A stretch of 64,000 nt of DNA from Spirosoma aureum (lineage in GTDB: Bacteria > Bacteroidota > Bacteroidia > Cytophagales > Spirosomataceae): contig NZ_CP050063.1 of NCBI RefSeq assembly GCF_011604685.1, positions 7,419,001 to 7,483,000 of the forward strand, given 5' to 3'. Numbering within the stretch: position 1 is the first letter of the stretch; each line of letters starts with the position of its first letter. A program made the translations under genes and the position numbers. The notes below the pieces were generated by a model. It was not told the origin of the DNA. It worked only from the letters and a program-made list of their open reading frames with translations, and did not search any database. This document shows, one piece after another, positions 1 through 64,000 of this stretch.

Positions 1-2
1 GC

Positions 3-50
3 CTGGACGAGCGCGTGTTTCATCATCTGGCGGCTCAGGCATATGCCTGA
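3..50 (+). CDS. Possible 3' end of a gene entering from the left edge
   Basis: The first 50 bases hold an open frame ending in TGA at 48-50 that reads LDERVFHHLAAQAYA. The composition looks like an ordinary protein C-terminus, but only 15 residues are visible, so no family can be named. It would lie upstream of the small gene at 126 on the same strand. Confidence 0.25.
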   Translation: MDERVFHHLAAQAYA

Positions 51-125
51 ACTTAACAAATCCACTCCACGACACCCACCAGGCATGAAACTAAAATTAT
101 AGCCAACCACTTAACTCGACCGATT

Positions 126-479
126 ATGTATTCTCCTGATGTAGCGATGAGTTTAGGCAGTATCATCTATGCCTTGTGTAAACTCGACGGCCGGCTCCAC
201 CAGCAAGCGACTAAAGTAGCTTGTGAGCTGCTGGCCGAATGGCCCTATAGTGATTTAGCGATTGGCGCGCTGTTCTTACGGGACAATGTGGGCGAACCCG
301 CCGAGGAGGCCTGCGCGTTTGGCCTACGCCGGATGGCAGCCAAGCGGGTCGAGCTCACGAAGGAAACCAAAAAACGGTTTGTAACTATTCTGCTGCGTGT
401 GGCGCGGGCACACGATGGAATTTCACGGGAAGAACGGGCCTTCATTCGTCATTTTTGGCGGGAACTGCAACGTATCTAA
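126..479 (+). CDS. Small helical protein, possibly TerB-like
   Basis: A 117-residue protein predicted to be almost entirely helical, without signal peptide or membrane segment. Two spaced acidic motifs, KLDGRLH near residue 20 and HDGISREERAFI near residue 98, resemble the metal-binding pattern of the tellurite-resistance TerB fold, in which D-G and E-E pairs sit in two related helical halves. The length is close to a single TerB domain. This is a fold-level guess from motif spacing; no function is assigned. The gene stands alone, about 75 bases after a possible upstream gene end. Confidence 0.5.
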   Translation: MYSPDVAMSLGSIIYALCKLDGRLHQQATKVACELLAEWPYSDLAIGALFLRDNVGEPAEEACAFGLRRMAAKRVELTKETKKRFVTILLRVARAHDGISREERAFIRHFWRELQRI

Positions 480-1033
480 TCTGATAAACAACTCACTTTC
501 AACCAATAACCTGTTTTGGACTGCTGTCGCAAAACAATCTCCGGCAAAGCTGCTTGACGACTTACCCTGGATAGTTTTAACTGGTTGATTCCGATGACAA
601 GTATTGAACGCATCATACCTTACATAACCGTTGTGGAAATCCTTTTATTCTTACTTAAGCTGCTTAGACCATTTTAGTAGCTGTCCAATATAGCCAGTCA
701 AAAATGTTATAGAACAAGCATAAAAATCAGGAGCACCTGCCTTGGATTTGATATGCTTGTTCTATAGTCGATTAAAGTTGAGCCCTGGAAGTCTAAAAAT
801 TTCGTTGCCAATTGACTACCAGTATTGGTAAAAAAAGTAAAGACTAACTGGTTGTCAAGTCGCCGACTGCTCTGTCGCAGCTAAGCATGGATAAGAAAAA
901 TAGTTGGAGCTGCTGATGATGGTCAATTGATGCAAAATAACTTATAATCATCCTAGTCAAAAATCACCCAACCGTTGAAAATAGCAGTGGTGAAAAAATC
1001 CTGCTTCAAAATTTTTTATAAACCATCCCCTAC
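480..1033. other. Gene-poor stretch with a long perfect inverted repeat
   Basis: No convincing gene is present. The main structure is the inverted repeat at 708-766, listed separately. A 27-codon frame at 594-677 (+) starts with ATG and is hydrophobic towards its end, but it lacks support and is not called. Confidence 0.5.
708..766. repeat. 15-bp perfect inverted repeat (hairpin or cruciform)
   Basis: The arm TATAGAACAAGCATA at 708-722 is matched exactly by its reverse complement at 752-766. The inner bases (AAATC and GATTT) can extend the stem. It has no terminal T tract and is far from any stop codon, so a simple terminator is not the obvious reading. It could be a small non-autonomous element end or a structured RNA. 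Confidence 0.6.
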
Positions 1034-1486
1034 TCAATTAGTACCAAGTGGTTCTGCCAGTCCGATAAGTAGTCCTTCAGGACCACGGAGGTAGCAAAGC
1101 CGATAGGAGTCCTCATACTGAACCACTTCGCCAACCAGCTGCGTGTCGAACTTACGGAGACGGGCGAGCGTTTCGTCAAGGTCTTCCACAGCGAACATGA
1201 CCCGTAGGTAGCCAAGAGCGTTCACTGGAGCGTTCCGATGATCGGCGACGGTAGGCGGGGTAATAAACCGGGAGAGCTCGAGCCGACTGTAACCGTCGTG
1301 GGTGACCATCATGGCGATCTCAACGCGCTGGGAGCCCAGTCCGGTGACTCGCCCGGCCCATTCGCCTTCGACCATGCCTCGCCCTTCGAGCGTCAGACCC
1401 AGCTCAATAAAAAAAGAGACGACCTCATCGAGGGATTCGACCACGATGCCGATATTGTCCATTCGGAGTAATTTACTTTTTCCCAT
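1034..1486 (-). CDS. VOC (glyoxalase/bleomycin-resistance) family protein
   Basis: A 150-residue protein with the vicinal oxygen chelate pattern: an opening strand MDNIGIVVESLDEVVSFFIE, a central segment around the phrase RLELSRF, a second half YLRVMFAVEDLDETLARL, and the closing strand YEDSYRLCYLRGPEGLLIGL. Two beta-alpha-beta-beta-beta modules in one chain are usual for the family, which includes lyases, dioxygenases and resistance proteins. The substrate cannot be read from the sequence. The gene is monocistronic, with about 285 bases of non-coding DNA between it and the next minus-strand gene. Confidence 0.85.
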   Translation of the reverse strand: MGKSKLLRMDNIGIVVESLDEVVSFFIELGLTLEGRGMVEGEWAGRVTGLGSQRVEIAMMVTHDGYSRLELSRFITPPTVADHRNAPVNALGYLRVMFAVEDLDETLARLRKFDTQLVGEVVQYEDSYRLCYLRGPEGLLIGLAEPLGTN

Positions 1487-1770
1487 AACGTACGTATGTT
1501 TTATGAATTAACTTAGGTTTTGTATTTGATGAAGGGCAATCCGCTGAGATTCGCTCTTTTAACTTTTGAGGCCATTCTCTTTCGAATACCCTTTTTTTGT
1601 GTCCTTGACCGTTCCTTCATCGTGTAACTACTGGTTTGCTGTCTGCCTAAGGGCTAAACGATTGTGATGCCAAAATGGATACGATGATCTTCCCTACAAA
1701 ACAACTACACCCTTACATGACTAAAATGAGAATAAAATTTTAGTGCACGTTAGTTTACACCCTGGCAACG

Positions 1771-2271
1771 TCAAAACGTGATGGTTTTGCTGGTGATCAC
1801 CTCCAGCAAGTCCGCGCGGGCAATGCTGAACTGATGAACCGTAGAGTAAGGCCCAGCCGAAAAGACGAGCCGGTAATTACCTTCCGGCAAATCCTGTAGA
1901 TTCAATAGCTGCCATTCCCAGTTGGTCCGCTTGGTCTCGCTGTAAAGGATGTCGTTCCGATCCGTTTTTACCTGTAGCTTCCAGTAGAGCCCATGTCGAC
2001 TACCAATCAATAATTTAAGTAATAATCGATTTTTGGCTGGATACAGAAAGACTTGAAAGTCGGGTTCGTTGGACAGTTGCACGGGTTGCGTATTATGGGC
2101 ATAGGCATCTGGATTTTGATGGGTACGCCAATGGATATGGGGAGATGAGGAACTCATCAGCAATTGACACCTTCCAGGCGTTGACAAAAAGCTCATCAAC
2201 AAAATCAGGATTGTGACAAAGTAAATCCGTACCGATTGGCGGATTGAGTTTTTTCTGGGATAGGTTTTCAT
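1771..2271 (-). CDS. Secreted hypothetical protein
   Basis: A 166-residue protein with an N-terminal signal peptide: basic residues, then a hydrophobic run (IYFVTILILLMSFL) and a likely signal peptidase I site near GRCQ. The mature part has alternating beta strands (DFQVFLYPA, RLLLKLLIG, YWKLQVK) and ends in a segment LPEGNYRLVFSAG like that of small periplasmic beta-sandwich proteins common in Cytophagales. No catalytic motif is visible. It diverges from the AraC-type gene at 2413, with about 140 bases between the starts, so the two could share a control region. Confidence 0.65.
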   Translation of the reverse strand: MKTYPRKNSIRQSVRIYFVTILILLMSFLSTPGRCQLLMSSSSPHIHWRTHQNPDAYAHNTQPVQLSNEPDFQVFLYPAKNRLLLKLLIGSRHGLYWKLQVKTDRNDILYSETKRTNWEWQLLNLQDLPEGNYRLVFSAGPYSTVHQFSIARADLLEVITSKTITF

Positions 2272-2412
2272 AACAGACTGAATTTAGGTAGCTGGATAGT
2301 GGCCAGCCGTCTACTGAATGATGACATCAAAAGTAGCTGATCAGTCCAGGGTAGGATTGTACAAAACGGAACAGAAAGAATGATTGGCTTGATTTAACTT
2401 TGAACCTGGCTA

Positions 2413-3240
2413 ATGAATCGGTTTATGAAGTACCAGGAATTCACACCCACCGGGAGACTTAGTGCTTATGTCCAATGTATCTATCTGTTCGAGTCGGATC
2501 AGTTGACAGGCGTTGATGATATTGTCTTTCCGGGTGGAAGTATGGAAGTAATCTTTAACCTAGGATCCGGCGTATGGAAGACGGCTTCTCAAGGTCTTTA
2601 TAGGCCTACTCCTGTCATCGAATTGTGGGGCCAATTGACTAAACCGCTACCTATCCGGTCGGAAGGAAAAAATCAAATGCTGGGCGTGCGTTTCTATACG
2701 CACGCCATCACTTCTTTCTTCAGGGAAGAAATTTGGGAGCTGAATGATCAGGTTTGCAATGCCATCGACTTCTTCGGCAAATCTATTTACCACCTGCATG
2801 AGCGATTGTTGGATACGCCTTTGCTGACACATCGTATTGACCTGGTGGAACAGTATTTATTGAGCCGGTTGCGCCAATCGAAAGGGCCGGGTATCAAAAC
2901 CAATTTAGTTGGCCAGATCATCAGAGAACTTCAGTCGGATGTACTTTGCGAGGATATCCAATCCATTGCCTCGCGGTACGCGTTGTCACCGCGTTATCTG
3001 CAAACCTTGTTCCTACGGTATACGGGTGTTACCCCCAAAGTTTATCATAAACTCAACCGCTTCCAACGAAGCCTTAAACTGGTCACCAGGCATGAAGTCT
3101 CCCTGACCAGCATTGCGTATGAATGCGGGTATTTCGACCAGTCTCATTTTATCCGTGAGTTTAGATCGTTTACGGGCTTAACGCCATCCGATTTTCTGGC
3201 CGAGTCGTTTCCCGTTTCAGTGGCATTGAGCAACGGGTAA
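2413..3240 (+). CDS. AraC-family transcriptional regulator
   Basis: A 275-residue regulator. The N-terminal half (residues 1-150) has the cupin-like sensor of the Bacteroidota DUF6597 type (TGRLSAYVQCIYLFESD, VFPGGSMEVIFNLG). The C-terminal 100 residues hold two helix-turn-helix motifs: IQSIASRYALSPRYLQTLF, then LTSIAYECGYFDQSHFIREF followed by GLTPSDF, the standard AraC signature. Translation may start at 2413 or at Met5 (2425). A strong hairpin directly follows. Its target is not evident; the divergent secreted-protein gene at 2271 is one candidate. Confidence 0.9.
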   Translation: MNRFMKYQEFTPTGRLSAYVQCIYLFESDQLTGVDDIVFPGGSMEVIFNLGSGVWKTASQGLYRPTPVIELWGQLTKPLPIRSEGKNQMLGVRFYTHAITSFFREEIWELNDQVCNAIDFFGKSIYHLHERLLDTPLLTHRIDLVEQYLLSRLRQSKGPGIKTNLVGQIIRELQSDVLCEDIQSIASRYALSPRYLQTLFLRYTGVTPKVYHKLNRFQRSLKLVTRHEVSLTSIAYECGYFDQSHFIREFRSFTGLTPSDFLAESFPVSVALSNG

Positions 3241-3248
3241 TCGGCTCC

Positions 3249-3295
3249 GGCCTACTTACTTCAGTACAAATTTAATATACTGAAGTAAGTAGGCC
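3249..3295. terminator. Bidirectional hairpin terminator
   Basis: A perfect 18-bp stem (3249-3266 with 3278-3295) and an 11-base A/T-rich loop lie between two convergent genes, nine bases after the AraC stop and 45 bases past the stop of the minus-strand gene. It lacks a long T tract, which is common for Bacteroidota intergenic hairpins. Confidence 0.8.
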
Positions 3296-3340
3296 GTGCA
3301 TTTCTCTCTAGTGGGCAGAGTGCTGGTATAACAGCATAGA

Positions 3341-4111
3341 TCAGGCGAATAGCGGCAGGAAATTCTGGTCTCTTTCGATTGCATTCGCCAGTTTGGCTGC
3401 GTATTCGTACACCTTATTAAATAAAAAGGGTCCCATACTGATCCGTTTCACGCCTAAAGAGCCAAGTTCGGCAAATCCGGGCAGATCGGGCATACACATT
3501 ACATTTACGGGGAGTGCCGTTGTTTTGACAACCTGCTGAATATGCGAGGGATTGGTGATGCCAGGAACAAAAATACCGTCGGCACCAGCCTCTTCATAAG
3601 CTTTGGCCCTGGTAAGGGTTTCTTCAAGTGCGGCAGGTAGACCTAACAAAAAGCCATCTGTCCGGACGTTCACAAATATGGGCACGTTGTTGCGACTGAT
3701 GTGATCTGAAATAGCGGACAAGTTGCTTTCAAACTGCCCGGCAGCCTGAAACTGGCGAGATGGCCCCGGAACTGTATCTTCTAGATTGATGCCAACTACG
3801 CCGATATCAGCCAACTTGTTGATATTCCCGATGATCCCTTCTTTAGTCGGGCTGTAGCCTGCTTCCAGATCAACAGTAAATGGTATGTTGACGGCTGCGA
3901 CCACTTTTTTAGCTACCTGAAGCAGAATATCGAACGGAAGATTCTCCCCGTCCTCGTATCCCAAGGCATTAGATAAGGCGTAGCTGGAAATACCAATGGC
4001 CTGGTACTGTTTAGTCTCAACTAGTTTTGCACTATGTACATCCCAGATATTACCCAGTAAAAAAGGGGTTGAATTGTAGTGCAATCGCTTAAATGTTTCG
4101 TAAGAATTCAT
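3341..4111 (-). CDS. Isocitrate lyase/PEP mutase superfamily protein
   Basis: A 256-residue TIM-barrel protein. Visible superfamily features are the N-terminal YETFKRLHYNSTPFLLGNIW, the metal-site phrase DLEAGYSP near residue 82, GINLEDT near residue 109, the strand IFVNVRTDGF, and GADGIFVPGI followed by PVNVMCMPD. The KKCGH loop of true isocitrate lyases is absent, so it belongs with the PEP mutase/oxaloacetate-hydrolase-like members, which make or break C-C or C-P bonds in small 2-oxo acids. The substrate is unknown. It converges on the AraC gene. Confidence 0.88.
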   Translation of the reverse strand: MNSYETFKRLHYNSTPFLLGNIWDVHSAKLVETKQYQAIGISSYALSNALGYEDGENLPFDILLQVAKKVVAAVNIPFTVDLEAGYSPTKEGIIGNINKLADIGVVGINLEDTVPGPSRQFQAAGQFESNLSAISDHISRNNVPIFVNVRTDGFLLGLPAALEETLTRAKAYEEAGADGIFVPGITNPSHIQQVVKTTALPVNVMCMPDLPGFAELGSLGVKRISMGPFLFNKVYEYAAKLANAIERDQNFLPLFA

Positions 4112-4707
4112 CTTATTCTTAAAGAGTTAAACCTGTTTTGGCAAGCAAAAGTAAGGTTGAGCAATGGGGTGAAATTGTACAAATCGGAACGCCTTGTTAG
4201 TCAGGTTCTGAAAAGGCGGAGGGTCATTCCTCACCAGCGGAGTAATACAGAAATCCACAGCAGCCCTATGTAGTATTCAAAAACGGAGTCCTAGTCCGTT
4301 GGTTGGGTAACGCCAACTAAACGACTTACCAAAGCTTTATTTGCTTGTTTTGACGAGATAGTCCCGATAAGCTGTATTCAATCCATAAGTCAGGTTAGGA
4401 AGAATAGGTAGCTGATTGAAGCGATATATCAGCTATTCTTGGGCCCATTTGTGACGACAGGCCGCTTGCCCCATAACGAAGAAAATAGCCCAACAGTCAC
4501 CGTGTTAACGAGCGAATCAAACCCGGAAGAACTGTTAAGCATCCCTTATAACTACATCTCATAAAAGGCTACTCAAAGTGAGATTACAAAGTTTTCCTGT
4601 ATCTGATTATGAAATGGGGCGTTTGGTGAAACGGACAACATCATTAAAAAACAAATCGTTGGCGACTAGTTATAAAGAATTTATAGATACTATCTTTTCC
4701 TGCTTAC
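4112..4707. other. Gene-poor stretch with a short coding remnant
   Basis: No intact gene. On the minus strand, 4337 to about 4430 reads as a protein tail (LPILPNLTYGLNTAYRDYLV) with no start and an upstream stop, perhaps the end of a lost gene. A TCTCA/TGAGA hairpin at 4557-4583 may be a degenerate copy of the dispersed repeat described under findings. Confidence 0.35.
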
Positions 4708-5418
4708 TTAAGGAAGAGTAGCACAAAAGCCAAGACATTTTTTTAGATCGGCTTCCTGATTGAAATTAATAGAGTTTTCCTTTAAGTATTGTTTAACAGC
4801 CTGTTTGTGTTTAGCGAATAAATTCAGGAAACCGGATTGAGTTGCCATATGAAACTTGCCATTATTATCCCGTATTTTAAACTCAGCTTTTTTGGTAAAT
4901 AGCATATCACTGTGGGCATCTAGGCGGGCTAATGAGCCATTCGTGCCCGAAAAGGTGGTGGTGGTTCGTATCGCTGAGGCCCCCGTTGATTGGTTATAAC
5001 CCCCTTCTTTTTCCCGGTCAATCAAAACCATGGTTCGTTTAATCAGCAATGCAGCCGAACCGTAGGTAGACACCAGCTGCCAATAGGACTTTGGATATTC
5101 GTAGTAGAACGAGTCGGGGCCGATAACCACGAGTTGAACGGTGGGATCGTTTTGCAGCGCCAGTGTATCGCCGGTAGAGTTGATAATAAAATGCATCTCA
5201 CCCAAAAAAAGATTATAGTTAAATCTAGCTGCTGACGACTTGCTGGAGGCATACACAAGCCGCCCCAGGGTAAATTCGGGGTATTGGTAGCGTTTATTGA
5301 ATGAAACGGAATTAGTTAGGTTCTCCCCCGCTTTGACACGGACATATGGGTTGCTTTGAGCAGCAACGATAGCATGGATACCAATCAACAGGAAACGAGC
5401 GAACGATAGAAGTTTCAT
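4708..5418 (-). CDS. Secreted hypothetical protein of Bacteroidota type
   Basis: Start placed at 5418, which gives a clean signal peptide (MKLLSFARFLLIGIHAIVAA, cleavage before QSNPYV); the 14 codons upstream are not signal-like. The mature protein of about 215 residues has a pattern I associate with a conserved Bacteroidota family of unknown role: a start like YVRVKAGENLTNSVSFNKRY, FNYNLFLGEMHFI, GDTLAL, VVIGPDSFYYE and a lysine-rich C-terminal helix. It is predicted to be beta-rich and periplasmic or surface exposed. No enzyme motif is seen. It is transcribed away from the lipoprotein gene at 5753. Confidence 0.7.
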   Translation of the reverse strand: MKLLSFARFLLIGIHAIVAAQSNPYVRVKAGENLTNSVSFNKRYQYPEFTLGRLVYASSKSSAARFNYNLFLGEMHFIINSTGDTLALQNDPTVQLVVIGPDSFYYEYPKSYWQLVSTYGSAALLIKRTMVLIDREKEGGYNQSTGASAIRTTTTFSGTNGSLARLDAHSDMLFTKKAEFKIRDNNGKFHMATQSGFLNLFAKHKQAVKQYLKENSINFNQEADLKKCLGFCATLP

Positions 5419-5752
5419 AGCTGAGCGTAGTAAATTATATAACACATTGGACAACGTCACCGCTTTTCAGGACGGGTCTTAACATGCCGCCTTGGAAAAA
5501 TGGAGCATTTTCAGAATCGGTGTTTCGCCTAAAAGTTCTTCTTTTAGCTAACAGTGAAGGCAAATACGCGGCTCTGGCTGGCTTTATAAGTTCCACAGGC
5601 AGATGGGCGAACTTCCGCCAGTAACCACTTTTACCCTCATTTCCGCCGACTTTAAAGTTAAACCCACCCTCTGTATAGTTGGCCTTAGCCTACCCTTTGG
5701 CTGGTTGTAGCTTTGATCCATCAATCGAAACAAAAACAACTTTATCTCCGAC

Positions 5753-6289
5753 ATGAAAACGGCTAATCTGGTTTTCCTACTCACGGTTTCTGCTACCCTT
5801 TGCCTTTGCTCATGCAGCAAAAAGTCCGACGATGTGATGCCTGCTCAAACCACAAACACATCCCCAACGGCACCGGTAACATCTCAGACAACACCGGCTC
5901 AATCTACAACGCTGGCCCTTGGTGGGTTTCAGGTCAAAGTGGATGGGTATCTCTATACGCCTGACTTGAATTATGCGCTGACGAACTCCCCCGCCGATAA
6001 GGACTACTTCGGCATCTATGGGCTCGACAGTAAAACGGGAAATTTGGTGGCGCTGCTCTTACCCAAAACGGTAGGTGAGGGGACGTTCCCCATTAATAAG
6101 GTCAATATGGGCATCATAACGGTGAACAACTATGATTACTCGACCCGCAATGAGGGCACAGGCACGGTGACGATTACCAAAAAGACGGCCACCAACGTGA
6201 TTGGCACGTTTAGCTTTACGGCTTATGATGCATCGGGTCTGTATAAGGGCACTTTAACGGAAGGGAGTTTCAACGTGGCCTTTAAATAA
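5753..6289 (+). CDS. Putative lipoprotein, unknown function
   Basis: A 178-residue lipoprotein: hydrophobic leader, lipobox LCSC with the acylated cysteine near residue 21, then a Ser/Thr/Pro/Gln linker to about residue 60. The folded part (GGFQVKVDGYLYTPDLNYA, IYGLDSKTGNLVALLLP, GTVTITKKTATNVIGTFSF, GTLTEGSFNVAF) is a repeated beta meander like the small Bacteroidota DUF6252-type lipoproteins whose C-terminal strand carries the phrase ITEGxF. It is probably anchored in the outer membrane. No catalytic residues are seen. The gene is monocistronic. Confidence 0.75.
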   Translation: MKTANLVFLLTVSATLCLCSCSKKSDDVMPAQTTNTSPTAPVTSQTTPAQSTTLALGGFQVKVDGYLYTPDLNYALTNSPADKDYFGIYGLDSKTGNLVALLLPKTVGEGTFPINKVNMGIITVNNYDYSTRNEGTGTVTITKKTATNVIGTFSFTAYDASGLYKGTLTEGSFNVAFK

Positions 6290-6416
6290 TCGACTTGCAG
6301 TAAGTGGTTAGATTTTTATCCAGATTACTCCAGCGAAAAGCGGTCGAAGTAAGTCGGCTCTTTCTCTGGGGTAATTTGCTTATAAGCCCGATCGACTTAT
6401 CATTACCTTATTGTGA

Positions 6417-6701
6417 ATGGTAACCGCCTGGTTTGGTAAGGTGCCGCAGGTAGCCTGTTTATCAGAAGTAGAAATAACCCAGCTGGAGGAATATCAGATT
6501 TCCATTCTTCGGAAAGGAACCGCTTGGGGTATGCCCTATATGGACCCACTTGGACTGTTTGATATTCGCCAGGAAGGAAGCGAATACATTGTTTACAAAG
6601 ATGGGCTTTATGTAGGGAGTATAAACGCGAGCAAGCTCTATTTAAATTTTGCAGGTAAGAGCAAGAACGCTATGATTGCCTCCATTCGAACTTTTCGATA
6701 A
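6417..6701 (+). CDS. Small hypothetical protein
   Basis: A 94-residue soluble protein without signal peptide. It reads as alternating short helix and strands (VEITQLEEYQISILRKG, GLFDIRQEGSEYIVYKDGLY). No family was recognised. The start is the first ATG of the frame; a slightly upstream alternative start is possible because the region before it is also open. A strong terminator hairpin follows the stop codon, which supports it being a transcribed gene. Confidence 0.5.
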   Translation: MVTAWFGKVPQVACLSEVEITQLEEYQISILRKGTAWGMPYMDPLGLFDIRQEGSEYIVYKDGLYVGSINASKLYLNFAGKSKNAMIASIRTFR

Positions 6702-6722
6702 GTAGTATATTGACCTTGTCTT

Positions 6723-6772
6723 AAAAGTGCCAGTCCAAGCGGTGTTCGTAGCGGCTAGGGACTGGCGCTTTT
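6723..6772 (+). terminator. Rho-independent terminator
   Basis: A 14-bp stem with one G-T wobble (AAAAGTGCCAGTCC at 6723-6736 with GGACTGGCGCTTTT at 6759-6772), with a T run at the end of the downstream arm. It lies 21 bases after the small gene ending at 6701. Confidence 0.8.
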
Positions 6773-6946
6773 CCATGAATAATTTTCCTGATATTCAAAG
6801 ACATGACAATCGAAAGTAATACGCTCAATGGACTACATTTAATGTTATTTTCAGAATACTAAAGTCACGGAATATCAATATACGATCCATTCATGTGACA
6901 TACACTCTTTAAAGGCAATTGACGGATTTTACAGTCCCCTGACGGC

Positions 6947-7380
6947 CTACTGTGCCACTGCCATACGAAACGACAACTGTACCTTAGTCGCTTTTTCATG
7001 ATTCAGTTTACCGCGATTTTTACGTCTAATTTCACATATAACCCTGAATCTGGTAATTATTCTTCGTCATCTTCCTGATACAGGCTGACCATGTATTGAT
7101 ACTGAGCATCGTTACTTAACCGCTCCAGTTCGGACTTTACCAGTTGTTTTCTTTCTCGTTTTACTTGTTAAATCGATTAGGGTAGAATCCATTACGATAT
7201 AAAATAGCGAAGTTGATCCATAGCTACCACTGGGCTTCCCTTTAATTATCGGGCTATGTTATTTTCATTCCGGTGATAATGAATCCAATACAACCGTTCG
7301 GACGTTAGAAAACGTTTTCGATATGGCTCAGGGTTATACTGGCCAAATGCACGGGTCAGAATCCCTTAATAATTACCTGG
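6947..7380 (-). pseudogene. Degraded coding region in several frames
   Basis: Reading the minus strand, three separate frames carry protein-like stretches with no start codons: AFGQYNPEPYRKRFLTSERL (about 7250-7340), VKRERKQLVKSELERLSNDA ending at 7057, and RKNRGKLNHEKATKVQLSFR ending at 6947. They follow one another in the same direction, separated by stops and frame changes, as expected of an old broken gene or pair of genes. The family is not recognised. It lies just downstream of the DeoR gene. Confidence 0.4.
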
Positions 7381-7398
7381 AAAGGTAGTGTCAAAGCG

Positions 7399-8154
7399 CT
7401 AACCGATCAGGACCTTGATCCCCCGATCTTCTAAAAGCCGTACTGTTTCGGATGAAATACCCGAGTCAGTAATAAAATAGTGTACCTGGTCCAGGTCACC
7501 AACTTTACCGATGCCCCTCTTTCCTATTTTCGACCAATCGGCCATTACCGCTACATGCTGAGCGGTTTCAATCATTTTTTGATTCAAACTCGTTTCAATC
7601 AGGTTGCTGATTGATAGACCAAAGTCGAAATCAATCCCATCAACTCCGATAAATAACAGGCCACAGGACAAATTTTCCAGCATACGTTCTGCCTGTGAGC
7701 CAACCACGGAGTATGAGTTGGGGCGAATAAGTCCACCCAACTGTAAGACTTCTACATGAGCCCGGTTGCTAAGCTCCTGGGCTACCTTTACCGCTGGCGT
7801 GATAACCGTTAGTGGCTTGCTGGGGTATAAACATCGAGCCAGTTCAAAAACGGTTGTACCCGACCCAATAATGATTGAATCATGCGGGTTGATAAGCGTA
7901 AGAGCTGCTTTAGCGATCTTTTGCTTTTCTTCCGCCTTAATCAAGGCTTTCTCATCAACGGGCTTTTCGTAGGCATACGGATTGGCAAGAGAGCCACCAC
8001 CCCGCGTTCGAAAGATAAGACTTTTGTCTTCCAGGACTTTCAAATCCTTTCGAATCGTTACGCCGGACACGTCCATCAGGTCACTCAACTCCTGGATAGT
8101 TACCCGCCCATACTCCTTTAATTGTTGCAGAATCAGCTGATGTCTTTCAGCCAT
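7399..8154 (-). CDS. DeoR/GlpR-family transcriptional repressor
   Basis: About 251 residues from the preferred start at 8154 (MAERHQLILQQL, the usual family opening; an ATG a few codons upstream is less typical). The N-terminal winged helix reads VTIQELSDLMDVSGVTIRKD, the DeoR signature. The rest is the sugar-phosphate-binding isomerase-like domain, with IIGSGTTVFELARCL, QLGGLIRPNSYSVVG and FIGVDGIDFDFG. Such repressors are usually released by a phosphorylated sugar intermediate. It diverges from the catabolic operon starting at 8636, so it is the likely regulator of that operon. Confidence 0.93.
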   Translation of the reverse strand: MAERHQLILQQLKEYGRVTIQELSDLMDVSGVTIRKDLKVLEDKSLIFRTRGGGSLANPYAYEKPVDEKALIKAEEKQKIAKAALTLINPHDSIIIGSGTTVFELARCLYPSKPLTVITPAVKVAQELSNRAHVEVLQLGGLIRPNSYSVVGSQAERMLENLSCGLLFIGVDGIDFDFGLSISNLIETSLNQKMIETAQHVAVMADWSKIGKRGIGKVGDLDQVHYFITDSGISSETVRLLEDRGIKVLIG

Positions 8155-8635
8155 ACTTCTCATTACCATAAAGTTACGCCTTGCAGCAAGTGCAGATTTG
8201 TGTTGTGTAAAGCACTAATGATGGTTGAAATTACTTTAAATACGCTTTCTCATCAATAAAACGCTTACGAAACCGGCTCAGGAATTTCATAACGCCAGGA
8301 TATTGCTTTGATCCACGACATTACCACGTCACTACTCTACAAACGGTCAGTTCGTACCTAAGAAGCAGGCTAATTACTGTTATCAATGTATCAAAGTTTT
8401 ACATTAGTACTTTCAAAAAATTTAATTAAGTTTTTATTTGTTTCAAAGATGACAAATTTGTTTGTTTGTGGATAGTTAATATTGTTAAAATCCAAATATA
8501 AAGCTCACTGTGTTCTACTATCTAAGGCGTTTGGGTATTCCTTACGGAATAGTTCAGCCTGCCCCATCGGCAGTGACGGTATAACTTAGTGAAGTCAGCC
8601 TTCCTGATCTTACTTCCTAAACCGCTTACTATACC
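8155..8635. promoter_or_regulatory. Divergent control region with candidate operator
   Basis: This A/T-rich gap of about 480 bases separates the DeoR-type repressor (minus) from the six-gene operon (plus) and must hold both promoters. A dyad ATTTGT at 8436-8441 and ACAAAT at 8452-8457, inside a T-rich stretch, is a candidate repressor site. The assignment is inference; no clear match to the Bacteroidota -7 element could be fixed. Confidence 0.4.
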
Positions 8636-9898
8636 ATGAATTCACCATCCGTATTTGAAAAAGTTGGCCTGCCAAAACCATTAGCCTGGGGCTATATGGG
8701 CATCCTGATCTTTATGATGGGCGATGGTGTTGAGCAGGGCTGGCTAAGTCCATACCTGATCGAACATGGTATGAGTATTCAACAGTCTGCTCTTATGTTT
8801 ACGGTGTATGGCGTCACGATTGCTATCTCATCGTGGTGTTCGGGGGTACTTGCCGAAGGGTATGGTCCGCGTAAGGCTATGCTGGTCGGATTGCTCCTAT
8901 ACATCATCGGTACGGTTGGTTTTGTAGGTTATGGCATGGTCAGGCTTAGCTTTCCGGTTATGCTCTTTACGTACGCCATCCGTGGATTTGGTTATCCTTT
9001 ATTTGCCTACTCCTTTTTAGTTTGGATTACGTATCGTACTTCACAGGATCAACTGGGCCGGGCGGTGGGCTGGTTCTGGTTTGTGTTTACCGGCGGCCTG
9101 AACGTATTTGGCGCCTGGTATTCCAGTTGGGCCATCGAGCGGTTAGGGTACCAAAACACACTCTGGACGTCCATTTTCTGGGTAGCCTTGGGCGCTTTTT
9201 TTGCCCTGATCCTGAACCGTGATCAATTTAAGCCATCGGCGGCTACTACCGAAACGAAAACGAAGGATCTGCTGAGCGGCCTTACGATCATCAGGAAAGA
9301 ACCCAAAGTGCTGATCGGTGGTCTTGTACGGATTATCAATACCACGGCTCAGTTTGCCTTTCCGGTTTTCCTGCCCATCTACCTGGCAACGCATGGATTT
9401 AGCACCGTTCAATGGTTACAGATATGGGGAACCATTTTTACCAGCAATATTATCTTCAACCTGATCTTCGGCTTTGTGGGCGACCGATTGGGCTGGCGTA
9501 ATACCATCATGTGGTTTGGGGGCGTAGGTTGCGGCATTACGACATTGCTATTTTATTATTCGCCGGTCTTGTTTGCGGGCAGTTATGGGATGGTGCTGTT
9601 GTGTGGCGTACTCTGGGGGGCTTTGCTGGCGGGTTACGTACCACTCACGGCACTGGTTCCATCACTGGTGAAGGAAGATAAAGGAGCAGCCATGGCTATT
9701 TTAAACCTGGGTGCCGGTTTACCCGTGTTTGTCGGCCCGGCTCTTGTTGGGCTTTTTATCGGTACCATCGGAAGCGAAGGCGTAGTATGGGTGTTGGCTG
9801 GTTTATATTTCATTAGTGCCGTACTGACTCGCTTCATTACATTGCCCAAAGAGTCCATATCGGTTAACCAAGAATCCCTTACAGCTCAATCGCTCTGA
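8636..9898 (+). CDS. MFS transporter, RbtT/DalT/CsbX (polyol permease) type
   Basis: A 420-residue permease with twelve predicted hydrophobic segments. The opening (LAWGYMGILIFMMGDGVEQG, WLSPYLIEHG) and the loop GYGPRKAMLVG between helices 2 and 3 match the polyol/alpha-ketoglutarate permease group that includes Klebsiella RbtT and DalT and Bacillus CsbX. It would bring a polyol or sugar acid across the inner membrane by proton symport. It is first in the operon, 46 bases before the dehydrogenase. The substrate is unproven; the neighbouring kinases and dehydrogenase suggest a polyol or aldonic-type acid. Confidence 0.88.
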   Translation: MNSPSVFEKVGLPKPLAWGYMGILIFMMGDGVEQGWLSPYLIEHGMSIQQSALMFTVYGVTIAISSWCSGVLAEGYGPRKAMLVGLLLYIIGTVGFVGYGMVRLSFPVMLFTYAIRGFGYPLFAYSFLVWITYRTSQDQLGRAVGWFWFVFTGGLNVFGAWYSSWAIERLGYQNTLWTSIFWVALGAFFALILNRDQFKPSAATTETKTKDLLSGLTIIRKEPKVLIGGLVRIINTTAQFAFPVFLPIYLATHGFSTVQWLQIWGTIFTSNIIFNLIFGFVGDRLGWRNTIMWFGGVGCGITTLLFYYSPVLFAGSYGMVLLCGVLWGALLAGYVPLTALVPSLVKEDKGAAMAILNLGAGLPVFVGPALVGLFIGTIGSEGVVWVLAGLYFISAVLTRFITLPKESISVNQESLTAQSL

Positions 9899-9944
9899 GG
9901 TATTATCACAACGTATGATTGTCAATACCTGAGTAACAACCACG

Positions 9945-10949
9945 ATGAAGATACTAATCACAGCGCCTTATCACCAGAAGGCCCAGGATGAATTGACGGA
10001 CCTATTCGGCGAGATCGTGTACCGACCCTGGAAACTACAGGAAAGAGCCTATGCCGAACCGGAACTTATTCATTTACTGGAGGCAACTCAGGCCGATGCG
10101 CTGATTACCGAACACGACGAGGTAACGGCGGGGGTAATTAACGCTTATCCGAAACTTCGGTTTATCGGTGTCTGTCGCGGAACGCCGTCCAACGTAGCAG
10201 TGAACGTAGCAACCGAAAAAGGTATTCCGGTTTTCAATACCCCCGCCCGCAACGCACAGGCCGTAGCCGAATTCTTCATTGCCAATCTGGTTACGCTGAT
10301 GCGCAATACGCTCGCGGGAATTCGCTGGCTGGAAGGCGAAAACTGGGAAGCTGGTGCTCACACGTCGTATCTTCAATTCAAGGGGAATGAAATTGCGGGG
10401 AAAACCATCGGTATGGTGGGATTCGGCGCCGTAGGACAAACCATTGCCGGACTGGTGCGGCACTTCCCGGCACAGATTCAATACTACGACCCGTTTTATA
10501 CGTCCGACGATCCGTACTATATAAAAGTAGAGCTCGATGATATCTTCAAAACCAGCGACGTCGTATCGATTCATCTGCCGGTCAATGAGCAAACGAAAGG
10601 ACTTATCGACGGCCACTTGTTGTCGTTGATGAAGCCCGACGCCATTTTTGTCAACACCGCGCGGGCTGTTGTCGTCAATCGGGAGGCTCTGCTGGATGTG
10701 CTGGAACGAAATCAGATTCGGGGTGCCATTCTGGACGTATTTGACCATGAGCCACCCGATGCCCTGGACTACAAACTCATTCACCACCACAACGTACTGG
10801 CCACTCCGCACATCGCCGGGGCAACGTTTGAGGTGGAAGATCACCATGCCGACATTATGAACAAGGCACTGCGGAGCTATTTTGTCGAGGAAAAAAAAGA
10901 CATCCGGCAATTCGTAAATCCGTCGGTATTAGTAACCAATGAAGCCTAA
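9945..10949 (+). CDS. D-isomer-specific 2-hydroxyacid dehydrogenase family protein
   Basis: A 334-residue NAD-dependent oxidoreductase. The substrate domain opens KILITAPYHQKAQDELTDLF. The Rossmann motif is MVGFGAVGQTIAGLV near residue 162. The catalytic trio is visible as Arg in NTARAVVVN, Glu in DVFDHEPP and His in ATPHIAGATFE, all in canonical order. It would interconvert a 2-hydroxy acid and its 2-oxo acid. Its last 11 bases overlap the next gene, implying translational coupling. The set of dehydrogenase, FGGY kinase and MFS permease resembles the yoaD-yoaC-yoaB group of Bacillus subtilis, from memory of that operon. Confidence 0.92.
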   Translation: MKILITAPYHQKAQDELTDLFGEIVYRPWKLQERAYAEPELIHLLEATQADALITEHDEVTAGVINAYPKLRFIGVCRGTPSNVAVNVATEKGIPVFNTPARNAQAVAEFFIANLVTLMRNTLAGIRWLEGENWEAGAHTSYLQFKGNEIAGKTIGMVGFGAVGQTIAGLVRHFPAQIQYYDPFYTSDDPYYIKVELDDIFKTSDVVSIHLPVNEQTKGLIDGHLLSLMKPDAIFVNTARAVVVNREALLDVLERNQIRGAILDVFDHEPPDALDYKLIHHHNVLATPHIAGATFEVEDHHADIMNKALRSYFVEEKKDIRQFVNPSVLVTNEA

Positions 10950-12408
10950 TTTTCAGTCGGATATGATCATAAAAGAGGCCTATCTGATTATCGACGTCGG
11001 TACGGGAAACGTCCGGGTAGCGGTCGCGCAACCCGATGGAACCATGCTGAGTGTAGAGCGCGAAAACATGCAGTATGCGCGCGATGAACAGTATCCGGAA
11101 TCAATTTACTTCGAGCCAGGCCAACTCTGGCAGCAAATTTTACAACTGGCCAAAACAGCACTGGCCAACAGTGGCAACGTAGTCATCCGGGCCATTACCG
11201 CCACCAGTCAGCGGGAAGGGATCGTAGTTCTGGGCAAAAGCGGAGCATCCCTGATTGGTATGCCCAACATCGATCATCGGGGACGCGAATGGGAAAGCAT
11301 GATTTCTGATAAAAGCCGGGTTTATGAACTAACAGGACGGTACCCAACCTCATTGTTTTCCGCCTTGAAACTAGTGGGCCTGCGCCACCGTCGGGCGAAT
11401 CTCTGGGAGGAATTCGTTACGTTCCTGAGCATCAGCGACTGGGTACAATATCAACTGAGTGGAGTACCCCGCTACGAACATTCGCAGGCATCGGAAACCC
11501 TGCTTTATGACGTAGCGGCCGGGCAATGGTCAGCGGAGCTGTGCGCTCTTTTTGATATAGACAACGCAACGTTGCCTCCGCTGGCGTTTGCGGGAACAAT
11601 CCTGGGAGCCGTTCGGCCGACGGTAGCTTCCGAGTTGGCGATTTCGCCAGAAGCCATTGTCGTTGTGGGTGGCTCGGATACCCAACTCGCGATCAAAAGC
11701 ATGCAACCCTCAATCGACGATCTGGTGATCATATCGGGCACGACAACGCCGATCATCAAGCTGGTTGGCCGGTATATCACAGACGAACAACAACGTACCT
11801 GGACCAGTCGTCACGTTGACGAAACGAGCTTCATTCTCGAAGCCAATGCGGGCGTTACAGGCCTAAATTACCAGCGGCTTAAGGAAATTTTTTACCCGAA
11901 TGAAGCGTATGAAGTCATTGAGGAGGAATTAGCCGAAGAAATACAATCGCCCTGCGTAGCGGCACTGGGCTCGTTGCTGGCCGATGAAAAAGCGCCCCTT
12001 ATTCGGGGTGGGTTTATTTTCAATACGCCCGTTTCGCACCAGCTCACCCGAAGCAGTTTTGTGCTGGCAACCCTATGGGATATTGCCTGCAGCATCGTTG
12101 AGAATTACAAAAGCCTGTGTGCCGTTTCTCCCCACCAGCCCGATTATATCTGGGCCTGCGGTGGGGGCGTCGAAAGCCGGACACTCCGTCAGTTTATAGC
12201 CAACTTGACCCAGAAGACAATTCTCGTTCGGGATACATACCGGCAGGCTTCTGTAATAGGGGGCGTATTTGTGTGTAACGACGCGCTTGGTTTACCCAGT
12301 GTTGAGCAGGCGATTCTCGAAAAGGTCATCCCACAAACGGACAAAACCATGAAGGCTCGGTATGATGAATGGAAGGCCGCACGACTCGCCTTTAAATCCC
12401 TGAAGTGA
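10939..12408 (+). CDS. FGGY-family carbohydrate kinase (first copy)
   Basis: A 489-residue kinase (alternative start at Met9, 10963). The ATPase fold shows phosphate-1 motif LIIDVGTGNVRVAVAQPDG, the substrate segment ITATSQREGIVVLGK with NIDHRGREW, phosphate-2 VVVGGSDTQLAIKS and IISGTTTPIIKL, and the adenosine motif WACGGGVESRTLRQFIANLT. FGGY kinases phosphorylate the terminal hydroxyl of sugars, polyols or related acids. The start overlaps the dehydrogenase end and the stop overlaps the next kinase, so the genes are tightly coupled. It is the more divergent of the two kinases; the substrate is unknown. Confidence 0.92.
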   Translation: MKPNFQSDMIIKEAYLIIDVGTGNVRVAVAQPDGTMLSVERENMQYARDEQYPESIYFEPGQLWQQILQLAKTALANSGNVVIRAITATSQREGIVVLGKSGASLIGMPNIDHRGREWESMISDKSRVYELTGRYPTSLFSALKLVGLRHRRANLWEEFVTFLSISDWVQYQLSGVPRYEHSQASETLLYDVAAGQWSAELCALFDIDNATLPPLAFAGTILGAVRPTVASELAISPEAIVVVGGSDTQLAIKSMQPSIDDLVIISGTTTPIIKLVGRYITDEQQRTWTSRHVDETSFILEANAGVTGLNYQRLKEIFYPNEAYEVIEEELAEEIQSPCVAALGSLLADEKAPLIRGGFIFNTPVSHQLTRSSFVLATLWDIACSIVENYKSLCAVSPHQPDYIWACGGGVESRTLRQFIANLTQKTILVRDTYRQASVIGGVFVCNDALGLPSVEQAILEKVIPQTDKTMKARYDEWKAARLAFKSLK

Positions 12409-13844
12409 TGCCAGCATACTTTATAGGCATCGATGTGGGGACACAGGGGGTACGGGTGGTGCTGATCGATGAGAACGGCACGGTTCAGGGAAACCAGGAA
12501 GAGGTCTTTCCATTAACTGACCGCTCCCGGGAAGAGCAATCGCCCCGGCAATGGTGGGCGGCCTGCCTGCATTGCCTACGAATGATGCTGCATCCACTCA
12601 GGAAAACTATTGATTTGCAGCAAGTCAAAGCCGCAGCAGTGACCTCGACTTCAGGAACCGTGATTCCGCTGGATAGCCGGAATGAGCCGCTTCATGACGC
12701 CCTCATGTACAGTGATCCACGACCAGCAGCCGAAGGTAAGTACTGTAAGGCGGTTGCTGAACAGTATCATGCAGATGGGTATACCGGCTTCAATGCGTCC
12801 AGTGGCTTATCGAAAATAGTTTGGTTTGTCAATCAGTTTCCCGAGAAGGCTAGTCAGATACGTACCTGGATTCACGCGGCCGATTACATCAGCGGGATGC
12901 TCTGCGGTAATTTTCGGGTAACGGATTATACGAATGCACTGAAATCGGGTTATGATGTTCACCACGATGAATGGCCCGATTATCTGTTTGAACAGTTTCC
13001 GTTAAAACGGGAGTGGATGCAGACCGTTGTGCCTTCGGGCCAACCGATTGGTGAGTTACGTTCTGAATTAGCGAACGAATTAGGCTTATCCCAACTGACG
13101 ATCGTGTCCGGAATGACCGATGGTTGTGCTTCTCAGATCGCGTCGGGAGCCGTTCGGCCTGGTGACTGGAACACGACCATCGGCACTACGTTGGTTGTCA
13201 AAGGTGTGACGACACAGGAACTGAACGACCCGGAAGGTCGACTATATAGCCACCGCCATCCGGAAGGATTCTGGATGCCGGGCGGAGCCAGCAATATCGG
13301 TGCAGACTGGATAACGGCCCATTTTAAGGAGCATCTTGCTGAACTCAATCTGGCGGCTGCGAACCTCATTCCGACAGGCTTTATTGCTTACCCATTGCGA
13401 CAACAGGGCGAACGATTTCCGTTTATTTCGGCAATTGCCCGTGGTTTCGCGCCGGATGGCCTCTCGGATGCCGAATTATTTACGGCGAATATGGAAGGCG
13501 TTGCCTACATCGAACGCTACGCCTATGAACTGATCGAAAGCCTCTCGGGCGAACGGGTGAAAGCTATTTATACAGCCGGAGGAGCCAGTAACAGCGATAC
13601 CTGGCTAACCATACGCAGTAATGTCCTGAAGCGGCCCGTTTACAAATGCACTCAGGTTACGGGTTCCGTTGGCGCGGCTATTCTGGCCGCTTCGCAAACG
13701 CAGTTTCACTCGCTGACACAGGCCGCTCAAATGCTTACGCAGATTGACAAAGAGGTACAGCCTTCAAAAGAGCTCATGCTGGCCTATGATCGAAACTACC
13801 AACGGTTTATCCAGACGCTACAGGAAAAAGGATTTTTGACCTAA
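12408..13844 (+). CDS. FGGY-family carbohydrate kinase (second copy)
   Basis: A 478-residue kinase. The ATG at 12408 overlaps the TGA of the previous gene by one base; a GTG immediately before it is an alternative start. Motifs: FIGIDVGTQGVRVVLIDENG, AAVTSTSGTVIPLD, LMYSDPRP, ASSGLSKIVWFVNQFP, HAADYISGML, GMTDGCASQIASGAV, TTIGTTLVVKG and AIYTAGGASNSDTWLTIRSN. It looks most like xylulokinase-related kinases. Two non-identical FGGY kinases in tandem suggest either two substrates or a heteromer. Ten bases separate it from the phosphatase. Confidence 0.92.
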   Translation: MPAYFIGIDVGTQGVRVVLIDENGTVQGNQEEVFPLTDRSREEQSPRQWWAACLHCLRMMLHPLRKTIDLQQVKAAAVTSTSGTVIPLDSRNEPLHDALMYSDPRPAAEGKYCKAVAEQYHADGYTGFNASSGLSKIVWFVNQFPEKASQIRTWIHAADYISGMLCGNFRVTDYTNALKSGYDVHHDEWPDYLFEQFPLKREWMQTVVPSGQPIGELRSELANELGLSQLTIVSGMTDGCASQIASGAVRPGDWNTTIGTTLVVKGVTTQELNDPEGRLYSHRHPEGFWMPGGASNIGADWITAHFKEHLAELNLAAANLIPTGFIAYPLRQQGERFPFISAIARGFAPDGLSDAELFTANMEGVAYIERYAYELIESLSGERVKAIYTAGGASNSDTWLTIRSNVLKRPVYKCTQVTGSVGAAILAASQTQFHSLTQAAQMLTQIDKEVQPSKELMLAYDRNYQRFIQTLQEKGFLT

Positions 13845-13854
13845 GAACAGAACA

Positions 13855-14457
13855 ATGCTAACTGTGTATTTGCTCCGGCATGGAGAAACGCTCTGGAATG
13901 CAGATGGAAATCGCTACTGTGGCGCTACCGATGTAGGCTTAACCGACAAAGGAGTTCAGCAGGCTCATCAGGCAGCTAACGTATTGAAATCCATTTCATT
14001 CGATGCTATTTATTCGTCCCCGTTGCAGCGAGCTTTCCGCACAGCTCAGATTGCATCGGGTAAGTCGACCCTAGAGGTCATTAAAGATCATCGGCTGATC
14101 GAAGCCAATTTTGGTGACTGGGAGGGAAAAACCAAAGACGAGTTTATTGCTGAAAATTCAGCACTTTGGGAGGCATGGTGCCTGTCTCCAGACCACACAC
14201 GAGCGGGAGGAAACGGCGATACAGCTATGGAGGTAGTGGATCGGTTGAACGATTTCTTTCAGGAAATCGCAAAAAAACATCCATCCGGAACGATTCTGGT
14301 CGTGGCGCACAATGCTGTCAATCGGTTTTATATGGCCTGGAAGCTGGGGATGCCGTTAAAAAATTACCGAAAACTAATCCAGGAAAATTCATCCATTACG
14401 CTGTTCAGCCTGGATGAGATGGGCGAGTTTAGCCTGCTAAAGCTGAACTGTCGTTAA
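13855..14457 (+). CDS. Histidine phosphatase (phosphoglycerate mutase-like)
   Basis: A 200-residue member of the histidine phosphatase superfamily. The phosphohistidine motif is LRHGETLWN (His9), followed by SSPLQRAFRTAQ with the second arginine, the acid motif EANFGDWEG, and the second histidine in VVAHNAVNRF. Size and motifs fit CobC/GpmB-like broad phosphatases rather than glycolytic mutase. In this operon it probably removes phosphate from a sugar or polyol phosphate, perhaps relieving accumulation of kinase product; this role is inferred from position. Confidence 0.9.
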   Translation: MLTVYLLRHGETLWNADGNRYCGATDVGLTDKGVQQAHQAANVLKSISFDAIYSSPLQRAFRTAQIASGKSTLEVIKDHRLIEANFGDWEGKTKDEFIAENSALWEAWCLSPDHTRAGGNGDTAMEVVDRLNDFFQEIAKKHPSGTILVVAHNAVNRFYMAWKLGMPLKNYRKLIQENSSITLFSLDEMGEFSLLKLNCR

Positions 14458-14505
14458 GATTGCCCTATATGGGACGATATTCCTAAAAGGTTCATATCTG
14501 TAATC

Positions 14506-15432
14506 ATGAAATCAAATCGGATTTTCAATACATGGCTTATACTTCTGGTAATCAGCCAGATCGGTATTGTAAACGCGCAATCGCTGAATCGCCTGCCGAT
14601 CAAGACGGTTCAGGATCTTCGTACCTTTTTTCATTGGACGGGTAAGCAGGTGCCTATCATCAGCGGTCACCGGGGCGGAATGGTCAAGGGGTTTCCAGAA
14701 AACTCGATCGCTACGTTCGAAAATACGCTCAAACATACACCCGCTTTTTTTGAAATTGACCCGCGCCTGACCAAAGACAGTGTCATTGTACTCCTGCATG
14801 ATGCTACGCTGGACCGGACAACAACGGGTACCGGCAAACTGTCGGATTATACGTGGGAAGAAGTAAAAAAGCTTCACCTAAAAGATGCGGACGGGAACGT
14901 AACGGAACACCGCATTCCTACTCTTGCAGAAGCTATTGACTGGGCCCGCGGGAAAACCGTTTTGAATCTGGACCGAAAAGATGTACCGTTTGCCATGACG
15001 ACAGCTATTCTCCGAAAACATAAAGCCGATGCGTTTATGATGCTCACTGTTCATGCCCCCGAGCAAGCCCGGTATTATTACGATGACAACAAAAACCGGA
15101 TGTTCTCCGTGTTTATAAAAAACAGGCAGGAACTGGACGCTTACGAAAAAGCGGGTATTCCCGCGGGCAACATGATTGCCTACATCGGTCCGACGGTTAA
15201 ACCGGAAAACCAGGAACTGTATCGATTGCTCAACGCCAAAGGCATCATGTGCATGATTTCGGCCGCATCATCCTACGATAAATTGTCAAGTCCAGAAGAA
15301 CGGGCTGCCGCGTATAAGTCCATCATAAACGATGGCGCCAGTATTCTGGAGTCTGACCGGCCCATTGAGGTAGCGGAAGCGATTAAAGACTTAAAACCAG
15401 ATCAATCCGTTCGATCGGGTTCGCCCAAGTAA
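14506..15432 (+). CDS. Secreted glycerophosphodiester phosphodiesterase family protein
   Basis: A 308-residue protein with signal peptide (cleavage near IVNAQS). The GDPD catalytic core is complete: GHRGG (His55), ENS, EIDPRLT with metal ligands Glu83 and Asp85, LLHDATLDRTTTG with the second His98, and the late LNLDRKD segment. It would hydrolyse phosphodiesters in the periplasm, releasing an alcohol or polyol phosphate. It ends the operon, 48 bases after the phosphatase. Its presence suggests the operon's substrate may be freed from a phosphodiester such as a glycerophospho- or polyol-phospho compound; that link is inference. Confidence 0.9.
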   Translation: MKSNRIFNTWLILLVISQIGIVNAQSLNRLPIKTVQDLRTFFHWTGKQVPIISGHRGGMVKGFPENSIATFENTLKHTPAFFEIDPRLTKDSVIVLLHDATLDRTTTGTGKLSDYTWEEVKKLHLKDADGNVTEHRIPTLAEAIDWARGKTVLNLDRKDVPFAMTTAILRKHKADAFMMLTVHAPEQARYYYDDNKNRMFSVFIKNRQELDAYEKAGIPAGNMIAYIGPTVKPENQELYRLLNAKGIMCMISAASSYDKLSSPEERAAAYKSIINDGASILESDRPIEVAEAIKDLKPDQSVRSGSPK

Positions 15433-15505
15433 AAACGGGTTCCCTACGGTGCGATAATTGCCATTACCTACTCAAATTATAGAAGTGGCCCATCCTAAAT
15501 ATTGT

Positions 15506-15538
15506 TGACCGTTGTACGATCCTGATACTAAACGGTCA
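15506..15538 (+). terminator. Possible terminator hairpin after the catabolic operon
   Basis: An 8-bp perfect dyad TGACCGTT (15506-15513) with AACGGTCA (15531-15538), 73 bases after the GDPD stop. There is no T tract, so this is weak. Confidence 0.35.
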
Positions 15539-15639
15539 GCAGTAGGTGTAATTTTCGGGTGCCTAGGCCAGGTACGTCTCGCCAGAAGGCTGTAACTAGG
15601 TCGAGGGAGGCAAGTATTTTAGGGAGGCTATGGGGACAG

Positions 15640-16212
15640 TTATCGGTATGTAGTCTTCAAGGCCGCGGTTCGAATAAACAAGGCCGGGTAATCCACTACC
15701 AGCCCATATTCGTCAACCTGTATGATGGCTTCAAAATCATTTGGCACATTTTCATACTGATAGTGGCTGGCTGACAGCCGATTATATCGTTGGCAAACCG
15801 GCTTTATATGTCCTTCCAGCAAATCGCAGTAAATAACCCGAATTTCTTTCGCCTGATTTTGCCTTAACCCAAGTCGGCGGATGGGCAGGGTGTTGGTCAA
15901 GGGAGTCAGAGGGATATCGACATCGATACACCCGGCAAACTCATCAGCTGGTTGGCCGTTCAGCTCCCAATTCCCATTTCCGTCGCCCTCCAACCGAATT
16001 TGCTGAGTTTTATTGCTATGCCGACTGTTGATGTCAAGGAGCAGGGTTTGCCAGCGCCGATTCGTTTGAATGCGGTACTCTACTTGATATATTTTGGTCT
16101 GATAGTGGCCGATGATCTTGGCCGTAATTTCCGCCCCTGTCCGGTTTGTTTTGAACAAACAGTTTTCCAGTGAGTGGTATTCGCGTCCGGTCCAGAGAAG
16201 GTTGAGCTGCAT
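15640..16212 (-). CDS. Putative glycolipid-binding protein (PF06475 type)
   Basis: The start is taken at 16212 (MQLNLLWTGREYHSLENC), the usual family beginning; codons upstream belong to the tail of a neighbouring broken hydrolase. The 190-residue chain shows hallmark segments in order: IGHYQTKIYQVEYRI, LEGDGNGNWELNGQP, GCIDVDIPLTPLTNTLPIRR, CQRYNRLSASHYQYEN and EYGLVVDYPALFIR. The family is a beta-barrel or half-barrel of bacterial cytosolic proteins named for putative glycolipid binding. No signal peptide. The true ligand is unknown. Confidence 0.88.
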   Translation of the reverse strand: MQLNLLWTGREYHSLENCLFKTNRTGAEITAKIIGHYQTKIYQVEYRIQTNRRWQTLLLDINSRHSNKTQQIRLEGDGNGNWELNGQPADEFAGCIDVDIPLTPLTNTLPIRRLGLRQNQAKEIRVIYCDLLEGHIKPVCQRYNRLSASHYQYENVPNDFEAIIQVDEYGLVVDYPALFIRTAALKTTYR

Positions 16213-16250
16213 AGACGTTGTTGAAAAAGCAGGATGTTTGGAGACATGGG

Positions 16251-17023
16251 TTAATTTACTTGTTTCAAGATCCAATCCGTCAATTCAGTTAAGGCCATGG
16301 GGAAAAAGGTTTGTTCACTGGTGGCGTCTTCATCGATCGAACCTGTTTTACATTCCTAAAAAAAATGATTTAGATTCGATAACTCCTTCGTAGTAACTTG
16401 TTTATTCCCGCCTTTTTGGGTGGCCGTTGCGATAGTCGCTAAGTTCTCTTTTGCCGACACCTGCAAGTCCTTCGAACCATTCAAAGCTAAAAACGGGTAT
16501 CGTACGTTGACTAAAGTAAGGGCTATTAAGTATTGAAAGCAAGGCGATGTCCATTCGTCTAACTTAGCGGATACCACTTGCTCCCGGCTCCTTCCCTCTG
16601 GTACCATCCGCGTTATACTTCCGGCATACTGCTTGAGGTAATTACTGAGTTGTGTCTTTAAAACGGTTTGATCTTTAGCCTGGACAATCAGGCTATAGGC
16701 TTTTGCCTTGTCTCGGGTCGAATGAAGTATTTGCGCTTCCGATATGCCTAAAGCCTTTGACATCATTTCCTCTTGCCTCACTATGGCTTGGCTCGCTTTT
16801 AGGCCAGCCCCTGCCAGCATCATCATAAAGGCAACATCCACACAATTGGCAGCAACGAGTGCTGCAAGGATGGCACCTTCATTATGCCCAATTAAGTCAA
16901 TTTTGGTTTTGTTAACTTCTTTCCTGGACGTTAAATAAGCGATTGCGCATTCAACATCCGTGACGAAATCAGCCGAAGTAGCCGATTTAAAACTGCCCGT
17001 TGATTGGATCTCGTTAACAAACC
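16251..17023 (-). pseudogene. Broken alpha/beta hydrolase
   Basis: One minus-strand frame is open after a TAA just upstream of 17023 and reads STGSFKSATSADFVTDVECA, then KIDLIGHNEGAILAALVAAN, and on to LSNLNHFF, where a TAG (16356-16358) interrupts. It then resumes as ECKTGSIDEDATSEQTFF and LTELTDWILKQVN, ending at 16251. Relatives carry a nucleophile elbow GHSxG; here the serine is Asn (codon 16881-16883). The first part of the protein is missing. So the gene has lost its N-terminus, its nucleophile and its continuous frame. The tail overlaps DNA just upstream of the glycolipid-binding gene. Confidence 0.8.
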
Positions 17024-17091
17024 CTTAACAAAATCTCCGAACATAAACGAGTAGATTTACCGAAACTATAGGGCCATAACAAGAAATAACG

Positions 17092-18108
17092 ATGAAATAC
17101 GCATCCATATATGCTTTGTTGTTGGTGTTTGTTTTTTACACTTCCTGTAAAGGACAAAACAAAACTGAACTATCAAAAGATACGATCAAGTCCGAAGCTA
17201 AAGACGTAATCACATCCTACAGACCTAGCAATACCACTCGTACGATCAAGCAAGATCGAAAGGGCAACATTTGGATAGCAACATTTGGGGGTGTTTTTCG
17301 ATACGACGGAAAATCGTTTACCAATGTGACCAGTAAGGTGAGTTCGGCCCGATTTTATTCTGTTTTGGAAGATAGGAACGGAAATTTTTGGTTTAGTTCG
17401 GTTGGTGAAGGAGTTTATTATTACGATGGGAAATCCTTTCAACAGTTTACAACAAAGGAGGGGCTTGCCAATAATCAGGTTATTGATATTTATGAAGATA
17501 AAACCGGTGCTATTTGGTTCGGCACTCTAAGCGGAGCCAGCCGTTATGATGGAATATCCTTCCAAAATTACAGGATGAATGAAGGTCTAAATTTTACAGC
17601 GGAAGAAAGACTCTTCCTCAATGATCATAATGACGTTAATTCTATTATTGAAGATAAAACAGGGAAATTCTGGTTTGGCACAAGGGGCAATGCCTGCATT
17701 TATGATGGAAAAACATTTACCGTTCTCACCCATAAAGGCAAACCTTTTACGAATGTTCGTACAATAATTGAAGATAAAAAAGGCAATATCTGGCTCGGTG
17801 GCAGTGACGGCCTTTGGCGCTATGACGGCAGTACATTTACCAATTTCACACAGAAAGGTGTTGGGTATGTCTACGAAGATAAAACAGGAAACATTTGGAC
17901 TAGTTCAGAAACGAACTGGGGTTGGGCGCTTGCCCGTTATGAGGCAAAGTCCTTGTCCAGTACAAAGCCTACTGTAACCGAAATAGATCCACTGGAAGGA
18001 AGCATGCTTTTTGGGATTTTAGAAGCGACTGATGGCCGTATTTGGTTGGGCGCCGTTGATGGTGTATATCGGTATGATGGCAATACAATTACCGACTTTA
18101 AGAGGTAA
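17092..18108 (+). CDS. Reg_prop beta-propeller lipoprotein
   Basis: A 338-residue lipoprotein; the leader ends in FYTSC, with the acylated Cys near residue 19. The rest is a run of about seven two-component-regulator-propeller repeats, each like DRKGNIWIATFGGVFRYDG or EDKTGAIWFGTLSGASRYDG, with the aromatic W-F/I-G and YDGxxF signature. Such propellers form the sensor part of hybrid two-component systems in Bacteroidota, but here no kinase or DNA-binding domain follows, so it is a free-standing periplasmic or outer-membrane propeller. Its ligand is unknown. It is monocistronic. Confidence 0.88.
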   Translation: MKYASIYALLLVFVFYTSCKGQNKTELSKDTIKSEAKDVITSYRPSNTTRTIKQDRKGNIWIATFGGVFRYDGKSFTNVTSKVSSARFYSVLEDRNGNFWFSSVGEGVYYYDGKSFQQFTTKEGLANNQVIDIYEDKTGAIWFGTLSGASRYDGISFQNYRMNEGLNFTAEERLFLNDHNDVNSIIEDKTGKFWFGTRGNACIYDGKTFTVLTHKGKPFTNVRTIIEDKKGNIWLGGSDGLWRYDGSTFTNFTQKGVGYVYEDKTGNIWTSSETNWGWALARYEAKSLSSTKPTVTEIDPLEGSMLFGILEATDGRIWLGAVDGVYRYDGNTITDFKR

Positions 18109-18282
18109 ACAGGGTTAAAAATATTGACTATCGTTAATTCTTTAAATGCCCGAATTAAGTAGCAGATGTAAGGTGGGTTGTCATCTCACTTGGGAGAATT
18201 ATTTTGAACGGTGTCTATTTCTCCTTTTCACTCCATTCAGTCGTATACACTATACCCTACAGGACCTATAACTGCCCCGACA

Positions 18283-18483
18283 TCAATCCCCCTTAAGCTT
18301 TTTCCGAAAGAGTATAAAGAAGACTACCAGGACGGCTCCACCCATAAATTTCCAGCTCTCGACCAAATGGGTTTTCCATTCAAACACATTCCAGTCGCCA
18401 CTTACAGAAGAAACAGTCAGGTAACTTACTAATAAGCTTATAAGTATGATCCAGAGGGATCTTAAAAAAAAATTCCTGTTCAT
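18283..18483 (-). CDS. Small two-helix membrane protein
   Basis: Starting at 18483 (MNRNFFLRSLWIILISLLVS), 66 residues with two predicted membrane helices (residues 8-26 and about 44-58), a charged loop between them and a basic end FRKKLKGD. The opposite strand frame is less protein-like. No family recognised. Confidence 0.5.
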   Translation of the reverse strand: MNRNFFLRSLWIILISLLVSYLTVSSVSGDWNVFEWKTHLVESWKFMGGAVLVVFFILFRKKLKGD

Positions 18484-18697
18484 ACTAATTGCGTATAGGC
18501 TTTCACCCTTTAGCATATAGTTGTTAAACCCTGAAACAAGAACGGCTTCATTTCCTCATTTGGTATGGCTATCATGAAGAATGAGTCGGCCTCAGGTGAC
18601 GAAATTGAGTTGACAGATATTAGAAACGGGGAGTCAAAAAAAAAGCGTTTTTTTTGATGAATATATCGTGAGGGTTAATTGCCTGACTCGACCGGTC

Positions 18698-20623
18698 TTA
18701 CTCATTAACAAACTGGATAATAAAGCCGCCTTTAGGTGCAAAAGCGTACTGCCAGGTAGACGTGATTGGATAAGTTTCCGTTTTAAAACTCATCAACGAA
18801 TTTCCGCCTTCCGTAATGACTCTAAACTTAGAAAAGCCTTTTGCATACTTGGCCAGATTTAGATTGACAGGTACTACTTTATTTGTACCATTGATGCCCA
18901 CAATGTAGGAAAGGCTCTCCTTCTGACGAGCGAGTATGATCTGTTCCCCTGGTTCAGCCACAATACTTTCCGTTTTATCCCAAGTAGCAGGCATGTCTTT
19001 CAATAGCTGTCGAACTGGCACAGGCAGTGAATCAAACATCTCTTTTGAATCCGCAAAATGAATAATTCCGGACGTATAGATCATAGCTGTAGCCAGTTCA
19101 TGAACTGCCGTGTTCAACCGGGGATATTTGCGGATAGTTAGGGCAAACGGGGTGTAGTCAGTAGGGCCGGCTACATTTCTGGTAAATGGCAATACGGTAT
19201 TCTGTTCGGCAGCTAGATCCGGATATCTGGATTCATAAAAATAATGTTCCGTTCCTAAAACCGCTTCGGCAGTCATGAAATTTGGCCAGGTTCGATGCCA
19301 GCCTCTGGGAACGGTTGTGCCATGAAGGTTGACGAGTAAATGTTCGTTGGCGGCATCCTCAAAAAGTGACTGCAAGCAGGCCATCACCTCCTGCCGGTCT
19401 GAGCACCAGAAATCGATTTTAACCCCTTTGACGCCCATTGCAGCCAATTCTTTAAAACGCTTTTTTCTTTTTTCTGCGTCGAAGTACGCAGCCGAATAGC
19501 CCCATACCATTGGCTTGACACCCTTGGCAGTAGCCTTGGCAATAATCCCCCCTTCTGTATTCGCTTTCTCCCAGCCAGCATCAAACAGCGTATAGGCGAA
19601 ACCGAAAGAGGAAGCAAGATTTGTAAATGCGTTATATATTTCAGGGGAACGATCCTCGGGATGGGACCACCAAGACCAGGTGGCTTTTCCCGGTTCGATC
19701 CAGGACGTGTCGTCCAGTTTAGAGGCAGGAGCCAAATCCGTAATCAAGCTTGACAACAGAATGTCCCCGGCCTTCTCACCAATGATGATCACCCGCCAGG
19801 GCATCGTCCAGGGAAGATTGGATGCGGGATGATTATTATCGCCCAAGGGGAGGGTATATTTTTCGTCTTTTTCCGCAAAGGCAATTTTATACAGGCCACC
19901 CTGTGAATCGGGTTGCAAATGACAGCCTGGAAAGGATCCATCCGTTCCGGACTCGGCCAGTAAAACCCAGTTTTTGCCCTCATTTACCTGGAAAAGGGCA
20001 GGCAGACACCACCCCACAGACGGATTACGGGGATTACGGATTGAGTCTCCAGGGTGTATGTTGAGGTAAAAATCTTCATAGCCTGGGGTGACCTTTCCTG
20101 CTTTATTATAAGGCTGCAACCAGCCCTTCGCTTTTTTTTCAATCTGAAAGCCTGTGTTTTCGGTGTTGATCACCCGTAATTTTTTAGCCTGATCCGGAAA
20201 CCGGTAGCGGAAAGCAACGCCCTCCTGTCCGCTCACCAAATCAATAATCATGAGCGCGCCGGACCTATTTTTAAACGTTATACTCTTCGTGTCAAAAACA
20301 TGATTTATCGTTTTGACGTTACCCACCTTCAATTCGTATGTCTCCCTTCTGACTTCAATGGGTGAAACGGTAACCAGGGAGAGTCCAGCCGTAAAATCCT
20401 GATCGTCACAATTGAGGCCAAGCGGAGAATCGGCAATAATGATTTTTCCCCGGCGTGTTACCCTGTACTTCAATTCTCCATTTTTGGTCAAAGACAATGT
20501 AATTTTATTTGATCCAAGCCTTGAACTCAGGTCCATCGATTGGCTGGCTGCGTTAAAGCCACTAAACAGAAAAATGGCTCCGGCTAAGAAGGGAAGAATT
20601 TTGTAAATCAATCCATCTCTCAT
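18698..20623 (-). CDS. Glycoside hydrolase family 97 enzyme
   Basis: The start at 20623 gives a signal peptide (MRDGLIYKILPFLAGAIFLF, cleavage near ASQS); the upstream in-frame Met adds 27 non-signal residues. The 641-residue chain has the GH97 architecture: N-terminal beta-super-sandwich (residues 30-270), a barrel with TWSWWSHPED and FAYTLFDAGWE, and a C-terminal all-beta domain. The motif GVKGVKIDFW puts an Asp where retaining GH97 alpha-galactosidases have their nucleophile, unlike inverting SusB-type alpha-glucosidases. It is thus predicted to be a secreted retaining alpha-glycosidase, probably alpha-galactosidase-like. Confidence 0.92.
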   Translation of the reverse strand: MRDGLIYKILPFLAGAIFLFSGFNAASQSMDLSSRLGSNKITLSLTKNGELKYRVTRRGKIIIADSPLGLNCDDQDFTAGLSLVTVSPIEVRRETYELKVGNVKTINHVFDTKSITFKNRSGALMIIDLVSGQEGVAFRYRFPDQAKKLRVINTENTGFQIEKKAKGWLQPYNKAGKVTPGYEDFYLNIHPGDSIRNPRNPSVGWCLPALFQVNEGKNWVLLAESGTDGSFPGCHLQPDSQGGLYKIAFAEKDEKYTLPLGDNNHPASNLPWTMPWRVIIIGEKAGDILLSSLITDLAPASKLDDTSWIEPGKATWSWWSHPEDRSPEIYNAFTNLASSFGFAYTLFDAGWEKANTEGGIIAKATAKGVKPMVWGYSAAYFDAEKRKKRFKELAAMGVKGVKIDFWCSDRQEVMACLQSLFEDAANEHLLVNLHGTTVPRGWHRTWPNFMTAEAVLGTEHYFYESRYPDLAAEQNTVLPFTRNVAGPTDYTPFALTIRKYPRLNTAVHELATAMIYTSGIIHFADSKEMFDSLPVPVRQLLKDMPATWDKTESIVAEPGEQIILARQKESLSYIVGINGTNKVVPVNLNLAKYAKGFSKFRVITEGGNSLMSFKTETYPITSTWQYAFAPKGGFIIQFVNE

Positions 20624-20809
20624 TCTACTGACAGGGGTTCTTTGTACCAACGCGGGGTGGCCCTTAAAAAAACATAGCTTGTAACGAAAAGTACTTATTC
20701 TCATCAGAGAGAGGGTTTATTAAGAATTGTAGGCTAAATGTTTTATTCAAAGTATAAACTACACAGTAGTCATTGTTCACATTTTTAAAAATTAATCACT
20801 GTTAGTTAA

Positions 20810-21075
20810 TCACCAGGTGCATTGGGTAAGAACCAACTTTAATTGCTCCTCCAGGCAGGCTGTCTCTAAGCCTTCCATACAGGCCAGCTTAGAGATTGGT
20901 TGGGCATCGAAGGCATTGTCCCCTATTCGTAGAGCCAAATCTATTGCTGTTTAAAGGCACAAAATCTGGCCGCATCTTTTAGGGTCAGGTTTGGATAAGC
21001 GATCGGCTTTTTAGCGATGCAAATACTCATCATATCTACCCACATTAAGCAGACAAAAGGATATCTAGTAGTCAT
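20810..21075 (-). pseudogene. Frameshifted small gene, unknown family
   Basis: An ATG at 21075 opens MTTRYPFVCLMWVDMMSICI and continues to NLTLKDAARFCAFKQQ, followed by TAG at about 20942. In the adjacent frame the text resumes immediately as IDLALRIGDNAFDAQPISKL, then ACMEGLETACLEEQLKLVLT, ending at 20810. A single missing base joins the two into one protein of about 88 residues. No family recognised. It lies upstream of the GH97 gene on the same strand. Confidence 0.5.
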
Positions 21076-21713
21076 AGATAGGATATGTTCAAAGCAGCTG
21101 CTATTGGATTCAAATTCAATGTTGGAAGGCAGTCTGTCAGGATTTATACTTGCACTATTCAGGACTTAACCCAACAGGTTAACTCAAGCCGTCTCTTTTA
21201 ATGCCCTATCAAAGCAGCAGATAGATGAATAGTCCTTCCTATCTCATAGGGGCAATTTTTGAGACTGAAATAAAGCCGTTTGCTTAGTTACAGGTTTACT
21301 GTTTTTGTACTTTACTTTCCAAAGTACAAAAACAACAGGCTAAGGGAAAGCAAATCCACCTCTACAAGTGGTGCAGTGTAGTTGTTAATAATCTATTTTT
21401 TTCTGTCAGATGCTGCCGAAATCGTCAATTTAAAAAACGGAGCGTTTAGAGCTAAGTTACCTTAAGCATACAGTCCTATAAGCGAGTAATTTCACCATTT
21501 AGTACCCCCAGAATAAGACGAATAGGCTTCTACAAAAGCCGTGCGTATTTAGAAAAGGACTGTATAGCAACAATTAAACCACTCGCCGGTGGTGCTTTTT
21601 ATAAATAGATCAACCAATAAGTAAGAGGGAATCATATTAACTAATGAATCGGTTAATCAGGCTCGACTTTAGCTATTGCCTGATTAACCGATAAGATGTG
21701 AAATGTAATTCGA
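21076..21713. other. Gene-free stretch with hairpin repeats
   Basis: No gene seen. It contains one full copy of the dispersed hairpin repeat (21242-21264) and a 13-bp perfect dyad at 21301-21333, listed as the next feature. Confidence 0.5.
21242..21333 (+). repeat. Dispersed two-part hairpin repeat, copy 1
   Basis: First hairpin TCTCATAGGGGC...TTTTTGAGA (21242-21264) with TCTCA/TGAGA arms. About 40 bases later, a 13-bp perfect dyad GTTTTTGTACTTT (21301-21313) pairs with 21321-21333. The same two parts recur near 52858 and near 54630-54837, so this looks like one repeat family rather than unrelated terminators. Confidence 0.55.
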
Positions 21714-22076
21714 TCAACTGACCAGAAAATTAACAGCTTGCTTCAGCGTGCGTTCATTCTGGCTTTCCGGATCCGTGTAAGAACGTTCACCTACCTCAAT
21801 GGTGAGCTGTTTACCCAGCAATTGTTTAGTATCCAGTTCCTTTCCAGACTCAACGGGTAAATCCACCTCTTCAAATAGACTAACAATGGCAGGCATGCCA
21901 GCCTGAGATTCATAGAATCGGTGCGATACGTAGCCCTCATCGTTTTCAAAGCGGACTGCAAAAAAGGGAATGCCCTTGTGCTCACTTTTTCCCTCTTCAA
22001 TATGGGTAATGGTAACCAATTGGCGACCATCGGCCAGGAGTGATTTATCCTGACCTTTTTCAACAGTAATTTTCAT
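21714..22076 (-). CDS. Small conserved protein, possible OB-fold or nucleic-acid-binding
   Basis: A 120-residue soluble protein, beta-rich and acidic: MKITVEKGQDKSLLADGRQL, ITHIEEGKSEHKGIPFFAVR, FENDEGYVSHRFYES, LLGKQLTIEVGERSYTDP, NERTLKQAVNFL. The pattern of strands around a KGIPFFAVRFEN core recalls phage-type single-strand DNA-binding or recombination-accessory proteins of the DUF669 kind, but no diagnostic motif decides it. Monocistronic, with an A/T-rich promoter region just upstream. Confidence 0.6.
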   Translation of the reverse strand: MKITVEKGQDKSLLADGRQLVTITHIEEGKSEHKGIPFFAVRFENDEGYVSHRFYESQAGMPAIVSLFEEVDLPVESGKELDTKQLLGKQLTIEVGERSYTDPESQNERTLKQAVNFLVS

Positions 22077-22364
22077 AACGCTATATTTTATTTATATTAT
22101 AAACTGAGCCGATAACCGGATTGTTTTTGAAAAATAGGCGTAAATGATAAAATATATGTGCCTTTCTTCCTTGACTATATTGTAGTTGTAATGGCTTTTC
22201 CTAACTTGAGTAGTTTCCAATGATCTATGATAGAGCTAGCTTGTATCTACTTAAAGCAGGGTATTTCTTGATACACATCGATCGTTTCCCAACGGTATTA
22301 GTTAGGCTTTACCTGGCAATTGATGGTTTCCTGGAATTGTAGTCACGATTTACTTATTTTCACT

Positions 22365-22396
22365 AAAACGCTCCTATGTGAGACGAATGAGCGTTT
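22365..22396. repeat. Hairpin with AAACGCTC/GAGCGTTT arms
   Basis: AAACGCTC (22366-22373) and GAGCGTTT (22389-22396) form a dyad. The segment between and around it, read on the minus strand as TCTCACATAGGAGCGTTTT, matches the core of the dispersed repeat. It is a partial, rearranged member. Confidence 0.45.
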
Positions 22397-22466
22397 ATCT
22401 GTCAGGTTTTGATATCGGGTGTTTATTTGATCCGTGCATCGGCAACCCAATTGCTTGTCACTAAGT

Positions 22467-22532
22467 CCTAAAGCTGTTTATCGTCAACCCCATCCGCCCG
22501 CCTACTTTCGCCTGATGATAAACAGTTTTAGG
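22467..22532. repeat. 16-bp inverted repeat with long loop
   Basis: CCTAAAGCTGTTTATC (22467-22482) pairs with 22517-22532 with a single G-T wobble, loop of 34 bases. Intergenic between the minus-strand 120-residue gene and NamZ. Neither flanking gene ends into it, so it is not an obvious terminator. Confidence 0.5.
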
Positions 22533-22769
22533 CAGCCTGGCGCCAATTTAGCTGATAGGTTCTTGAATTAATCATTCTCTAGTCTGATTATACGTTTTCC
22601 TTTTTAACAGAAATGACAGCACATCTATCTCCGACAGATTTCGTTAATTAGTATACAACCCGCAGCAATATAATGATGATACTTTAGCTAAATTAACTAA
22701 ATTGGCCCGTTTGACTTAGAGACATCCTGCATCACTCAATCACAATAGAGAAAGTAAAAACCTGCTAAA

Positions 22770-23999
22770 ATGATACGATTTTCGGCCATCTTTTTTTTTA
22801 CGCTTTTGGCGATTAGCAACAGGAAAGGTCCCACACAAATTGAATCGGCAAACCAAAGTTCATCCAAGAAGGACATAATTATTACAGGGGCCGACCAGAT
22901 AGAAAAATATTTGCCTTACCTCAAAGGAAAACGTATTGGCCTGGTTGCTAATCAGAGTTCACTAATCGGCAGGAAAAGCAGTGTAGACAGTTTACTGAGC
23001 CTAGGCATTAAAATTGTAAAAGTATTTGGACCTGAGCATGGTTTCCGAGGCAATGCCAGTAATGGAGCTGCGGTAGGCAATGAGAAAGATACAAAAACCG
23101 GCATTCCAATCATCTCATTGTACGGTAAAAATGAGAAACCAACCCCGGAACAGCTGGCAGATATCGACCTTATGGTCTTTGATATCCAGGATGTTGGCTG
23201 CCGCTACTATACGAATATCAATACGCTGGAATACGTGATGGAAGCCTGTGCAGAAAACAACAAAAAGCTACTCATTCTTGACAGGCCCAATCCTAACGCT
23301 TATGTGGTAGACGGGCCAGTAATGACTGATGATAAATTTAAATCCGCTATCGGGATCCATTATACGCCAATGACCCATGGTATGACAATTGGAGAGTTTG
23401 CCCAATACCTGAACGGTGAAGGATATCTTAAGAAACAATGTAACATAAAGATTATCAAAGTTGCCAATTACAATCATGACATGCCCTATGTACTGCCCGT
23501 ACATCCCTCACCAAATTTAAACACACAGCAAGCAGTGATGCTATTTCCGAGCTTATGCATGTTTGAAGGAACAGCTATCAATGAAGGCCGGGGAACTTAC
23601 ATGCCATTTACTATTTTAGGTGCGCCCGCTTTGAAGGGCAAGTATTCGTTTTCCTACAAACCGGTCAGTATTCCCGGAATGAGCGAGAGACCAAATCACA
23701 AAGACTCTGTTTGTTATGGGCTCGATCTGCGTAACTATGATATAAGCCATTTGCGGAAGAGTCGTCAGATTAATTTATCATGGGTAATTGAACTCTATAA
23801 TGCGTATCCTGACAAAGGTAATTTCTTTAATCCGGGCAGAACCAACGATGTATCCAGCTTTGATTTACGAATAGGTACCGATCAACTTAGAAAGCAGATA
23901 ATAGGGGGAGTTGCTGAGGCTGAAATCAGAAAAAGCTGGGAGCCAGGCTTGAAGAAGTTTAAAACTACTCGGGCAAAGTATCTTTTATATCCGGATTAA
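22770..23999 (+). CDS. namZ: Exo-beta-N-acetylmuramidase (NamZ/DUF1343, GH171)
   Basis: A 409-residue secreted protein (short hydrophobic leader). The family signature is strong: GADQIEKYLPYLKGKRIGLV, VANQSSLIGRKSSVDSLLSL, VFGPEHGFRGNASNGA, IPIISLYGKNEKPTPEQLAD, DLMVFDIQDVGCRYYTNINT, LILDRPNPN and FEGTAINEGRGT. NamZ removes terminal MurNAc from peptidoglycan fragments during wall recycling or scavenging; DUF1343 was reassigned to this role in Tannerella and Bacillus. It is monocistronic and converges on the gene at 24417. The symbol is used by homology. Confidence 0.92.
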   Translation: MIRFSAIFFFTLLAISNRKGPTQIESANQSSSKKDIIITGADQIEKYLPYLKGKRIGLVANQSSLIGRKSSVDSLLSLGIKIVKVFGPEHGFRGNASNGAAVGNEKDTKTGIPIISLYGKNEKPTPEQLADIDLMVFDIQDVGCRYYTNINTLEYVMEACAENNKKLLILDRPNPNAYVVDGPVMTDDKFKSAIGIHYTPMTHGMTIGEFAQYLNGEGYLKKQCNIKIIKVANYNHDMPYVLPVHPSPNLNTQQAVMLFPSLCMFEGTAINEGRGTYMPFTILGAPALKGKYSFSYKPVSIPGMSERPNHKDSVCYGLDLRNYDISHLRKSRQINLSWVIELYNAYPDKGNFFNPGRTNDVSSFDLRIGTDQLRKQIIGGVAEAEIRKSWEPGLKKFKTTRAKYLLYPD

Positions 24000-24027
24000 T
24001 TTGTCATGTTCTAAACCTGACATAATA

Positions 24028-24417
24028 TTACAGGGGATTCCTTTGTTGAAGGGAAAAGGGCTCTTTAGTAAAAAATAGCCAACTTAGTGCCACCAGCAAA
24101 CCAATTGTTCCGATGATCATCGCTTTCAGCCAACGTTCCCGAACCCGGAGACGTTGATTGGTTGTCGTTTGGCTTTGAATGGCCCGTTTAGCGTCTGTAC
24201 CAACAACTTCTTTTTCATGCTGTCCGGCATTCAGGGCTAACTCATAGCCATTTTTACAGGCGTTAAAATCCGGATACCCCAGCATTTTGGGCACTGCCAG
24301 AAAGAACTCCGGAGTCGCATTGATATCGGCCTTTTTCTTAATGAGATTATCATAGTGATTCCGGTAGTCACTGCCACGGAATCGGTGTTCTGTTTTCAGG
24401 GAGATGTAGTCCGGCAA
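24028..24417 (-). CDS. Tail-anchored hypothetical protein
   Basis: A 129-residue protein with a soluble helical N-terminal part (residues 1-90, rich in charged residues and Asn/Lys) and one C-terminal membrane helix (AMIIGTIGLLVALSWLFF, about residues 100-117). No signal peptide, so it would be a C-tail-anchored inner-membrane protein facing the cytoplasm. No family recognised. It ends 28 bases from the NamZ stop, convergently. Confidence 0.6.
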   Translation of the reverse strand: MPDYISLKTEHRFRGSDYRNHYDNLIKKKADINATPEFFLAVPKMLGYPDFNACKNGYELALNAGQHEKEVVGTDAKRAIQSQTTTNQRLRVRERWLKAMIIGTIGLLVALSWLFFTKEPFSLQQRNPL

Positions 24418-24731
24418 TCGATTTTTACCCAGATAGGAGGGCTAAATTTAGCCCATAGTTCCTCCCATTTTGATATTGCACATGGCGCCTAACGCTTAGT
24501 TCATGGGTGCCGGTGGTTTTTTCGGATCATAGAACACCATCGCTAATTCTTCCCTAAAATACTGGCGCAGGGCTTCGTTCCACAGTTCGTCAACTAGTAG
24601 ACGGTCGGTTACTATACAACAAATTATATCAACAGTCACGTCCGATAAGAAGCGCCGAAAATAGAAAGATTACGCACTTTACAATCGACAAAAACAGCTG
24701 TGTAAGCAGCACTATAGACAACTAAACAACG

Positions 24732-24845
24732 ATGCACCTTGACTTTACAATTAAAATTAATGGAAATTTCATACCCAAACAGCGGGAAGCTATCTTGGGA
24801 TTTGTGGTGATTGCCTTAACCCTTTCCATTACTCAGATTAACTAA
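24732..24845 (+). CDS. 37-residue membrane peptide gene
   Basis: ATG at 24732 opens MHLDFTIKINGNFIPKQREA and continues into a hydrophobic stretch (ILGFVVIALTLSITQIN), ending at TAA 24843-24845, 12 bases before the next start. The hydrophobic end and close spacing suggest a small co-transcribed membrane peptide, but it has no homologue I recognise. Confidence 0.4.
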   Translation: MHLDFTIKINGNFIPKQREAILGFVVIALTLSITQIN

Positions 24846-24857
24846 ACACGTTCGACA

Positions 24858-25367
24858 ATGAAAACGCTTACGGCCGACTATGAGGCAACATCCATCAATT
24901 CATTATCATTTGAGTTGAGGCAGGGCGATGAATTGATTGGAAAACTTTCATACAAAAACTGGTTTCAGTTTAGGGCATCAATCGAACTGGCAAACCATTC
25001 GACCTATCAACTTATTCCAAAGGGATTTTGGGGGGCAACCATTGAACTCAAAGAGGCCGACACGGTGCTACTGACTTTCTCCATGAACTGGAACGGCAGT
25101 ATTGCCCTACAGACCTATTTTAATGCCATTGAGAAAGACTATCTTTTTCAGCACCGGGGTGTTTTTAAGGAGTCATTTATCCTCCTTGACGAGGAAGAAA
25201 CTGAACTAGTCGTCATGAAGCCTGATGTGAAATGGAGCACCCTGAATTATGAATATTTGATCCAAACAACCGATCTGTTTGCCTCTTTATCCAATAAAGC
25301 ACTACTACTGCTGACTTGCATCCACTGCGCCAACTATTATATGTCCATGATGGCCGGAACCTTTTAA
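24858..25367 (+). CDS. Hypothetical protein, possibly LURP-one/tubby-like fold
   Basis: A 169-residue protein with many beta strands (FELRQGDELIGKLSYKNWF, TYQLIPKGFWGATIEL, LTFSMNWNGSIALQTYF, KESFILLDEEETELVVMKP), a pattern like the LURP-one/scramblase beta barrel. It ends in a helix LLLLTCIHCANYYMSMM that could sit in a membrane. No signal peptide. The fold assignment is a guess from strand order. It is probably co-transcribed with the small peptide gene at 24732. Confidence 0.55.
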   Translation: MKTLTADYEATSINSLSFELRQGDELIGKLSYKNWFQFRASIELANHSTYQLIPKGFWGATIELKEADTVLLTFSMNWNGSIALQTYFNAIEKDYLFQHRGVFKESFILLDEEETELVVMKPDVKWSTLNYEYLIQTTDLFASLSNKALLLLTCIHCANYYMSMMAGTF

Positions 25368-25514
25368 CCGTGATTGATGAACAGTTGAATAAATTTGTGA
25401 AATAATTTATGTGCTTTTCCAATGGCCAGAGTAAAAAAACACCGGTAAGTGGCCAACAGCGTATCCGGTTTACCATTCGAGGTTAAGCCGGATATGTCGG
25501 TGAGGTTCCTTCTG

Positions 25515-25661
25515 TTAAGAAGAGGAGGCTTCCGACTCATCAATAAGGACGGCCTCAATATCCTCCAATTGGAATAAAGCTTCGACCGTCGTATCAAAGG
25601 CTTTTGCCAAGACATGTACGATCTTTAATGATTGTACTACAGGGGAATGGATGTCGATTTT
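25515..25661 (-). pseudogene. Remnant of an XRE-type (helix-turn-helix) regulator
   Basis: A minus-strand frame with a TAA just before it reads KIDIHSPVVQSLKIVHVLAK, then AFDTTVEALFQLEDIEAVLI, ending DESEASSS at 25515. This is the typical C-terminal half of an HTH_3 protein (helix after the recognition helix, then V-E-A-L-F). The DNA-binding N-terminus is missing. It lies directly upstream of the secreted hydrolase gene. Confidence 0.5.
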
Positions 25662-25722
25662 TTACTTGTTGTATTTGATTAGAGGCTGATAGGTTTGTGG
25701 CAGACATTAAACTGCTACAATC

Positions 25723-26526
25723 ATGACAATCAGACTTCTTTTACTGCTAATTGCAGCACAATTTCAAACGGTTTCGCACGCTCAATCGAAAACCTATGTG
25801 CTGGTTCATGGAGGCTGGCATGGAGCCTGGTGCTGGAAAAAGGTAGTACCCTTGCTGGAAGCTAATGGCAATCGGGTAGTGGCGCTTGATTTGCCTGGGC
25901 ATGGCGATGACAAAACTTCCCCCGCTACGGTTACCCTTGATGATTATACAAAAAAGGTAGTTCAGGTCGCCACTGCCCAAACAGGTCCAGTTATTCTGGT
26001 TGGGCACTCGATGGCGGGCGTTGCAATTGCGCAGGCAGCTGAGGTATTAGGCAAAGAAAAAGTGGCCAAACTGGTATTTCTGGATGCCTTTATGCCTAAA
26101 AATGGCGAGTCTGTTTTTGCGCTGGCAGGCAAAGCGGAAGCTCTGAATAAAGCCGCTGGCAAACCAACTCCTGGACCCTCGCTCAGTCAGTGTCTCCTGC
26201 TGGCGGATGACAAAAAGACTTCTGTGGTCGATCCAGATCGGGTTGGCCAATTATTCTATCAGGATTGTTCGGCCGACGACATAGCCTATGTAAAAGCGCA
26301 TATTGGGCCTCAGCCGATGGCATGTCTGGGTACACCGGTACATGTAACGGATGCTCAATATGGTGCTATTCCGAAAGTGTATATCCTTTGTACCCAGGCT
26401 AAAGATCTGGATAAACGTAGTATAGCTAAAAACGTAGCTGTCCAAAAAATGTATACCTTGGCCAGTAGTCATTCACCGTTTTTCTCGATGCCAGAAAAAC
26501 TGGTGGCTATCCTTCAGGCGCTATGA
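25723..26526 (+). CDS. Secreted alpha/beta hydrolase (MES/hydroxynitrile-lyase-like)
   Basis: A 267-residue esterase-type protein with signal peptide (cleavage near VSHAQS). The oxyanion segment is LVHGGWHGAWCWKKVVPLL, the nucleophile elbow is VGHSMAGVAIAQ (Ser), and a late SSHSPFFSMPEKL carries the catalytic His. The fold and the His-Gly-Gly opening match the plant-like methylesterase/hydroxynitrile lyase group often seen in soil bacteria. The stop overlaps the start of the AraC gene by four bases (ATGA), so the two are translationally coupled and the regulator probably controls this hydrolase. Confidence 0.9.
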   Translation: MTIRLLLLLIAAQFQTVSHAQSKTYVLVHGGWHGAWCWKKVVPLLEANGNRVVALDLPGHGDDKTSPATVTLDDYTKKVVQVATAQTGPVILVGHSMAGVAIAQAAEVLGKEKVAKLVFLDAFMPKNGESVFALAGKAEALNKAAGKPTPGPSLSQCLLLADDKKTSVVDPDRVGQLFYQDCSADDIAYVKAHIGPQPMACLGTPVHVTDAQYGAIPKVYILCTQAKDLDKRSIAKNVAVQKMYTLASSHSPFFSMPEKLVAILQAL

Positions 26527-27347
26527 TCTTCCGCGAATTCTGTCCTTGCCTAGCGTTACAGCCTTATATAAAGAATTATCTACTGGTCAATCTTTTTTAT
26601 CATCCAGCTGATTTTCCGAAAACGCCTTATCCAGCCCGTCTGGAGCAAGCCCTGATATTTTTCGTCCGTGGCTTTATTACATCCCATGATCCATTAACTG
26701 GGAAAACGGTTCCAATCGCCCCTAATGCTCTATTTGGCCAGCAAGTGTCCCGGCTTGATTTCCAATGCGTTGTGAAGGCCGACTTCCTGATGGTGCAGGT
26801 CATTTTTCAACCGGGAGCCCTCTATCGTTTATTAGGTATGCCAAGTACGGAACTGACCGGCGTGTTTTGTGACGGAGAATCGGTACTAAATTCGGAACTA
26901 CAGGCCGTAAATGATAAACTGGCTAATTCTAAAGACTATACTGAGATGATTGAGCGGGTTGAGCAGTATATGTTAAGTAAATTAAAAAAAGTCAAACGGG
27001 AGGCTCATCCCATTGACCGAATTGGGACGCTATTATTTAATAACCCAATGCCTTTCTCCTTGGATTGGCTGGCCGATCAAGCCAATTTAAGTCCCCGTCA
27101 ATTTGAGCGGAAATTTAGTGAGCGAATTGGCATCGGCCCCAAGCTCTATAGTCGAATCAGCCGGTTCTTTCAAACGATAAACTATAAAGAAATGCATCCT
27201 GACCAGGATTGGTTGACCGTAGCTGTTGAATTTGGCTATACCGATTATGACCACCTGGCTAAAGATTTCAAGCAGTTTGCCAATGTCACGCCGAACCTGC
27301 TGATGAAAGAATATGCCCAACGTCCCGAGATAATCGTGAATCTTTGA
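26523..27347 (+). CDS. AraC-family transcriptional regulator
   Basis: A 274-residue regulator. N-terminal DUF6597-type cupin domain (CPCLALQPYIKNYLLVNLFY, VQVIFQPGALYRLLGMP), then a C-terminal HTH pair: FSLDWLADQANLSPRQFERK with GIGPKLYSRISRF, and DWLTVAVEFGYTDYDHLAKD with ANVTPNLLMKE. Start ATG at 26523 overlaps the hydrolase stop. A strong terminator hairpin follows. Confidence 0.9.
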   Translation: MIFREFCPCLALQPYIKNYLLVNLFYHPADFPKTPYPARLEQALIFFVRGFITSHDPLTGKTVPIAPNALFGQQVSRLDFQCVVKADFLMVQVIFQPGALYRLLGMPSTELTGVFCDGESVLNSELQAVNDKLANSKDYTEMIERVEQYMLSKLKKVKREAHPIDRIGTLLFNNPMPFSLDWLADQANLSPRQFERKFSERIGIGPKLYSRISRFFQTINYKEMHPDQDWLTVAVEFGYTDYDHLAKDFKQFANVTPNLLMKEYAQRPEIIVNL

Positions 27348-27353
27348 CTACGA

Positions 27354-27398
27354 GTTTCTATTGCCTCATAGATGAGTGTTCTATGAGGCAATAGAAAC
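27354..27398 (+). terminator. Hairpin terminator after the AraC gene
   Basis: A perfect 18-bp stem (27354-27371 with 27381-27398) and a 9-base loop, seven bases after the stop codon. It closes the hydrolase-AraC operon. Confidence 0.8.
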
Positions 27399-27836
27399 TT
27401 CATATAGCGGATATTTGATGAATAAGTTAAGCTAGAAATTTAGTCTTTTAGTTGTTTTCACTCCGCGTCATGAAGTATAATACATGGCTTTATCATACGA
27501 GAGGGAGATGCGCTAATCACCGCCCAGCCGCAACCGACTATGGACACGTATCAACAGACGCCCCCTTGGCGAATAAATCACTCGCAGAGCCTGATCCTGA
27601 TTTCCAGGTATGGAGCTAATGCCCAAAATCCCTGAATGAGGATAAGGCCAGTTGGTTTTTCCAGCACTGTTTTCCAACGGGTAGTTTTTCTAGAAGAGAT
27701 TGGCCCATTTAGCTGCCCGAATTCAGAAAATTACCCTTAAACGGATCAACTTTACTCGTTACGGTTGCTATCTTTGGAAAGGCATTTTCTCGCCTGCTAT
27801 CTTCATTCTACACCTGTCTCGTTCGTTAAATTTACA
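27399..27836. other. Gene-free stretch
   Basis: Only short unrelated frames of up to 50 codons were found here; none has a recognisable motif. It may contain the promoter of the propeller pseudogene that follows. Confidence 0.4.
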
Positions 27837-28560
27837 ATGAAAATAAACCTACTGATCAGCAGTCTAGTACTATTAGTGAGTTTCTGGTAAGTAAAGGCCC
27901 AATCAAATACAACCGTTTATATTGGCAGTGGCGATGATAAATTATATGCCCTTGACGCCCGGAATGGGGCAAAAAAATGGGACTATACCATCGCTTCAGG
28001 CCAGAAAGTTAATACCAGCCCTACCGTTTCCAATGGATTGGTTTATGCGGGTGGAACCGGAGGGAAACTTGTTGCGCTGGATGCCGAGATTGGCACCAAA
28101 AAGTGGGATACCAGTGTAACCGGTGGCTTCTTTGTGCCGTCCAGCCCCGCTGTTGCCGATGGAATACTATACATCGGTGATGGTACAGAAGATGTGCTTT
28201 CTTTAATGCACTAACGGGCGCCAAAACCAGAACGTTTTTTACCCAAACTTCAGTTGAGTTGAGTCGAGTCTGGCAGTCCTAAATGGAATACTCTACATTG
28301 GCAGCGGATATGCGGTCTTTGCATTTTTGACCCAAATGGGTGTTCAGAAATGGCGCTTTGCCTTGAGCAATCCGGCTGGTTACGTCAACTCAACTTTGGC
28401 CATAGCCAATGGAATGGTATATGCCTGCAGTTTCGATAAAATGGTGTATGCGCTGGATGTACAGACAGGCGTAAAGAAATGGGAATTCGCGACGGCAAAT
28501 ATCATCAACTCGAGCCCAGCGGTGGCCGATGGAATTGTTTATGTAAAAAGTAACGATGCC
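27837..28560 (+). pseudogene. Broken PQQ-like beta-propeller protein
   Basis: ATG at 27837 begins a signal peptide MKINLLISSLVLLVSFW that is cut by TAA at 27888-27890, then resumes KAQSNTTVYIGSGDDKLYAL. The repeats DARNGAKKWDYTIASGQKVN, TSPTVSNGLVYAGGTGGKLV and SSPAVADGILYIGDG follow the PQQ-propeller pattern of GxLYAL-D-x-x-G-x-x-K-W. A frame change near 28205 and another stop near 28280 break it. Later blades (AFLTQMGVQKWRFALSNPAG, FDKMVYALDVQTGVKKWEF, SSPAVADGIVYVKSND) are in further frames. Homology stops near 28560, where a different gene abuts in the opposite direction. Confidence 0.8.
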
Positions 28561-28991
28561 TGTTGCATTGCCCGCCCGGAGGTCCAGCAACAATGACATA
28601 CTCATTGTTGCTGTTTTTGCGAATCTCTTGAATACCCCGATTGCCCAAATCCAGCTCAATAGGTGCACCAAATTGAGCTGAACCCTTCGTACCACCTGTA
28701 GCCGAAAGCAGACTGGTGAAATTGGTGACTGGAACAATTAGTGCCCTTATCCGAGAACTGGTGGGTACTTGCGGTGCTCTAAAACAGATGTAAACAGTTG
28801 TCGTGCTATTGGGCGCCAATTCTATACCTTCGATATTATAGCCAGTTGCCTGCTTCGAATTGACACCCGCAGCGTCACGGGTTTCAAATCCATAAAAGTT
28901 GCCGTTGTTCTTGTCCCAGGCTATCAGATCCTCCCGCAAATAATCGTATCTTCCTACATGGGTAAGCCATGCGTTAATTTACTTGTAAGCG
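28561..28991 (-). pseudogene. Internal fragment of a secreted beta-propeller-like protein
   Basis: Open from a TAA near 28992: GRYDYLREDLIAWDKNNGNF, GFETRDAAGVNSKQATGYNI, EGIELAPNSTTTVYICFRAP, FGAPIELDLGNRGIQEIRKN, NEYVIVAGPPGG. It ends at the junction with the PQQ remnant, where the text turns to nonsense. Both ends of the parent gene are missing. The pattern resembles DUF3616/phytase-esterase-like propellers; the family call is low confidence, the coding nature is clear. Confidence 0.6.
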
Positions 28992-29306
28992 CCAGGTGAG
29001 TGTATACTGTGCAAGTATATTCTGAGAGTCAAGTGCACTGGCTTGGGGAAACCATATTGACTTCGGATCAATTCAAGCCACATAACTCCCTTAAAAACGA
29101 ATTAATGAGTAAACTTTATAGGCAGACAATTAAATTCTCCTATTGTAGTATACCGGTCTCTTAATAAGTTAAAATTTCTTAAATAGGATTAAAATTAAAT
29201 TTTCTTACAATTCCTTCATCCAATTGTACCAAACCAAAAAGCAGATTGGGCAGTTAAATAGTTAGTGTTTTTAATGCCATTTTAATGTTAACTGCTTATT
29301 GAATTT
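28992..29306. other. A/T-rich promoter region of the exporter operon
   Basis: No gene. The last 150 bases before 29307 are very A/T-rich and lie directly ahead of a three-gene operon, so they must carry its promoter. No specific element could be fixed. Confidence 0.4.
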
Positions 29307-30311
29307 ATGGCCGTGAATACCAAGTTGCAGCCACCTCCTTCGTCTCTTCAGCGATTGTTACGGTTATTAGGCACTGAACGAAAAGATATTGTCTACACGC
29401 TTTTATTTGCCATCATCACAGGGCTTATCGGCCTTACACTTCCCCTGGGTATTCAGGCGGTCTTCAATCTGGTATCCAGCGGTATGCTGTTTAGTTCGGT
29501 CTACGTCATGATCGGATTAGTAATTGTCGGTGTACTGGCCGGAGGATTACTGACTATTGTGCAGTTTACCCTTGTCGAAATTATTCAGCAGCGAATATTT
29601 GCGAAGGCGGCTTTTGAATTTACGTACCGTTTGCCCCGCATTCAACCCGAGGCCTTAAACGATTACTACCCGCCCGAACTAATGAACCGGTTCTTCGACG
29701 TAGTGACGCTTCAGAAAGGCATGTCGAAGGTGTTGATCGATCTGCCAGCCGCTGCGGTGCAGATTCTGTTTGGTACGATTCTGCTTTCGTTCTATCACCC
29801 CGTATTCCTCGGATTTGGCCTCATTACATTACTGGTCATTTATGTGGTCATTCGACTGTTCGGACCTGAAGGAACTCGTACCAGCATTAAAGAATCGAGT
29901 GATAAATACAAGGTTGTTGACTGGCTCGAACAGTATTCACTGAAAGTTTCGGAGTCCCATGCTTTCGATGAACGAACTAATCCAATTGATCAAATTGACA
30001 AGTACCTGGCCAGCTATATCAAACACCGGAATGATCATTTCAGCGTGTTGAAACGCTTTTACTATAGTTCTGTTGGATTCAAAACGATGGTGACCGGGGG
30101 GCTGCTGATTATTGGTACGTCCCTGGTCGTGAGCCGCGAGATGTCCCTTGGACAATTCGTCGCTTCTGAACTGGTGATTGTTTTGATTACCGGCGCTGTC
30201 GATAAGTTGATTACCAGTGTAGACACCGTTTTTGACATGCTTACCAGCGTCGAAAAAATTGGCGCTGTAACCGACTTACCCATCGAAACCGATACACCAA
30301 CCCATGCTTAA
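29307..30311 (+). CDS. ABC exporter membrane domain without ATPase
   Basis: A 334-residue protein that matches only the ABC_membrane (type 1 exporter) domain: several hydrophobic helices (IVYTLLFAIITGLIGLTLPL, VYVMIGLVIVGVLAGGLLTI, VQILFGTILLSFYHPVFLGF, and a final helix pair), a coupling-helix phrase RTSIKESSDKYKVVDWLEQY, and the exit phrase DKLITSVDTVFDMLTSVEKI that normally precedes the nucleotide-binding domain. Here the chain ends with a stop: no Walker A, LSGGQ or Walker B follows. The stop overlaps the next start by eight bases, so the truncation is built into the operon. An ATPase must be supplied elsewhere, or the protein is a structural partner. Confidence 0.85.
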   Translation: MAVNTKLQPPPSSLQRLLRLLGTERKDIVYTLLFAIITGLIGLTLPLGIQAVFNLVSSGMLFSSVYVMIGLVIVGVLAGGLLTIVQFTLVEIIQQRIFAKAAFEFTYRLPRIQPEALNDYYPPELMNRFFDVVTLQKGMSKVLIDLPAAAVQILFGTILLSFYHPVFLGFGLITLLVIYVVIRLFGPEGTRTSIKESSDKYKVVDWLEQYSLKVSESHAFDERTNPIDQIDKYLASYIKHRNDHFSVLKRFYYSSVGFKTMVTGGLLIIGTSLVVSREMSLGQFVASELVIVLITGAVDKLITSVDTVFDMLTSVEKIGAVTDLPIETDTPTHA

Positions 30312-31656
30312 CTTATCGAATCAACAGATTGACGAGCAGATGGTTGTTGATCATCCACTCAAAACGTTACAGGCGTTGCCTATGCCTCGTAGCAGCCGTA
30401 AGCTTGGCCGCTGGATGCTCTTCTTTCTATTTCTTACCATAGTCGTACTGTTTCTGCCCTGGCGTCAGAACATAAGTGGTACGGGCTCGATAACCGCCCT
30501 GACTCCGCAGGATCGCCCTCAATCCCTTCAGAATGCGATTGCTGGTCGGATTGAACGCTGGTCCGCTCGGGAAGGTCAATACGTTCGGAAAGGCGATACG
30601 TTGCTGGTTATTTCGGAAATTAAGGACGACTATTTTGATCCAAACCTTCCTCAGCGACTGAACGAGCAATTAGCCGCTAAAAAAGGCAGCCGACTCGCCA
30701 CAGAAGCCAAAATTAAAGCGCTGGATGGACAAATTTCGGCCTTAACGGCTGGCGTTAAAGTGGACCTTGCTTCCGCCCGAAACAAGGTGCAGCAGAGCCT
30801 GTTGCAAGTCCGGATCGACAGTACGGATCTGGTTGCTATCCAGCGTAATTACCAGATTGCCGTCGCCCGGCTCGAACGCTACGAGAAAGGATATCGGGAT
30901 GGGTTGTTTTCGCTGACCGATCTGGAAGGTCGGCGGCTTACGCTTCAGCAGGATTATGCCAAAGTTCAAGTGCAGGACAACAAGCTTGGTGTATCGCGAC
31001 AGTCGTTGGTTAATGCGCAGCTTAACCTACAACTCATTCAGGCTAAATATGAGCAGGAAGTTGCTAAAACAATGTCGGACCGTAGTTCGGCCGTTTCGAG
31101 CCAGGCCAGTGCTAACAATGAGATTGCCGTTATGCGAAATAAAATCAGTAACGTCGATGTTCGACGCGGCCTTTACATCATACGGGCACCACAAAACGGC
31201 TACATCGTGCGCGCGTTGAAAGCCGGGATTGGCGAAACCATTAAAGAAGGTGAATCCATTGCTACGTTACAGCCCGACAACCCAACCATGGCCGTCGAGC
31301 TATATGTACGGGCGATGGACGTCCCGTTGATTCAACGGGGGCGCATGGTACGCCTGCAGTTTGACGGGTGGCCAGCCATTCAATTTTCAGGATGGCCAGC
31401 GGTAGCCGTTGGTACGTTCGGCGGTAAAGTGGTCGTTATTGACGCCGTCAGCAGCACGAATGGCAAATACCGTTTATTAGTCCGACCGGAAGCCATGCCC
31501 AGCGATCAGCCCTGGCCTGAGCAGCTTCGCGTGGGTTCCGGTGTTGTGGGCTGGGTCATGCTTGACGATGTACCAATCTGGTATGAGATATGGCGCCAGC
31601 TCAACGGATTTCCGCCGAGTCTGCAAGAAGAACCCCAGATTAAAGAAAAAGTATGA
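30304..31656 (+). CDS. HlyD-family membrane-fusion adaptor
   Basis: A 450-residue adaptor with one N-terminal membrane helix (WMLFFLFLTIVVLFLPW, about residues 39-55), a split lipoyl/barrel domain (ALTPQDRPQSLQNAIAGRIE, WSAREGQYVRKGDTLLVISE, and later IRAPQNGYIVRALKAGIGET), a long coiled coil (residues 115-275), and a beta-barrel domain (MAVELYVRAMDVPLIQRGRM). It would bridge the inner-membrane exporter at 29307 and the outer-membrane channel at 31653 across the periplasm. The start overlaps the upstream gene by eight bases and its stop overlaps the next start by four. Confidence 0.93.
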   Translation: MLNLSNQQIDEQMVVDHPLKTLQALPMPRSSRKLGRWMLFFLFLTIVVLFLPWRQNISGTGSITALTPQDRPQSLQNAIAGRIERWSAREGQYVRKGDTLLVISEIKDDYFDPNLPQRLNEQLAAKKGSRLATEAKIKALDGQISALTAGVKVDLASARNKVQQSLLQVRIDSTDLVAIQRNYQIAVARLERYEKGYRDGLFSLTDLEGRRLTLQQDYAKVQVQDNKLGVSRQSLVNAQLNLQLIQAKYEQEVAKTMSDRSSAVSSQASANNEIAVMRNKISNVDVRRGLYIIRAPQNGYIVRALKAGIGETIKEGESIATLQPDNPTMAVELYVRAMDVPLIQRGRMVRLQFDGWPAIQFSGWPAVAVGTFGGKVVVIDAVSSTNGKYRLLVRPEAMPSDQPWPEQLRVGSGVVGWVMLDDVPIWYEIWRQLNGFPPSLQEEPQIKEKV

Positions 31657-33224
31657 AGTTAATGCATTCATGTTTCTGGTTCTGGAGTTTAGTACTTTGG
31701 TCAGGATCGCTTTGTGGACAAGCGATTCCTGCTCCAATTACCAGACAACCAGAACCCATTCCAACAGACGTTTTATCCCGAACAGCCATTTCCGTTTCGG
31801 GCACATCGACAGGCACTGTCGCTACGTTACCTGCGAGAGCAGCCACACCGAATACATTGCCTGTTTTTACGGCCGATGAGTTTTACCAGGCTGTTCTTCA
31901 GCATAATCCAATTGTGCGGCAGGCAGCTCTGTTAAACCAGGAAGCACAGGCCCAGGTGCAGCAGGCTCGTGGTGCATTTGACCCTAAGCTGTTCACGGAT
32001 TATCAGAAGAAGAATTTCGGCAATACGCTCTATTATGATAAATGGCAATCGGGTTTATCTGTACCGGTGTTACCCGGCGGTCTTGACGTGAAAATGACGT
32101 ATGATCGAAGTACCGGCAAATACCTGAATCCTGAGAACTTTGTACCATCAACCGGATTGATCGGCGTAGGAGTAAGTGTGCCCGTTACTCAGGGTCTTTT
32201 TATTGACGCCCGACGAAATACGCTCCGGCAGGCTCAATTAGCCGTTGATCTGGCTGATGCTGAACGGCTGTCACTCATCAATAAGACGCTTCTGGAGGCC
32301 GCCAAAGCATACTGGGACTGGTACATGGCTTTCCAGCAATTCCGCTGGATTGATCAGGGATATCAACTGGCACAGACGCGTTTTGTGGCTGTTCGACAGC
32401 GGGCGTTAATCGGTGATGCTGCTCCTATCGACACTACCGAAGCCCTGATAACTGTTCAGGATAGGCTGGTGCAGCTTCAACAGGCAGGGGTTAGCCTGCA
32501 AAATGCGCGCTTGACCCTAAGTACGTTTTTGTGGAGCAGTACGGCTGAATCGACTCCTCAACCGATTGATTTACCTCCCAACGTTGCGCCACAGGCCGCT
32601 CCTTCCGATCAGATCAGCCAACTGCAGCTTCAGGAGCTGCTTTCCCGGGCGAGCGAACGCCATCCTGAGCTTCTTAAACTTACCAGCAAGCAACAACAAG
32701 TAACGGTTGAAGAGCGCTACCGACGCGCCTTACTGCTACCTAAAGTGAACCTCCAGGCTAGCTTAGTAAGCCGAGGTCCACTCTCCGAAGCAAGTTACGA
32801 CGGAACAGATTATTATGGCTTTCAGGCTGATAACCATAAGATTGGCGTTGATCTGGCGTTTCCTCTGTTTCTGCGTGCTGAACGGGGGAAACTGCGGCAG
32901 GTTCAGCTTAAGAACCAGCAGTTGGGCCTAGAGTGGCAACAAACTGGCCGAGATATTGTCAACGACGTGCAATGTGCGTGGAATGAACTGTCAGCCCTTG
33001 GACAGCAGATTGCCACCCAGCAACAAACGACTACTAATCAGCAGGTTCTGGTGCGTGCCGAATTGGATAAGTTTCAGTTGGGGGAGAGTTCCCTCTTTCT
33101 GATCAATAGCCGGGAAACCAAGCTTATTGATTACCAGATAAAGCTGGAAGAGTTACGATCTAAGCATCAGAAAGCCTTGGCTAATTTATGGTACGCAGCC
33201 GGCTCTAATGTTGGTCATCGCTAA
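31653..33224 (+). CDS. TolC-family outer-membrane efflux channel
   Basis: A 523-residue OEP protein with signal peptide (cleavage near SLCGQA) and a Ser/Thr/Pro-rich linker. Two OEP repeats are visible: FYQAVLQHNPIVRQAALLNQ, AYWDWYMAFQQFRWIDQGYQ and TEALITVQDRLVQLQQAGVS in the first; RHPELLKLTSKQQQVTVEER, AFPLFLRAERGKLRQVQLKN and DKFQLGESSLFLINSRETKL in the second. It forms the trimeric outer-membrane duct of a type I-like export system with the two upstream genes. ATGA overlap with the adaptor gene supports one operon. Cargo is not evident; no RTX-like gene is in the window. Confidence 0.92.
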   Translation: MKLMHSCFWFWSLVLWSGSLCGQAIPAPITRQPEPIPTDVLSRTAISVSGTSTGTVATLPARAATPNTLPVFTADEFYQAVLQHNPIVRQAALLNQEAQAQVQQARGAFDPKLFTDYQKKNFGNTLYYDKWQSGLSVPVLPGGLDVKMTYDRSTGKYLNPENFVPSTGLIGVGVSVPVTQGLFIDARRNTLRQAQLAVDLADAERLSLINKTLLEAAKAYWDWYMAFQQFRWIDQGYQLAQTRFVAVRQRALIGDAAPIDTTEALITVQDRLVQLQQAGVSLQNARLTLSTFLWSSTAESTPQPIDLPPNVAPQAAPSDQISQLQLQELLSRASERHPELLKLTSKQQQVTVEERYRRALLLPKVNLQASLVSRGPLSEASYDGTDYYGFQADNHKIGVDLAFPLFLRAERGKLRQVQLKNQQLGLEWQQTGRDIVNDVQCAWNELSALGQQIATQQQTTTNQQVLVRAELDKFQLGESSLFLINSRETKLIDYQIKLEELRSKHQKALANLWYAAGSNVGHR

Positions 33225-33497
33225 AAAATAATGAATATGCGGTAAATTCGGAAGGTATCAGGTCAATCAGTATAGGCATCCCCAATTTGGCGTCTTAAAT
33301 CTATAGTTTCGTGAAGCCATATCAGCTGTCACCAGTAATTCACGAGTTGTTATGGAAATCAAGACTTCGGTCGACATCATGAAAATGCTTTTGCCCGTGG
33401 TCAGGCAAATTTTATTGAAATCCTTCTAGCGTCAGCATGTGTCTACCGGAAAGGCCCGTTACTGGCTAAAGCGTTTGGGATGATGGCACTCGGTCAA
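33225..33497. other. Gene-free stretch with possible coding remnant
   Basis: On the plus strand a frame without start codon reads HHENAFARGQANFIEILLAS and KAFGMMALGQLGNNEP, ending at 33518. It may be an old gene tail but overlaps the response-regulator end on the other strand and could be chance. Confidence 0.25.
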
Positions 33498-33890
33498 CTA
33501 GGCAATAATGAACCCTAACTGCGCTTTCCAGGAAGCGAAGGAGAACTTCTTTTCAAATAATGCCTGAATGGTTAATTCATAGGCTTCTTCGACCAGTTTT
33601 TCTTCAACGGGATGGGTCATGAACACGAACTGAATACACTTTTTGCGCAGCCCCGAATCCTGATCGATTTGTTTCCGAAGCTCCAGGCCACTCATTCCCG
33701 GCATACTGATTTCGGAAATAATCAAAAAGGGAATCTCTGATGTCGACTTCAGGTAGTTCAGGGCGGTTTGACCATTGAAAAAAACGATGACTGGATGTGG
33801 CAGGGCCAATTCCGATATGGCCAGTTTAAAAATATCAGGATCATCGTCACGGTGCCGCACCTGCGGACCGGCCGCTGCGATCGGCGTCAA
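33498..33890 (-). CDS. Response-regulator receiver with damaged N-terminus and Asp-to-Glu change
   Basis: A 130-residue single-domain receiver: DDDPDIFKLAISELALPHPV, VIVFFNGQTALNYLKS, LIISEISMPGMSGLELRKQI, FVFMTHPVEEKLVEEAYELT, FEKKFSFASWK. Two anomalies. The phospho-acceptor position, normally Asp in LIISDINMPG, is Glu. The normal start ATG with MIFID at 33900 is separated from DDDPD by a 40-base GC-rich segment (33849-33888) that shifts the frame, so the annotated frame can start only from a TTG. Probably a decaying gene or a pseudo-receiver. It lies 451 bases downstream of the histidine kinase on the same strand. Confidence 0.65.
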   Translation of the reverse strand: MTPIAAAGPQVRHRDDDPDIFKLAISELALPHPVIVFFNGQTALNYLKSTSEIPFLIISEISMPGMSGLELRKQIDQDSGLRKKCIQFVFMTHPVEEKLVEEAYELTIQALFEKKFSFASWKAQLGFIIA

Positions 33891-34341
33891 TAAAGATCAT
33901 GAGGTACCCGTTCATGGCTACCTGGCTTTTACAATACGGTTAAACGAAAAGCTCGGTTCAATACCGAGCTTCCAATGGTTTTGTTTTTTCTTAACGTTGA
34001 GTGAAACGATGCCGATCTATGGTAAGGCTGCACGAAGGCAGCGAACAACTGAAGATAAAAACCCGTCCGCTTACTAATAAGCTCAAATCATGCCAACCCT
34101 TGACCAGGTAGATAATTCATTGACTGTCACCCAATTGACAATACGTATTGGCGCGAGTATTAACGAACACCGGTGATTTTTTTGCTCAATTCTGTGGGAT
34201 AAACGCCCAGTTGGCCCTTCCTATAAGGCTCAGCTGTCCATCAGTCCGGCTGACATCCTATCCACATTAACCGGTGAGACCCATCGGCCATTAAGCAGGG
34301 CAACACTGATTTCCACCACGGGCTAGCCTCCAGGGAGTAGG
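33891..34341. other. Gene-poor stretch between receiver and kinase
   Basis: No convincing gene. A 28-codon frame at 34090-34176 (+) and a following protein-like frame (LWDKRPVGPSYKAQLSISPA) could be parts of one small broken gene, but they have no recognisable family. Confidence 0.3.
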
Positions 34342-35709
34342 CTAGTTGGGTAAAAAGACGCTAAAGGTTGCTCCCTGACCGGGCTGACTAGTCGCCCGAA
34401 TAGCCCCCCCATGGTTACTCACCACTTTCGCACAGATGGCCAGCCCAATGCCTGTGCCTGCAAACTCACTCTTGCCGTGGAGTCGCTGAAAGACCTGAAA
34501 GATGCGGTCGGCATGCTTCTGCTCAAAGCCAATGCCCGTATCAATTACATCGATCCGGTAGTAGAGCGGGGCGGAAAGGGCCGGTTTTACCGATGGAGGT
34601 AAATCCTTGGCCAGCAGCGTTTGAACTCGAATCTGAATCCGTGGAGGCTTCGAGATGGCTGACGTTCCCTGGCTGGATGTCGCTGCCCGGCTAAATTTGA
34701 GGGCGTTACTGAACAGATTCTGGAAGAGTTGGCCTAACTGAATCGAGTCCCCCAGCACCTCCGGTAAGGCATCCACTTCCACAAGTGCACCCGTTTCGGC
34801 AATCACCAACTCTAAATCCGAAAGAACCGTCTGCACAACTGCGGAGAGCGAAATAAGTTGACGACGCTCATGGAGGGCGGAAATTCGAGAATAACTCAAC
34901 AGATCCTGAATCAGACATGACATGCGATTGGACGCCGATTGCATCCGGTCCAGGTAAGTTTTCCCCTCGCCCAATTGGTCGGCATACTGGGCCTGCAAGA
35001 GATTGCCAAACGATTGAATCTTTCGCAGGGGCTCTTGCAGGTCATGGGAAGCCACCGAAGCAAATTCGTGCAACGCATCATTAGCCTGACGTAGTAATTT
35101 ATTCGCATGGTGAAGCTCATCGTTGGCTTGTTTGAGGGCCTGGGTGCGTATTTGGACCTGCTCTTCCAGTTCCTCTGTCAGCGTTCGATATCGCTGTTCA
35201 CTTAGCAGTAAAGCCTTGCTGGCTTTTCGTAAGGTAAGCAGATTGACTATCTGATTAGTCAAGGTTTGTAAAGCTCCCAGTTGAGCCTCGCTCAATTGCC
35301 GGGGCTTGTCATCCAGCACACACAGGGAGCCCAGGGGGAAGCCATTGTCATCAATCAGCGGTATGCCAGCGTAAAAAACGACGTGGGGTTCACCCGTCAC
35401 AAACGGATTACTGGCAAAGCGTTCATCCTGCCGGGTATCGGGGACCAGGAAAGGCTGGTTTGGATGGAGGATGGCGTGGGCGCAAAAAGAAAACTGGCGG
35501 GGTGTTTCCCGAACGGCAAAGCCTAGGGCCGACTTAAACCACTGCCGTTTTTCATCGACCAGGCTAATCAAGGAGATCGGAGTCTGACAGATTTGAGCAG
35601 CCAGACTGGTAATATGGTCGTAGTCGGCCTCGGGTAAGGAGTCCAGAATCTCATAACTTCGAATGGCTTGCAGCCGGTTGATTTCTGGGTCAGGTTGGAT
35701 AGGTAGCAT
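34342..35709 (-). CDS. GAF-domain sensor histidine kinase
   Basis: A 455-residue cytoplasmic kinase: N-terminal GAF domain (residues about 20-165; [60 protein letters not shown]), a coiled coil (about 170-215), a HisKA domain with phospho-acceptor His in [20 protein letters not shown], and a HATPase_c domain with N box [17 protein letters not shown]1 box [15 protein letters not shown] box [10 protein letters not shown] and G2 box [11 protein letters not shown]. No membrane segment. The light or redox ligand cannot be read. The damaged receiver at 33890 may once have been its partner. Confidence 0.93.
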
Positions 35710-36192
35710 CGGTATGAGTAGCCCTTAGGGCAACGTGAAAGTAACTGCTCCTAAATAACCCGTGGGTGAAAACGTATGTTCAGGTAAAGATGGTTTTTTG
35801 CCCAGGGTATACCGTTTCTGAAGGGCGGATCGAACGAAGCCGACCCGTAGCTTACCCATATTTCGAGATATTTGTGCCTTCTAAAAGCCGACTGCTGGCC
35901 AGTATGCTATGGGTAGTAGTTAACAGGTATTAAACCAAGCCAGCCAATTAAAGCCCGGTTAGCTGAAATAATACATGAACGCTCCTTCGTCCCAAGGAGA
36001 AGCATTCATGTAAGACTGTTGGGTATAATCATAAAAAGAGGTGGCTAGCCCCTGTCGCCCTACCGACGCTTTGGAAAATTTCCGACCCCTTTGGCGGCCC
36101 AGTCGGCGACGGTTATGACGGGACCATTTGTATTCAAAAAATCAATAGAGTGTCTTAGGCGAGTGTTGTATAGAAATAATCTGTTGACAGAA
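35710..36192. other. Intergenic region with hairpin at 35973-36011
   Basis: No gene. An imperfect dyad ACATGAACGCTCCTT (35973-35987) with AAGGAGAAGCATTCATGT (35994-36011) shares the CGCTCCT core of the dispersed repeat and may be a related structure. Confidence 0.4.
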
Positions 36193-36227
36193 AAGCCTCG
36201 TCCGTTGAAGCTGGACGGACGAGGCTT
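36193..36227 (-). terminator. Rho-independent terminator, minus strand
   Basis: A perfect 13-bp stem AAGCCTCGTCCGT (36193-36205) with 36215-36227, followed on the minus strand by TTTT. It ends the epoxide hydrolase transcript coming from the right. Confidence 0.75.
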
Positions 36228-36371
36228 AAACTCGATGAAAAGCGTGCTGGTATAATTACCTCATTAAACACCCTGCCTAGCGTTCTAGGGAACGCTAAGT
36301 TTTGTTCATCAGGCTTCTGATTAGCACACCGGACGGCTGGGCGCGAGAAGACGCTTAATTGACCTCGAAAT

Positions 36372-37523
36372 CTAGTCCTCGAAGAAGAAAGCCCTGACTT
36401 CGTTCGCCCATAAGGCCGGCTCTTCCAGCGCGGCAAAGTGTCCTCCCCTCGGCATCTTCGAGAAACGCTTTACGTTCACCATCCGTTTTGCCCAGTCTTC
36501 GGGAGTCGGAGCATCCGCCGGGAAGATGGCCACGCCGGTAGGCACCTCTACGTACTGAGTTGATTTGAGCCCCCCTTCGGTTGAATAAGCGGCCAGCATT
36601 CCTTCTCGATACGTTCGTATAGAGGTATTGATCGTCTGGGTGACCCAATAAATCATGATATTGGTCAGCAGTTCATCCTTCGTGAAGCTGTTTTCCAGAT
36701 TACCCTGAATATCGCTCCAACCGTAAAATTTTTCAACAATCCACGATGCCAGCCCCACCGGCGAATCGTTCAGCGCGTAGCCAAGCGTCTGCGGCTTGGT
36801 CGACTGAATCATATTGTATGCCCCTTCGGCATACCACCATTGCTGAATGAACTGGCCAAACTCTTGCTCAGCGGGCGACATCGTCGACCAGTCTTCGGTG
36901 CCCATCGGATAACCCACGTCGGTGAGGTGAATGGCCTGTACACGGTCTGGGTATTGATTGGCCAACGATTTCGTAATGCCCATGCCCAGATCGCCACCGG
37001 CCGCGACGAACGTGTCATACCCCAATACATCCGTCATCAAATTCGCCCACAGATTCGCTGTCGCATCGTCGTTGAGCGCGACGCGATCGGAAAACCCGAA
37101 ACCCGGAATCGACGGCACGACCACATCGAAGGAATACGCCGGATTTCCCCCGTGAGACGCCGGGTCGGTTAGCATCGGAATGACTTTGTAGAAACGAAAG
37201 AAGCTATCCGGCCATCCGTGGCTCAGGATCAACGGTTTAGTGTTTTCACCTTTACCCTTCGCGTAGACGAAATGGATGCTGGTGCCATTAATGGTCGTTG
37301 TAAACTGCGGCAGTTCATTCAGGGCCGCTTCCTGTTTGCGCCAGTCAAAGTTGTTTTGCCAATACGCCACCAACTCACGCAGACACTGAGGATTGGTGCC
37401 GTAATTCCAGTCCGCATTTTGGGGTTCATCGGTCCACCGGGTACGTGTCAACCGCTGCTGAAGATCGTCCAGTACGTCCTGGGGAACCTGAATGGTAAAC
37501 GGATTAAGTTGGGCCATGCTCAT
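36372..37523 (-). CDS. Epoxide hydrolase (EHN family)
   Basis: A 383-residue protein; start at 37523 or at the Met two codons later. N-terminal EHN domain (PFTIQVPQDVLDDLQQRLTR, TRWTDEPQNADWNYGTNPQC) then an alpha/beta hydrolase fold: LILSHGWPDSFFRFYKVIPM (oxyanion HGWP), VAAGGDLGMGITKSLAN with nucleophile Asp, and RGGHFAALEEPALWANEVRA with catalytic His. The combination is that of EphX-like epoxide hydrolases. No signal peptide. It lies in a minus-strand run with a broken paralogue at 37623-38822 and an AraC regulator at 39836. Confidence 0.92.
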   Translation of the reverse strand: MSMAQLNPFTIQVPQDVLDDLQQRLTRTRWTDEPQNADWNYGTNPQCLRELVAYWQNNFDWRKQEAALNELPQFTTTINGTSIHFVYAKGKGENTKPLILSHGWPDSFFRFYKVIPMLTDPASHGGNPAYSFDVVVPSIPGFGFSDRVALNDDATANLWANLMTDVLGYDTFVAAGGDLGMGITKSLANQYPDRVQAIHLTDVGYPMGTEDWSTMSPAEQEFGQFIQQWWYAEGAYNMIQSTKPQTLGYALNDSPVGLASWIVEKFYGWSDIQGNLENSFTKDELLTNIMIYWVTQTINTSIRTYREGMLAAYSTEGGLKSTQYVEVPTGVAIFPADAPTPEDWAKRMVNVKRFSKMPRGGHFAALEEPALWANEVRAFFFED

Positions 37524-37622
37524 GAGGATTGTTATAGATTAAAGATACGGGCCGACTGTGACAGCCCTATGTCAGCAGGAACTTGCTGGGAAGCAGAAAA
37601 TAAATGCTACTGCTATGTAGCG

Positions 37623-38822
37623 TTACGGGTTAAGTTGACCAAAAAACTTCCGCACATCCGACGCGTACTCGTTCGGGGTTTACATCATAGCAAAGTTCCC
37701 GCCCTTGTCGAACTCAGGCCAGTGAGACATGCTTCCATCCCGGTCGACCAACCAACGAATGGTCTTGTCAGCAGCAAACATGGCTACTCCCATCGGAATC
37801 ACCTGCCGCTCAGATTCAGTGGATGTCCACGAACTTCTCCCATCGCCACCGGCTGACCAATCCTGGTTAGCGGCAGCCGGGGCCGGATACATGTTTTCAT
37901 AGATGAAATTAGCCGTTCCGGCTCCGTTGGCCTTGAACCAGTATAGACTCACATTCGTCAGCATCTGATCAATGTCAATGGCGTCTTCGGGAAGCGCTTT
38001 TCGAGGATCGATCCATTCTTTATATTTCTCTACAATCCAGGCTAACTGCATCACCGGCGAGTCATGCAGGCCGTACCCAATAGTGTATGGCCGCGTGGAT
38101 TGGATCGCTTGATTGCCGGTTCCTTCGCGAGTAAACGCATTCATCCGCTCCAATCGAATCTGATCCGTCGTCGAAAGGTCGTTGGCGCTGGCCAGGATGT
38201 CGAACTTCTCAGCAGTCGGTTCAGGACCATTCAGTTGAATGCCTATGATGCGCTTCGGATACAGGACGCCCAGTAGCGAGGCAATCCCAGCCCCGGCATC
38301 ACCCGCCTGCACACCAAACCGTTCGTAACCAAGCTGACTTATCAGAGCGGCAAACGCGTGGGTCGTGCGCATCAGATTCCACCCGACCTCTGTCACAGTA
38401 GGTGACAGCCCAAGTCCCGGCAGCGAAATGGCAACAACGTGAAATGCCGGTTCCGAGGCTGCCGGATTCGTCAATGGCTCGATGACCTTGATAAAAAAAT
38501 CAACCACCGAGCCTGGGTAGCCATGGCACAGCAAAAGGGGGCGCGCATCAGGGACCGTCGACCGAACGTGAATAAAGTGAATATCCTGACCGTCTATCTG
38601 GGTAACAAACTGCGAAAAGCGATTCAAGTCGGCTTCCTGTTTGCGCCAATCAAACGAATACCGCCAATAAGCCGCCAGTTCCTTTACGTAACTAACTGGG
38701 ACGCCCCAGCTCCAGTCATCAACAGGAAGCTGATTCGGCCATCGGGTGTTGTCAAGGCGTTGGTGCGGATCAGCGAGGGCGGTTTGGGAGACTTGGAGCT
38801 TTAATGGATGTACGTTTTGCAC
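37623..38822 (-). pseudogene. Inactivated epoxide hydrolase paralogue
   Basis: A second EHN/hydrolase chain with N-terminal LKLQVSQTALADPHQRLDNT, oxyanion LLLCHGYPGSVVDFF and nucleophile motif VQAGDAGAGIASLLG. Its C-terminus reads FDKGGNFAMM and hits TAA at 37680-37682. The frame then continues TPNEYASDVRKFFGQLNP to a second TAA at 37623, which matches the normal family end, so TAA replaces a sense codon. The catalytic His of the GGHFA motif is Asn here (codon 37695-37697). Both defects point to loss of function. About 100 bases separate it from the intact copy. Confidence 0.85.
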
Positions 38823-38969
38823 AGGTGAGAAGGGTATGGGGTAAGGATTGCAATCGGATGCAAATTACACAGCCCTCAGGCGGACAGAAGTGGCGTAATG
38901 TCGGTTAAACTGGTAGTTTTTTCCCCAGTCCTGTAAGGTTTCAAAAATCGAATAGGTTTTCACTACCAT

Positions 38970-39836
38970 TTACTGCCTCCGGTACGCTAACGGCGTCATC
39001 CCAACCCGGTTCCGAAACGCTTTCGTGAAGTACGACGTATCGGCGTAGCCTAGGTAGTAACAGATTTCCTGAACATTCATGCTGGTCTGGCGAAGCAGGC
39101 TTTGGGCTTCCAGAAAAACGGTATCTTCAATAATGGTCTTGGCCGACCGGCCGGTTTGGGCCAGCAACACTTCGCTGAGATATTTAGGGGTGATATGCAG
39201 CCGGGACGCATAGTAGGCAACCTCCTTTTTTACCAGAAATTCCTGAGCAACCAGCCGGTGAAACTCCTGCACTAATTGGTCCGCAGCCGACAAAGTCGGG
39301 CTCTGCCTCCCCTGCTCTCGCTCGTGAATCTTACGAACCAACAGCAACAATGAGTAAGTAAGACTTGCCACGATATCCGACTCATCACTAAACTGTTTCA
39401 AGACCCGAAAAAGCCCTTTTACTTTATCGATGTTCTCGTCGTCTAAGACAGTGACATGGTTACCGCCGGGCAGGAAAAAGGGCAACGAAGCCCAAAGTGA
39501 AGTATTGCCCAATGGGGTCAATAACTCGGACCGGAACAGAATGGTATCGGCGGGTATGTCAGGCGTGTCATATTTCCACTGCGAAACGATGCCAGGCCCG
39601 ATGGTGATCAACGAACCCTGCTGCATTGGATACTGCCGACTACCGACCTCGAACGAACTGCCCGATGCGTAGGTGAGGCCAATGCCATAAAAGAAAGTGC
39701 GGAACGGAAACCGTATTGCCGCGTCGTGGTAGGTTAGGTGGTCAACCAGGATGTAGCCTTTGTCGGCATCAGTTGTATGATTTGTTGTGATGTAGGCATA
39801 GACATCAAACGAATCGAGGTCCATTTTTTTATTCAT
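38970..39836 (-). CDS. AraC-family transcriptional regulator
   Basis: A 288-residue regulator: cupin sensor (residues 20-150, QGSLITIGPGIVSQWKYDTP, ILFRSELLTPLG) and C-terminal HTH pair (KEVAYYASRLHITPKYLSEV with TGRSAKTIIED, then MNVQEICYYLGYADTSYFTK with RVGMTPLAYRR). It lies upstream and in the same direction as the two epoxide hydrolase copies and is their likely activator; that is inferred from position. Confidence 0.9.
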   Translation of the reverse strand: MNKKMDLDSFDVYAYITTNHTTDADKGYILVDHLTYHDAAIRFPFRTFFYGIGLTYASGSSFEVGSRQYPMQQGSLITIGPGIVSQWKYDTPDIPADTILFRSELLTPLGNTSLWASLPFFLPGGNHVTVLDDENIDKVKGLFRVLKQFSDESDIVASLTYSLLLLVRKIHEREQGRQSPTLSAADQLVQEFHRLVAQEFLVKKEVAYYASRLHITPKYLSEVLLAQTGRSAKTIIEDTVFLEAQSLLRQTSMNVQEICYYLGYADTSYFTKAFRNRVGMTPLAYRRQ

Positions 39837-40727
39837 TCGTTCTCCTTCAGCTGCCAGATTTTAGTACCAGCTTAGCGAACAATCTACGGAATATCTCCTG
39901 AATCGACGTTATTAAGCTAAAGAAGTAGAGGAAATGACGATGCCTAAACTGTCTTATTCGTTTATGACATAGTCTGACCCACCCCTAATTCCAGAGGTGG
40001 TTCTGGGGGTTGACATATCAAGTGAATCTGCGAATAGGCTGTACTGATTGAATTCAATAATTCTTTCAGCTCACCTTTCTTGTGTTAAGTCCCATCATCT
40101 ACTTTTTGAATACATACGGCCCACCGCAGTGACCGTTCTCTGCTGGACTCGGAATTTTACCGACTGCCAGTACGCTGGAGCTGGCCGGTTGCCTGTTTGG
40201 TAATGCCCCATAATAAGCGTTGAATAGATTGTAGGATAGCGTCATCTCAAACGCCCGAAAATTGAGGCATCACCGTTAGCCTCTTTCATCTCAATTAGGA
40301 TCGATTAAAGAGACAATGTTCCAGCAACGTTTGAGAAATCGATGCTGGTAAGGATACTTCAACCCTGATAGTCCATCCGAGCGGATTTTGAGCCACTTAC
40401 AAATATCGTCTGATGTCAAGATCATGTTGGCTTTTGGCAACCCCAGGACGAAGGGGAGTTGGTCAGCCCAAACCGAAGGCCAATTGCTCACAACTTAAGG
40501 CAAGTAGTCTACGAATGTACCCTACTCTTGTTTCTCAATCCTCAATAAATTGTGCCCACCTACACTTACCCATTCTTTACTAATCGTTTACAATCTTTTA
40601 CAAGCATCAAGCCCTAGTTTACAGCTCAACTGCGTAGGTTTAAAGCCGGGGTGCCTTGGGGCCGATCAATGGGTCCTGACAGTTGCCCCTGTGTTTGTTC
40701 GTCAATAGAAACACTCTGTTTGTCTAC
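39837..40727. other. Gene-poor stretch before the ABC permease
   Basis: Nothing firmly coding. A minus-strand frame at 40291-40491 (66 residues) has a phrase ANMILTSDDICKWLKI like a small HTH excisionase, but the rest does not follow that family closely, so it is left as an open possibility. The gap also holds the promoter of the gene starting at 40728. Confidence 0.35.
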
Positions 40728-43139
40728 ATGCTTCGTACTTACCTCCGAATAACAATTCGCCGTTTGTGGCAAAACCGACTTTATTCGTTCCTCAATGTGC
40801 TTGGATTGGCCACTAGCCTAACAGCGATGGTGTTCGCTATTCTCTACCTCAACGAGGAACACAGCTTCGATTCATTTCATCAACCCAATCTGTACCGCAT
40901 TACCAGTACACAACTAGAAACCCGGGGGGGACAGCCGGTAGAATCCGGGGGAACCGGCCAGGTACAGGGGCCTGCCTTTAAGGCGAAAGTGCCTGAGGTG
41001 CAGGAATACGTCCGGGTGATGGGGGGTGACATTTCAGGCATGTTTGTAGCCAATCAGAAGGCCGTTAAACTCAACCCCTATTTTGTCGATTCCTCGTTTT
41101 TTGCCGTGTTTTCCTTCCAATTGATCCGCGGGAATCCAACGACTGCGTTGCAGGGAACGAATACTGTAGTCATCACCGAACGCACAGCTCGAAAACTCTT
41201 CAATAGTCTTGATGTCATCGGAAAAACCCTGCTGGAAGACGGTCCCTCGGGAAACAAGCTGGGAGCCTCGATCATTACCGGGGTCGTTCAGGATCCACCC
41301 TCCAATTCCTCGATCCAGTTCGATGCCTTGTTTCCCTTTCAATTTATGCAGGCTTCGTTCGAGGATACCAACTGGCTAAGTGCTTACCTGAGTACGTTTG
41401 TTTTAATCCATCCCCAGGCCGATCTAACGGCAGTTGTTCGCAAATTCGAGGCTGTTTATGCCCATCTAGCCCGGGAGCAGGTGGCCGCAAACCGACGTAG
41501 GTACGGTTTCGACCCGTCGATCCGCTACGGGCTACAATCCGTCCGGGATATGCACCTAAATCCACTTTATAGGCTGGGGGAGAGTCGGGAGGGCGGTATT
41601 ATGAAGGGGAATAATCCGATGTATGCCTACCTGTTTCTAGGAATTTCAGGGTTTATGCTGCTGATGGCCTCCATAAATTTTATTAATCTAAGCTTAGCGC
41701 AATCCCTCAAACGGACCAACGAAGTTGGAATTCGCAAAATCACGGGCAGTAGTCAATGGATGATTTTGATTCACTTTCTGGGGGAATCTGCTATCCTTTG
41801 TTTGCTGGCACTCGGGCTAGCCTTTTTAGCCACGTTACTCCTGCTACCCGTATTTAATCAACTGGCCCAGACAACGATCGCATTTAGCCAGATCCTGGAT
41901 GGTCAGCCGTTGCTCTACACAGCTAGTCTATTCATTACCAATGTGCTGATCGCTGGATTATATCCTGCTTTCGTGTTGTCCCGCTTCAAACCCACCCAGG
42001 TACTTTATCATAAAATTCAGCTGGGCGGACGAAGTTGGTTAGGACAGGGATTGTTGATGATCCAGTTTTCCATGGCGGTTCTGCTGCTGATTGGGACCCT
42101 GATGGTTTATATCCAGATGGACTTCGTTCGAACCAAAGATCTGGGGTATAATCCATACCAGGTTATCCATAGCCACCTGCCCTACGGTGAGCTAAAAAGC
42201 GTCCAGTCGTTGCTACGTGCCGAGCTACTCAACCAACCGTCCATCCTGCAAACGTCGTTCGGTAGTGAATTAGCCGGAACTTATGCAACCCGGGTAGGGT
42301 CCCGCACGATTGAGAGTCGCTACCAGTACATTGATGAAAACTATTTGTCGGTACTGGGCATTGAGTTGAAGGCCGGGCGCAACCTGTCAGCCTCTTTTGT
42401 GTCCGATAAGACGGACGCTGTTTTAGTCAATGAGCGCTTTGTCAAGGCCGCCGGCTTATCGAATCCAGTAGGCATGCGAATTCGTTTGCATAACAACTAT
42501 ACTCTTAAACCGTTGACCATTAGTGGGATTGTTAAGGATTTTCATGTCAGTTCGTTCCGGGATCCCATTCCACCCTTAGTGATGTTTGTGCAAGAGGACC
42601 AGTCGAGTGGCGTTTGGCTTAAAGTGGCCCTCAATCGCCAGCAGGAAGCCGTAGCCGTCTTAAAGAAAGCGTACCAGAAAGCGTTTCCCCAGGTGGAATT
42701 GGAATATGGTTTTCTTGACGAGCTGAACGCGAAAGCATATGAACTGGACCAGAAATGGCAGCGCATGGTGAGCTATGCCACGCTACTAGCCCTGGTGATT
42801 TGCGGTTTGGGCGTCTTCGGTTTAGCTCGGCTGGCGAGTCAGCAGCGAACCAAAGAGCTGGGGGTACGGAAAGTGCTGGGGGCAACCGTAATCGAACTGG
42901 TTGTTCTGGTGGTTAGCGATTTTATAAAACCGGTGCTGCTGGCCGTGGTTATCGCATCTCCCGTGGCAGCCTGGATCTTGGGGGTATGGTTACAAAATTT
43001 CGCATACCGCAGCCCGATGCCTTGGTGGCTGTTTGCCGGGGCAGGTTTGTTTGCTTTCCTGATCACGGTAGTGACGGTTAGTCTTCAAAGTATGAAAGTG
43101 GCCTTACTCAATCCGGCCTTGAGTTTGCGAAGTGACTAG
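40728..43139 (+). CDS. MacB/FtsX-type ABC transporter permease
   Basis: Start taken at 40728 (MLRTYLRITIRRLWQNRLYS), the usual opening of this family; 15 codons upstream are not protein-like. 803 residues with two MacB_PCD periplasmic domains and two FtsX membrane cores: helix near residue 20, periplasmic domain to about 270, helices FLGISGFMLLMASINFIN and ESAILCLLALGLAFLATLLL, and a repeat of the same plan ending FAGAGLFAFLITVVTVSLQS. Conserved phrases EVGIRKITGSS and ELGVRKVLGAT are the coupling segments. Large permeases of this kind are typical of Cytophagales. No ATPase gene adjoins it, so the NBD must be encoded elsewhere. Confidence 0.9.
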   Translation: MLRTYLRITIRRLWQNRLYSFLNVLGLATSLTAMVFAILYLNEEHSFDSFHQPNLYRITSTQLETRGGQPVESGGTGQVQGPAFKAKVPEVQEYVRVMGGDISGMFVANQKAVKLNPYFVDSSFFAVFSFQLIRGNPTTALQGTNTVVITERTARKLFNSLDVIGKTLLEDGPSGNKLGASIITGVVQDPPSNSSIQFDALFPFQFMQASFEDTNWLSAYLSTFVLIHPQADLTAVVRKFEAVYAHLAREQVAANRRRYGFDPSIRYGLQSVRDMHLNPLYRLGESREGGIMKGNNPMYAYLFLGISGFMLLMASINFINLSLAQSLKRTNEVGIRKITGSSQWMILIHFLGESAILCLLALGLAFLATLLLLPVFNQLAQTTIAFSQILDGQPLLYTASLFITNVLIAGLYPAFVLSRFKPTQVLYHKIQLGGRSWLGQGLLMIQFSMAVLLLIGTLMVYIQMDFVRTKDLGYNPYQVIHSHLPYGELKSVQSLLRAELLNQPSILQTSFGSELAGTYATRVGSRTIESRYQYIDENYLSVLGIELKAGRNLSASFVSDKTDAVLVNERFVKAAGLSNPVGMRIRLHNNYTLKPLTISGIVKDFHVSSFRDPIPPLVMFVQEDQSSGVWLKVALNRQQEAVAVLKKAYQKAFPQVELEYGFLDELNAKAYELDQKWQRMVSYATLLALVICGLGVFGLARLASQQRTKELGVRKVLGATVIELVVLVVSDFIKPVLLAVVIASPVAAWILGVWLQNFAYRSPMPWWLFAGAGLFAFLITVVTVSLQSMKVALLNPALSLRSD

Positions 43140-43269
43140 TAACTATAGCTAATTGGTTGTCGTGTCTGTTGGAGTTGCTCATTAGTTAGCCTGTTATAGC
43201 TACGACTTCACCCGATAATTCATCAGCTAACTTCGTGCTGGCTAACCGTCTCTTAAAACGTCTATTAAG

Positions 43270-43320
43270 CAAACGCTCCCCAATTTGAACATTCCTACGT
43301 CTCAAATTGGGGAGTGTTTG
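43270..43320 (+). terminator. Long hairpin terminator
   Basis: A 19-bp stem with one G-T wobble (43270-43288 with 43302-43320), 130 bases after the permease stop. The right arm contains TCTCAAATTGGGGAG, close to the dispersed repeat core, so it may be both terminator and repeat member. Confidence 0.6.
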
Positions 43321-43419
43321 AAGAGAATGAGAACACACGAGTAGATAGTATTTTCTACTGACATACAGTTGTCAGTAGACCCAGTCAACTTTGTGTTAGC
43401 CAATAAACGCACAAACTCT

Positions 43420-43824
43420 ATGAATTTTGCCTCAGTTCGGATTATCACGACGGATATCAAGCCCCTGGTTCGGTTTTATGAGCGGGTCACGGGTAAGTCA
43501 GTGACTCAGTATACGGATGATTTTGCTGAATTACAGATGCCTTCGGCCACATTGGCCATCGGTAGCACACGCACCTTGCAACTGTTCGGAGGAGACCATA
43601 TCGCCAAGGCCGCTAGTAACCACTCCGCCATTATCGAATTCCGGGTAGAGGATGTTGATCGGGAGTATCAAAAATTAGTCGACATTTTAGGTGACATGAT
43701 CATTCAGAAGCCGACTACAATGCCGTGGGGTAATCGTTCATTACTATTCCGAGATCCAGATGGCAATCTGGTGAACTTCTTTACGCCGATTTCACCAGAA
43801 GCACTTAAAAAGTTTGATGGATAG
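43420..43824 (+). CDS. VOC family protein
   Basis: Start at 43420 (MNFASVRIITTDIKPLVRFY), the usual family opening; upstream in-frame codons are not conserved. 134 residues with strands VRIITTDIK, FAELQMPSATLAIG, IIEFRVEDVDREYQKLV, KPTTMPWGNRSLLFRDPDGN and LVNFFTPI. The final RDPDGNLVNFF is the metal-binding tail of glyoxalase/dioxygenase-like VOC enzymes. Monocistronic. Substrate unknown. Confidence 0.85.
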   Translation: MNFASVRIITTDIKPLVRFYERVTGKSVTQYTDDFAELQMPSATLAIGSTRTLQLFGGDHIAKAASNHSAIIEFRVEDVDREYQKLVDILGDMIIQKPTTMPWGNRSLLFRDPDGNLVNFFTPISPEALKKFDG

Positions 43825-43957
43825 TGTCTTAACCCTTGTTTGACCCGTTATATGAATGCCCTGTTAGGAACTGCCAGCTACAGGTTCCTATTGAATAATC
43901 AATCTTTCAGGCGAAGTCGTGACTAGTATGATTATGCTGATGCTGATGCTGATTTGG

Positions 43958-44221
43958 TTACCTGGTCAAATAAGTGGTATGCACCGATTCTGCCTGATAA
44001 ACGATTAGGTCAAAATGATTCTTTATATTGATGTCTGCAAACTGAGTCGTTTCCTGTGGTCTTGAGCCGATGGACCGAAAACCGGCCGACTGGTTCAGGA
44101 TTGGAATCCTTTCCGTCTTTCTTAGATCCAGCAAAAAATTGGGGTAATCGCTTTTTGAAAAGAAATATTCGTAGGTGCCAACGTAAGGAGGATGAACCTC
44201 ATAATACAGTTCCGACCCATA
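43958..44221 (-). pseudogene. C-terminal remnant of an erythromycin-esterase-like protein
   Basis: A minus-strand frame bounded upstream by TAA (44222-44224) reads GSELYYEVHPPYVGTYEYFF, LLDLRKTERIPILNQSAGFR, SIGSRPQETTQFADINIKNH and FDLIVYQAESVHTTYL, ending at 43958. The order SAGFRSIGSRPQ...FDLIVYQAES matches the C-terminus of erythromycin esterase family proteins (typically RSIG...FDALIYIE.S). The N-terminal catalytic part is absent. Resistance should not be inferred from this fragment. Confidence 0.55.
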
Positions 44222-44413
44222 TTAGATAGTTGCCAAATCCATTTCATGAGTTATAAATCTACTTTCTATAACTCTTTTGAAATTCGTGTATTTCATCTTT
44301 TAGTATGATATGGTTCATCAAGTACCATGACAGTAGTTTCAAACACCTAGAATTTTGAGTCGGTGTCTATTTATTTCGAAAAATGATTCTTCACGTTAAA
44401 GTATGGAGTGCCG

Positions 44414-44437
44414 TCTCAAATAGGAGCGATCATGAGA
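44414..44437 (+). repeat. Dispersed hairpin repeat, copy 2
   Basis: TCTCAAATAGGAGCGATCATGAGA: arms TCTCA and TGAGA around TAGGAGC, same plan as the copies at 52858 and 54813. Intergenic, about 150 bases before the riboswitch. Confidence 0.55.
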
Positions 44438-44567
44438 TTTTGTAAAGTGCGGGTTACAAACCAGCTGACCAGACAGAATTAAAAACCCAGTTGACTGAAA
44501 TGGCAAGAACTATTATTTTTGTCGTGTAGTTGCTTACACTCCCTTTGCAAGGGGAATTCTCAAACTA

Positions 44568-44613
44568 GGAGGACGACCTCCCCCATAATGGGATTCCGGT
44601 TCGGGACGGCCCG
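44568..44613 (+). promoter_or_regulatory. Guanidine-II (mini-ykkC) riboswitch
   Basis: Two short hairpins with ACGR tetraloops in tandem: GGAGG-ACGA-CCTCC (44568-44581) and CGGG-ACGG-CCCG (44602-44613), separated by a 20-base linker. The GGACGACC and GGACGGCC loop-closing patterns are the defining feature of the guanidine-II class, in which two loops pair and bind guanidinium. It ends 20 bases before the ATG of a Gdx-type SMR transporter, the classic target. Guanidinium would stabilise the loop-loop pairing and free the translation start. Confidence 0.88.
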
Positions 44614-44632
44614 CCCTAACCAGGTCAATGCC

Positions 44633-44950
44633 ATGTCTTGGATCTATCTCGTGTTTGCTGGCCTATTGGAAGTCGTTTGGGCCTATTCTATGAAGCAGTC
44701 CGCGGGTTTTACCCGCCCTGTTCCCTCCTTAATTACTGCTGTTACCCTACTGGCTAGCTTTGGCCTGCTAGCTCTGGCTATGCGTACCCTACCCTTAGGA
44801 ACAGCTTACACGATTTGGACAGGTATCGGAGCGATTGGCGCTTTCCTGCTTGGCATCTTCGTGCTCGGCGAACCGGTCAACATGACCCGTATACTCGCTG
44901 CTTTGCTGATCGTCACGGGGCTTGTCCTGATGAAACTTTCTTCCCATTAA
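44633..44950 (+). CDS. gdx: Guanidinium exporter, SMR family (Gdx/SugE)
   Basis: Start at 44633 (MSWIYLVFAGLLEVVWAYSM): the frame is open further upstream, but that part is the riboswitch. 105 residues, four membrane helices. Glu13 in GLLEVVWA is the central proton/substrate-binding residue of SMR proteins. The W-A-x-x-M-K-x-S-x-G-F pattern and GTAYTIWTGIGAIGAFLLGI mark the Gdx/SugE branch rather than EmrE. It would export guanidinium in exchange for protons as an antiparallel dimer. Regulation by the riboswitch above is strongly indicated. The truncated acetyltransferase starts 12 bases downstream. Confidence 0.93.
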   Translation: MSWIYLVFAGLLEVVWAYSMKQSAGFTRPVPSLITAVTLLASFGLLALAMRTLPLGTAYTIWTGIGAIGAFLLGIFVLGEPVNMTRILAALLIVTGLVLMKLSSH

Positions 44951-44961
44951 AACTAACCCTA

Positions 44962-45279
44962 ATGGGTATGGATACAATCACGATTCGGAAAGCCACACTG
45001 GACGATGTGGCCACGGTTCAACAAATTGGACGAGAAACCTTCTTCGAAACCTTTGCTGCTGCCAATACCCAAGCCGACATGCAAACGTATCTAAAAGAGA
45101 ATTTTAGCCATGCGAAAGTTTCGGCAGAATTGAGTAATCCTGATTCACTGTTCTACATTGCCTGGGAAGGCCAAATGCCCATTGGTTATTTAAAGGTCAA
45201 CACGGGCCAGATCCAGACCGAGCTACAGGATGAAACCGCCCTTGAAATTGATGTGATGATGAAAAAAGTGTTGGACTAG
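44962..45279 (+). pseudogene. C-terminally truncated GNAT acetyltransferase
   Basis: Start ATG 44962 (MGMDTITIRKATLDDVATVQ). 105 residues cover only the first half of a GNAT domain: the beta1-alpha1 start, TFFETFAAANTQADMQTYLK, SLFYIAWEGQMPIGYLKVNT and ALEID, where relatives continue with the acetyl-CoA loop (Q/R-x-x-G-x-G/A). That loop is missing; the chain ends VMMKKVLD. It is probably co-transcribed with gdx but unlikely to be active. Confidence 0.65.
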
Positions 45280-45658
45280 CGTTTCTCATTCACACGACAA
45301 GCGGGAAGCAAACAAGTAATCTCAATAAACGCCCGAATACGGATTCATCCTATGAAAGCGATTTATGAGAGGAAGTAACTTTGAGTGACAACGTTATAAT
45401 AAGCCCCCTTTTCGCCATTTTTATCATGAAATAACGTAGGTTGTTTATAACCACGCTTTTGTCCATTTATCCGAATTCTTACCCCTGACGGCCTTATCCT
45501 GTATTCAGCAGTAACCGTCCAATCATGGACAGCGTGTTGTCCGTTTCTGGACAGATTCAACAACCATTACCTTGTTTAAAGCCCGTTAAAAGGCATTTTC
45601 AATTTCGGCATCTTATTTGATCTAAGATATTGTATCTAATTAAACCAGATAACCTCCC
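45280..45658. promoter_or_regulatory. Control region before the PadR-permease operon
   Basis: No gene is called (a 66-residue minus-strand frame at 45363-45563 is not convincing). Two TGGACAG copies (45526-45532 and 45548-45554) flank a TGTCC (45538-45542). Nearer the start lies GATCTAAGATATTGTATCTA, a near-dyad with ATCTAAGATA and TGTATCTAAT halves that may be the PadR operator. Confidence 0.4.
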
Positions 45659-45997
45659 ATGAAAAAGACGGTATTGGGAGAACTCGAAGAACTGGTGCTA
45701 CTGGTGGTGGCCGCCAGTACCGAGGATGTATATGGCGTACCCGTCCTGGAAGAGCTCCAACGGCAGACCGGGCGCAGCTTCACCATCAGCGCCGTGCACA
45801 CCACCCTGTACCGACTCGAAGAAAAAGGCTTTCTGGCCTCCTCAGTAGGCGGAGCCACGGCCGAGCGAGGAGGCCGCAGCAAGCGGCTGTTTGCCCTGAC
45901 GGCCGAAGGAGGAAACGTCCTGCGGGAGATTCAGCAAATGCGCACTCGACTCTGGCAGGCCATTCCAGAGGGTAAGTTTCAACTGTTAGGCCTATAA
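45659..45997 (+). CDS. PadR-family transcriptional regulator
   Basis: A 112-residue winged-helix regulator: LGELEELVLLVVAASTEDVY, YGVPVLEELQRQTGRSFTIS, AVHTTLYRLEEKGFLASSVG, and GGRSKRLFALTAEGGNVLRE, the standard PadR order, with a short C-terminal dimerisation helix. It lies 15 bases ahead of a large ABC permease with a matching prefix domain, a common Bacteroidota pairing in which PadR controls the permease. The dyad just upstream is its likely site. Confidence 0.92.
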   Translation: MKKTVLGELEELVLLVVAASTEDVYGVPVLEELQRQTGRSFTISAVHTTLYRLEEKGFLASSVGGATAERGGRSKRLFALTAEGGNVLREIQQMRTRLWQAIPEGKFQLLGL

Positions 45998-46012
45998 GCT
46001 TTTTCTACAGTC

Positions 46013-48703
46013 ATGGCTCGAAAGCTTCCTTCTACTCAACCTGAACGCTCCTCACCGCCCCGCTGGGCCGATTGGCTCTTGAGGTGGTTCGTAGCTCCCC
46101 ACTTGCTGGAGTACCTGCAGGGCGATTTGCATGAGCTATTCCACAAGCGTAGTCAGCAGGTAAGCCGGGCGCAGGCCCGAAGCGAGTATGTCTGGGCGGT
46201 GTTGCAATGTCTGACTCCGTTTTTCCATAACTCGCTCCGTGAGCGTGATCAATACTATTCGCAATACCTTAAACCAACCAATACGACGATGCTGCGGAAC
46301 TTTTTGAAAATTGCCTGGCGGAATTTAATGTTAAATAAAGCCTTTACAGCTATCAATATGGTGGGGTTAGCCATAGGGTTGACTTGTTTCATGCTCATCG
46401 CGGTGTTTGTCGACAATGAACTGAGTTTTGACAAATACCCCACCGATGCCAAAAACATCTACCGAGTACAGGTATCGGTAGCTGGCAATGGCGATGTGGT
46501 TGTTTACCCCAATGTCGATGCGGGGGTGGGCAAGGGCATACAAGGGGCGTTTCCCGAAGTGAAAGCCTCGACAAGGTTTATGCCTGTTAGCGACTATATT
46601 CAGTATAAAGAAAATCAGTTTAAGGAAGCACACCTGGCTTTTGCCGATTCCAATTTTCTGTCACTGTTTTCGATTTCATTCCTCAAAGGGAATGCGGCAA
46701 GGGCTCTGATAGCGCCCAATAGTATTGTTATTTCGAAAGCGTTTGCCCAGAAATATTTTGGTAATGAAGAACCGATAGGGAAGTCCCTGGCAGTGGGTAC
46801 ACAACGGACAGCATTTACTGTGACGGGAGTTATCGATAAAGTACCCGACAATTCACACTTTCATACCGATGCATTTCTAAGCTTATCGACCCATCATATT
46901 GCCAATCCGACCTGGAGCAACGTTGGTTTTTATACGTATCTGGAACTGAACGACAAAGCCGATCCGAAAAAACTGGAAGCGAAATTTCCACAACTGGTGG
47001 CCAAATACGTGGTGCCGGAAGTACAGCGGGATATGGGCGTTAGCCTGGCCCAGGCTCAGAAATCGGTCGAAACATTTCGATTTTCATTACAACCGCTTAC
47101 CGATATTCATCTGTACTCAAATACAAAGTATGAACTGGAGCCGAATGGCGATATTAAATATGTGTATATTTTCTCCGCGTTGGCGCTGTTTATTCTGTTA
47201 CTGGCCTGCATCAACTTTACCAACCTCTCGACTGCACAAGCGGCAAAACGTTCCCGGGAAGTAGGGATTCGGAAGGTGATGGGGTCGATCAAGAATCAGA
47301 TCGTTTTCCAGTTTCTGACCGAATCGATCCTGCTGACACTGCTGGCAATGGTGTGTGCCTATGGCTTGTTGTTCCTGCTATTACCCTATTTCGATCAGGT
47401 GGCCAATAAACAGATCAGCTTCTCTTTCTTTCTGAGTTATCAGTCTATTCTCACCCTCTTTCTGGCGAGCTTATTATCGGGTATACTGGCGGGAGCTTAT
47501 CCGGCATTTTTCCTGTCGTCGTTCAGCATTATTAACACATTGAAAGGCGCATTTTTTGGAAATAGCTCACAGAAAAAACCGCTGCATAGTGGGTTGATTG
47601 TATTCCAGTTTTCAATTTCGACCATCCTGTTGATTGCTACCATCGTCGTCTATAAGCAGTTGCAGTACATGCAGACTAAAAAGCTGGGTTACGATAAAGA
47701 CCAGGTGATTGCCCTGCCCGATACCCGTTTACTAGGTGCTAAGCAACTGGCTTTTAAAGAGCAACTGGCGCAGAACTCACATGTTGTTGCGGCCAGCCTG
47801 TCGCGATATACGCCGGGTGGAAATATGATGGACGGGACGCAGATTTACCCGAAAAACGAAACCTCGAACGGTGCCGAGATTCACGCCAATATTTTTCACG
47901 TTGACTATGATTACCTGCACACCCTGGGTATACAAGTGGTACAGGGGCGAAATTTCTCCCGAGACTTTCCGACTGATACAATTTCGGGCGTGCTTATCAA
48001 TGAATCGGCGGTTCATGAGCTAGGATGGAAAGGGACCAATCCTATCGGTAAGTCGGTGGTTCGTTCGGGAAATCAGGAGTTTAAGATCATCGGTGTCGTT
48101 AAGGATTTCAATTATGTATCAGTCAAGCAGAAAGTGGCTCCACTCATGCTGCTAATGGGCCAAAATGCGGGCGGTATGGTGCTGAAAATCAAAACCACGG
48201 ATGTGCCTGGGTTTCTGGCCGATCTGAAGACCCAATGGGAGGCTTTTAGCCCAAACGGACCGCTTGAGTACCACTTTTTGGACGAACAGTTTGCCACCTT
48301 TTATGCCAGCGAACAACGCACCCAGCAGTTATTCTCAGCCTTTGCGTTGCTTGCCGTTATAATTGCCAGTCTTGGGTTGTTTGCACTGTCGGCCTTCGTC
48401 ATTGAGCAGCGTACCAAAGAAATCGGTATTCGTAAAGTGATGGGGGCTTCCGTACCGGGTATTGTGCAATTGCTAGTAAAGGACTTTGTCCGGCTGGTTT
48501 TTATTGCCGTTGTGATTGCCTCGCCTATTGCCTGGTATGCCATGCATCACTGGTTGCAGGATTTTGCTTATCGGATCGAGGTCGAATGGTGGATGTTAGC
48601 ACTTTCAGGTCTAATAGCCCTCACCATTGCCTTGCTGACGGTTAGTTACCAAAGTATCAAAGCGGCCTTGATGAATCCCGTGAAGAGCTTACGAAGAGAA
48701 TAA
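46013..48703 (+). CDS. MacB/FtsX ABC permease with PadR-linked prefix domain
   Basis: An 896-residue permease. Residues 1-95 form the prefix domain seen in permeases next to PadR genes (PPRWADWLLRWFVAPHLLEY, LQGDLHELFHKRSQQVSRAQ). From about residue 95 the chain is a double MacB_PCD/FtsX permease: NFLKIAWRNLMLNKAFTAIN, the periplasmic sandwich, EVGIRKVMGSIKNQIVFQFL, a second sandwich, and EIGIRKVMGASVPGIVQLLV near the end. It is related to, but not the same as, the permease at 40728. No ATPase gene is adjacent. A rho-independent terminator follows at 48916. Confidence 0.92.
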   Translation: MARKLPSTQPERSSPPRWADWLLRWFVAPHLLEYLQGDLHELFHKRSQQVSRAQARSEYVWAVLQCLTPFFHNSLRERDQYYSQYLKPTNTTMLRNFLKIAWRNLMLNKAFTAINMVGLAIGLTCFMLIAVFVDNELSFDKYPTDAKNIYRVQVSVAGNGDVVVYPNVDAGVGKGIQGAFPEVKASTRFMPVSDYIQYKENQFKEAHLAFADSNFLSLFSISFLKGNAARALIAPNSIVISKAFAQKYFGNEEPIGKSLAVGTQRTAFTVTGVIDKVPDNSHFHTDAFLSLSTHHIANPTWSNVGFYTYLELNDKADPKKLEAKFPQLVAKYVVPEVQRDMGVSLAQAQKSVETFRFSLQPLTDIHLYSNTKYELEPNGDIKYVYIFSALALFILLLACINFTNLSTAQAAKRSREVGIRKVMGSIKNQIVFQFLTESILLTLLAMVCAYGLLFLLLPYFDQVANKQISFSFFLSYQSILTLFLASLLSGILAGAYPAFFLSSFSIINTLKGAFFGNSSQKKPLHSGLIVFQFSISTILLIATIVVYKQLQYMQTKKLGYDKDQVIALPDTRLLGAKQLAFKEQLAQNSHVVAASLSRYTPGGNMMDGTQIYPKNETSNGAEIHANIFHVDYDYLHTLGIQVVQGRNFSRDFPTDTISGVLINESAVHELGWKGTNPIGKSVVRSGNQEFKIIGVVKDFNYVSVKQKVAPLMLLMGQNAGGMVLKIKTTDVPGFLADLKTQWEAFSPNGPLEYHFLDEQFATFYASEQRTQQLFSAFALLAVIIASLGLFALSAFVIEQRTKEIGIRKVMGASVPGIVQLLVKDFVRLVFIAVVIASPIAWYAMHHWLQDFAYRIEVEWWMLALSGLIALTIALLTVSYQSIKAALMNPVKSLRRE

Positions 48704-48915
48704 TGGACAACTAGTATCGTTCAACCACCAACGGAATTAATTTAGAGTTAGTGTCTTTGGTGGCTTACAGACGTATATAAGGTTCAGGAAACGATTAGCC
48801 TGTAACTCTCAAGCCGGAGCCTTTATTGAGAATTCGGAGTAGTGACTCGATGGCCGATACCTTTAATAGCTGTCAAACCCAATCCGTCATAAACGTAGGG
48901 TTTGGATACAAGCGG

Positions 48916-48947
48916 AAAGCAACCCTGGTCTTTGGGGTTGCTTTTTT
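48916..48947 (+). terminator. Rho-independent terminator
   Basis: A 10-bp stem AAAGCAACCC (48916-48925) with GGGTTGCTTT (48935-48944) followed by a T tract, 212 bases after the permease stop. It closes the PadR-permease operon. Confidence 0.8.
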
Positions 48948-49043
48948 GTAAAAACGCCTGCGTTAACTAAAATGAAGTAGTAAATCTGTTACCTCTAAAC
49001 CTTGACGGGTATCTATGCAGGTGAATCAATCTATAAACACTCG

Positions 49044-49212
49044 ATGAAATCTGTTTACCTGCTCAACTATCTGAAGCGATTTATCCTACTGGTCTGCTTA
49101 ATGGGGCTGCTCGTGTATTGCAAGAACGGATCACCCCAAGACATGATGCAACCCCCTACGGGTTCCTCCTCGGCCACACCAACCAAAGTGTGGGATAAAA
49201 CCTTTGGTGGTA
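49044..49212 (+). pseudogene. 5' part of a lipoprotein gene cut by an IS630-type element
   Basis: Start at 49044 (MKSVYLLNYLKRFILLVCLM) with lipobox LLVYC, then a linker and the beginning of a repeat domain, TKVWDKTFGGT. The IS630-type element enters after the TA at 49211-49212. Joined across the element, the text continues as NYLYTTVATSDGGFLLGGYS (from 50435), a known Bacteroidota WDKTFGG-type repeat. So this gene was intact before the insertion, at least to that point. Confidence 0.8.
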
Positions 49213-49262
49213 CTAGTACTCTTCCAATTTAATGGTTAGATAAAAATAGCTACCTTTCCGAC

Positions 49263-49742
49263 ATGGGCCAAATCGCTAAACCGTTTGTGCTGTCGGAAGC
49301 CGATCTCACAACGCTTGACCAACTCGTTCGTAAAGGGAAAGACGCTGCCCGTAAGTTGACCCGAGCCAGAGCCTTGCAGTTTTCCCATCAGGGGCAACAC
49401 CCACTACAGATTAGCCAATCGTTGGGTATCAGTCTGGCCACGGTCTTCAACTTGCGTAAACGCTTTCAGCAAGAGGGTTTGCAAAGAGCCATTGGTGAGA
49501 AAGCCCGACCCGGCCAACCCCGCAAAGTGACCCCCCAAGTGGAGGCTCATATCACTCAAATCGCCTGTAGTGAGGCTCCTGATGGGCGTACTCGCTGGAC
49601 AGCAAGTCTGATTAATGAACGCTTAGTCAAACTCGAGATCCACATTGATGACGAGTCGGTACGTTTAGCCCTAAAAAAAGTAAGCTCAAGCCATGGCTCA
49701 AAAAGCAATGCCGGGCCGCCGGGCGGTGCATCGGGCAAGTAG
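49263..49742 (+). CDS. IS630 transposase, upstream reading frame (HTH domain)
   Basis: 159 residues with the IS630-type helix-turn-helix: ARKLTRARALQFSHQGQHPL, QISQSLGISLATVFNLRKRF, then RPGQPRKVTPQVEAHITQIA and TRWTASLINERLV. The true protein would continue in the -1 frame: at 49673-49679 the text CTAAAAAAAG (seven A) is a slip site. After it, the -1 frame reads KLKPWLKKQCRAAGRCIGQV and joins the next reading frame. The last 25 residues of this frame are therefore the unshifted end. Confidence 0.85.
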   Translation: MGQIAKPFVLSEADLTTLDQLVRKGKDAARKLTRARALQFSHQGQHPLQISQSLGISLATVFNLRKRFQQEGLQRAIGEKARPGQPRKVTPQVEAHITQIACSEAPDGRTRWTASLINERLVKLEIHIDDESVRLALKKVSSSHGSKSNAGPPGGASGK

Positions 49743-49753
49743 ATGGTGAATAC

Positions 49754-50404
49754 TTGGCCAAAATGGAGAACGTTTTGGCCGTTTATAACCAGCTAACTCC
49801 ACCAGGCCGAGCGCGGTTATGCTTTGATGAACGACCGTGTCAATTATTGGATGAGGTGATAGCAGCCCGACCCATTCAGCCGGGAAAATCCGCTAAAGAG
49901 GATAATGAGTATGTCAGAAAAGGAACGTGTGTGGTATTATTAGCTTATGATACGGACACAGGTCAACGCTACACTCAAGTGCGCAAGCAGCGCACAAAGG
50001 CCGATTATGCAGAGTTCATGCATCAGATAGTGACAACTTACTATGCTGATGTTGAATACATTGATTTGGTGCAGGACAATTTGAATACCCATAAATATGG
50101 TTCCTTTTATGAGCATTTACCGCTAGCCCAAGCCCGATTATTGAGTCGCAAATTGGTGTTTCATTATACCCCTAAGCATGGCTCTTGGCTGAACGCAGCG
50201 GAGATCGAATTTTCGGCATTGGCCCGCCAGTGCTTGAATCGGCGCATTGGCAGTCTGGAGGAATTGGAGCGGCAGGTCAGCTTTTGGGTCAGTGAGCGCA
50301 ATCAACGTGCCGTTAAGGTGCATTGGAGTTTTACCCCAGCTACGGCTGAGGATAAACTCAATCGGTGGTATGAGCAAGTCAATCCAGCTAATAAGGTAGA
50401 TTGA
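49754..50404 (+). CDS. IS630 transposase, downstream reading frame (DDE domain)
   Basis: 216 residues with the DDE catalytic triad in order: Asp in FDERPCQLLDE, Asp in YIDLVQDNLNTHK, Glu in SWLNAAEIEFSALARQ. It is expressed as a fusion with the HTH part by -1 frameshifting. The ATG at 49754 is internal to the fused protein. The triad and the IR sequences are intact, so the copy may still be active. Confidence 0.85.
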   Translation: MAKMENVLAVYNQLTPPGRARLCFDERPCQLLDEVIAARPIQPGKSAKEDNEYVRKGTCVVLLAYDTDTGQRYTQVRKQRTKADYAEFMHQIVTTYYADVEYIDLVQDNLNTHKYGSFYEHLPLAQARLLSRKLVFHYTPKHGSWLNAAEIEFSALARQCLNRRIGSLEELERQVSFWVSERNQRAVKVHWSFTPATAEDKLNRWYEQVNPANKVD

Positions 50405-50432
50405 TGTAAGGATTAAATTGGATGAGTACTAG

Positions 50433-50659
50433 TACTAATTATCTATACACTACGGTAGCCACCTCGGATGGCGGTTTTCTGCTAGGTGGCTATTCAAACT
50501 CCGGTCAGGATGGCAATAAGTCGGATCCCAGCCGGGGGAATAATGATATGTGGGTGGTGCAAATCAGATGACGACACCTGGCACCATCAACATTCCCGTT
50601 CAAAGTCGATGTGGCTTTTGCAAAAGCAGGGAATTCCTTTGATATGGTCCTGAATACCC
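50433..50659 (+). pseudogene. Continuation of the interrupted lipoprotein, then cut by an IS3-type element
   Basis: In the frame continued from 49212 it reads NYLYTTVATSDGGFLLGGYS, SRGNNDMWVVQIR, then TGA; beyond the stop the same frame carries FPFKVDVAFAKAGNSFDMVL before the IS3 left end at 50660. So the gene was hit by a nonsense codon as well as two insertions. Confidence 0.7.
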
Positions 50660-50689
50660 GGACACGAAACTTACTTAACTTCGTGTACC

Positions 50690-50986
50690 ATGAACCAATC
50701 CCAACGCCCCAAATGGAAGTATACCGACGAGTTTAAGGCCGATGTATTGCGGCTAGTCGCCAATGGTGAACCTATTATGGCCGTTGCCCGTAAGATGGGG
50801 ATTAGCGACAGTCTAATTCACGCCTGGCGGAAAGCCAATGACAATCGGTCCGCCGAAGCGGGGGAAAAGAAAACCGATCAAAATCTTCAACAAGAAGTCG
50901 ATAGCCTACGTAAGCAACTGCGGCAATCGGAGATGGAGCGCGAGATCCTAAAAAAAGCTGTGGCTATTTTCAGCCGACAAACCTGA
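50690..50986 (+). CDS. IS3 transposase OrfA (HTH_Tnp_1)
   Basis: 98 residues: RPKWKYTDEFKADVLRLVAN, PIMAVARKMGISDSLIHAWR, then a leucine-zipper tail QQEVDSLRKQLRQSEMEREI LKKAVAIF, the standard OrfA plan. Translational shift on the AAAAAAAG stretch near the end would yield OrfAB. Confidence 0.88.
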   Translation: MNQSQRPKWKYTDEFKADVLRLVANGEPIMAVARKMGISDSLIHAWRKANDNRSAEAGEKKTDQNLQQEVDSLRKQLRQSEMEREILKKAVAIFSRQT

Positions 50987-50987
50987 C

Positions 50988-51890
50988 GCTGACTTACCAG
51001 TTTATTCAGTTTGAAGAAACCAATTTTCCAGTACGACTACTCTGTAAAGTACTGAATGTCAGCAAGACTGCCTATTACACATATCGTAATGGAACCAAGT
51101 TCACTCCGTCAGAAAGCGATCTAGCCATGACCATAGCAATCGACAAGATTTTCTGGGAAAACTCCCGACGCTATGGCAGCCGTCGCGTGCTGGAAGTTCT
51201 GAAAGAACAGGGCGTAAAGGCTGGTCGACATCGGGTACGTCGTTTGATGCAAGAGCAGGACTGGCGGGCCATTCAGCCCCGTAGTTTCGTACCCAAAACG
51301 ACTAATTCTAATCATGGTTTAACGGCTTGCCCCAACCGCTTAATCGAGTTTGGCAAACCTACTGCACCGAATCAGGCGTGGGTTGGCGATATTACGTATC
51401 TGCCTTTGACTGATGGACATTGGGCTTATTTAGCCAGTTGGATGGATCTATTTTCTCGTCGGATCGTGGGTTGGTGGGTCGACAAGCACATGAAAGAAAG
51501 CCTGATTGTGCAGGCCTTTGATCAGGCCCTCCAGCAACGTCAACCGAAGCCGGGTTTGATCGTCCACTCGGACCGGGGTGGTCAGTATTTCGGTCATTCT
51601 TTTCGGCAGCAGCTGGCTAAATGGCGGTGTCTACAAAGCATGGCGGAAGCTGATAATCCCTACCAAAATGCTCATGCCGAGTCGTTCTGGGGCCGCTTAA
51701 AAGCCGAGTTGCTGGAAGATGGATGTTTTATCAGCTTAGAAGATGCCCGTGCTGAGTTGTTTAATTATATTGAAGGCCACCGTGGCGCGGGTATTATAAC
51801 GTCCGTAGGCTACACTCATCGTTAGGCTACCGTTCACCGATTGACTTTGAAAACCACTATTATCAAACTGTTTCTATTAAACTCTCATAA
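50988..51890 (+). pseudogene. IS3 transposase OrfB with frame-breaking insertion
   Basis: The OrfB frame has no own start; it is entered from OrfA and reads LTYQFIQFEETNFPVRLLCK, then from 51127 RRYGSRRVLEVLKEQGVKAG, and the rve core WVGDITYL, HSDRGGQYF and AHAESFWGRLKAELL with catalytic D, D and E. Just after LFNYIEG, 14 extra bases (51777-51790, CCACCGTGGCGCGG) shift the frame, giving GHRGAGIITSVGYTHR and a stop at 51825. In the restored frame the normal end follows: YYNVRRLHSSLGYRSPIDFE, finishing at TAA 51888-51890. Confidence 0.85.
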
Positions 51891-51953
51891 GTGAAGTGTC
51901 CGGCCAAACGGGACCACCCCACTTACCTAAAAGCCATTAGGTTTTAATTATTC

Positions 51954-52074
51954 CGTGCGTCAACTACCTCTATAGTAACACCGTCATACATCGTCAACAA
52001 ATCATCTTTACAATATGTAGACTGTCTCCGGTGTTCTCACTCATAATCACACCTGTAATAAAAGGCGGCTCGGC
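51954..52074 (-). pseudogene. Short frameshifted coding remnant
   Basis: Minus strand, after a TGA: AEPPFITGVIMSENTGDSLH, then in the adjacent frame YCKDDLLTMYDGVTIEVVDA and a stop at 51954. One base change in length joins them into a small beta-rich tail. The parent gene is unknown; the remnant lies next to the IS3 right end. Confidence 0.35.
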
Positions 52075-52254
52075 TCACCTGGCTCTTTGGTTAACCCATT
52101 GGATTAGATTACCATCGCACAAAATGCTCGATTATTGACGTATTAGACCCCTAAAAACTCTCTTCGTCTTACGAAGGAGTGATTCATGAGAATCCTTAAC
52201 TAAGATTATCAGTTTACGCAAAAGTTATTGCCAGGGATTAATTATAAAAGCTAA

Positions 52255-52773
52255 TTGGATAGCAAATCACTTACAGATAAAGGAATCATCTCGTTCCATT
52301 TGCACCGAAGCGTCGACCTGATCATTTGGGCCACTGACCCTGGCAATCCGGTCGTGTCCCATGAGATGGGGCACTGACTCTTTCTTAAGCATCCTTATGA
52401 TGAATCAATACCGGTTTCTCCCGGTTCAATTACCTATACCTGTCCGAGTGATACCTATAATGATGAGGTGGAGGATATGCCCCCCGTCCGCTTAGCAGAT
52501 CCCATTCTGTTTGGTGATGTCTGCTCGCCCCAGGCTGAAACGACGATCAATAGTTGTACCGGACAGCCCTTCGGTGGTTTCATCCGGAATCTGGCGGGAC
52601 CAAGCTGTATGAGTGTCCAGGCGGGGGTTTGGAGTGAAGCCAGTAGCTGGTCTTGCGGTCGCATTCCTACCAGTCAGGATAGGGTATCCTTACACCATAT
52701 GATCACGATTCCTGCCTCCTATCAGGCCAAGGCTAACCAATTGATCTATTCCTCAAGCGGACGATTAAGGTAA
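52255..52773 (+). pseudogene. Remnant of a secreted zinc metalloprotease
   Basis: One frame, open after TAA at 52252, reads GIISFHLHRSVDLIIWATDP, GNPVVSHEMGH, then TGA (52375-52377), then LFLKHPYDESIPVSPGSITY, TCPSDTYNDEVEDMPPVRLA, and a later cell-surface-like segment AGVWSEASSWSCGRIPTSQD, ending at 52773. HEMGH (52360-52374) followed three residues later by FLKHP fits the metzincin pattern HExxHxxxxxH. The stop codon sits directly after the zinc motif. The N-terminus is missing and the C-terminal part is probably incomplete. Confidence 0.7.
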
Positions 52774-52857
52774 GAATCAGGGGCTCACCTGTTCTTAAAC
52801 AAGGAATAATGGCATATCCGACAATAAACGATCTGGATATCACCTAAATCCTTTTAT

Positions 52858-52949
52858 TCTCAAGTAGGAGCATTTTTTGAGATGAAGTCAATAAACACTT
52901 GCTGGCTATCAACTTTCATGCTTTACTTCCCAAAGTACGAAACGAATTT
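52858..52949 (+). repeat. Dispersed two-part hairpin repeat, copy 3
   Basis: TCTCAAGTAGGAGCATTTTT then TGAGA (52858-52882), followed about 40 bases later by CTTTACTTCCCAAAGTACGA, related to the second part at 21301. Same order as copy 1. Confidence 0.5.
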
Positions 52950-53079
52950 TACCACCATAGCGACGTGTACCGTTGCTATAGCTCGACCCCATTACCTTTT
53001 CCCAAAAAAACCGCCTACTCGTAGAGCCAGAAAGGACTAATCCTTATCTTAGGAGATTACTACGTAAAACCAACCCTCG

Positions 53080-54477
53080 ATGATGCGTACCCTTTACCTT
53101 TTATTGGCTTTCCTGCTCCCAGCTACCTTGTGGGCTCAGTTTGGCATTAGCGGCACCCCTAATTCCTCGGCGGTACTGGATCTCAGCAGCCCCAATAACG
53201 ATAAAGCCTTTTACCCCCCTCGCCTGAGCACGGCCCAGCGGTTGGCCATCGTTGCTCCCCAAGTGGGCGCTTTGGTCTATGACCTGGATAAAAACACGCT
53301 GTATCTCTATGATGGTCAGAACTGGTTGCCCTTACTGGTTACCGGCCCCAACTCCTTACCCCCTACCAGCCGGACAGCCAGTGACGGGGCGGCTAATGAC
53401 CGCTTCGGCTATAGCGTGTCCATCTCGGGGGATTATGCCATCGTGGGGGCGTATCAAAAAACCATTGGCAGTAACGCGGCTCAGGGGGCGGTCTATGTGT
53501 TTATGCGCTCGGGCAGTAGCTGGACCCAACAGCAGCAGCTAGTAGCCAGCGATGGGGCGACTAATGACTACTTCGGCTTTAGCGTAGCCATCTCAGGGGA
53601 TTATGCCATCGTGGGGGCGCAGAACAAAACCATTGGCAGTAACTCGGGTCAGGGGGTGGCCTATGTGTTTACGCGCTCGGGCAGTAGCTGGACCCAGCAG
53701 CAGCGGCTGGTGGCCAGCGATGGAGCGTTTAATGACTACTTCGGCTTTAGTGTGGCCATCTCAGGGGATTATGCCATCGTGGGGGCGCAGAACAAAACCA
53801 TTGGCAGTACCCCGACTCAGGGGGCGGCCTATGTGTTTATGCGCTCGGGCAGTAGCTGGACCCAGCAGCAGCGGCTGGTGGCCAGCGATGGGGCGATTTA
53901 TGACCTCTTCGGTTATAGCGTGGCCATCTCAGGGGATTATGCCATCGTGGGGGCGTATCAAAAAGCCATTGGTGGTAAATCGGCTCAGGGGGCGGCCTAT
54001 GTGTTTATGCGCTCGGGCAGTAGCTGGACCCAGCAGCAGCGGCTGGTGGCCAGCGATGGAGTGGATTTTGACTACTTCGGCGTTAGTGTGTCCATCTCGG
54101 GGGATTATGCCATCGTGGGGGGGCAGAACAAAACCTATGTGTTTATGCGCTCGGGCAGTAGCTGGACCCAGCAGCAGCGGCTGGTGGCCAGCGATGGGGC
54201 GGCTGCTGACCGCTTCGGCTATAGTGTGTCCATCTCAGGGGATTATGCCATCGTGGGGGCGTATCAAAAAACCATTGATGGTAAATCGGCTCAGGGGGCG
54301 GCCTATGTGTTTATGCGCTCGGGCAGTAGCTGGACCCAACAGCAGAAGGTTACCGACAGCAGCCCAGCTAATACCTATAATGGCTATTCGGTTGGTCTGT
54401 CTAACGGGACGTTTATTATTGGGGGGTATGGGTATCAGAGCGGACAAGGTAAGGTTAGTTTTGGCACGGTCAACTGA
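53080..54477 (+). CDS. FG-GAP repeat (integrin-like propeller) surface protein
   Basis: 465 residues with signal peptide (cleavage near LWAQ). Residues 25-90 are the GISGTPNSSAVLDLSSPNND/LYLYDGQNWLPL head often attached to such proteins. From about residue 100 come six full and one degenerate repeat of 56 residues (168 bp), each like VASDGATNDYFGFSVAISGD, YAIVGAQNKT and SGSSWTQQQRL. The repeats are nearly identical at DNA level, so the array is recent or actively homogenised. Unit 5 lacks about 10 residues (from NKT straight to YVF). The repeats should fold as a 7-bladed propeller outside the cell. Confidence 0.85.
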   Translation: MMRTLYLLLAFLLPATLWAQFGISGTPNSSAVLDLSSPNNDKAFYPPRLSTAQRLAIVAPQVGALVYDLDKNTLYLYDGQNWLPLLVTGPNSLPPTSRTASDGAANDRFGYSVSISGDYAIVGAYQKTIGSNAAQGAVYVFMRSGSSWTQQQQLVASDGATNDYFGFSVAISGDYAIVGAQNKTIGSNSGQGVAYVFTRSGSSWTQQQRLVASDGAFNDYFGFSVAISGDYAIVGAQNKTIGSTPTQGAAYVFMRSGSSWTQQQRLVASDGAIYDLFGYSVAISGDYAIVGAYQKAIGGKSAQGAAYVFMRSGSSWTQQQRLVASDGVDFDYFGVSVSISGDYAIVGGQNKTYVFMRSGSSWTQQQRLVASDGAAADRFGYSVSISGDYAIVGAYQKTIDGKSAQGAAYVFMRSGSSWTQQQKVTDSSPANTYNGYSVGLSNGTFIIGGYGYQSGQGKVSFGTVN

Positions 54478-54938
54478 TGGCTGGTGAGGTTGCTGCTGGG
54501 TTGGTGTTCAGCGAAGGCGAGCGTTGATGAAGCAATCGGCACTGGTTTGCCTAACCAGGAAGGGTCGTTCTCAATTAAGGCTGATACTAAGTAAATGCTG
54601 GTTTGTGATGTACTATCGCTATTCTGCCATTTCGTACTTTTTTATTTGAAGTACAAAAATCGGCACGAGTTTAGGCTTCCGCCCCCCCTTGAAACCCACT
54701 ATTTGGGCATTTTGCCATGGATTTATTTTCGTACTTCCTGGCATAGTACGAAAGGTAGGCTGTGTCGCTTTAAACGCCCCATTTAAGAAGCAGATACATA
54801 AAAACTACTTCGTCTCAAGTAGGAGCGTATTTTGAGATTAATGTTTGGTCGGTTAGCACAAAATGGCCGGAAGCTTATTTGTCCTCCGGCCATGTCGAAT
54901 TAGGTGGAAAGGCATTCTCAATGTATGCCAGCATTAGC
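54478..54938. other. Gene-free stretch with several hairpins
   Basis: No gene. It contains two GTAC-type dyads, GTACTT/AAGTAC (54634-54639, 54649-54654) and a 9-bp TTTCGTACT/AGTACGAAA (54727-54735, 54745-54753), followed by the copy of the dispersed repeat listed next. The GTAC parts come first here, so the two modules are in reverse order compared with copies 1 and 3. Confidence 0.5.
54813..54837 (+). repeat. Dispersed hairpin repeat, copy 4
   Basis: TCTCAAGTAGGAGCGTATTT then TGAGA: arms TCTCAA and TTGAGA around TAGGAGC, nearly identical to copy 3, about 1.95 kb away on the other side of the FG-GAP gene. Confidence 0.6.
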
Positions 54939-55682
54939 TCACTTTAGCATATACTGCAAGGAGCCTCCATCAACGGCGATATCGGCTCCATTGATGTAAC
55001 TGGCCGCTTCGGATGCCAGAAACAGCACCGTGCTGGCAACTTCTTCTGCCGTACCTAAGCGCTGAAGGGCATTCTTCGAGGCTAGGTAGGCTTGAGTTTC
55101 CTCAGGAGCTACCGAGTCCAGACCAGGGGTTTTTATAGGCCCCGGGCTAACAATATTCACCCGAATCTTTCGCTCTGCCAACTCATTGACCGCAATGTCG
55201 GCGATTTTATTGAGGGCAGCTTTCGTAGCCGAGTACACACTGTTGCCGGCGAAGGCGGCTGAAGCGACACCCGATGAGGTGAACGTCACCGACGAGCCAT
55301 CCGCTAGGTGGGGCAGCAACTTTTGAAGCGTAAACAGGGGTCCTTTCACGTTCGTATTGAACTGGGCATCGTAATCCGCTTCCGTGATGTATTCGATCGG
55401 TGCCACTACGGCTGTAGCCGCATTCAGCAGCAGAACATCCAATTTTTTTTCGCTTTCCGCAACCGCCTTTTCCAGCACGGCAATGCCTTCTAGGCTTGAG
55501 GTGTCCGATACGACAGTTTTTAAATTTGGACTGTTGATCTGCTCAGCCGCTTCTTGCAATTTGTTTGCGTTTCTGCCCGTAATCCATACCGTGGCCCCTT
55601 CTTTGATAAATGCTTTGGCCGTTGCCAAGCCAATTCCCTGGCTTCCGCCGGCTATAACTATGTTTTTATTTGCGAATTTCAT
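54939..55682 (-). CDS. SDR-family oxidoreductase
   Basis: A 247-residue short-chain dehydrogenase: NADP motif IVIAGGSQGIGLATAKAF, LLLNAATAVVAP, active-site VTFTSSGVASAAFAGNSVYS with ATKAALNKIADI (YxxxK), and the C-terminal GGSLQYM. Typical of SDRs induced by electrophiles. It is transcribed divergently from an HxlR gene with a shared 105-base gap carrying GTTAC/GTAAC dyads, so HxlR very probably controls it. Confidence 0.92.
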   Translation of the reverse strand: MKFANKNIVIAGGSQGIGLATAKAFIKEGATVWITGRNANKLQEAAEQINSPNLKTVVSDTSSLEGIAVLEKAVAESEKKLDVLLLNAATAVVAPIEYITEADYDAQFNTNVKGPLFTLQKLLPHLADGSSVTFTSSGVASAAFAGNSVYSATKAALNKIADIAVNELAERKIRVNIVSPGPIKTPGLDSVAPEETQAYLASKNALQRLGTAEEVASTVLFLASEAASYINGADIAVDGGSLQYMLK

Positions 55683-55745
55683 GGTTAATAATTTTTATTA
55701 TTTACTCCGCAAACATAGCCTTTGTTGGTTTATTTTCGTTACTTT

Positions 55746-55760
55746 GTTACCAAAAGTAAC
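55746..55760. promoter_or_regulatory. Candidate HxlR operator
   Basis: GTTACCAAAAGTAAC forms a GTTAC/GTAAC dyad with a 5-base spacer, between the divergent SDR and HxlR genes. Further GTTAC and GTAAC half-sites flank it (55738-55742, 55774-55785). HxlR proteins bind such short dyads; the site assignment is inferred. Confidence 0.55.
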
Positions 55761-55787
55761 AGTATATTTGAGGTAACTAAGTAACTG

Positions 55788-56132
55788 ATGATGGAAGCAA
55801 AATGCCACAAACGGGATCTGATGGCTATCCATGACGCCATGGATATCTTGAATGGGAAATGGAAAATCTCCATTCTCTCCACCTTGTGCTATTACGAAGA
55901 GAGACGGTTTTCTGAAATCCTAAATGACCTTACTGGAATTTCGAATAAACAACTAAGCAAGGAATTGAAGGAACTGGAGCTGAATAAGCTCGTTAAACGG
56001 ACCGTGTTAGACACCCAGCCTGTGACGGTTCACTATACCCTAACCGAATACGGCTGGTCGTTACAGGGCCTGATTAATTACCTGGCCGATTGGGGAAAAA
56101 AACACCGTGAGGTCATTTTCAGCGCGGTGTAA
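55788..56132 (+). CDS. HxlR-family transcriptional regulator
   Basis: 114 residues (start 55788, or the adjacent Met). AIHDAMDILNGKWKISILST, CYYEERRFSEILNDLTGISN, KQLSKELKELELNKLVKRTV and VHYTLTEYGWSLQGLINYLA follow the HxlR winged-helix order. A Cys near residue 5 and one in LCYYEERR could be redox or aldehyde sensors, as in some relatives. Divergent from the SDR it likely represses. Confidence 0.92.
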   Translation: MMEAKCHKRDLMAIHDAMDILNGKWKISILSTLCYYEERRFSEILNDLTGISNKQLSKELKELELNKLVKRTVLDTQPVTVHYTLTEYGWSLQGLINYLADWGKKHREVIFSAV

Positions 56133-56272
56133 ACCCAGGGTTTTAGCAACAATTGATTTTTACCAAGGCTTGGCCAACTTAATTAGCCCTCTACAGGTTT
56201 AGGGTACCGAGAAACCTTCCCCCTGGGAAGCCTGGTTGTCAATTTATTTCCATTAACCATCATTCCTGGCTC

Positions 56273-57118
56273 ATGCCTACTATTTTTATAACCGGTGCTT
56301 CAGCAGGCTTGGGTAAAGCTACCGCCAACTTGTTTGCCGCCCGGGGCTGGCAGGTTATAGCAACCATGCGTCATCCCGAAGAGGAAACCGAGCTGACACA
56401 ACTGCCCGGTGTTCACCTGCTGCCCCTCGACGTAACCGATCCGGTAGCCATTGAATCGACTGTGCAACGCGCGCTTAGCTTGTCTGCAGTCGATGTCGTG
56501 TTCAACAATGCAGGTTATGGCCTCATCGGCGCCCTGGAAGCACTCTCCGACGAACAGATAACTCAGTTGGTTAATACTAATCTGCTGGGCGTAATCCGGG
56601 TTACCAAAGCCTTTCTGCCGCACTTGCGGCAGAAAAGATCCGGCTGTATCATTAACACCACCTCCATTGGTGGTCTGATTGCGTTCCCACTCTACTCGAT
56701 TTACCACGCCACCAAGTGGGCCGTTGAAGGCTGGAGCGAGAGTATGTCCTTTGAATTGGCACAGCATAACATCCAGATTAAAACGGTTTCACCCGGCGGC
56801 ATAGCCACCGATTTCACCGGCCGCTCGCTGGTGGTGGCCGACCATGAGGCTTATCGCTTTCTCTTGCAAAAGCTATTAAGTGGCCAGGCTAATGTGCAGT
56901 TCTCCTCTCCCGAAGCGATTGCTGAAGTAATCTACCAGGCTGCCACGGATCAGACGGACCAACTCCGTTACCCAGCTGGAGCTGACGCGATAGCTACTTA
57001 CGCGCACCGGCTAAGCGTTGGCCCTGAAATCTTTCGGCAGGAGGTGGCCAGCCGCTTTGCTTCGGATCAGGAAGCTAGTTTAGGCACGCTGAGTGCGGGT
57101 AAAAACAACGGTAGTTAG
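56273..57118 (+). CDS. SDR-family oxidoreductase (classical)
   Basis: 281 residues: IFITGASAGLGKATANLFAA, VVFNNAGYGLIGALEAL (NNAG), NTTSIGGLIAFPLYSIYHAT with YHATK active site, and EGWSESMSFELAQHNIQIKT. Longer than the SDR at 54939 by a C-terminal extension (APSPEAIAEVIYQAATDQ type). The cofactor loop ATMRHPEEE suggests NADP. Monocistronic. Substrate unknown. Confidence 0.9.
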   Translation: MPTIFITGASAGLGKATANLFAARGWQVIATMRHPEEETELTQLPGVHLLPLDVTDPVAIESTVQRALSLSAVDVVFNNAGYGLIGALEALSDEQITQLVNTNLLGVIRVTKAFLPHLRQKRSGCIINTTSIGGLIAFPLYSIYHATKWAVEGWSESMSFELAQHNIQIKTVSPGGIATDFTGRSLVVADHEAYRFLLQKLLSGQANVQFSSPEAIAEVIYQAATDQTDQLRYPAGADAIATYAHRLSVGPEIFRQEVASRFASDQEASLGTLSAGKNNGS

Positions 57119-57456
57119 CGCACTGGTGATCCAGGCCGACTTCCGATCCATATGGAAGGCGATAATGGATAGAGCAAGCGGACTAGTGGCCAGGGACTTC
57201 CAGCATTTAAAACAAAGGGGGTATATGTGCAAAGGACACTGTGTAAATGCTTCCTTAATTCATTTCCAGGAGCGATTCATAAGACAATGCTTTTTACTAG
57301 CTGTCCAATGCTACCAATCGCAAGCGATAACAGACTTCAGGGGCATAAATTCAGTTCTCGGCAATCCTTGCGAAGGACGTCAATTTAGTTCTGTATTGCT
57401 TAACCTACTAACTGTTTTTGATTACCTGATTAGATTCTAAGATCCGGGAGGCTCCC
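57119..57456. other. Gene-free stretch
   Basis: A 115-residue frame overlapping the SDR end and this gap has no recognisable motif and is not called. No repeat seen. Confidence 0.4.
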
Positions 57457-58038
57457 ATGTATGATATCCTTTTTTCCTACATTCAACAGTTCAATTCCGC
57501 ACCGATTACAGCGGACGAGAAAGAGCGGTACAGAGCCGCTTTTTCGCCATTCAAACTAAGAAGAAAGCAATATTTTCTTCAGGAAGGCAATCGGTGTTAC
57601 TCCTTCGCATTTATCATCAAAGGGGCCATGAGGCAGTTTACCATTGACGAGAAAGGTGCCGAACATAGCGTCCGCCCTGGCATCGAGAACTGGTGGATGG
57701 GCGACCGGGAAAGCTATGTAATGAACACGCCGAGCGTTTATAATATAGATGCCTAGTAAAATACCGGAATGCTCCTGCTCAGCAGGCAGAATGCACTTGA
57801 CCTGTCGACAATACCAGGCTTCAGCCATATGTTGCATCAACTCGACAAAAAGAACAACATGGCCAACCAGCGCAGGATCACCGCGGCAATCGGTGCCTCG
57901 GCAGAGAAACGCTATAGGGAGTTCGCAGCCTGTTATCCAGAACTACTGGGACGTTTCCCTCAACATATCATTGCTTCCTATGTTGGCTTTACTAAGGACA
58001 CGTTGAGCCGCCTAAAAAACAAGCACGTTAAGTACTAA
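57457..58038 (+). pseudogene. Crp/Fnr-family regulator interrupted by tandem stop codons
   Basis: One continuous frame of 194 codons with only two stops, TAG-TAA at 57754-57759. Before them: a cyclic-nucleotide-binding-like cupin (FKLRRKQYFLQEGNRCYSFA, FIIKGAMRQFTIDEKGAEHS, WWMGDRESYVMNTPSVYNID). After them: LLLLSRQNALDLSTIPGF-like continuation and the helix-turn-helix (CYPELLGRFPQHIIASYVGF, TKDTLSRLKNKHVKY). Relatives read NIDA-I-E-x-T-E here. The two halves are otherwise intact, so the stops are recent. Confidence 0.8.
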
Positions 58039-58084
58039 CTGACTATACTTCAACTATTCACATGCAATTATAGTACACCCAGGT

Positions 58085-58414
58085 CTACTTTTTTTTCGAT
58101 GCCTGAAGTGTTCGCATGTGCTGCGTACCAATAGAGGTCTGGTACATCCCCGTAATGATGGACGAGCGACTGGGTGCGCACACACCCGCTGTCGTATAGG
58201 CATGGGTATAGCAAATGCCTTCGGCTGCCAGTTGGTCAATATTAGGAGTTTTGACTTCGTTGTCACCGTAACAACTGAGGTGAGGGGACATATCCTCGCA
58301 GGTAATCCAGAGAATGTTGGGTTGAGTTGGCGCAGATTGATAGGCTAAACGTTTCATAAACGACATCGCCAGGCTTTCACTCAATAACAGGATGACAATC
58401 ACTGTTTTCTGCAT
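58085..58414 (-). pseudogene. Truncated sulfatase
   Basis: Start at 58414 (MQKTVIVILLLSESLAMSFM, a signal peptide). 109 residues cover only the first catalytic part: QPNILWITCEDMSPHLSCYG with metal ligands, TPNIDQLAAEGICYTHAYTT, and the formylglycine motif CAPSR (Cys79). The sequence then stops at QTSIGTQHMRTLQASKKK, where full sulfatases continue for about 350 residues. It is downstream of the intact sulfatase on the same strand and is probably the residue of a second sulfatase gene. Confidence 0.75.
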
Positions 58415-58570
58415 AACTATCACACGTAAAAGGAGCGTTAAAAGAGAAAAAAACCCTAATTCACTTAGATCAGGGCTTTTTATTGAAACTCAAGCGGCTT
58501 TCGAAACAAAGCGACCTTTCCTAACCCATACCTGTTTCCTTTAGCGAACGGTCTTTATCCGATACGGCTC

Positions 58571-59992
58571 TTAATTCTGCTTTTGCGGACTGGGAAGAAC
58601 CTTCTCAATTTCTGAAGGCGGAAGGGTAAAGGAAGTTTTCTGCTTTTCGTATTCTTTGGTCAAATCCGCCACAATGTCGGGATAGTCTTTGGCCAGGTCG
58701 TATTTTTCACTGGGGTCATTATCAATATTGTAGAGTAACGGAGTCGCGTGTACGTCTGGGGCTGCTGGTGAATAGGATGCGTGGGTCAGGAAATGGGCTT
58801 TCCAGGAGCCTTTACGGATCGCAAAAACCTGCTCATTCAGGTAATACGGCAGCATTTCCCGAGCCTTTTCTTGTTGACCAAATAGCACACCGGACTGGTC
58901 AATTCCATCCAGTATCCGATCTTTGGGCAAACTTGCTTTTGCCACCGCAGCAATCGTAGGAAGCAGGTCCATATTGCTCATAAGGGCTGTACTGGTCACG
59001 TTTGCTTTAATTTTGCCTGGCCACCAGGCAATACCCGGAACGCGCATTCCGCCTTCGTAGGTGGAATTTTTACCTTCAAAGAGAAGCCCTGCCGAGCCAC
59101 CGTGATCCTTTTGCACAAGCCAGGGACCATTGTCACTGGTGAAAAAAACAAGCGTGTTCTGATCCAGTTTAAGTTCCTTCAGTGTCTTCAGTATTTGCCC
59201 CACACTCCAGTCTAATTCCGCAACAACATCACCATACAAACCCCGAGGGCTTTTCCCTTCGAAATCGGGCGAGGCATACAGGGGCGTATGGGGAAAGTTA
59301 CTGGCGTAATACATCAGGAACGGTTTGTCTTTGCTCCGTTTGATGAATTGAATGACCTCATCGGTATAGCGTTTAGTCAGAAAATGCTGATCCGGCTCTT
59401 CTTCAATGATGGTTTCATTTTTGTACAGGGGCAAAGCCGGAGCGTTTGCACGAGGACCGGGCGGTATGCCATAAACGCCCGCTTTACTTGTCGTAAAGAC
59501 TTTCCCCATGTCATTGGAATAGGGCGTACCAAACCAGTAATCGAAGCCCTGCCGGGTCGGTAAAAACTCCCGCAAATGGCCAAGGTGCCACTTACCAACC
59601 AATCCGGTTGCATAGCCTTTCTCCTTTAGCATCTCGGCGACGGTTACTTCGCTCAGAGGCAATCCACTGGCCGAATTCTGCCGGAATACATCCCCTTTAC
59701 CGTACACACCCGTGCGAGCCGGAAGCCGACCGGTGAGCAGGGCTGCCCGGCTGGGTGTACAAACGGCGGCTCCGGAGTAAAACTCTGTGAAGCGCATGCC
59801 TTCGACGGCCATTCGGTCCAGATTGGGCGTCGAAATAGTTGGGTGACCATAACACCCCAAATCGCCATAGCCTAGGTCGTCGGCCAGGATGACAATAATA
59901 TTAGGGGCTTTCTGCGATTGAGCCAGCATCGGAAAGCCCGAAAGTACCAGGAGAAGGCTTCCAAAAAAACGTACGTTAAGACGATGAATCAT
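58571..59992 (-). CDS. Secreted sulfatase (arylsulfatase type)
   Basis: Start at 59992 (MIHRLNVRFFGSLLLVLSGF), giving a signal peptide with cleavage near MLAQS; the 25 codons upstream overlap the SusD end. 473 residues: APNIIVILADDLGYGDLGCY with Asp ligands, the formylglycine motif CTPSR (Cys78), GLVGKWHLGH with the catalytic Lys/His, and TSDNGPW. A C-terminal subdomain with LYNIDNDPSEKYDLAKDYPD is typical of S1 sulfatases. It would desulfate glycans imported or bound by the SusCD pair upstream. Confidence 0.92.
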   Translation of the reverse strand: MIHRLNVRFFGSLLLVLSGFPMLAQSQKAPNIIVILADDLGYGDLGCYGHPTISTPNLDRMAVEGMRFTEFYSGAAVCTPSRAALLTGRLPARTGVYGKGDVFRQNSASGLPLSEVTVAEMLKEKGYATGLVGKWHLGHLREFLPTRQGFDYWFGTPYSNDMGKVFTTSKAGVYGIPPGPRANAPALPLYKNETIIEEEPDQHFLTKRYTDEVIQFIKRSKDKPFLMYYASNFPHTPLYASPDFEGKSPRGLYGDVVAELDWSVGQILKTLKELKLDQNTLVFFTSDNGPWLVQKDHGGSAGLLFEGKNSTYEGGMRVPGIAWWPGKIKANVTSTALMSNMDLLPTIAAVAKASLPKDRILDGIDQSGVLFGQQEKAREMLPYYLNEQVFAIRKGSWKAHFLTHASYSPAAPDVHATPLLYNIDNDPSEKYDLAKDYPDIVADLTKEYEKQKTSFTLPPSEIEKVLPSPQKQN

Positions 59993-60017
59993 GTGTTGAA
60001 GTAAATTAAGGTGGTGT

Positions 60018-61487
60018 TTAATAGCCTGGATTCTGATCTTCCGGGGCAATATCCGGATTGTTATCAATCTCCTGCTTGGGAATCGGCATCAGCAAGACCG
60101 AATTTGGGATGTCGATACCTTTGGCTGCTTTAATGACCGACTTAGCGGTGCCCGTACGGACGAGATCATACCAGCGTTTACCTTCCGCAATAAATTCATA
60201 AGCCCGCTCTTTGAGGACTAACTCCCGAAAACTGGCCGTTGTCTGACCAGTTAATGTAAAATCGACCGGTGAAGGGCTTCCCGGCGCTAAGCCATAGGCC
60301 CTTCGGTGAACCATATTCAGTCGTTCCAGCGCCAGCGCTGTTGGGTCCTGACTGGCCTGGCTAGCCGCTTCTGCATAAATTAGCAAGGCATCGGCGTAGC
60401 GGTAGATTGGAAAATCGTTGCCACTGGCTTGGGAGGCAGGCGCTCCGGTATCTTTAAATTTACCAAATCGAATCGGTTGGGAAGCGCTGTTGGCGACAAT
60501 AGTACCTGCTTTGTTAGGTCCAGCCGTATACAGATTATACCCTTTCCGTAAATCCGCATCAGCCCAGTCCCGTAGGAGTGGGTAGGTTGGAAAACCAAAG
60601 AACGTACCGAAACCGTTTATGGCCCAGAGACTAGTGGGCAGGTGATAAAATTGCGGCAGCGCGGAGCCGGCGGCTACACTCCTTTGGAATTTAATGGAGA
60701 AAATCTCTTCGGATGTGGTGACAACGCCAGCGCCAAAAATGTTCTCAAAATCAGCAGACTGCTTTATAGTAACCAGTGAGTAAGCTGCCGACGCAATAAC
60801 CTCCTCGGCTTTATCGCGGGCATTAGCCCATTGCTCCCGCACTAAATAAATATCCGCCAGCATCGTTTTTGCCGAGCCAGAGGTAGGTTTACCGGCAAGC
60901 GATTGTGTCAGGGGCAGGCTGGTCTCAGCTAGTTTCAAATCGGCAATAATCTGGGCATAAACAGTTTCGACGGCTTCGCGCTTGCCACCAACAGCCATCA
61001 GATCCTGCGTTGGTTGAGTCCGAACAGGGACTCCACCGAAGTTTTTTACGAGATTATAATAGGCCAGCGCCCGTAGAAAATAGGCCTCACCCAGTAACTG
61101 TTTCTTTTGCGTTTCGTCCATCGAAATAGCGGGAATGTACTTTAGTGCCAGGTTGGCCGCATCGATGGTTTTGTAAAAGCCCGCCCAAAACTGATCCGTT
61201 ACGGCAATGATGGGTGTCGTAATCTGATACTGCGACATAGGAATGTAAAATCCCTGCCCGGATGCATAATCCTCAAGTGCGGTCGTATGAGCCAGATACC
61301 GGAAACCGTATAACGTAGTGGTATGGAGCGTACTGGATACCGCACTGATTGCCGAGTTGGCATCAGCAGCCGTTTTGTAAAAGTTCGTTGTAGCCAACAA
61401 ACTTTCGGGCTTTTCGATTAGTATTTCCTTACAGGAAAAAGTCAGCAGACTCGTACTGAGTAAACAGAATATAATATTTTTTTTCAT
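60018..61487 (-). CDS. SusD/RagB-family outer-membrane lipoprotein
   Basis: 489 residues; lipoprotein signal with Cys near residue 19 (LLTFSCKEILIEKPES). The TPR-like SusD fold shows LLGEAYFLRALAYYNLVKNF, GGVPVRTQPTQDL, TSGSAKTMLADIYLVREQWA and the C-terminal RELVLKERAYEFIAEGKRWY, DLVRTG. It captures glycans at the cell surface as partner of SusC upstream (24-base gap). The sulfatase follows 25 bases after the stop, so the order susC-susD-sulfatase is one operon. Confidence 0.93.
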   Translation of the reverse strand: MKKNIIFCLLSTSLLTFSCKEILIEKPESLLATTNFYKTAADANSAISAVSSTLHTTTLYGFRYLAHTTALEDYASGQGFYIPMSQYQITTPIIAVTDQFWAGFYKTIDAANLALKYIPAISMDETQKKQLLGEAYFLRALAYYNLVKNFGGVPVRTQPTQDLMAVGGKREAVETVYAQIIADLKLAETSLPLTQSLAGKPTSGSAKTMLADIYLVREQWANARDKAEEVIASAAYSLVTIKQSADFENIFGAGVVTTSEEIFSIKFQRSVAAGSALPQFYHLPTSLWAINGFGTFFGFPTYPLLRDWADADLRKGYNLYTAGPNKAGTIVANSASQPIRFGKFKDTGAPASQASGNDFPIYRYADALLIYAEAASQASQDPTALALERLNMVHRRAYGLAPGSPSPVDFTLTGQTTASFRELVLKERAYEFIAEGKRWYDLVRTGTAKSVIKAAKGIDIPNSVLLMPIPKQEIDNNPDIAPEDQNPGY

Positions 61488-61511
61488 GGCTTGTTTGCAG
61501 AAAAATTGCGT

Positions 61512-64000
61512 TTAGAGACCAATACGGGCACCAATCGTGTAGGCACGGGCGGAGGGGTAGCCGGTTTGGTCGATGCCTACCGAAATAGAGGAAGCCCCTC
61601 CCAACGTATTGACCTCCGGGTCATACCAGGAGTACTTGGTAAAGGTGAGCAGATTCTGTCCACTCACGTAGAGTTGCGCACTGCGGAGCCATTTCAAACT
61701 CCATTTGGTTGTTGGCAGGTTGTAGGCCAGTTGGATATTTTTCAGGCGCAGGAAGGACCCATCCTCCACAAATCGATTCGACTCCTTAAAGGATGTACTG
61801 GCGCTGATCTTCGGATAGTTGGCATTGGGATCAGGGCTAGCCGCTTTCCAGTGATTATCGAAGACTTCTTTGATCTGGTTTTCGCCAAAATACATGCTAC
61901 TGGCCTGACTGGTCAAATTGGCATTGAAAATATCCCCACCCTGTTTCCCCAGCCAGAACATTGTAAGGGTAAAATCCCTGACGGAAATGTTTGTGTTGAA
62001 GTTATACAAAAAATTGGGGTTCGGATTGCCGATAATGGTCTTATCGGCCAGGGTAATGGCCCCATCCCCATTCAGGTCCTGGTATTTAATAGCCCCTTTT
62101 TCGTCCAGCCCCTTTTCCAGATACCCATAGAAAACTCCAACGGGCTGGCCAACGCGGATCAGGTTAACGGCTACCGACAGTGGCTGTTGCAGGAGTGTGC
62201 CAAACACATCACTTCCGCCTGCGAGTTGTACTACTTCGTTGCGATTCCGGGTAAAATTGACGTTTAAATCCCACTTGATGGCTTTTGTATTGATCAGGTT
62301 GGCATTTAACCCCAACTCGATGCCGCTGTTACGAATTTGTCCGATATTTTGGATGGTACTGGTGTAACCGGTTGATTGTTGAAGCGGTACGGTGGCCAGT
62401 AGATCACGCGTGTTTTTCTGGTAGTAATCGAGGGTCAAGGAGAACCGGTTTCGTAAAATGGCAATGTCCAAACCCGCGTTAAATTGACCAGTCGATTCCC
62501 ATTTCAGATCTGGATTGACCAGCAAAGAACCTGTTAACTGACCCACATAAAGCTGATCATTATAGACCGTATTGACGGGGCTTAAAGTAAATAGCGTCTG
62601 GTAGGGCAAAAGAGCGGTGTTACCTGTGATCCCGTAAGAAAGACGAAGTTTTAGGTCTGAAATGGTCCGTAAATTCTGGGCGAATGGCTCATCGATGATG
62701 CGCCAGCCAAAGGCCGCTGAGGGGAAGTAGCCCCATTTGTTATTGACGCCAAAGCGGGATGAACCATCTGCCCGAATACTGCCCGTGAGCAGATACCGAC
62801 TTTTATAGGAATAGTTGGCGCGGGCCAGATAGGAGAAAAGTGCCCATTTGTAGGATGTGCTGATTGGTATACCTGGATTGCTCCCTACGCCGATACTCTC
62901 CGATTCCAGCCCTTCGTAATTGAAGCCGGTGGAACTGGTTGCAAACGAACGGCTTTTTTCCTGCTGATACGTAATACCCCCCAATAGCGTTAACTCGTGA
63001 TTGGCTGGAAGTTTAGGGATATACGTAGCCGTATTTTCATTCAGGATATTGGCCCGACTGCCGTAGGTAATAGTTGCTGAACCGGCGGGTGTCGTTGAAA
63101 TTACAGCCGGGGAATAAAAATCGCCCCGGATCGAGCTATTCTCGATACCAATCGATGAGCGTAGAGTGAGGTTTTTAATGGGCTCATAACTAACCGCGGC
63201 ACTGGTCAGGATATAGACTTCGTTGTTTTTCTGGTGCCGAGCTTCAGCCAGCGCCAGCGGATTCTCCAGGCTGTTAGGACTGAACGCATAGGGCTTCACG
63301 TAACTGTAATTACCCACATTATCATAGGGGGCAATAGTGGGCGGGGAGCCCAGCGCAGCCGATATCACCGTATTTCCTTTTTGTCCGTTGTCATTCAACA
63401 ACTGAGAGCGATCCGTATTGGTCAGTACCGCATTATAGAACAGGCGGACTTTGTCGCCCAGTTTCTGATTCAGATTGACCCGGAAATTTTCCCGCTGGTA
63501 GTTCGATCCACGTAATATGCCCTGTTGCCCAAAATAATTGCCCGACACCGCATATTGCGTATTCTCATTTCCTCCCGTTACCGACAGGGTATGATTTTGC
63601 ATCGGTGCTTTGCGGAAGATAACATCTTGCCAGTCTGTACCCTGACCGAATGAATTAATTTGTTCAGGGGTAAAATAGGCAGGAAAGCCATCATTGGTGG
63701 CCCGCTCGTTGGCTAACGTAGCAAACTCCTGAGCATTCATCAGGTTTATTTTTTTGTTCACCTGCTGCACGGCATAATAACTATCCAGCGATATCTGGGT
63801 TTTGCCCGCTTTACCGCGTTTGGTCGTAATGATGATAACGCCATTCGCCCCTCTGGAGCCATAGATAGCCGTTGCCGAGGCATCTTTCAGGACCTCCATT
63901 GATTCAATATCGTTTGGACTGATGGCGTTTGGCGCACCCGACAAAGCAAAGCCATCCACGACGTACAGCGGTTCGTTACTGCCTTGCAGTGAGTTACCGC
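61512..64000 (-). CDS. SusC/RagA-family TonB-dependent receptor, 5' end outside the window
   Basis: At least 829 residues; the reading frame runs through the right edge, so the start and the carboxypeptidase-like and signal regions are missing. The visible plug domain reads [54 protein letters not shown], the SusC signature. The barrel follows ([16 protein letters not shown] and many beta-strand pairs) and ends YTIGARIGL, a normal aromatic/hydrophobic C-terminus. With SusD it imports oligosaccharides across the outer membrane. The neighbouring sulfatases suggest a sulfated glycan. Confidence 0.93.

Follow-up and report, generated by a model that had tools for sequence, protein, structure and literature searches.

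Guanidine-II riboswitches before gdx in Spirosoma aureum and its family, with a predicted pairing at the start codon

In the Bacteroidota family that contains Spirosoma, a guanidine-II riboswitch before gdx, the gene for a predicted guanidinium exporter, is the rule: an aptamer of this class lies directly upstream of 42 of the 45 Gdx-type genes in 222 genomes of the family. The class, the gene and the pairing of the two were already known, and what appears to be new is this spread before gdx in the Spirosoma family. The example described here lies in a 64-kb stretch of the Spirosoma aureum genome, which we call the window; its features are collected in Table 1. A sequence-only reading of the window had taken two hairpins ahead of an SMR gene for a guanidine-II riboswitch in front of a Gdx exporter. 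The observation is confirmed, and that interpretation is supported. Because the window leader has no GGAG, its switching probably differs from the model drawn for E. coli.

The aptamer and its gene in the window

The aptamer spans positions 44568-44613. Both hairpins, P1 and P2, have an ACGR loop (ACGA and ACGG) and GG/CC closing pairs, just as the sequence-only reading had described them, and the 20 nt between them (44582-44601) fall inside the range of 7-40 nt reported for guanidine-II linkers (PMC7544219). P2 ends 19 nt before the ATG of gdx at 44633, where the earlier estimate had been about 20 bases; members of the class stand before genes for guanidine export or metabolism, and here the gene is that of a predicted exporter. 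The 5' arm of P1 (44567-44572) reads AGGAGG, a perfect Shine-Dalgarno sequence that is too remote from the ATG and presumably meaningless here.

Table 1. Features of the gdx leader and the adjoining genes, in positions of the window
Feature	Position	Strand	Basis or comment
P1 hairpin, guanidine-II stem-loop 1	44568..44581	+	GGAGG-ACGA-CCTCC; read from the sequence and the RF01068 match
Linker hairpin, CCCA-TAA-TGGG	44582..44592	+	88.2% of cells paired in 36 aligned leaders
Proposed anti-start strand (5' arm and loop of P2), ligand-free state	44599..44610	+	predicted to pair with 44630-44643
P2 hairpin, guanidine-II stem-loop 2	44602..44613	+	CGGG-ACGG-CCCG; read from the sequence and the RF01068 match
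P3 spacer hairpin, P2 to ATG	44613..44626	+	79.8% of cells paired; 3 of 5 pairs changed on both sides
Start-codon region proposed to be sequestered, GCC-AU-GUCUUGGAU	44630..44643	+	predicted
gdx (sugE), predicted guanidinium exporter, SMR family, 105 aa	44633..44950, including stop	+	profile and structure-sequence matches
PaiA-like GNAT acetyltransferase remnant	44968..45279	+	17 nt after gdx; family named from the homologue in L022

The window has one copy of the paired core motif, written GGACGRCC-N12-40-GGACGRCC, and 100 shuffles of the window gave none. The 8.9-Mb genome as a whole likewise has a single copy, against three of the reversed control; at that scale the bare pattern carries no significance, and the case rests on the covariance score and on conservation. 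A permissive scan of 44400-44800 with the Rfam model RF01068 gave 31.3 bits (E 1.3e-4) over the full model (1-48). This is 0.7 bits below the curated cut-off, the gathering threshold of 32 bits, which is why a scan of the window at that threshold returned no match. Of the outcomes named as refuting the sequence-only reading, those open to computation did not occur. The covariance model matches, and it does so above the cut-off at gdx leaders in 26 of 222 family genomes (32.2-39.7 bits), but the window itself falls short. Scores below the cut-off are common with this model, since only 9 of 18 outside gdx leaders expected to match it reach the cut-off at that place. L014, the closest relative, scores 30.9 bits. 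Genome-wide, the window locus is the sole match at E ≤ 0.001 (E 6.8e-4; 150 of 402 candidates scored) and again at E ≤ 0.1 (54 of 384 candidates scored), while no match to guanidine-I was found elsewhere in the genome at E ≤ 0.1. A covariance model of our own, R1, built from 37 family sequences, gives the window aptamer 71.4 bits, the window sequence having been part of its training set. We regard the identity of the aptamer as a guanidine-II riboswitch as nearly certain; by analogy with the class, the window RNA would bind guanidinium and bring P1 and P2 into a kissing contact.

The gene downstream is of the Gdx type. Glu13 and the motif WAYSMKQSAGF, both singled out in the sequence-only reading, are present in the 105-aa reading frame. 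The SugE model NF008512 scores 121.3 bits on the protein, for which the NCBIfam cut-off is 126, a value exceeded in 14 of the 222 family genomes. Among solved structures, the best chains by sequence are 8vxu and 6wk5 at 103-105 bits, against 52-56 bits for EmrE entries; 6wk5 and 6WK9 share one sequence, and 6WK9 is Gdx-Clo (PMC9574504). The window protein is thus an SMR protein like Gdx-Clo (PDB 6WK5, 6WK9 and others), nearer to the guanidinium exporters than to EmrE/Qac, with the central Glu and the Gly-X-Gly of the subtype. It has Glu13, Trp16, Tyr59, Trp62 and Gly64-Ile-Gly66 in common with E. coli Gdx (b4148), to which it is 55% identical, and export of guanidinium is predicted from this likeness.

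Conservation across the Spirosoma family

The family sample consisted of 222 genomes (Spirosoma, Dyadobacter, Larkinella and others), the family being a genome-based grouping; in the NCBI taxonomy Spirosoma and Siphonobacter belong to Cytophagaceae, and Runella to Spirosomataceae. A SugE/Gdx protein model found 45 genes at 110-131 bits in these genomes, followed by a gap down to 96 bits or less. Together with the NF008512 score, the ranking of solved structures and the conserved residues, this gap upholds the assignment of the window gene to the Gdx type. Thirty-six of the 42 aptamers were found by Rfam, 35 of them at E ≤ 0.01 and one (L016) only at E 0.03, and the other six by R1, where they scored 48-71 bits although they were not in its training set. 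Neither Rfam nor R1 found an aptamer before the remaining three Gdx-type genes (L057, L065 and L076). By comparison, none of 19 non-Gdx SMR genes, a sample of many such matches in the family, was preceded by an aptamer, the one match among them being a chance one of 5.4 bits. This difference between the Gdx-type genes and their sampled paralogues settles the question of guanidine-II identity.

Over all 222 genomes, RF01068 at E ≤ 0.01 marks 37 places, spread over 36 genomes. All but one of these places directly precede a Gdx gene, which in one case (L018) is frameshifted. The exception, L037, is a false positive due to GC-rich tandem repeats whose GGACGGC units imitate the aptamer; an RF01068 match away from gdx in L017 is likewise spurious. 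The 43 leaders considered below are the 42 together with the frameshifted copy L018, and L017 and L037, which have no gdx, are left out of all leader counts. L003, which has a long insertion, is out of alignment A2; the folding tests include the six R1 leaders, which A1 and A2 do not contain; and L018 is left out of the tree and of the synonymous-recoding test.

The position of the aptamer is fixed. Every one of the 43 leaders runs into a start of the form ATG-[Ser/Ala/Pro]-Trp (Ser in 33, Ala in 9, Pro in 1), and the distance from the end of the P2 core to the ATG is 19-26 nt in 42 of them and 69 nt in L003, so that the aptamer marks the start codon, as had been claimed for the window. The homologous leaders also keep their ACGR loops, the loss of which would have spoken against the earlier reading, with few exceptions: AACGR in P1 of three leaders and ACGC in P2 of one. 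The three (L046, L048 and L072) have one base over the tetraloop of the class and are loci that RF01068 misses; the same P1 loop is seen in Afipia (L153, L169, L199) and Acinetobacter (L171, L187, L190, L197, L202). The leader with the ACGC loop, L071, has an intact gdx downstream. L003 has three additional P2-like hairpins (at about 1549-1600; loops AAGA, ATGA and AAGA) in the stretch from P2 to the ATG, which look like decayed copies of a duplicated P2. One genome carries two copies of the aptamer-gdx-GNAT arrangement, of which L034 is intact and the second, L018, has a frameshifted gdx and a truncated GNAT gene.

In 36 aligned leaders, 98.9% of the cells of P1 are paired, with one cell changed on both sides, and 98.6% of those of P2. 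In the linker hairpin, both partners have changed at two of the pairs (CTC..GAG in L007 and L035). Its pattern, CCC-N3-7-GGG, occurs in 38 of the 43 family linkers and is absent in E. coli; because it also occurs in 26 of 42 outside linkers, the hairpin is not lineage-specific, and we rejected the idea that it is a Bacteroidota invention. P3 is weak in the window genome and clearer in relatives. A transcription terminator platform was rejected as well, no terminator-like hairpin having been found within 44300-45400.

Guanidine-II riboswitches are reported to occur mostly in Proteobacteria (PMC12186494), and the window had accordingly been called a notable example from the Cytophagales. The order is right for the closest named relative, the Gdx of Spirosoma endophyticum (91% identity, among the best 80 of 473 relatives), but the example is not an isolated one. 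Further riboswitch-bearing records come from Larkinella, Fibrella, Dyadobacter and Runella. We found no description of guanidine-II in the Spirosoma family in the literature that was available (PMC7266159, PMC5486947, PMC7544219, PMC9300104, PMC9094411, PMC12186494).

Shine-Dalgarno sequences and pairing at the start codon

The closest known system is the guanidine-II leader of E. coli gdx/sugE (RF01068), which has the same two ACGR hairpins with GG/CC closure, a linker of 7-40 nt and the same place directly before gdx; like it, the window leader is likely to be a translational ON switch. The window leader differs in its CCC..GGG linker hairpin, in a score just below the Rfam cut-off and in its lack of GGAG, which leaves no anti-Shine-Dalgarno step of the E. 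coli kind. That step is part of the mechanism proposed for E. coli and does not define the aptamer class. In the published model the linker contains an anti-Shine-Dalgarno, and kissing of P1 and P2 frees the Shine-Dalgarno sequence (PMC9300104, PMC9094411, PMC12186494).

That the same platform operates in the family, a linker anti-Shine-Dalgarno pairing with a Shine-Dalgarno sequence before gdx until guanidinium-driven kissing exposes it, is quite improbable. It is the E. coli model (PMC9300104, PMC9094411), CCTCCCCC, the 3' arm of P1 together with the linker, would make a good anti-Shine-Dalgarno, and most outside relatives do carry the site: GGAG is found at -20 to -4 in 59 of 68 outside leaders, which come from the best 80 of 473 relatives. 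None of the 43 family leaders has GGAG there, however. Under the looser rule of AGGA, GGAG or GAGG the counts are 4 of 43 in the family and 65 of 68 outside; with AAGG also allowed they are 15 of 43 and 67 of 68; and the mean duplex energy with the anti-Shine-Dalgarno is -2.6 kcal/mol in the family versus -8.1 kcal/mol outside. When the long reading frames of the window are started at their first ATG, Shine-Dalgarno sequences are not enriched before them (1 of 28, against 2 of 28 in a control stretch); for E. coli sequence treated alike, the counts were 6 of 15 and 0 of 15. Bacteroidia ribosomes are reported not to recognise Shine-Dalgarno sequences, with initiation depending, among other factors, on a start region that is little structured, and some ribosomal-protein genes of the class are said to carry strong sites (PMC9976891, on Bacteroidia other than Spirosoma). 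The family leaders are in keeping with that report, and because GGAG is missing throughout and the ribosomes of the class are reported to ignore such sites, the published model does not fit and the sequence gives no support to a Shine-Dalgarno/anti-Shine-Dalgarno platform, in the window or in the rest of the family. The leaders of Janthinobacterium (L151, L159, L183, L193) make the difference plain: their P1, linker hairpin and P2 are almost as in the window, and the Gdx of L151 is 73% identical to that of the window, but AAGGAG stands before the ATG, where the family has no GGAG.

We propose gating of the start codon instead. Guanidinium would bind the ACGR loops of P1 and P2, the loops would kiss, and P2 would be held as a hairpin; in the ligand-free state the 5' arm and loop of P2 would pair around the ATG, and the ribosome would be blocked from starting. 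P2 and the start-codon helix are mutually exclusive, and therefore a ligand that stabilises P2 should free the start. Guanidinium would in this way turn gdx translation ON, and the exporter would then remove it.

Several results of folding point to this pairing. In the minimum-energy fold of the window leader, 44598-44610 are paired with 44630-44644, and the same start-codon helix comes out unprompted when RNAalifold is run on 16 leaders. Across 36 leaders the helix is standard-paired in 90.7% of cells; it is mostly invariant, so that covariation says little about it. The pairing probability exceeds 0.5 in 27 of 43 leaders when 33 nt of coding sequence are folded, and in 33 of 43 (a fraction of 0.767) with a shorter coding stretch. 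In 33 of 42 leaders the natural sequence pairs more than its synonymous recodings do on average (0.73 versus 0.49, Wilcoxon 7e-6).

Other results speak against it. If P2 is forced, mean accessibility rises only from 0.43 to 0.51 for the start region and from 0.61 to 0.62 for the AUG, and the pairing drops only modestly, from 0.73 to 0.65 (p 0.02), when coding starts are swapped between leaders. The window leader pairs its start codon with a probability of 0.97 when 24 nt of coding sequence are included and of 0.20 with 33 nt, and its fold is not better than that of shuffles (z -0.76; 42 of 200 shuffles were at least as stable). Six of the nine Ala2 leaders stay below 0.5 in both computations, as do L006 and L039 with Ser2. 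The bias at the second codon is weak as proof of pairing, Ser2 being TCT or TCC in 6 of 7 Gdx genes without an aptamer as well, and for the match between the loop base R and the base two before the ATG, A faces U in 7 of 7 cases, too few to count. Nor is the pairing unique to the family: the mean over 68 outside leaders is 0.51 versus 0.73 in the family, E. coli gdx reaches 0.54, and in other lineages L043 has 0.87 and L044 has 0.00. Because E. coli and the outside leaders pair too, the helix may be just a by-product of the loop GGAC and the Met-Ser-Trp codons. The start-codon pairing is a prediction, then, with statistics that are moderate and partly contrary, and we infer both it and the direction of switching from folding.

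Weighing these results, we think it on balance probable that guanidine-II controls gdx translation through start-codon gating, as an ON switch that was acquired from Pseudomonadota and whose Shine-Dalgarno sequence was lost. It is rather unlikely that the aptamer is functional but acts on mRNA decay, on transcription elongation or through another structure in translation, the start-codon pairing being incidental. The unevenness of the pairing (27 of 43 leaders, and the low values with Ala2), its occurrence in E. coli and the comparison with shuffles would all agree with such an incidental role; against this reading stand the missing terminator and the spacing of 19-26 nt between P2 and ATG, which suits translational control.

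It is highly improbable that the leader is a decaying relic in the window genome, slipped below the Rfam cut-off and no longer responsive. The shortfall against 32 bits is real, and the adjoining acetyltransferase gene is itself broken, but both loops, the closing pairs and gdx are intact, the score of L014 is similar, and the family model R1, trained with the window included, scores the aptamer high. As for GC-rich hairpins arisen by chance, with no riboswitch at all, the narrowly missed cut-off, the spurious matches elsewhere (L017, L037 and a repeat array, L045) and the reversed control might suggest them; the probability is practically nil, the pattern being absent from the shuffled windows and the reading already refuted by the conservation at Gdx-type genes as against sampled paralogues.

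Origin, neighbouring genes and significance

Among the best 80 of 473 relatives, nine belong to the family; the other 71, with identities of 66-78%, are by their titles nearly all Pseudomonadota. Upstream of 68 of these 71 there is at least one GGACGRCC core, and 42 of the 68 have two. We built a tree of 106 of 166 proteins (38 of the 71 outside rows plus E. coli, 16 of 30 from other lineages of the phylum, 6 of the 19 non-Gdx SMR proteins and all 45 family Gdx), with rows picked at random apart from E. coli, L043 and L044. One branch (starred, 96) unites the 45 family Gdx with 39 outside proteins, 38 from Pseudomonadota including E. coli and one unassigned, and excludes the 16 Gdx from other lineages of the phylum; the search was a quick one over 106 columns, which the program flags as few, and the outside rows had been chosen by similarity. 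The family Gdx do not form one clade in this tree: three changes are needed, one of them forced by supported branches. Equally close proteins occur in Adhaeribacter (Hymenobacteraceae, 76%) and in a Chitinophagaceae bin (77%). Because the closest outside named Gdx among the best 80 of 473 relatives are mostly proteobacterial and share a branch with the family, the simplest reading is that the riboswitch-gene pair was probably acquired horizontally from Pseudomonadota. On this proposal, gene and switch reached the Spirosoma family together, and the Shine-Dalgarno sequence would have been lost there because Bacteroidia ribosomes do not read it. The fuller account, in which the pair crossed into a Shine-Dalgarno-blind lineage, lost that sequence and kept switching through an aptamer arm that gates the start, is one that we offer tentatively, as possible though short of probable.

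Outside the family but within the phylum, Gdx matches at E ≤ 1e-28 were found in 74 of 296 drawn genomes, all but the window's own labelled outside its class, and guanidine-II precedes gdx in two such lineages (L043 and L044). RF01068 matched in 4 of the 395 genomes of the phylum draw, namely the window's, L043, L044 and L045, the last of which was rejected as a repeat array. In the class draw (395 genomes), R1 found the window genome and two weak matches of 21.8 and 21.9 bits, which sit inside reading frames of 484 and 73 aa; both draws used stricter filters that lose weak matches. Among the outside loci, Afipia birgiae (L153) has a second guanidine-II match (987-1033; 36.4 bits, above the cut-off) about 1 kb before gdx, besides its AACGR-type leader right at gdx. 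The linker between the hairpins exceeds 40 nt in Acinetobacter L197, L190 and L202 and is near 100 nt in L197. In Comamonas aquatica (L146) a xanthine (NMT1) riboswitch match above the cut-off lies at 68-130, about 1.9 kb from gdx.

Of the PaiA-like GNAT gene that follows gdx in the window, roughly the 95 N-terminal residues are left, followed by a short stretch similar to the C-terminus; about 70 internal residues are missing, and the remnant has no Pfam match of its own. A complete copy follows gdx in 12 other loci (for example L004, L022 and L033), 11 with the aptamer and one, L076, without it, and it is broken in two loci, the window and L018; unlinked homologues are many in the family. 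The window remnant is a probable former operon partner of gdx, and since complete copies follow gdx in those 12 loci, gdx and GNAT seem to form a guanidine-regulated operon in some of the family. Guanidine-IV offers a likeness, being a guanidine riboswitch with an N-acetyltransferase (GNAT) gene reported under its likely control (PMC9788692); it is another riboswitch class, and the PaiA-like GNAT accompanies gdx in some relatives of the window, where it is broken. Further along the window lie a PadR-like regulator (45659-45997) and, after it, a large permease-like reading frame (46013-48703) whose translation, read by eye, looks to be of the FtsX/MacB type.

The regular presence of guanidine-II ahead of gdx in a family of Bacteroidota suggests that its members produce guanidine or encounter it. 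With 43 of 43 leaders lacking GGAG, the family is also a natural test of translational riboswitches where the ribosome ignores that signal. If the proposed gating is true, one aptamer would serve two rules of ribosome loading, and pairing at the start codon may be an overlooked second gate in E. coli as well.
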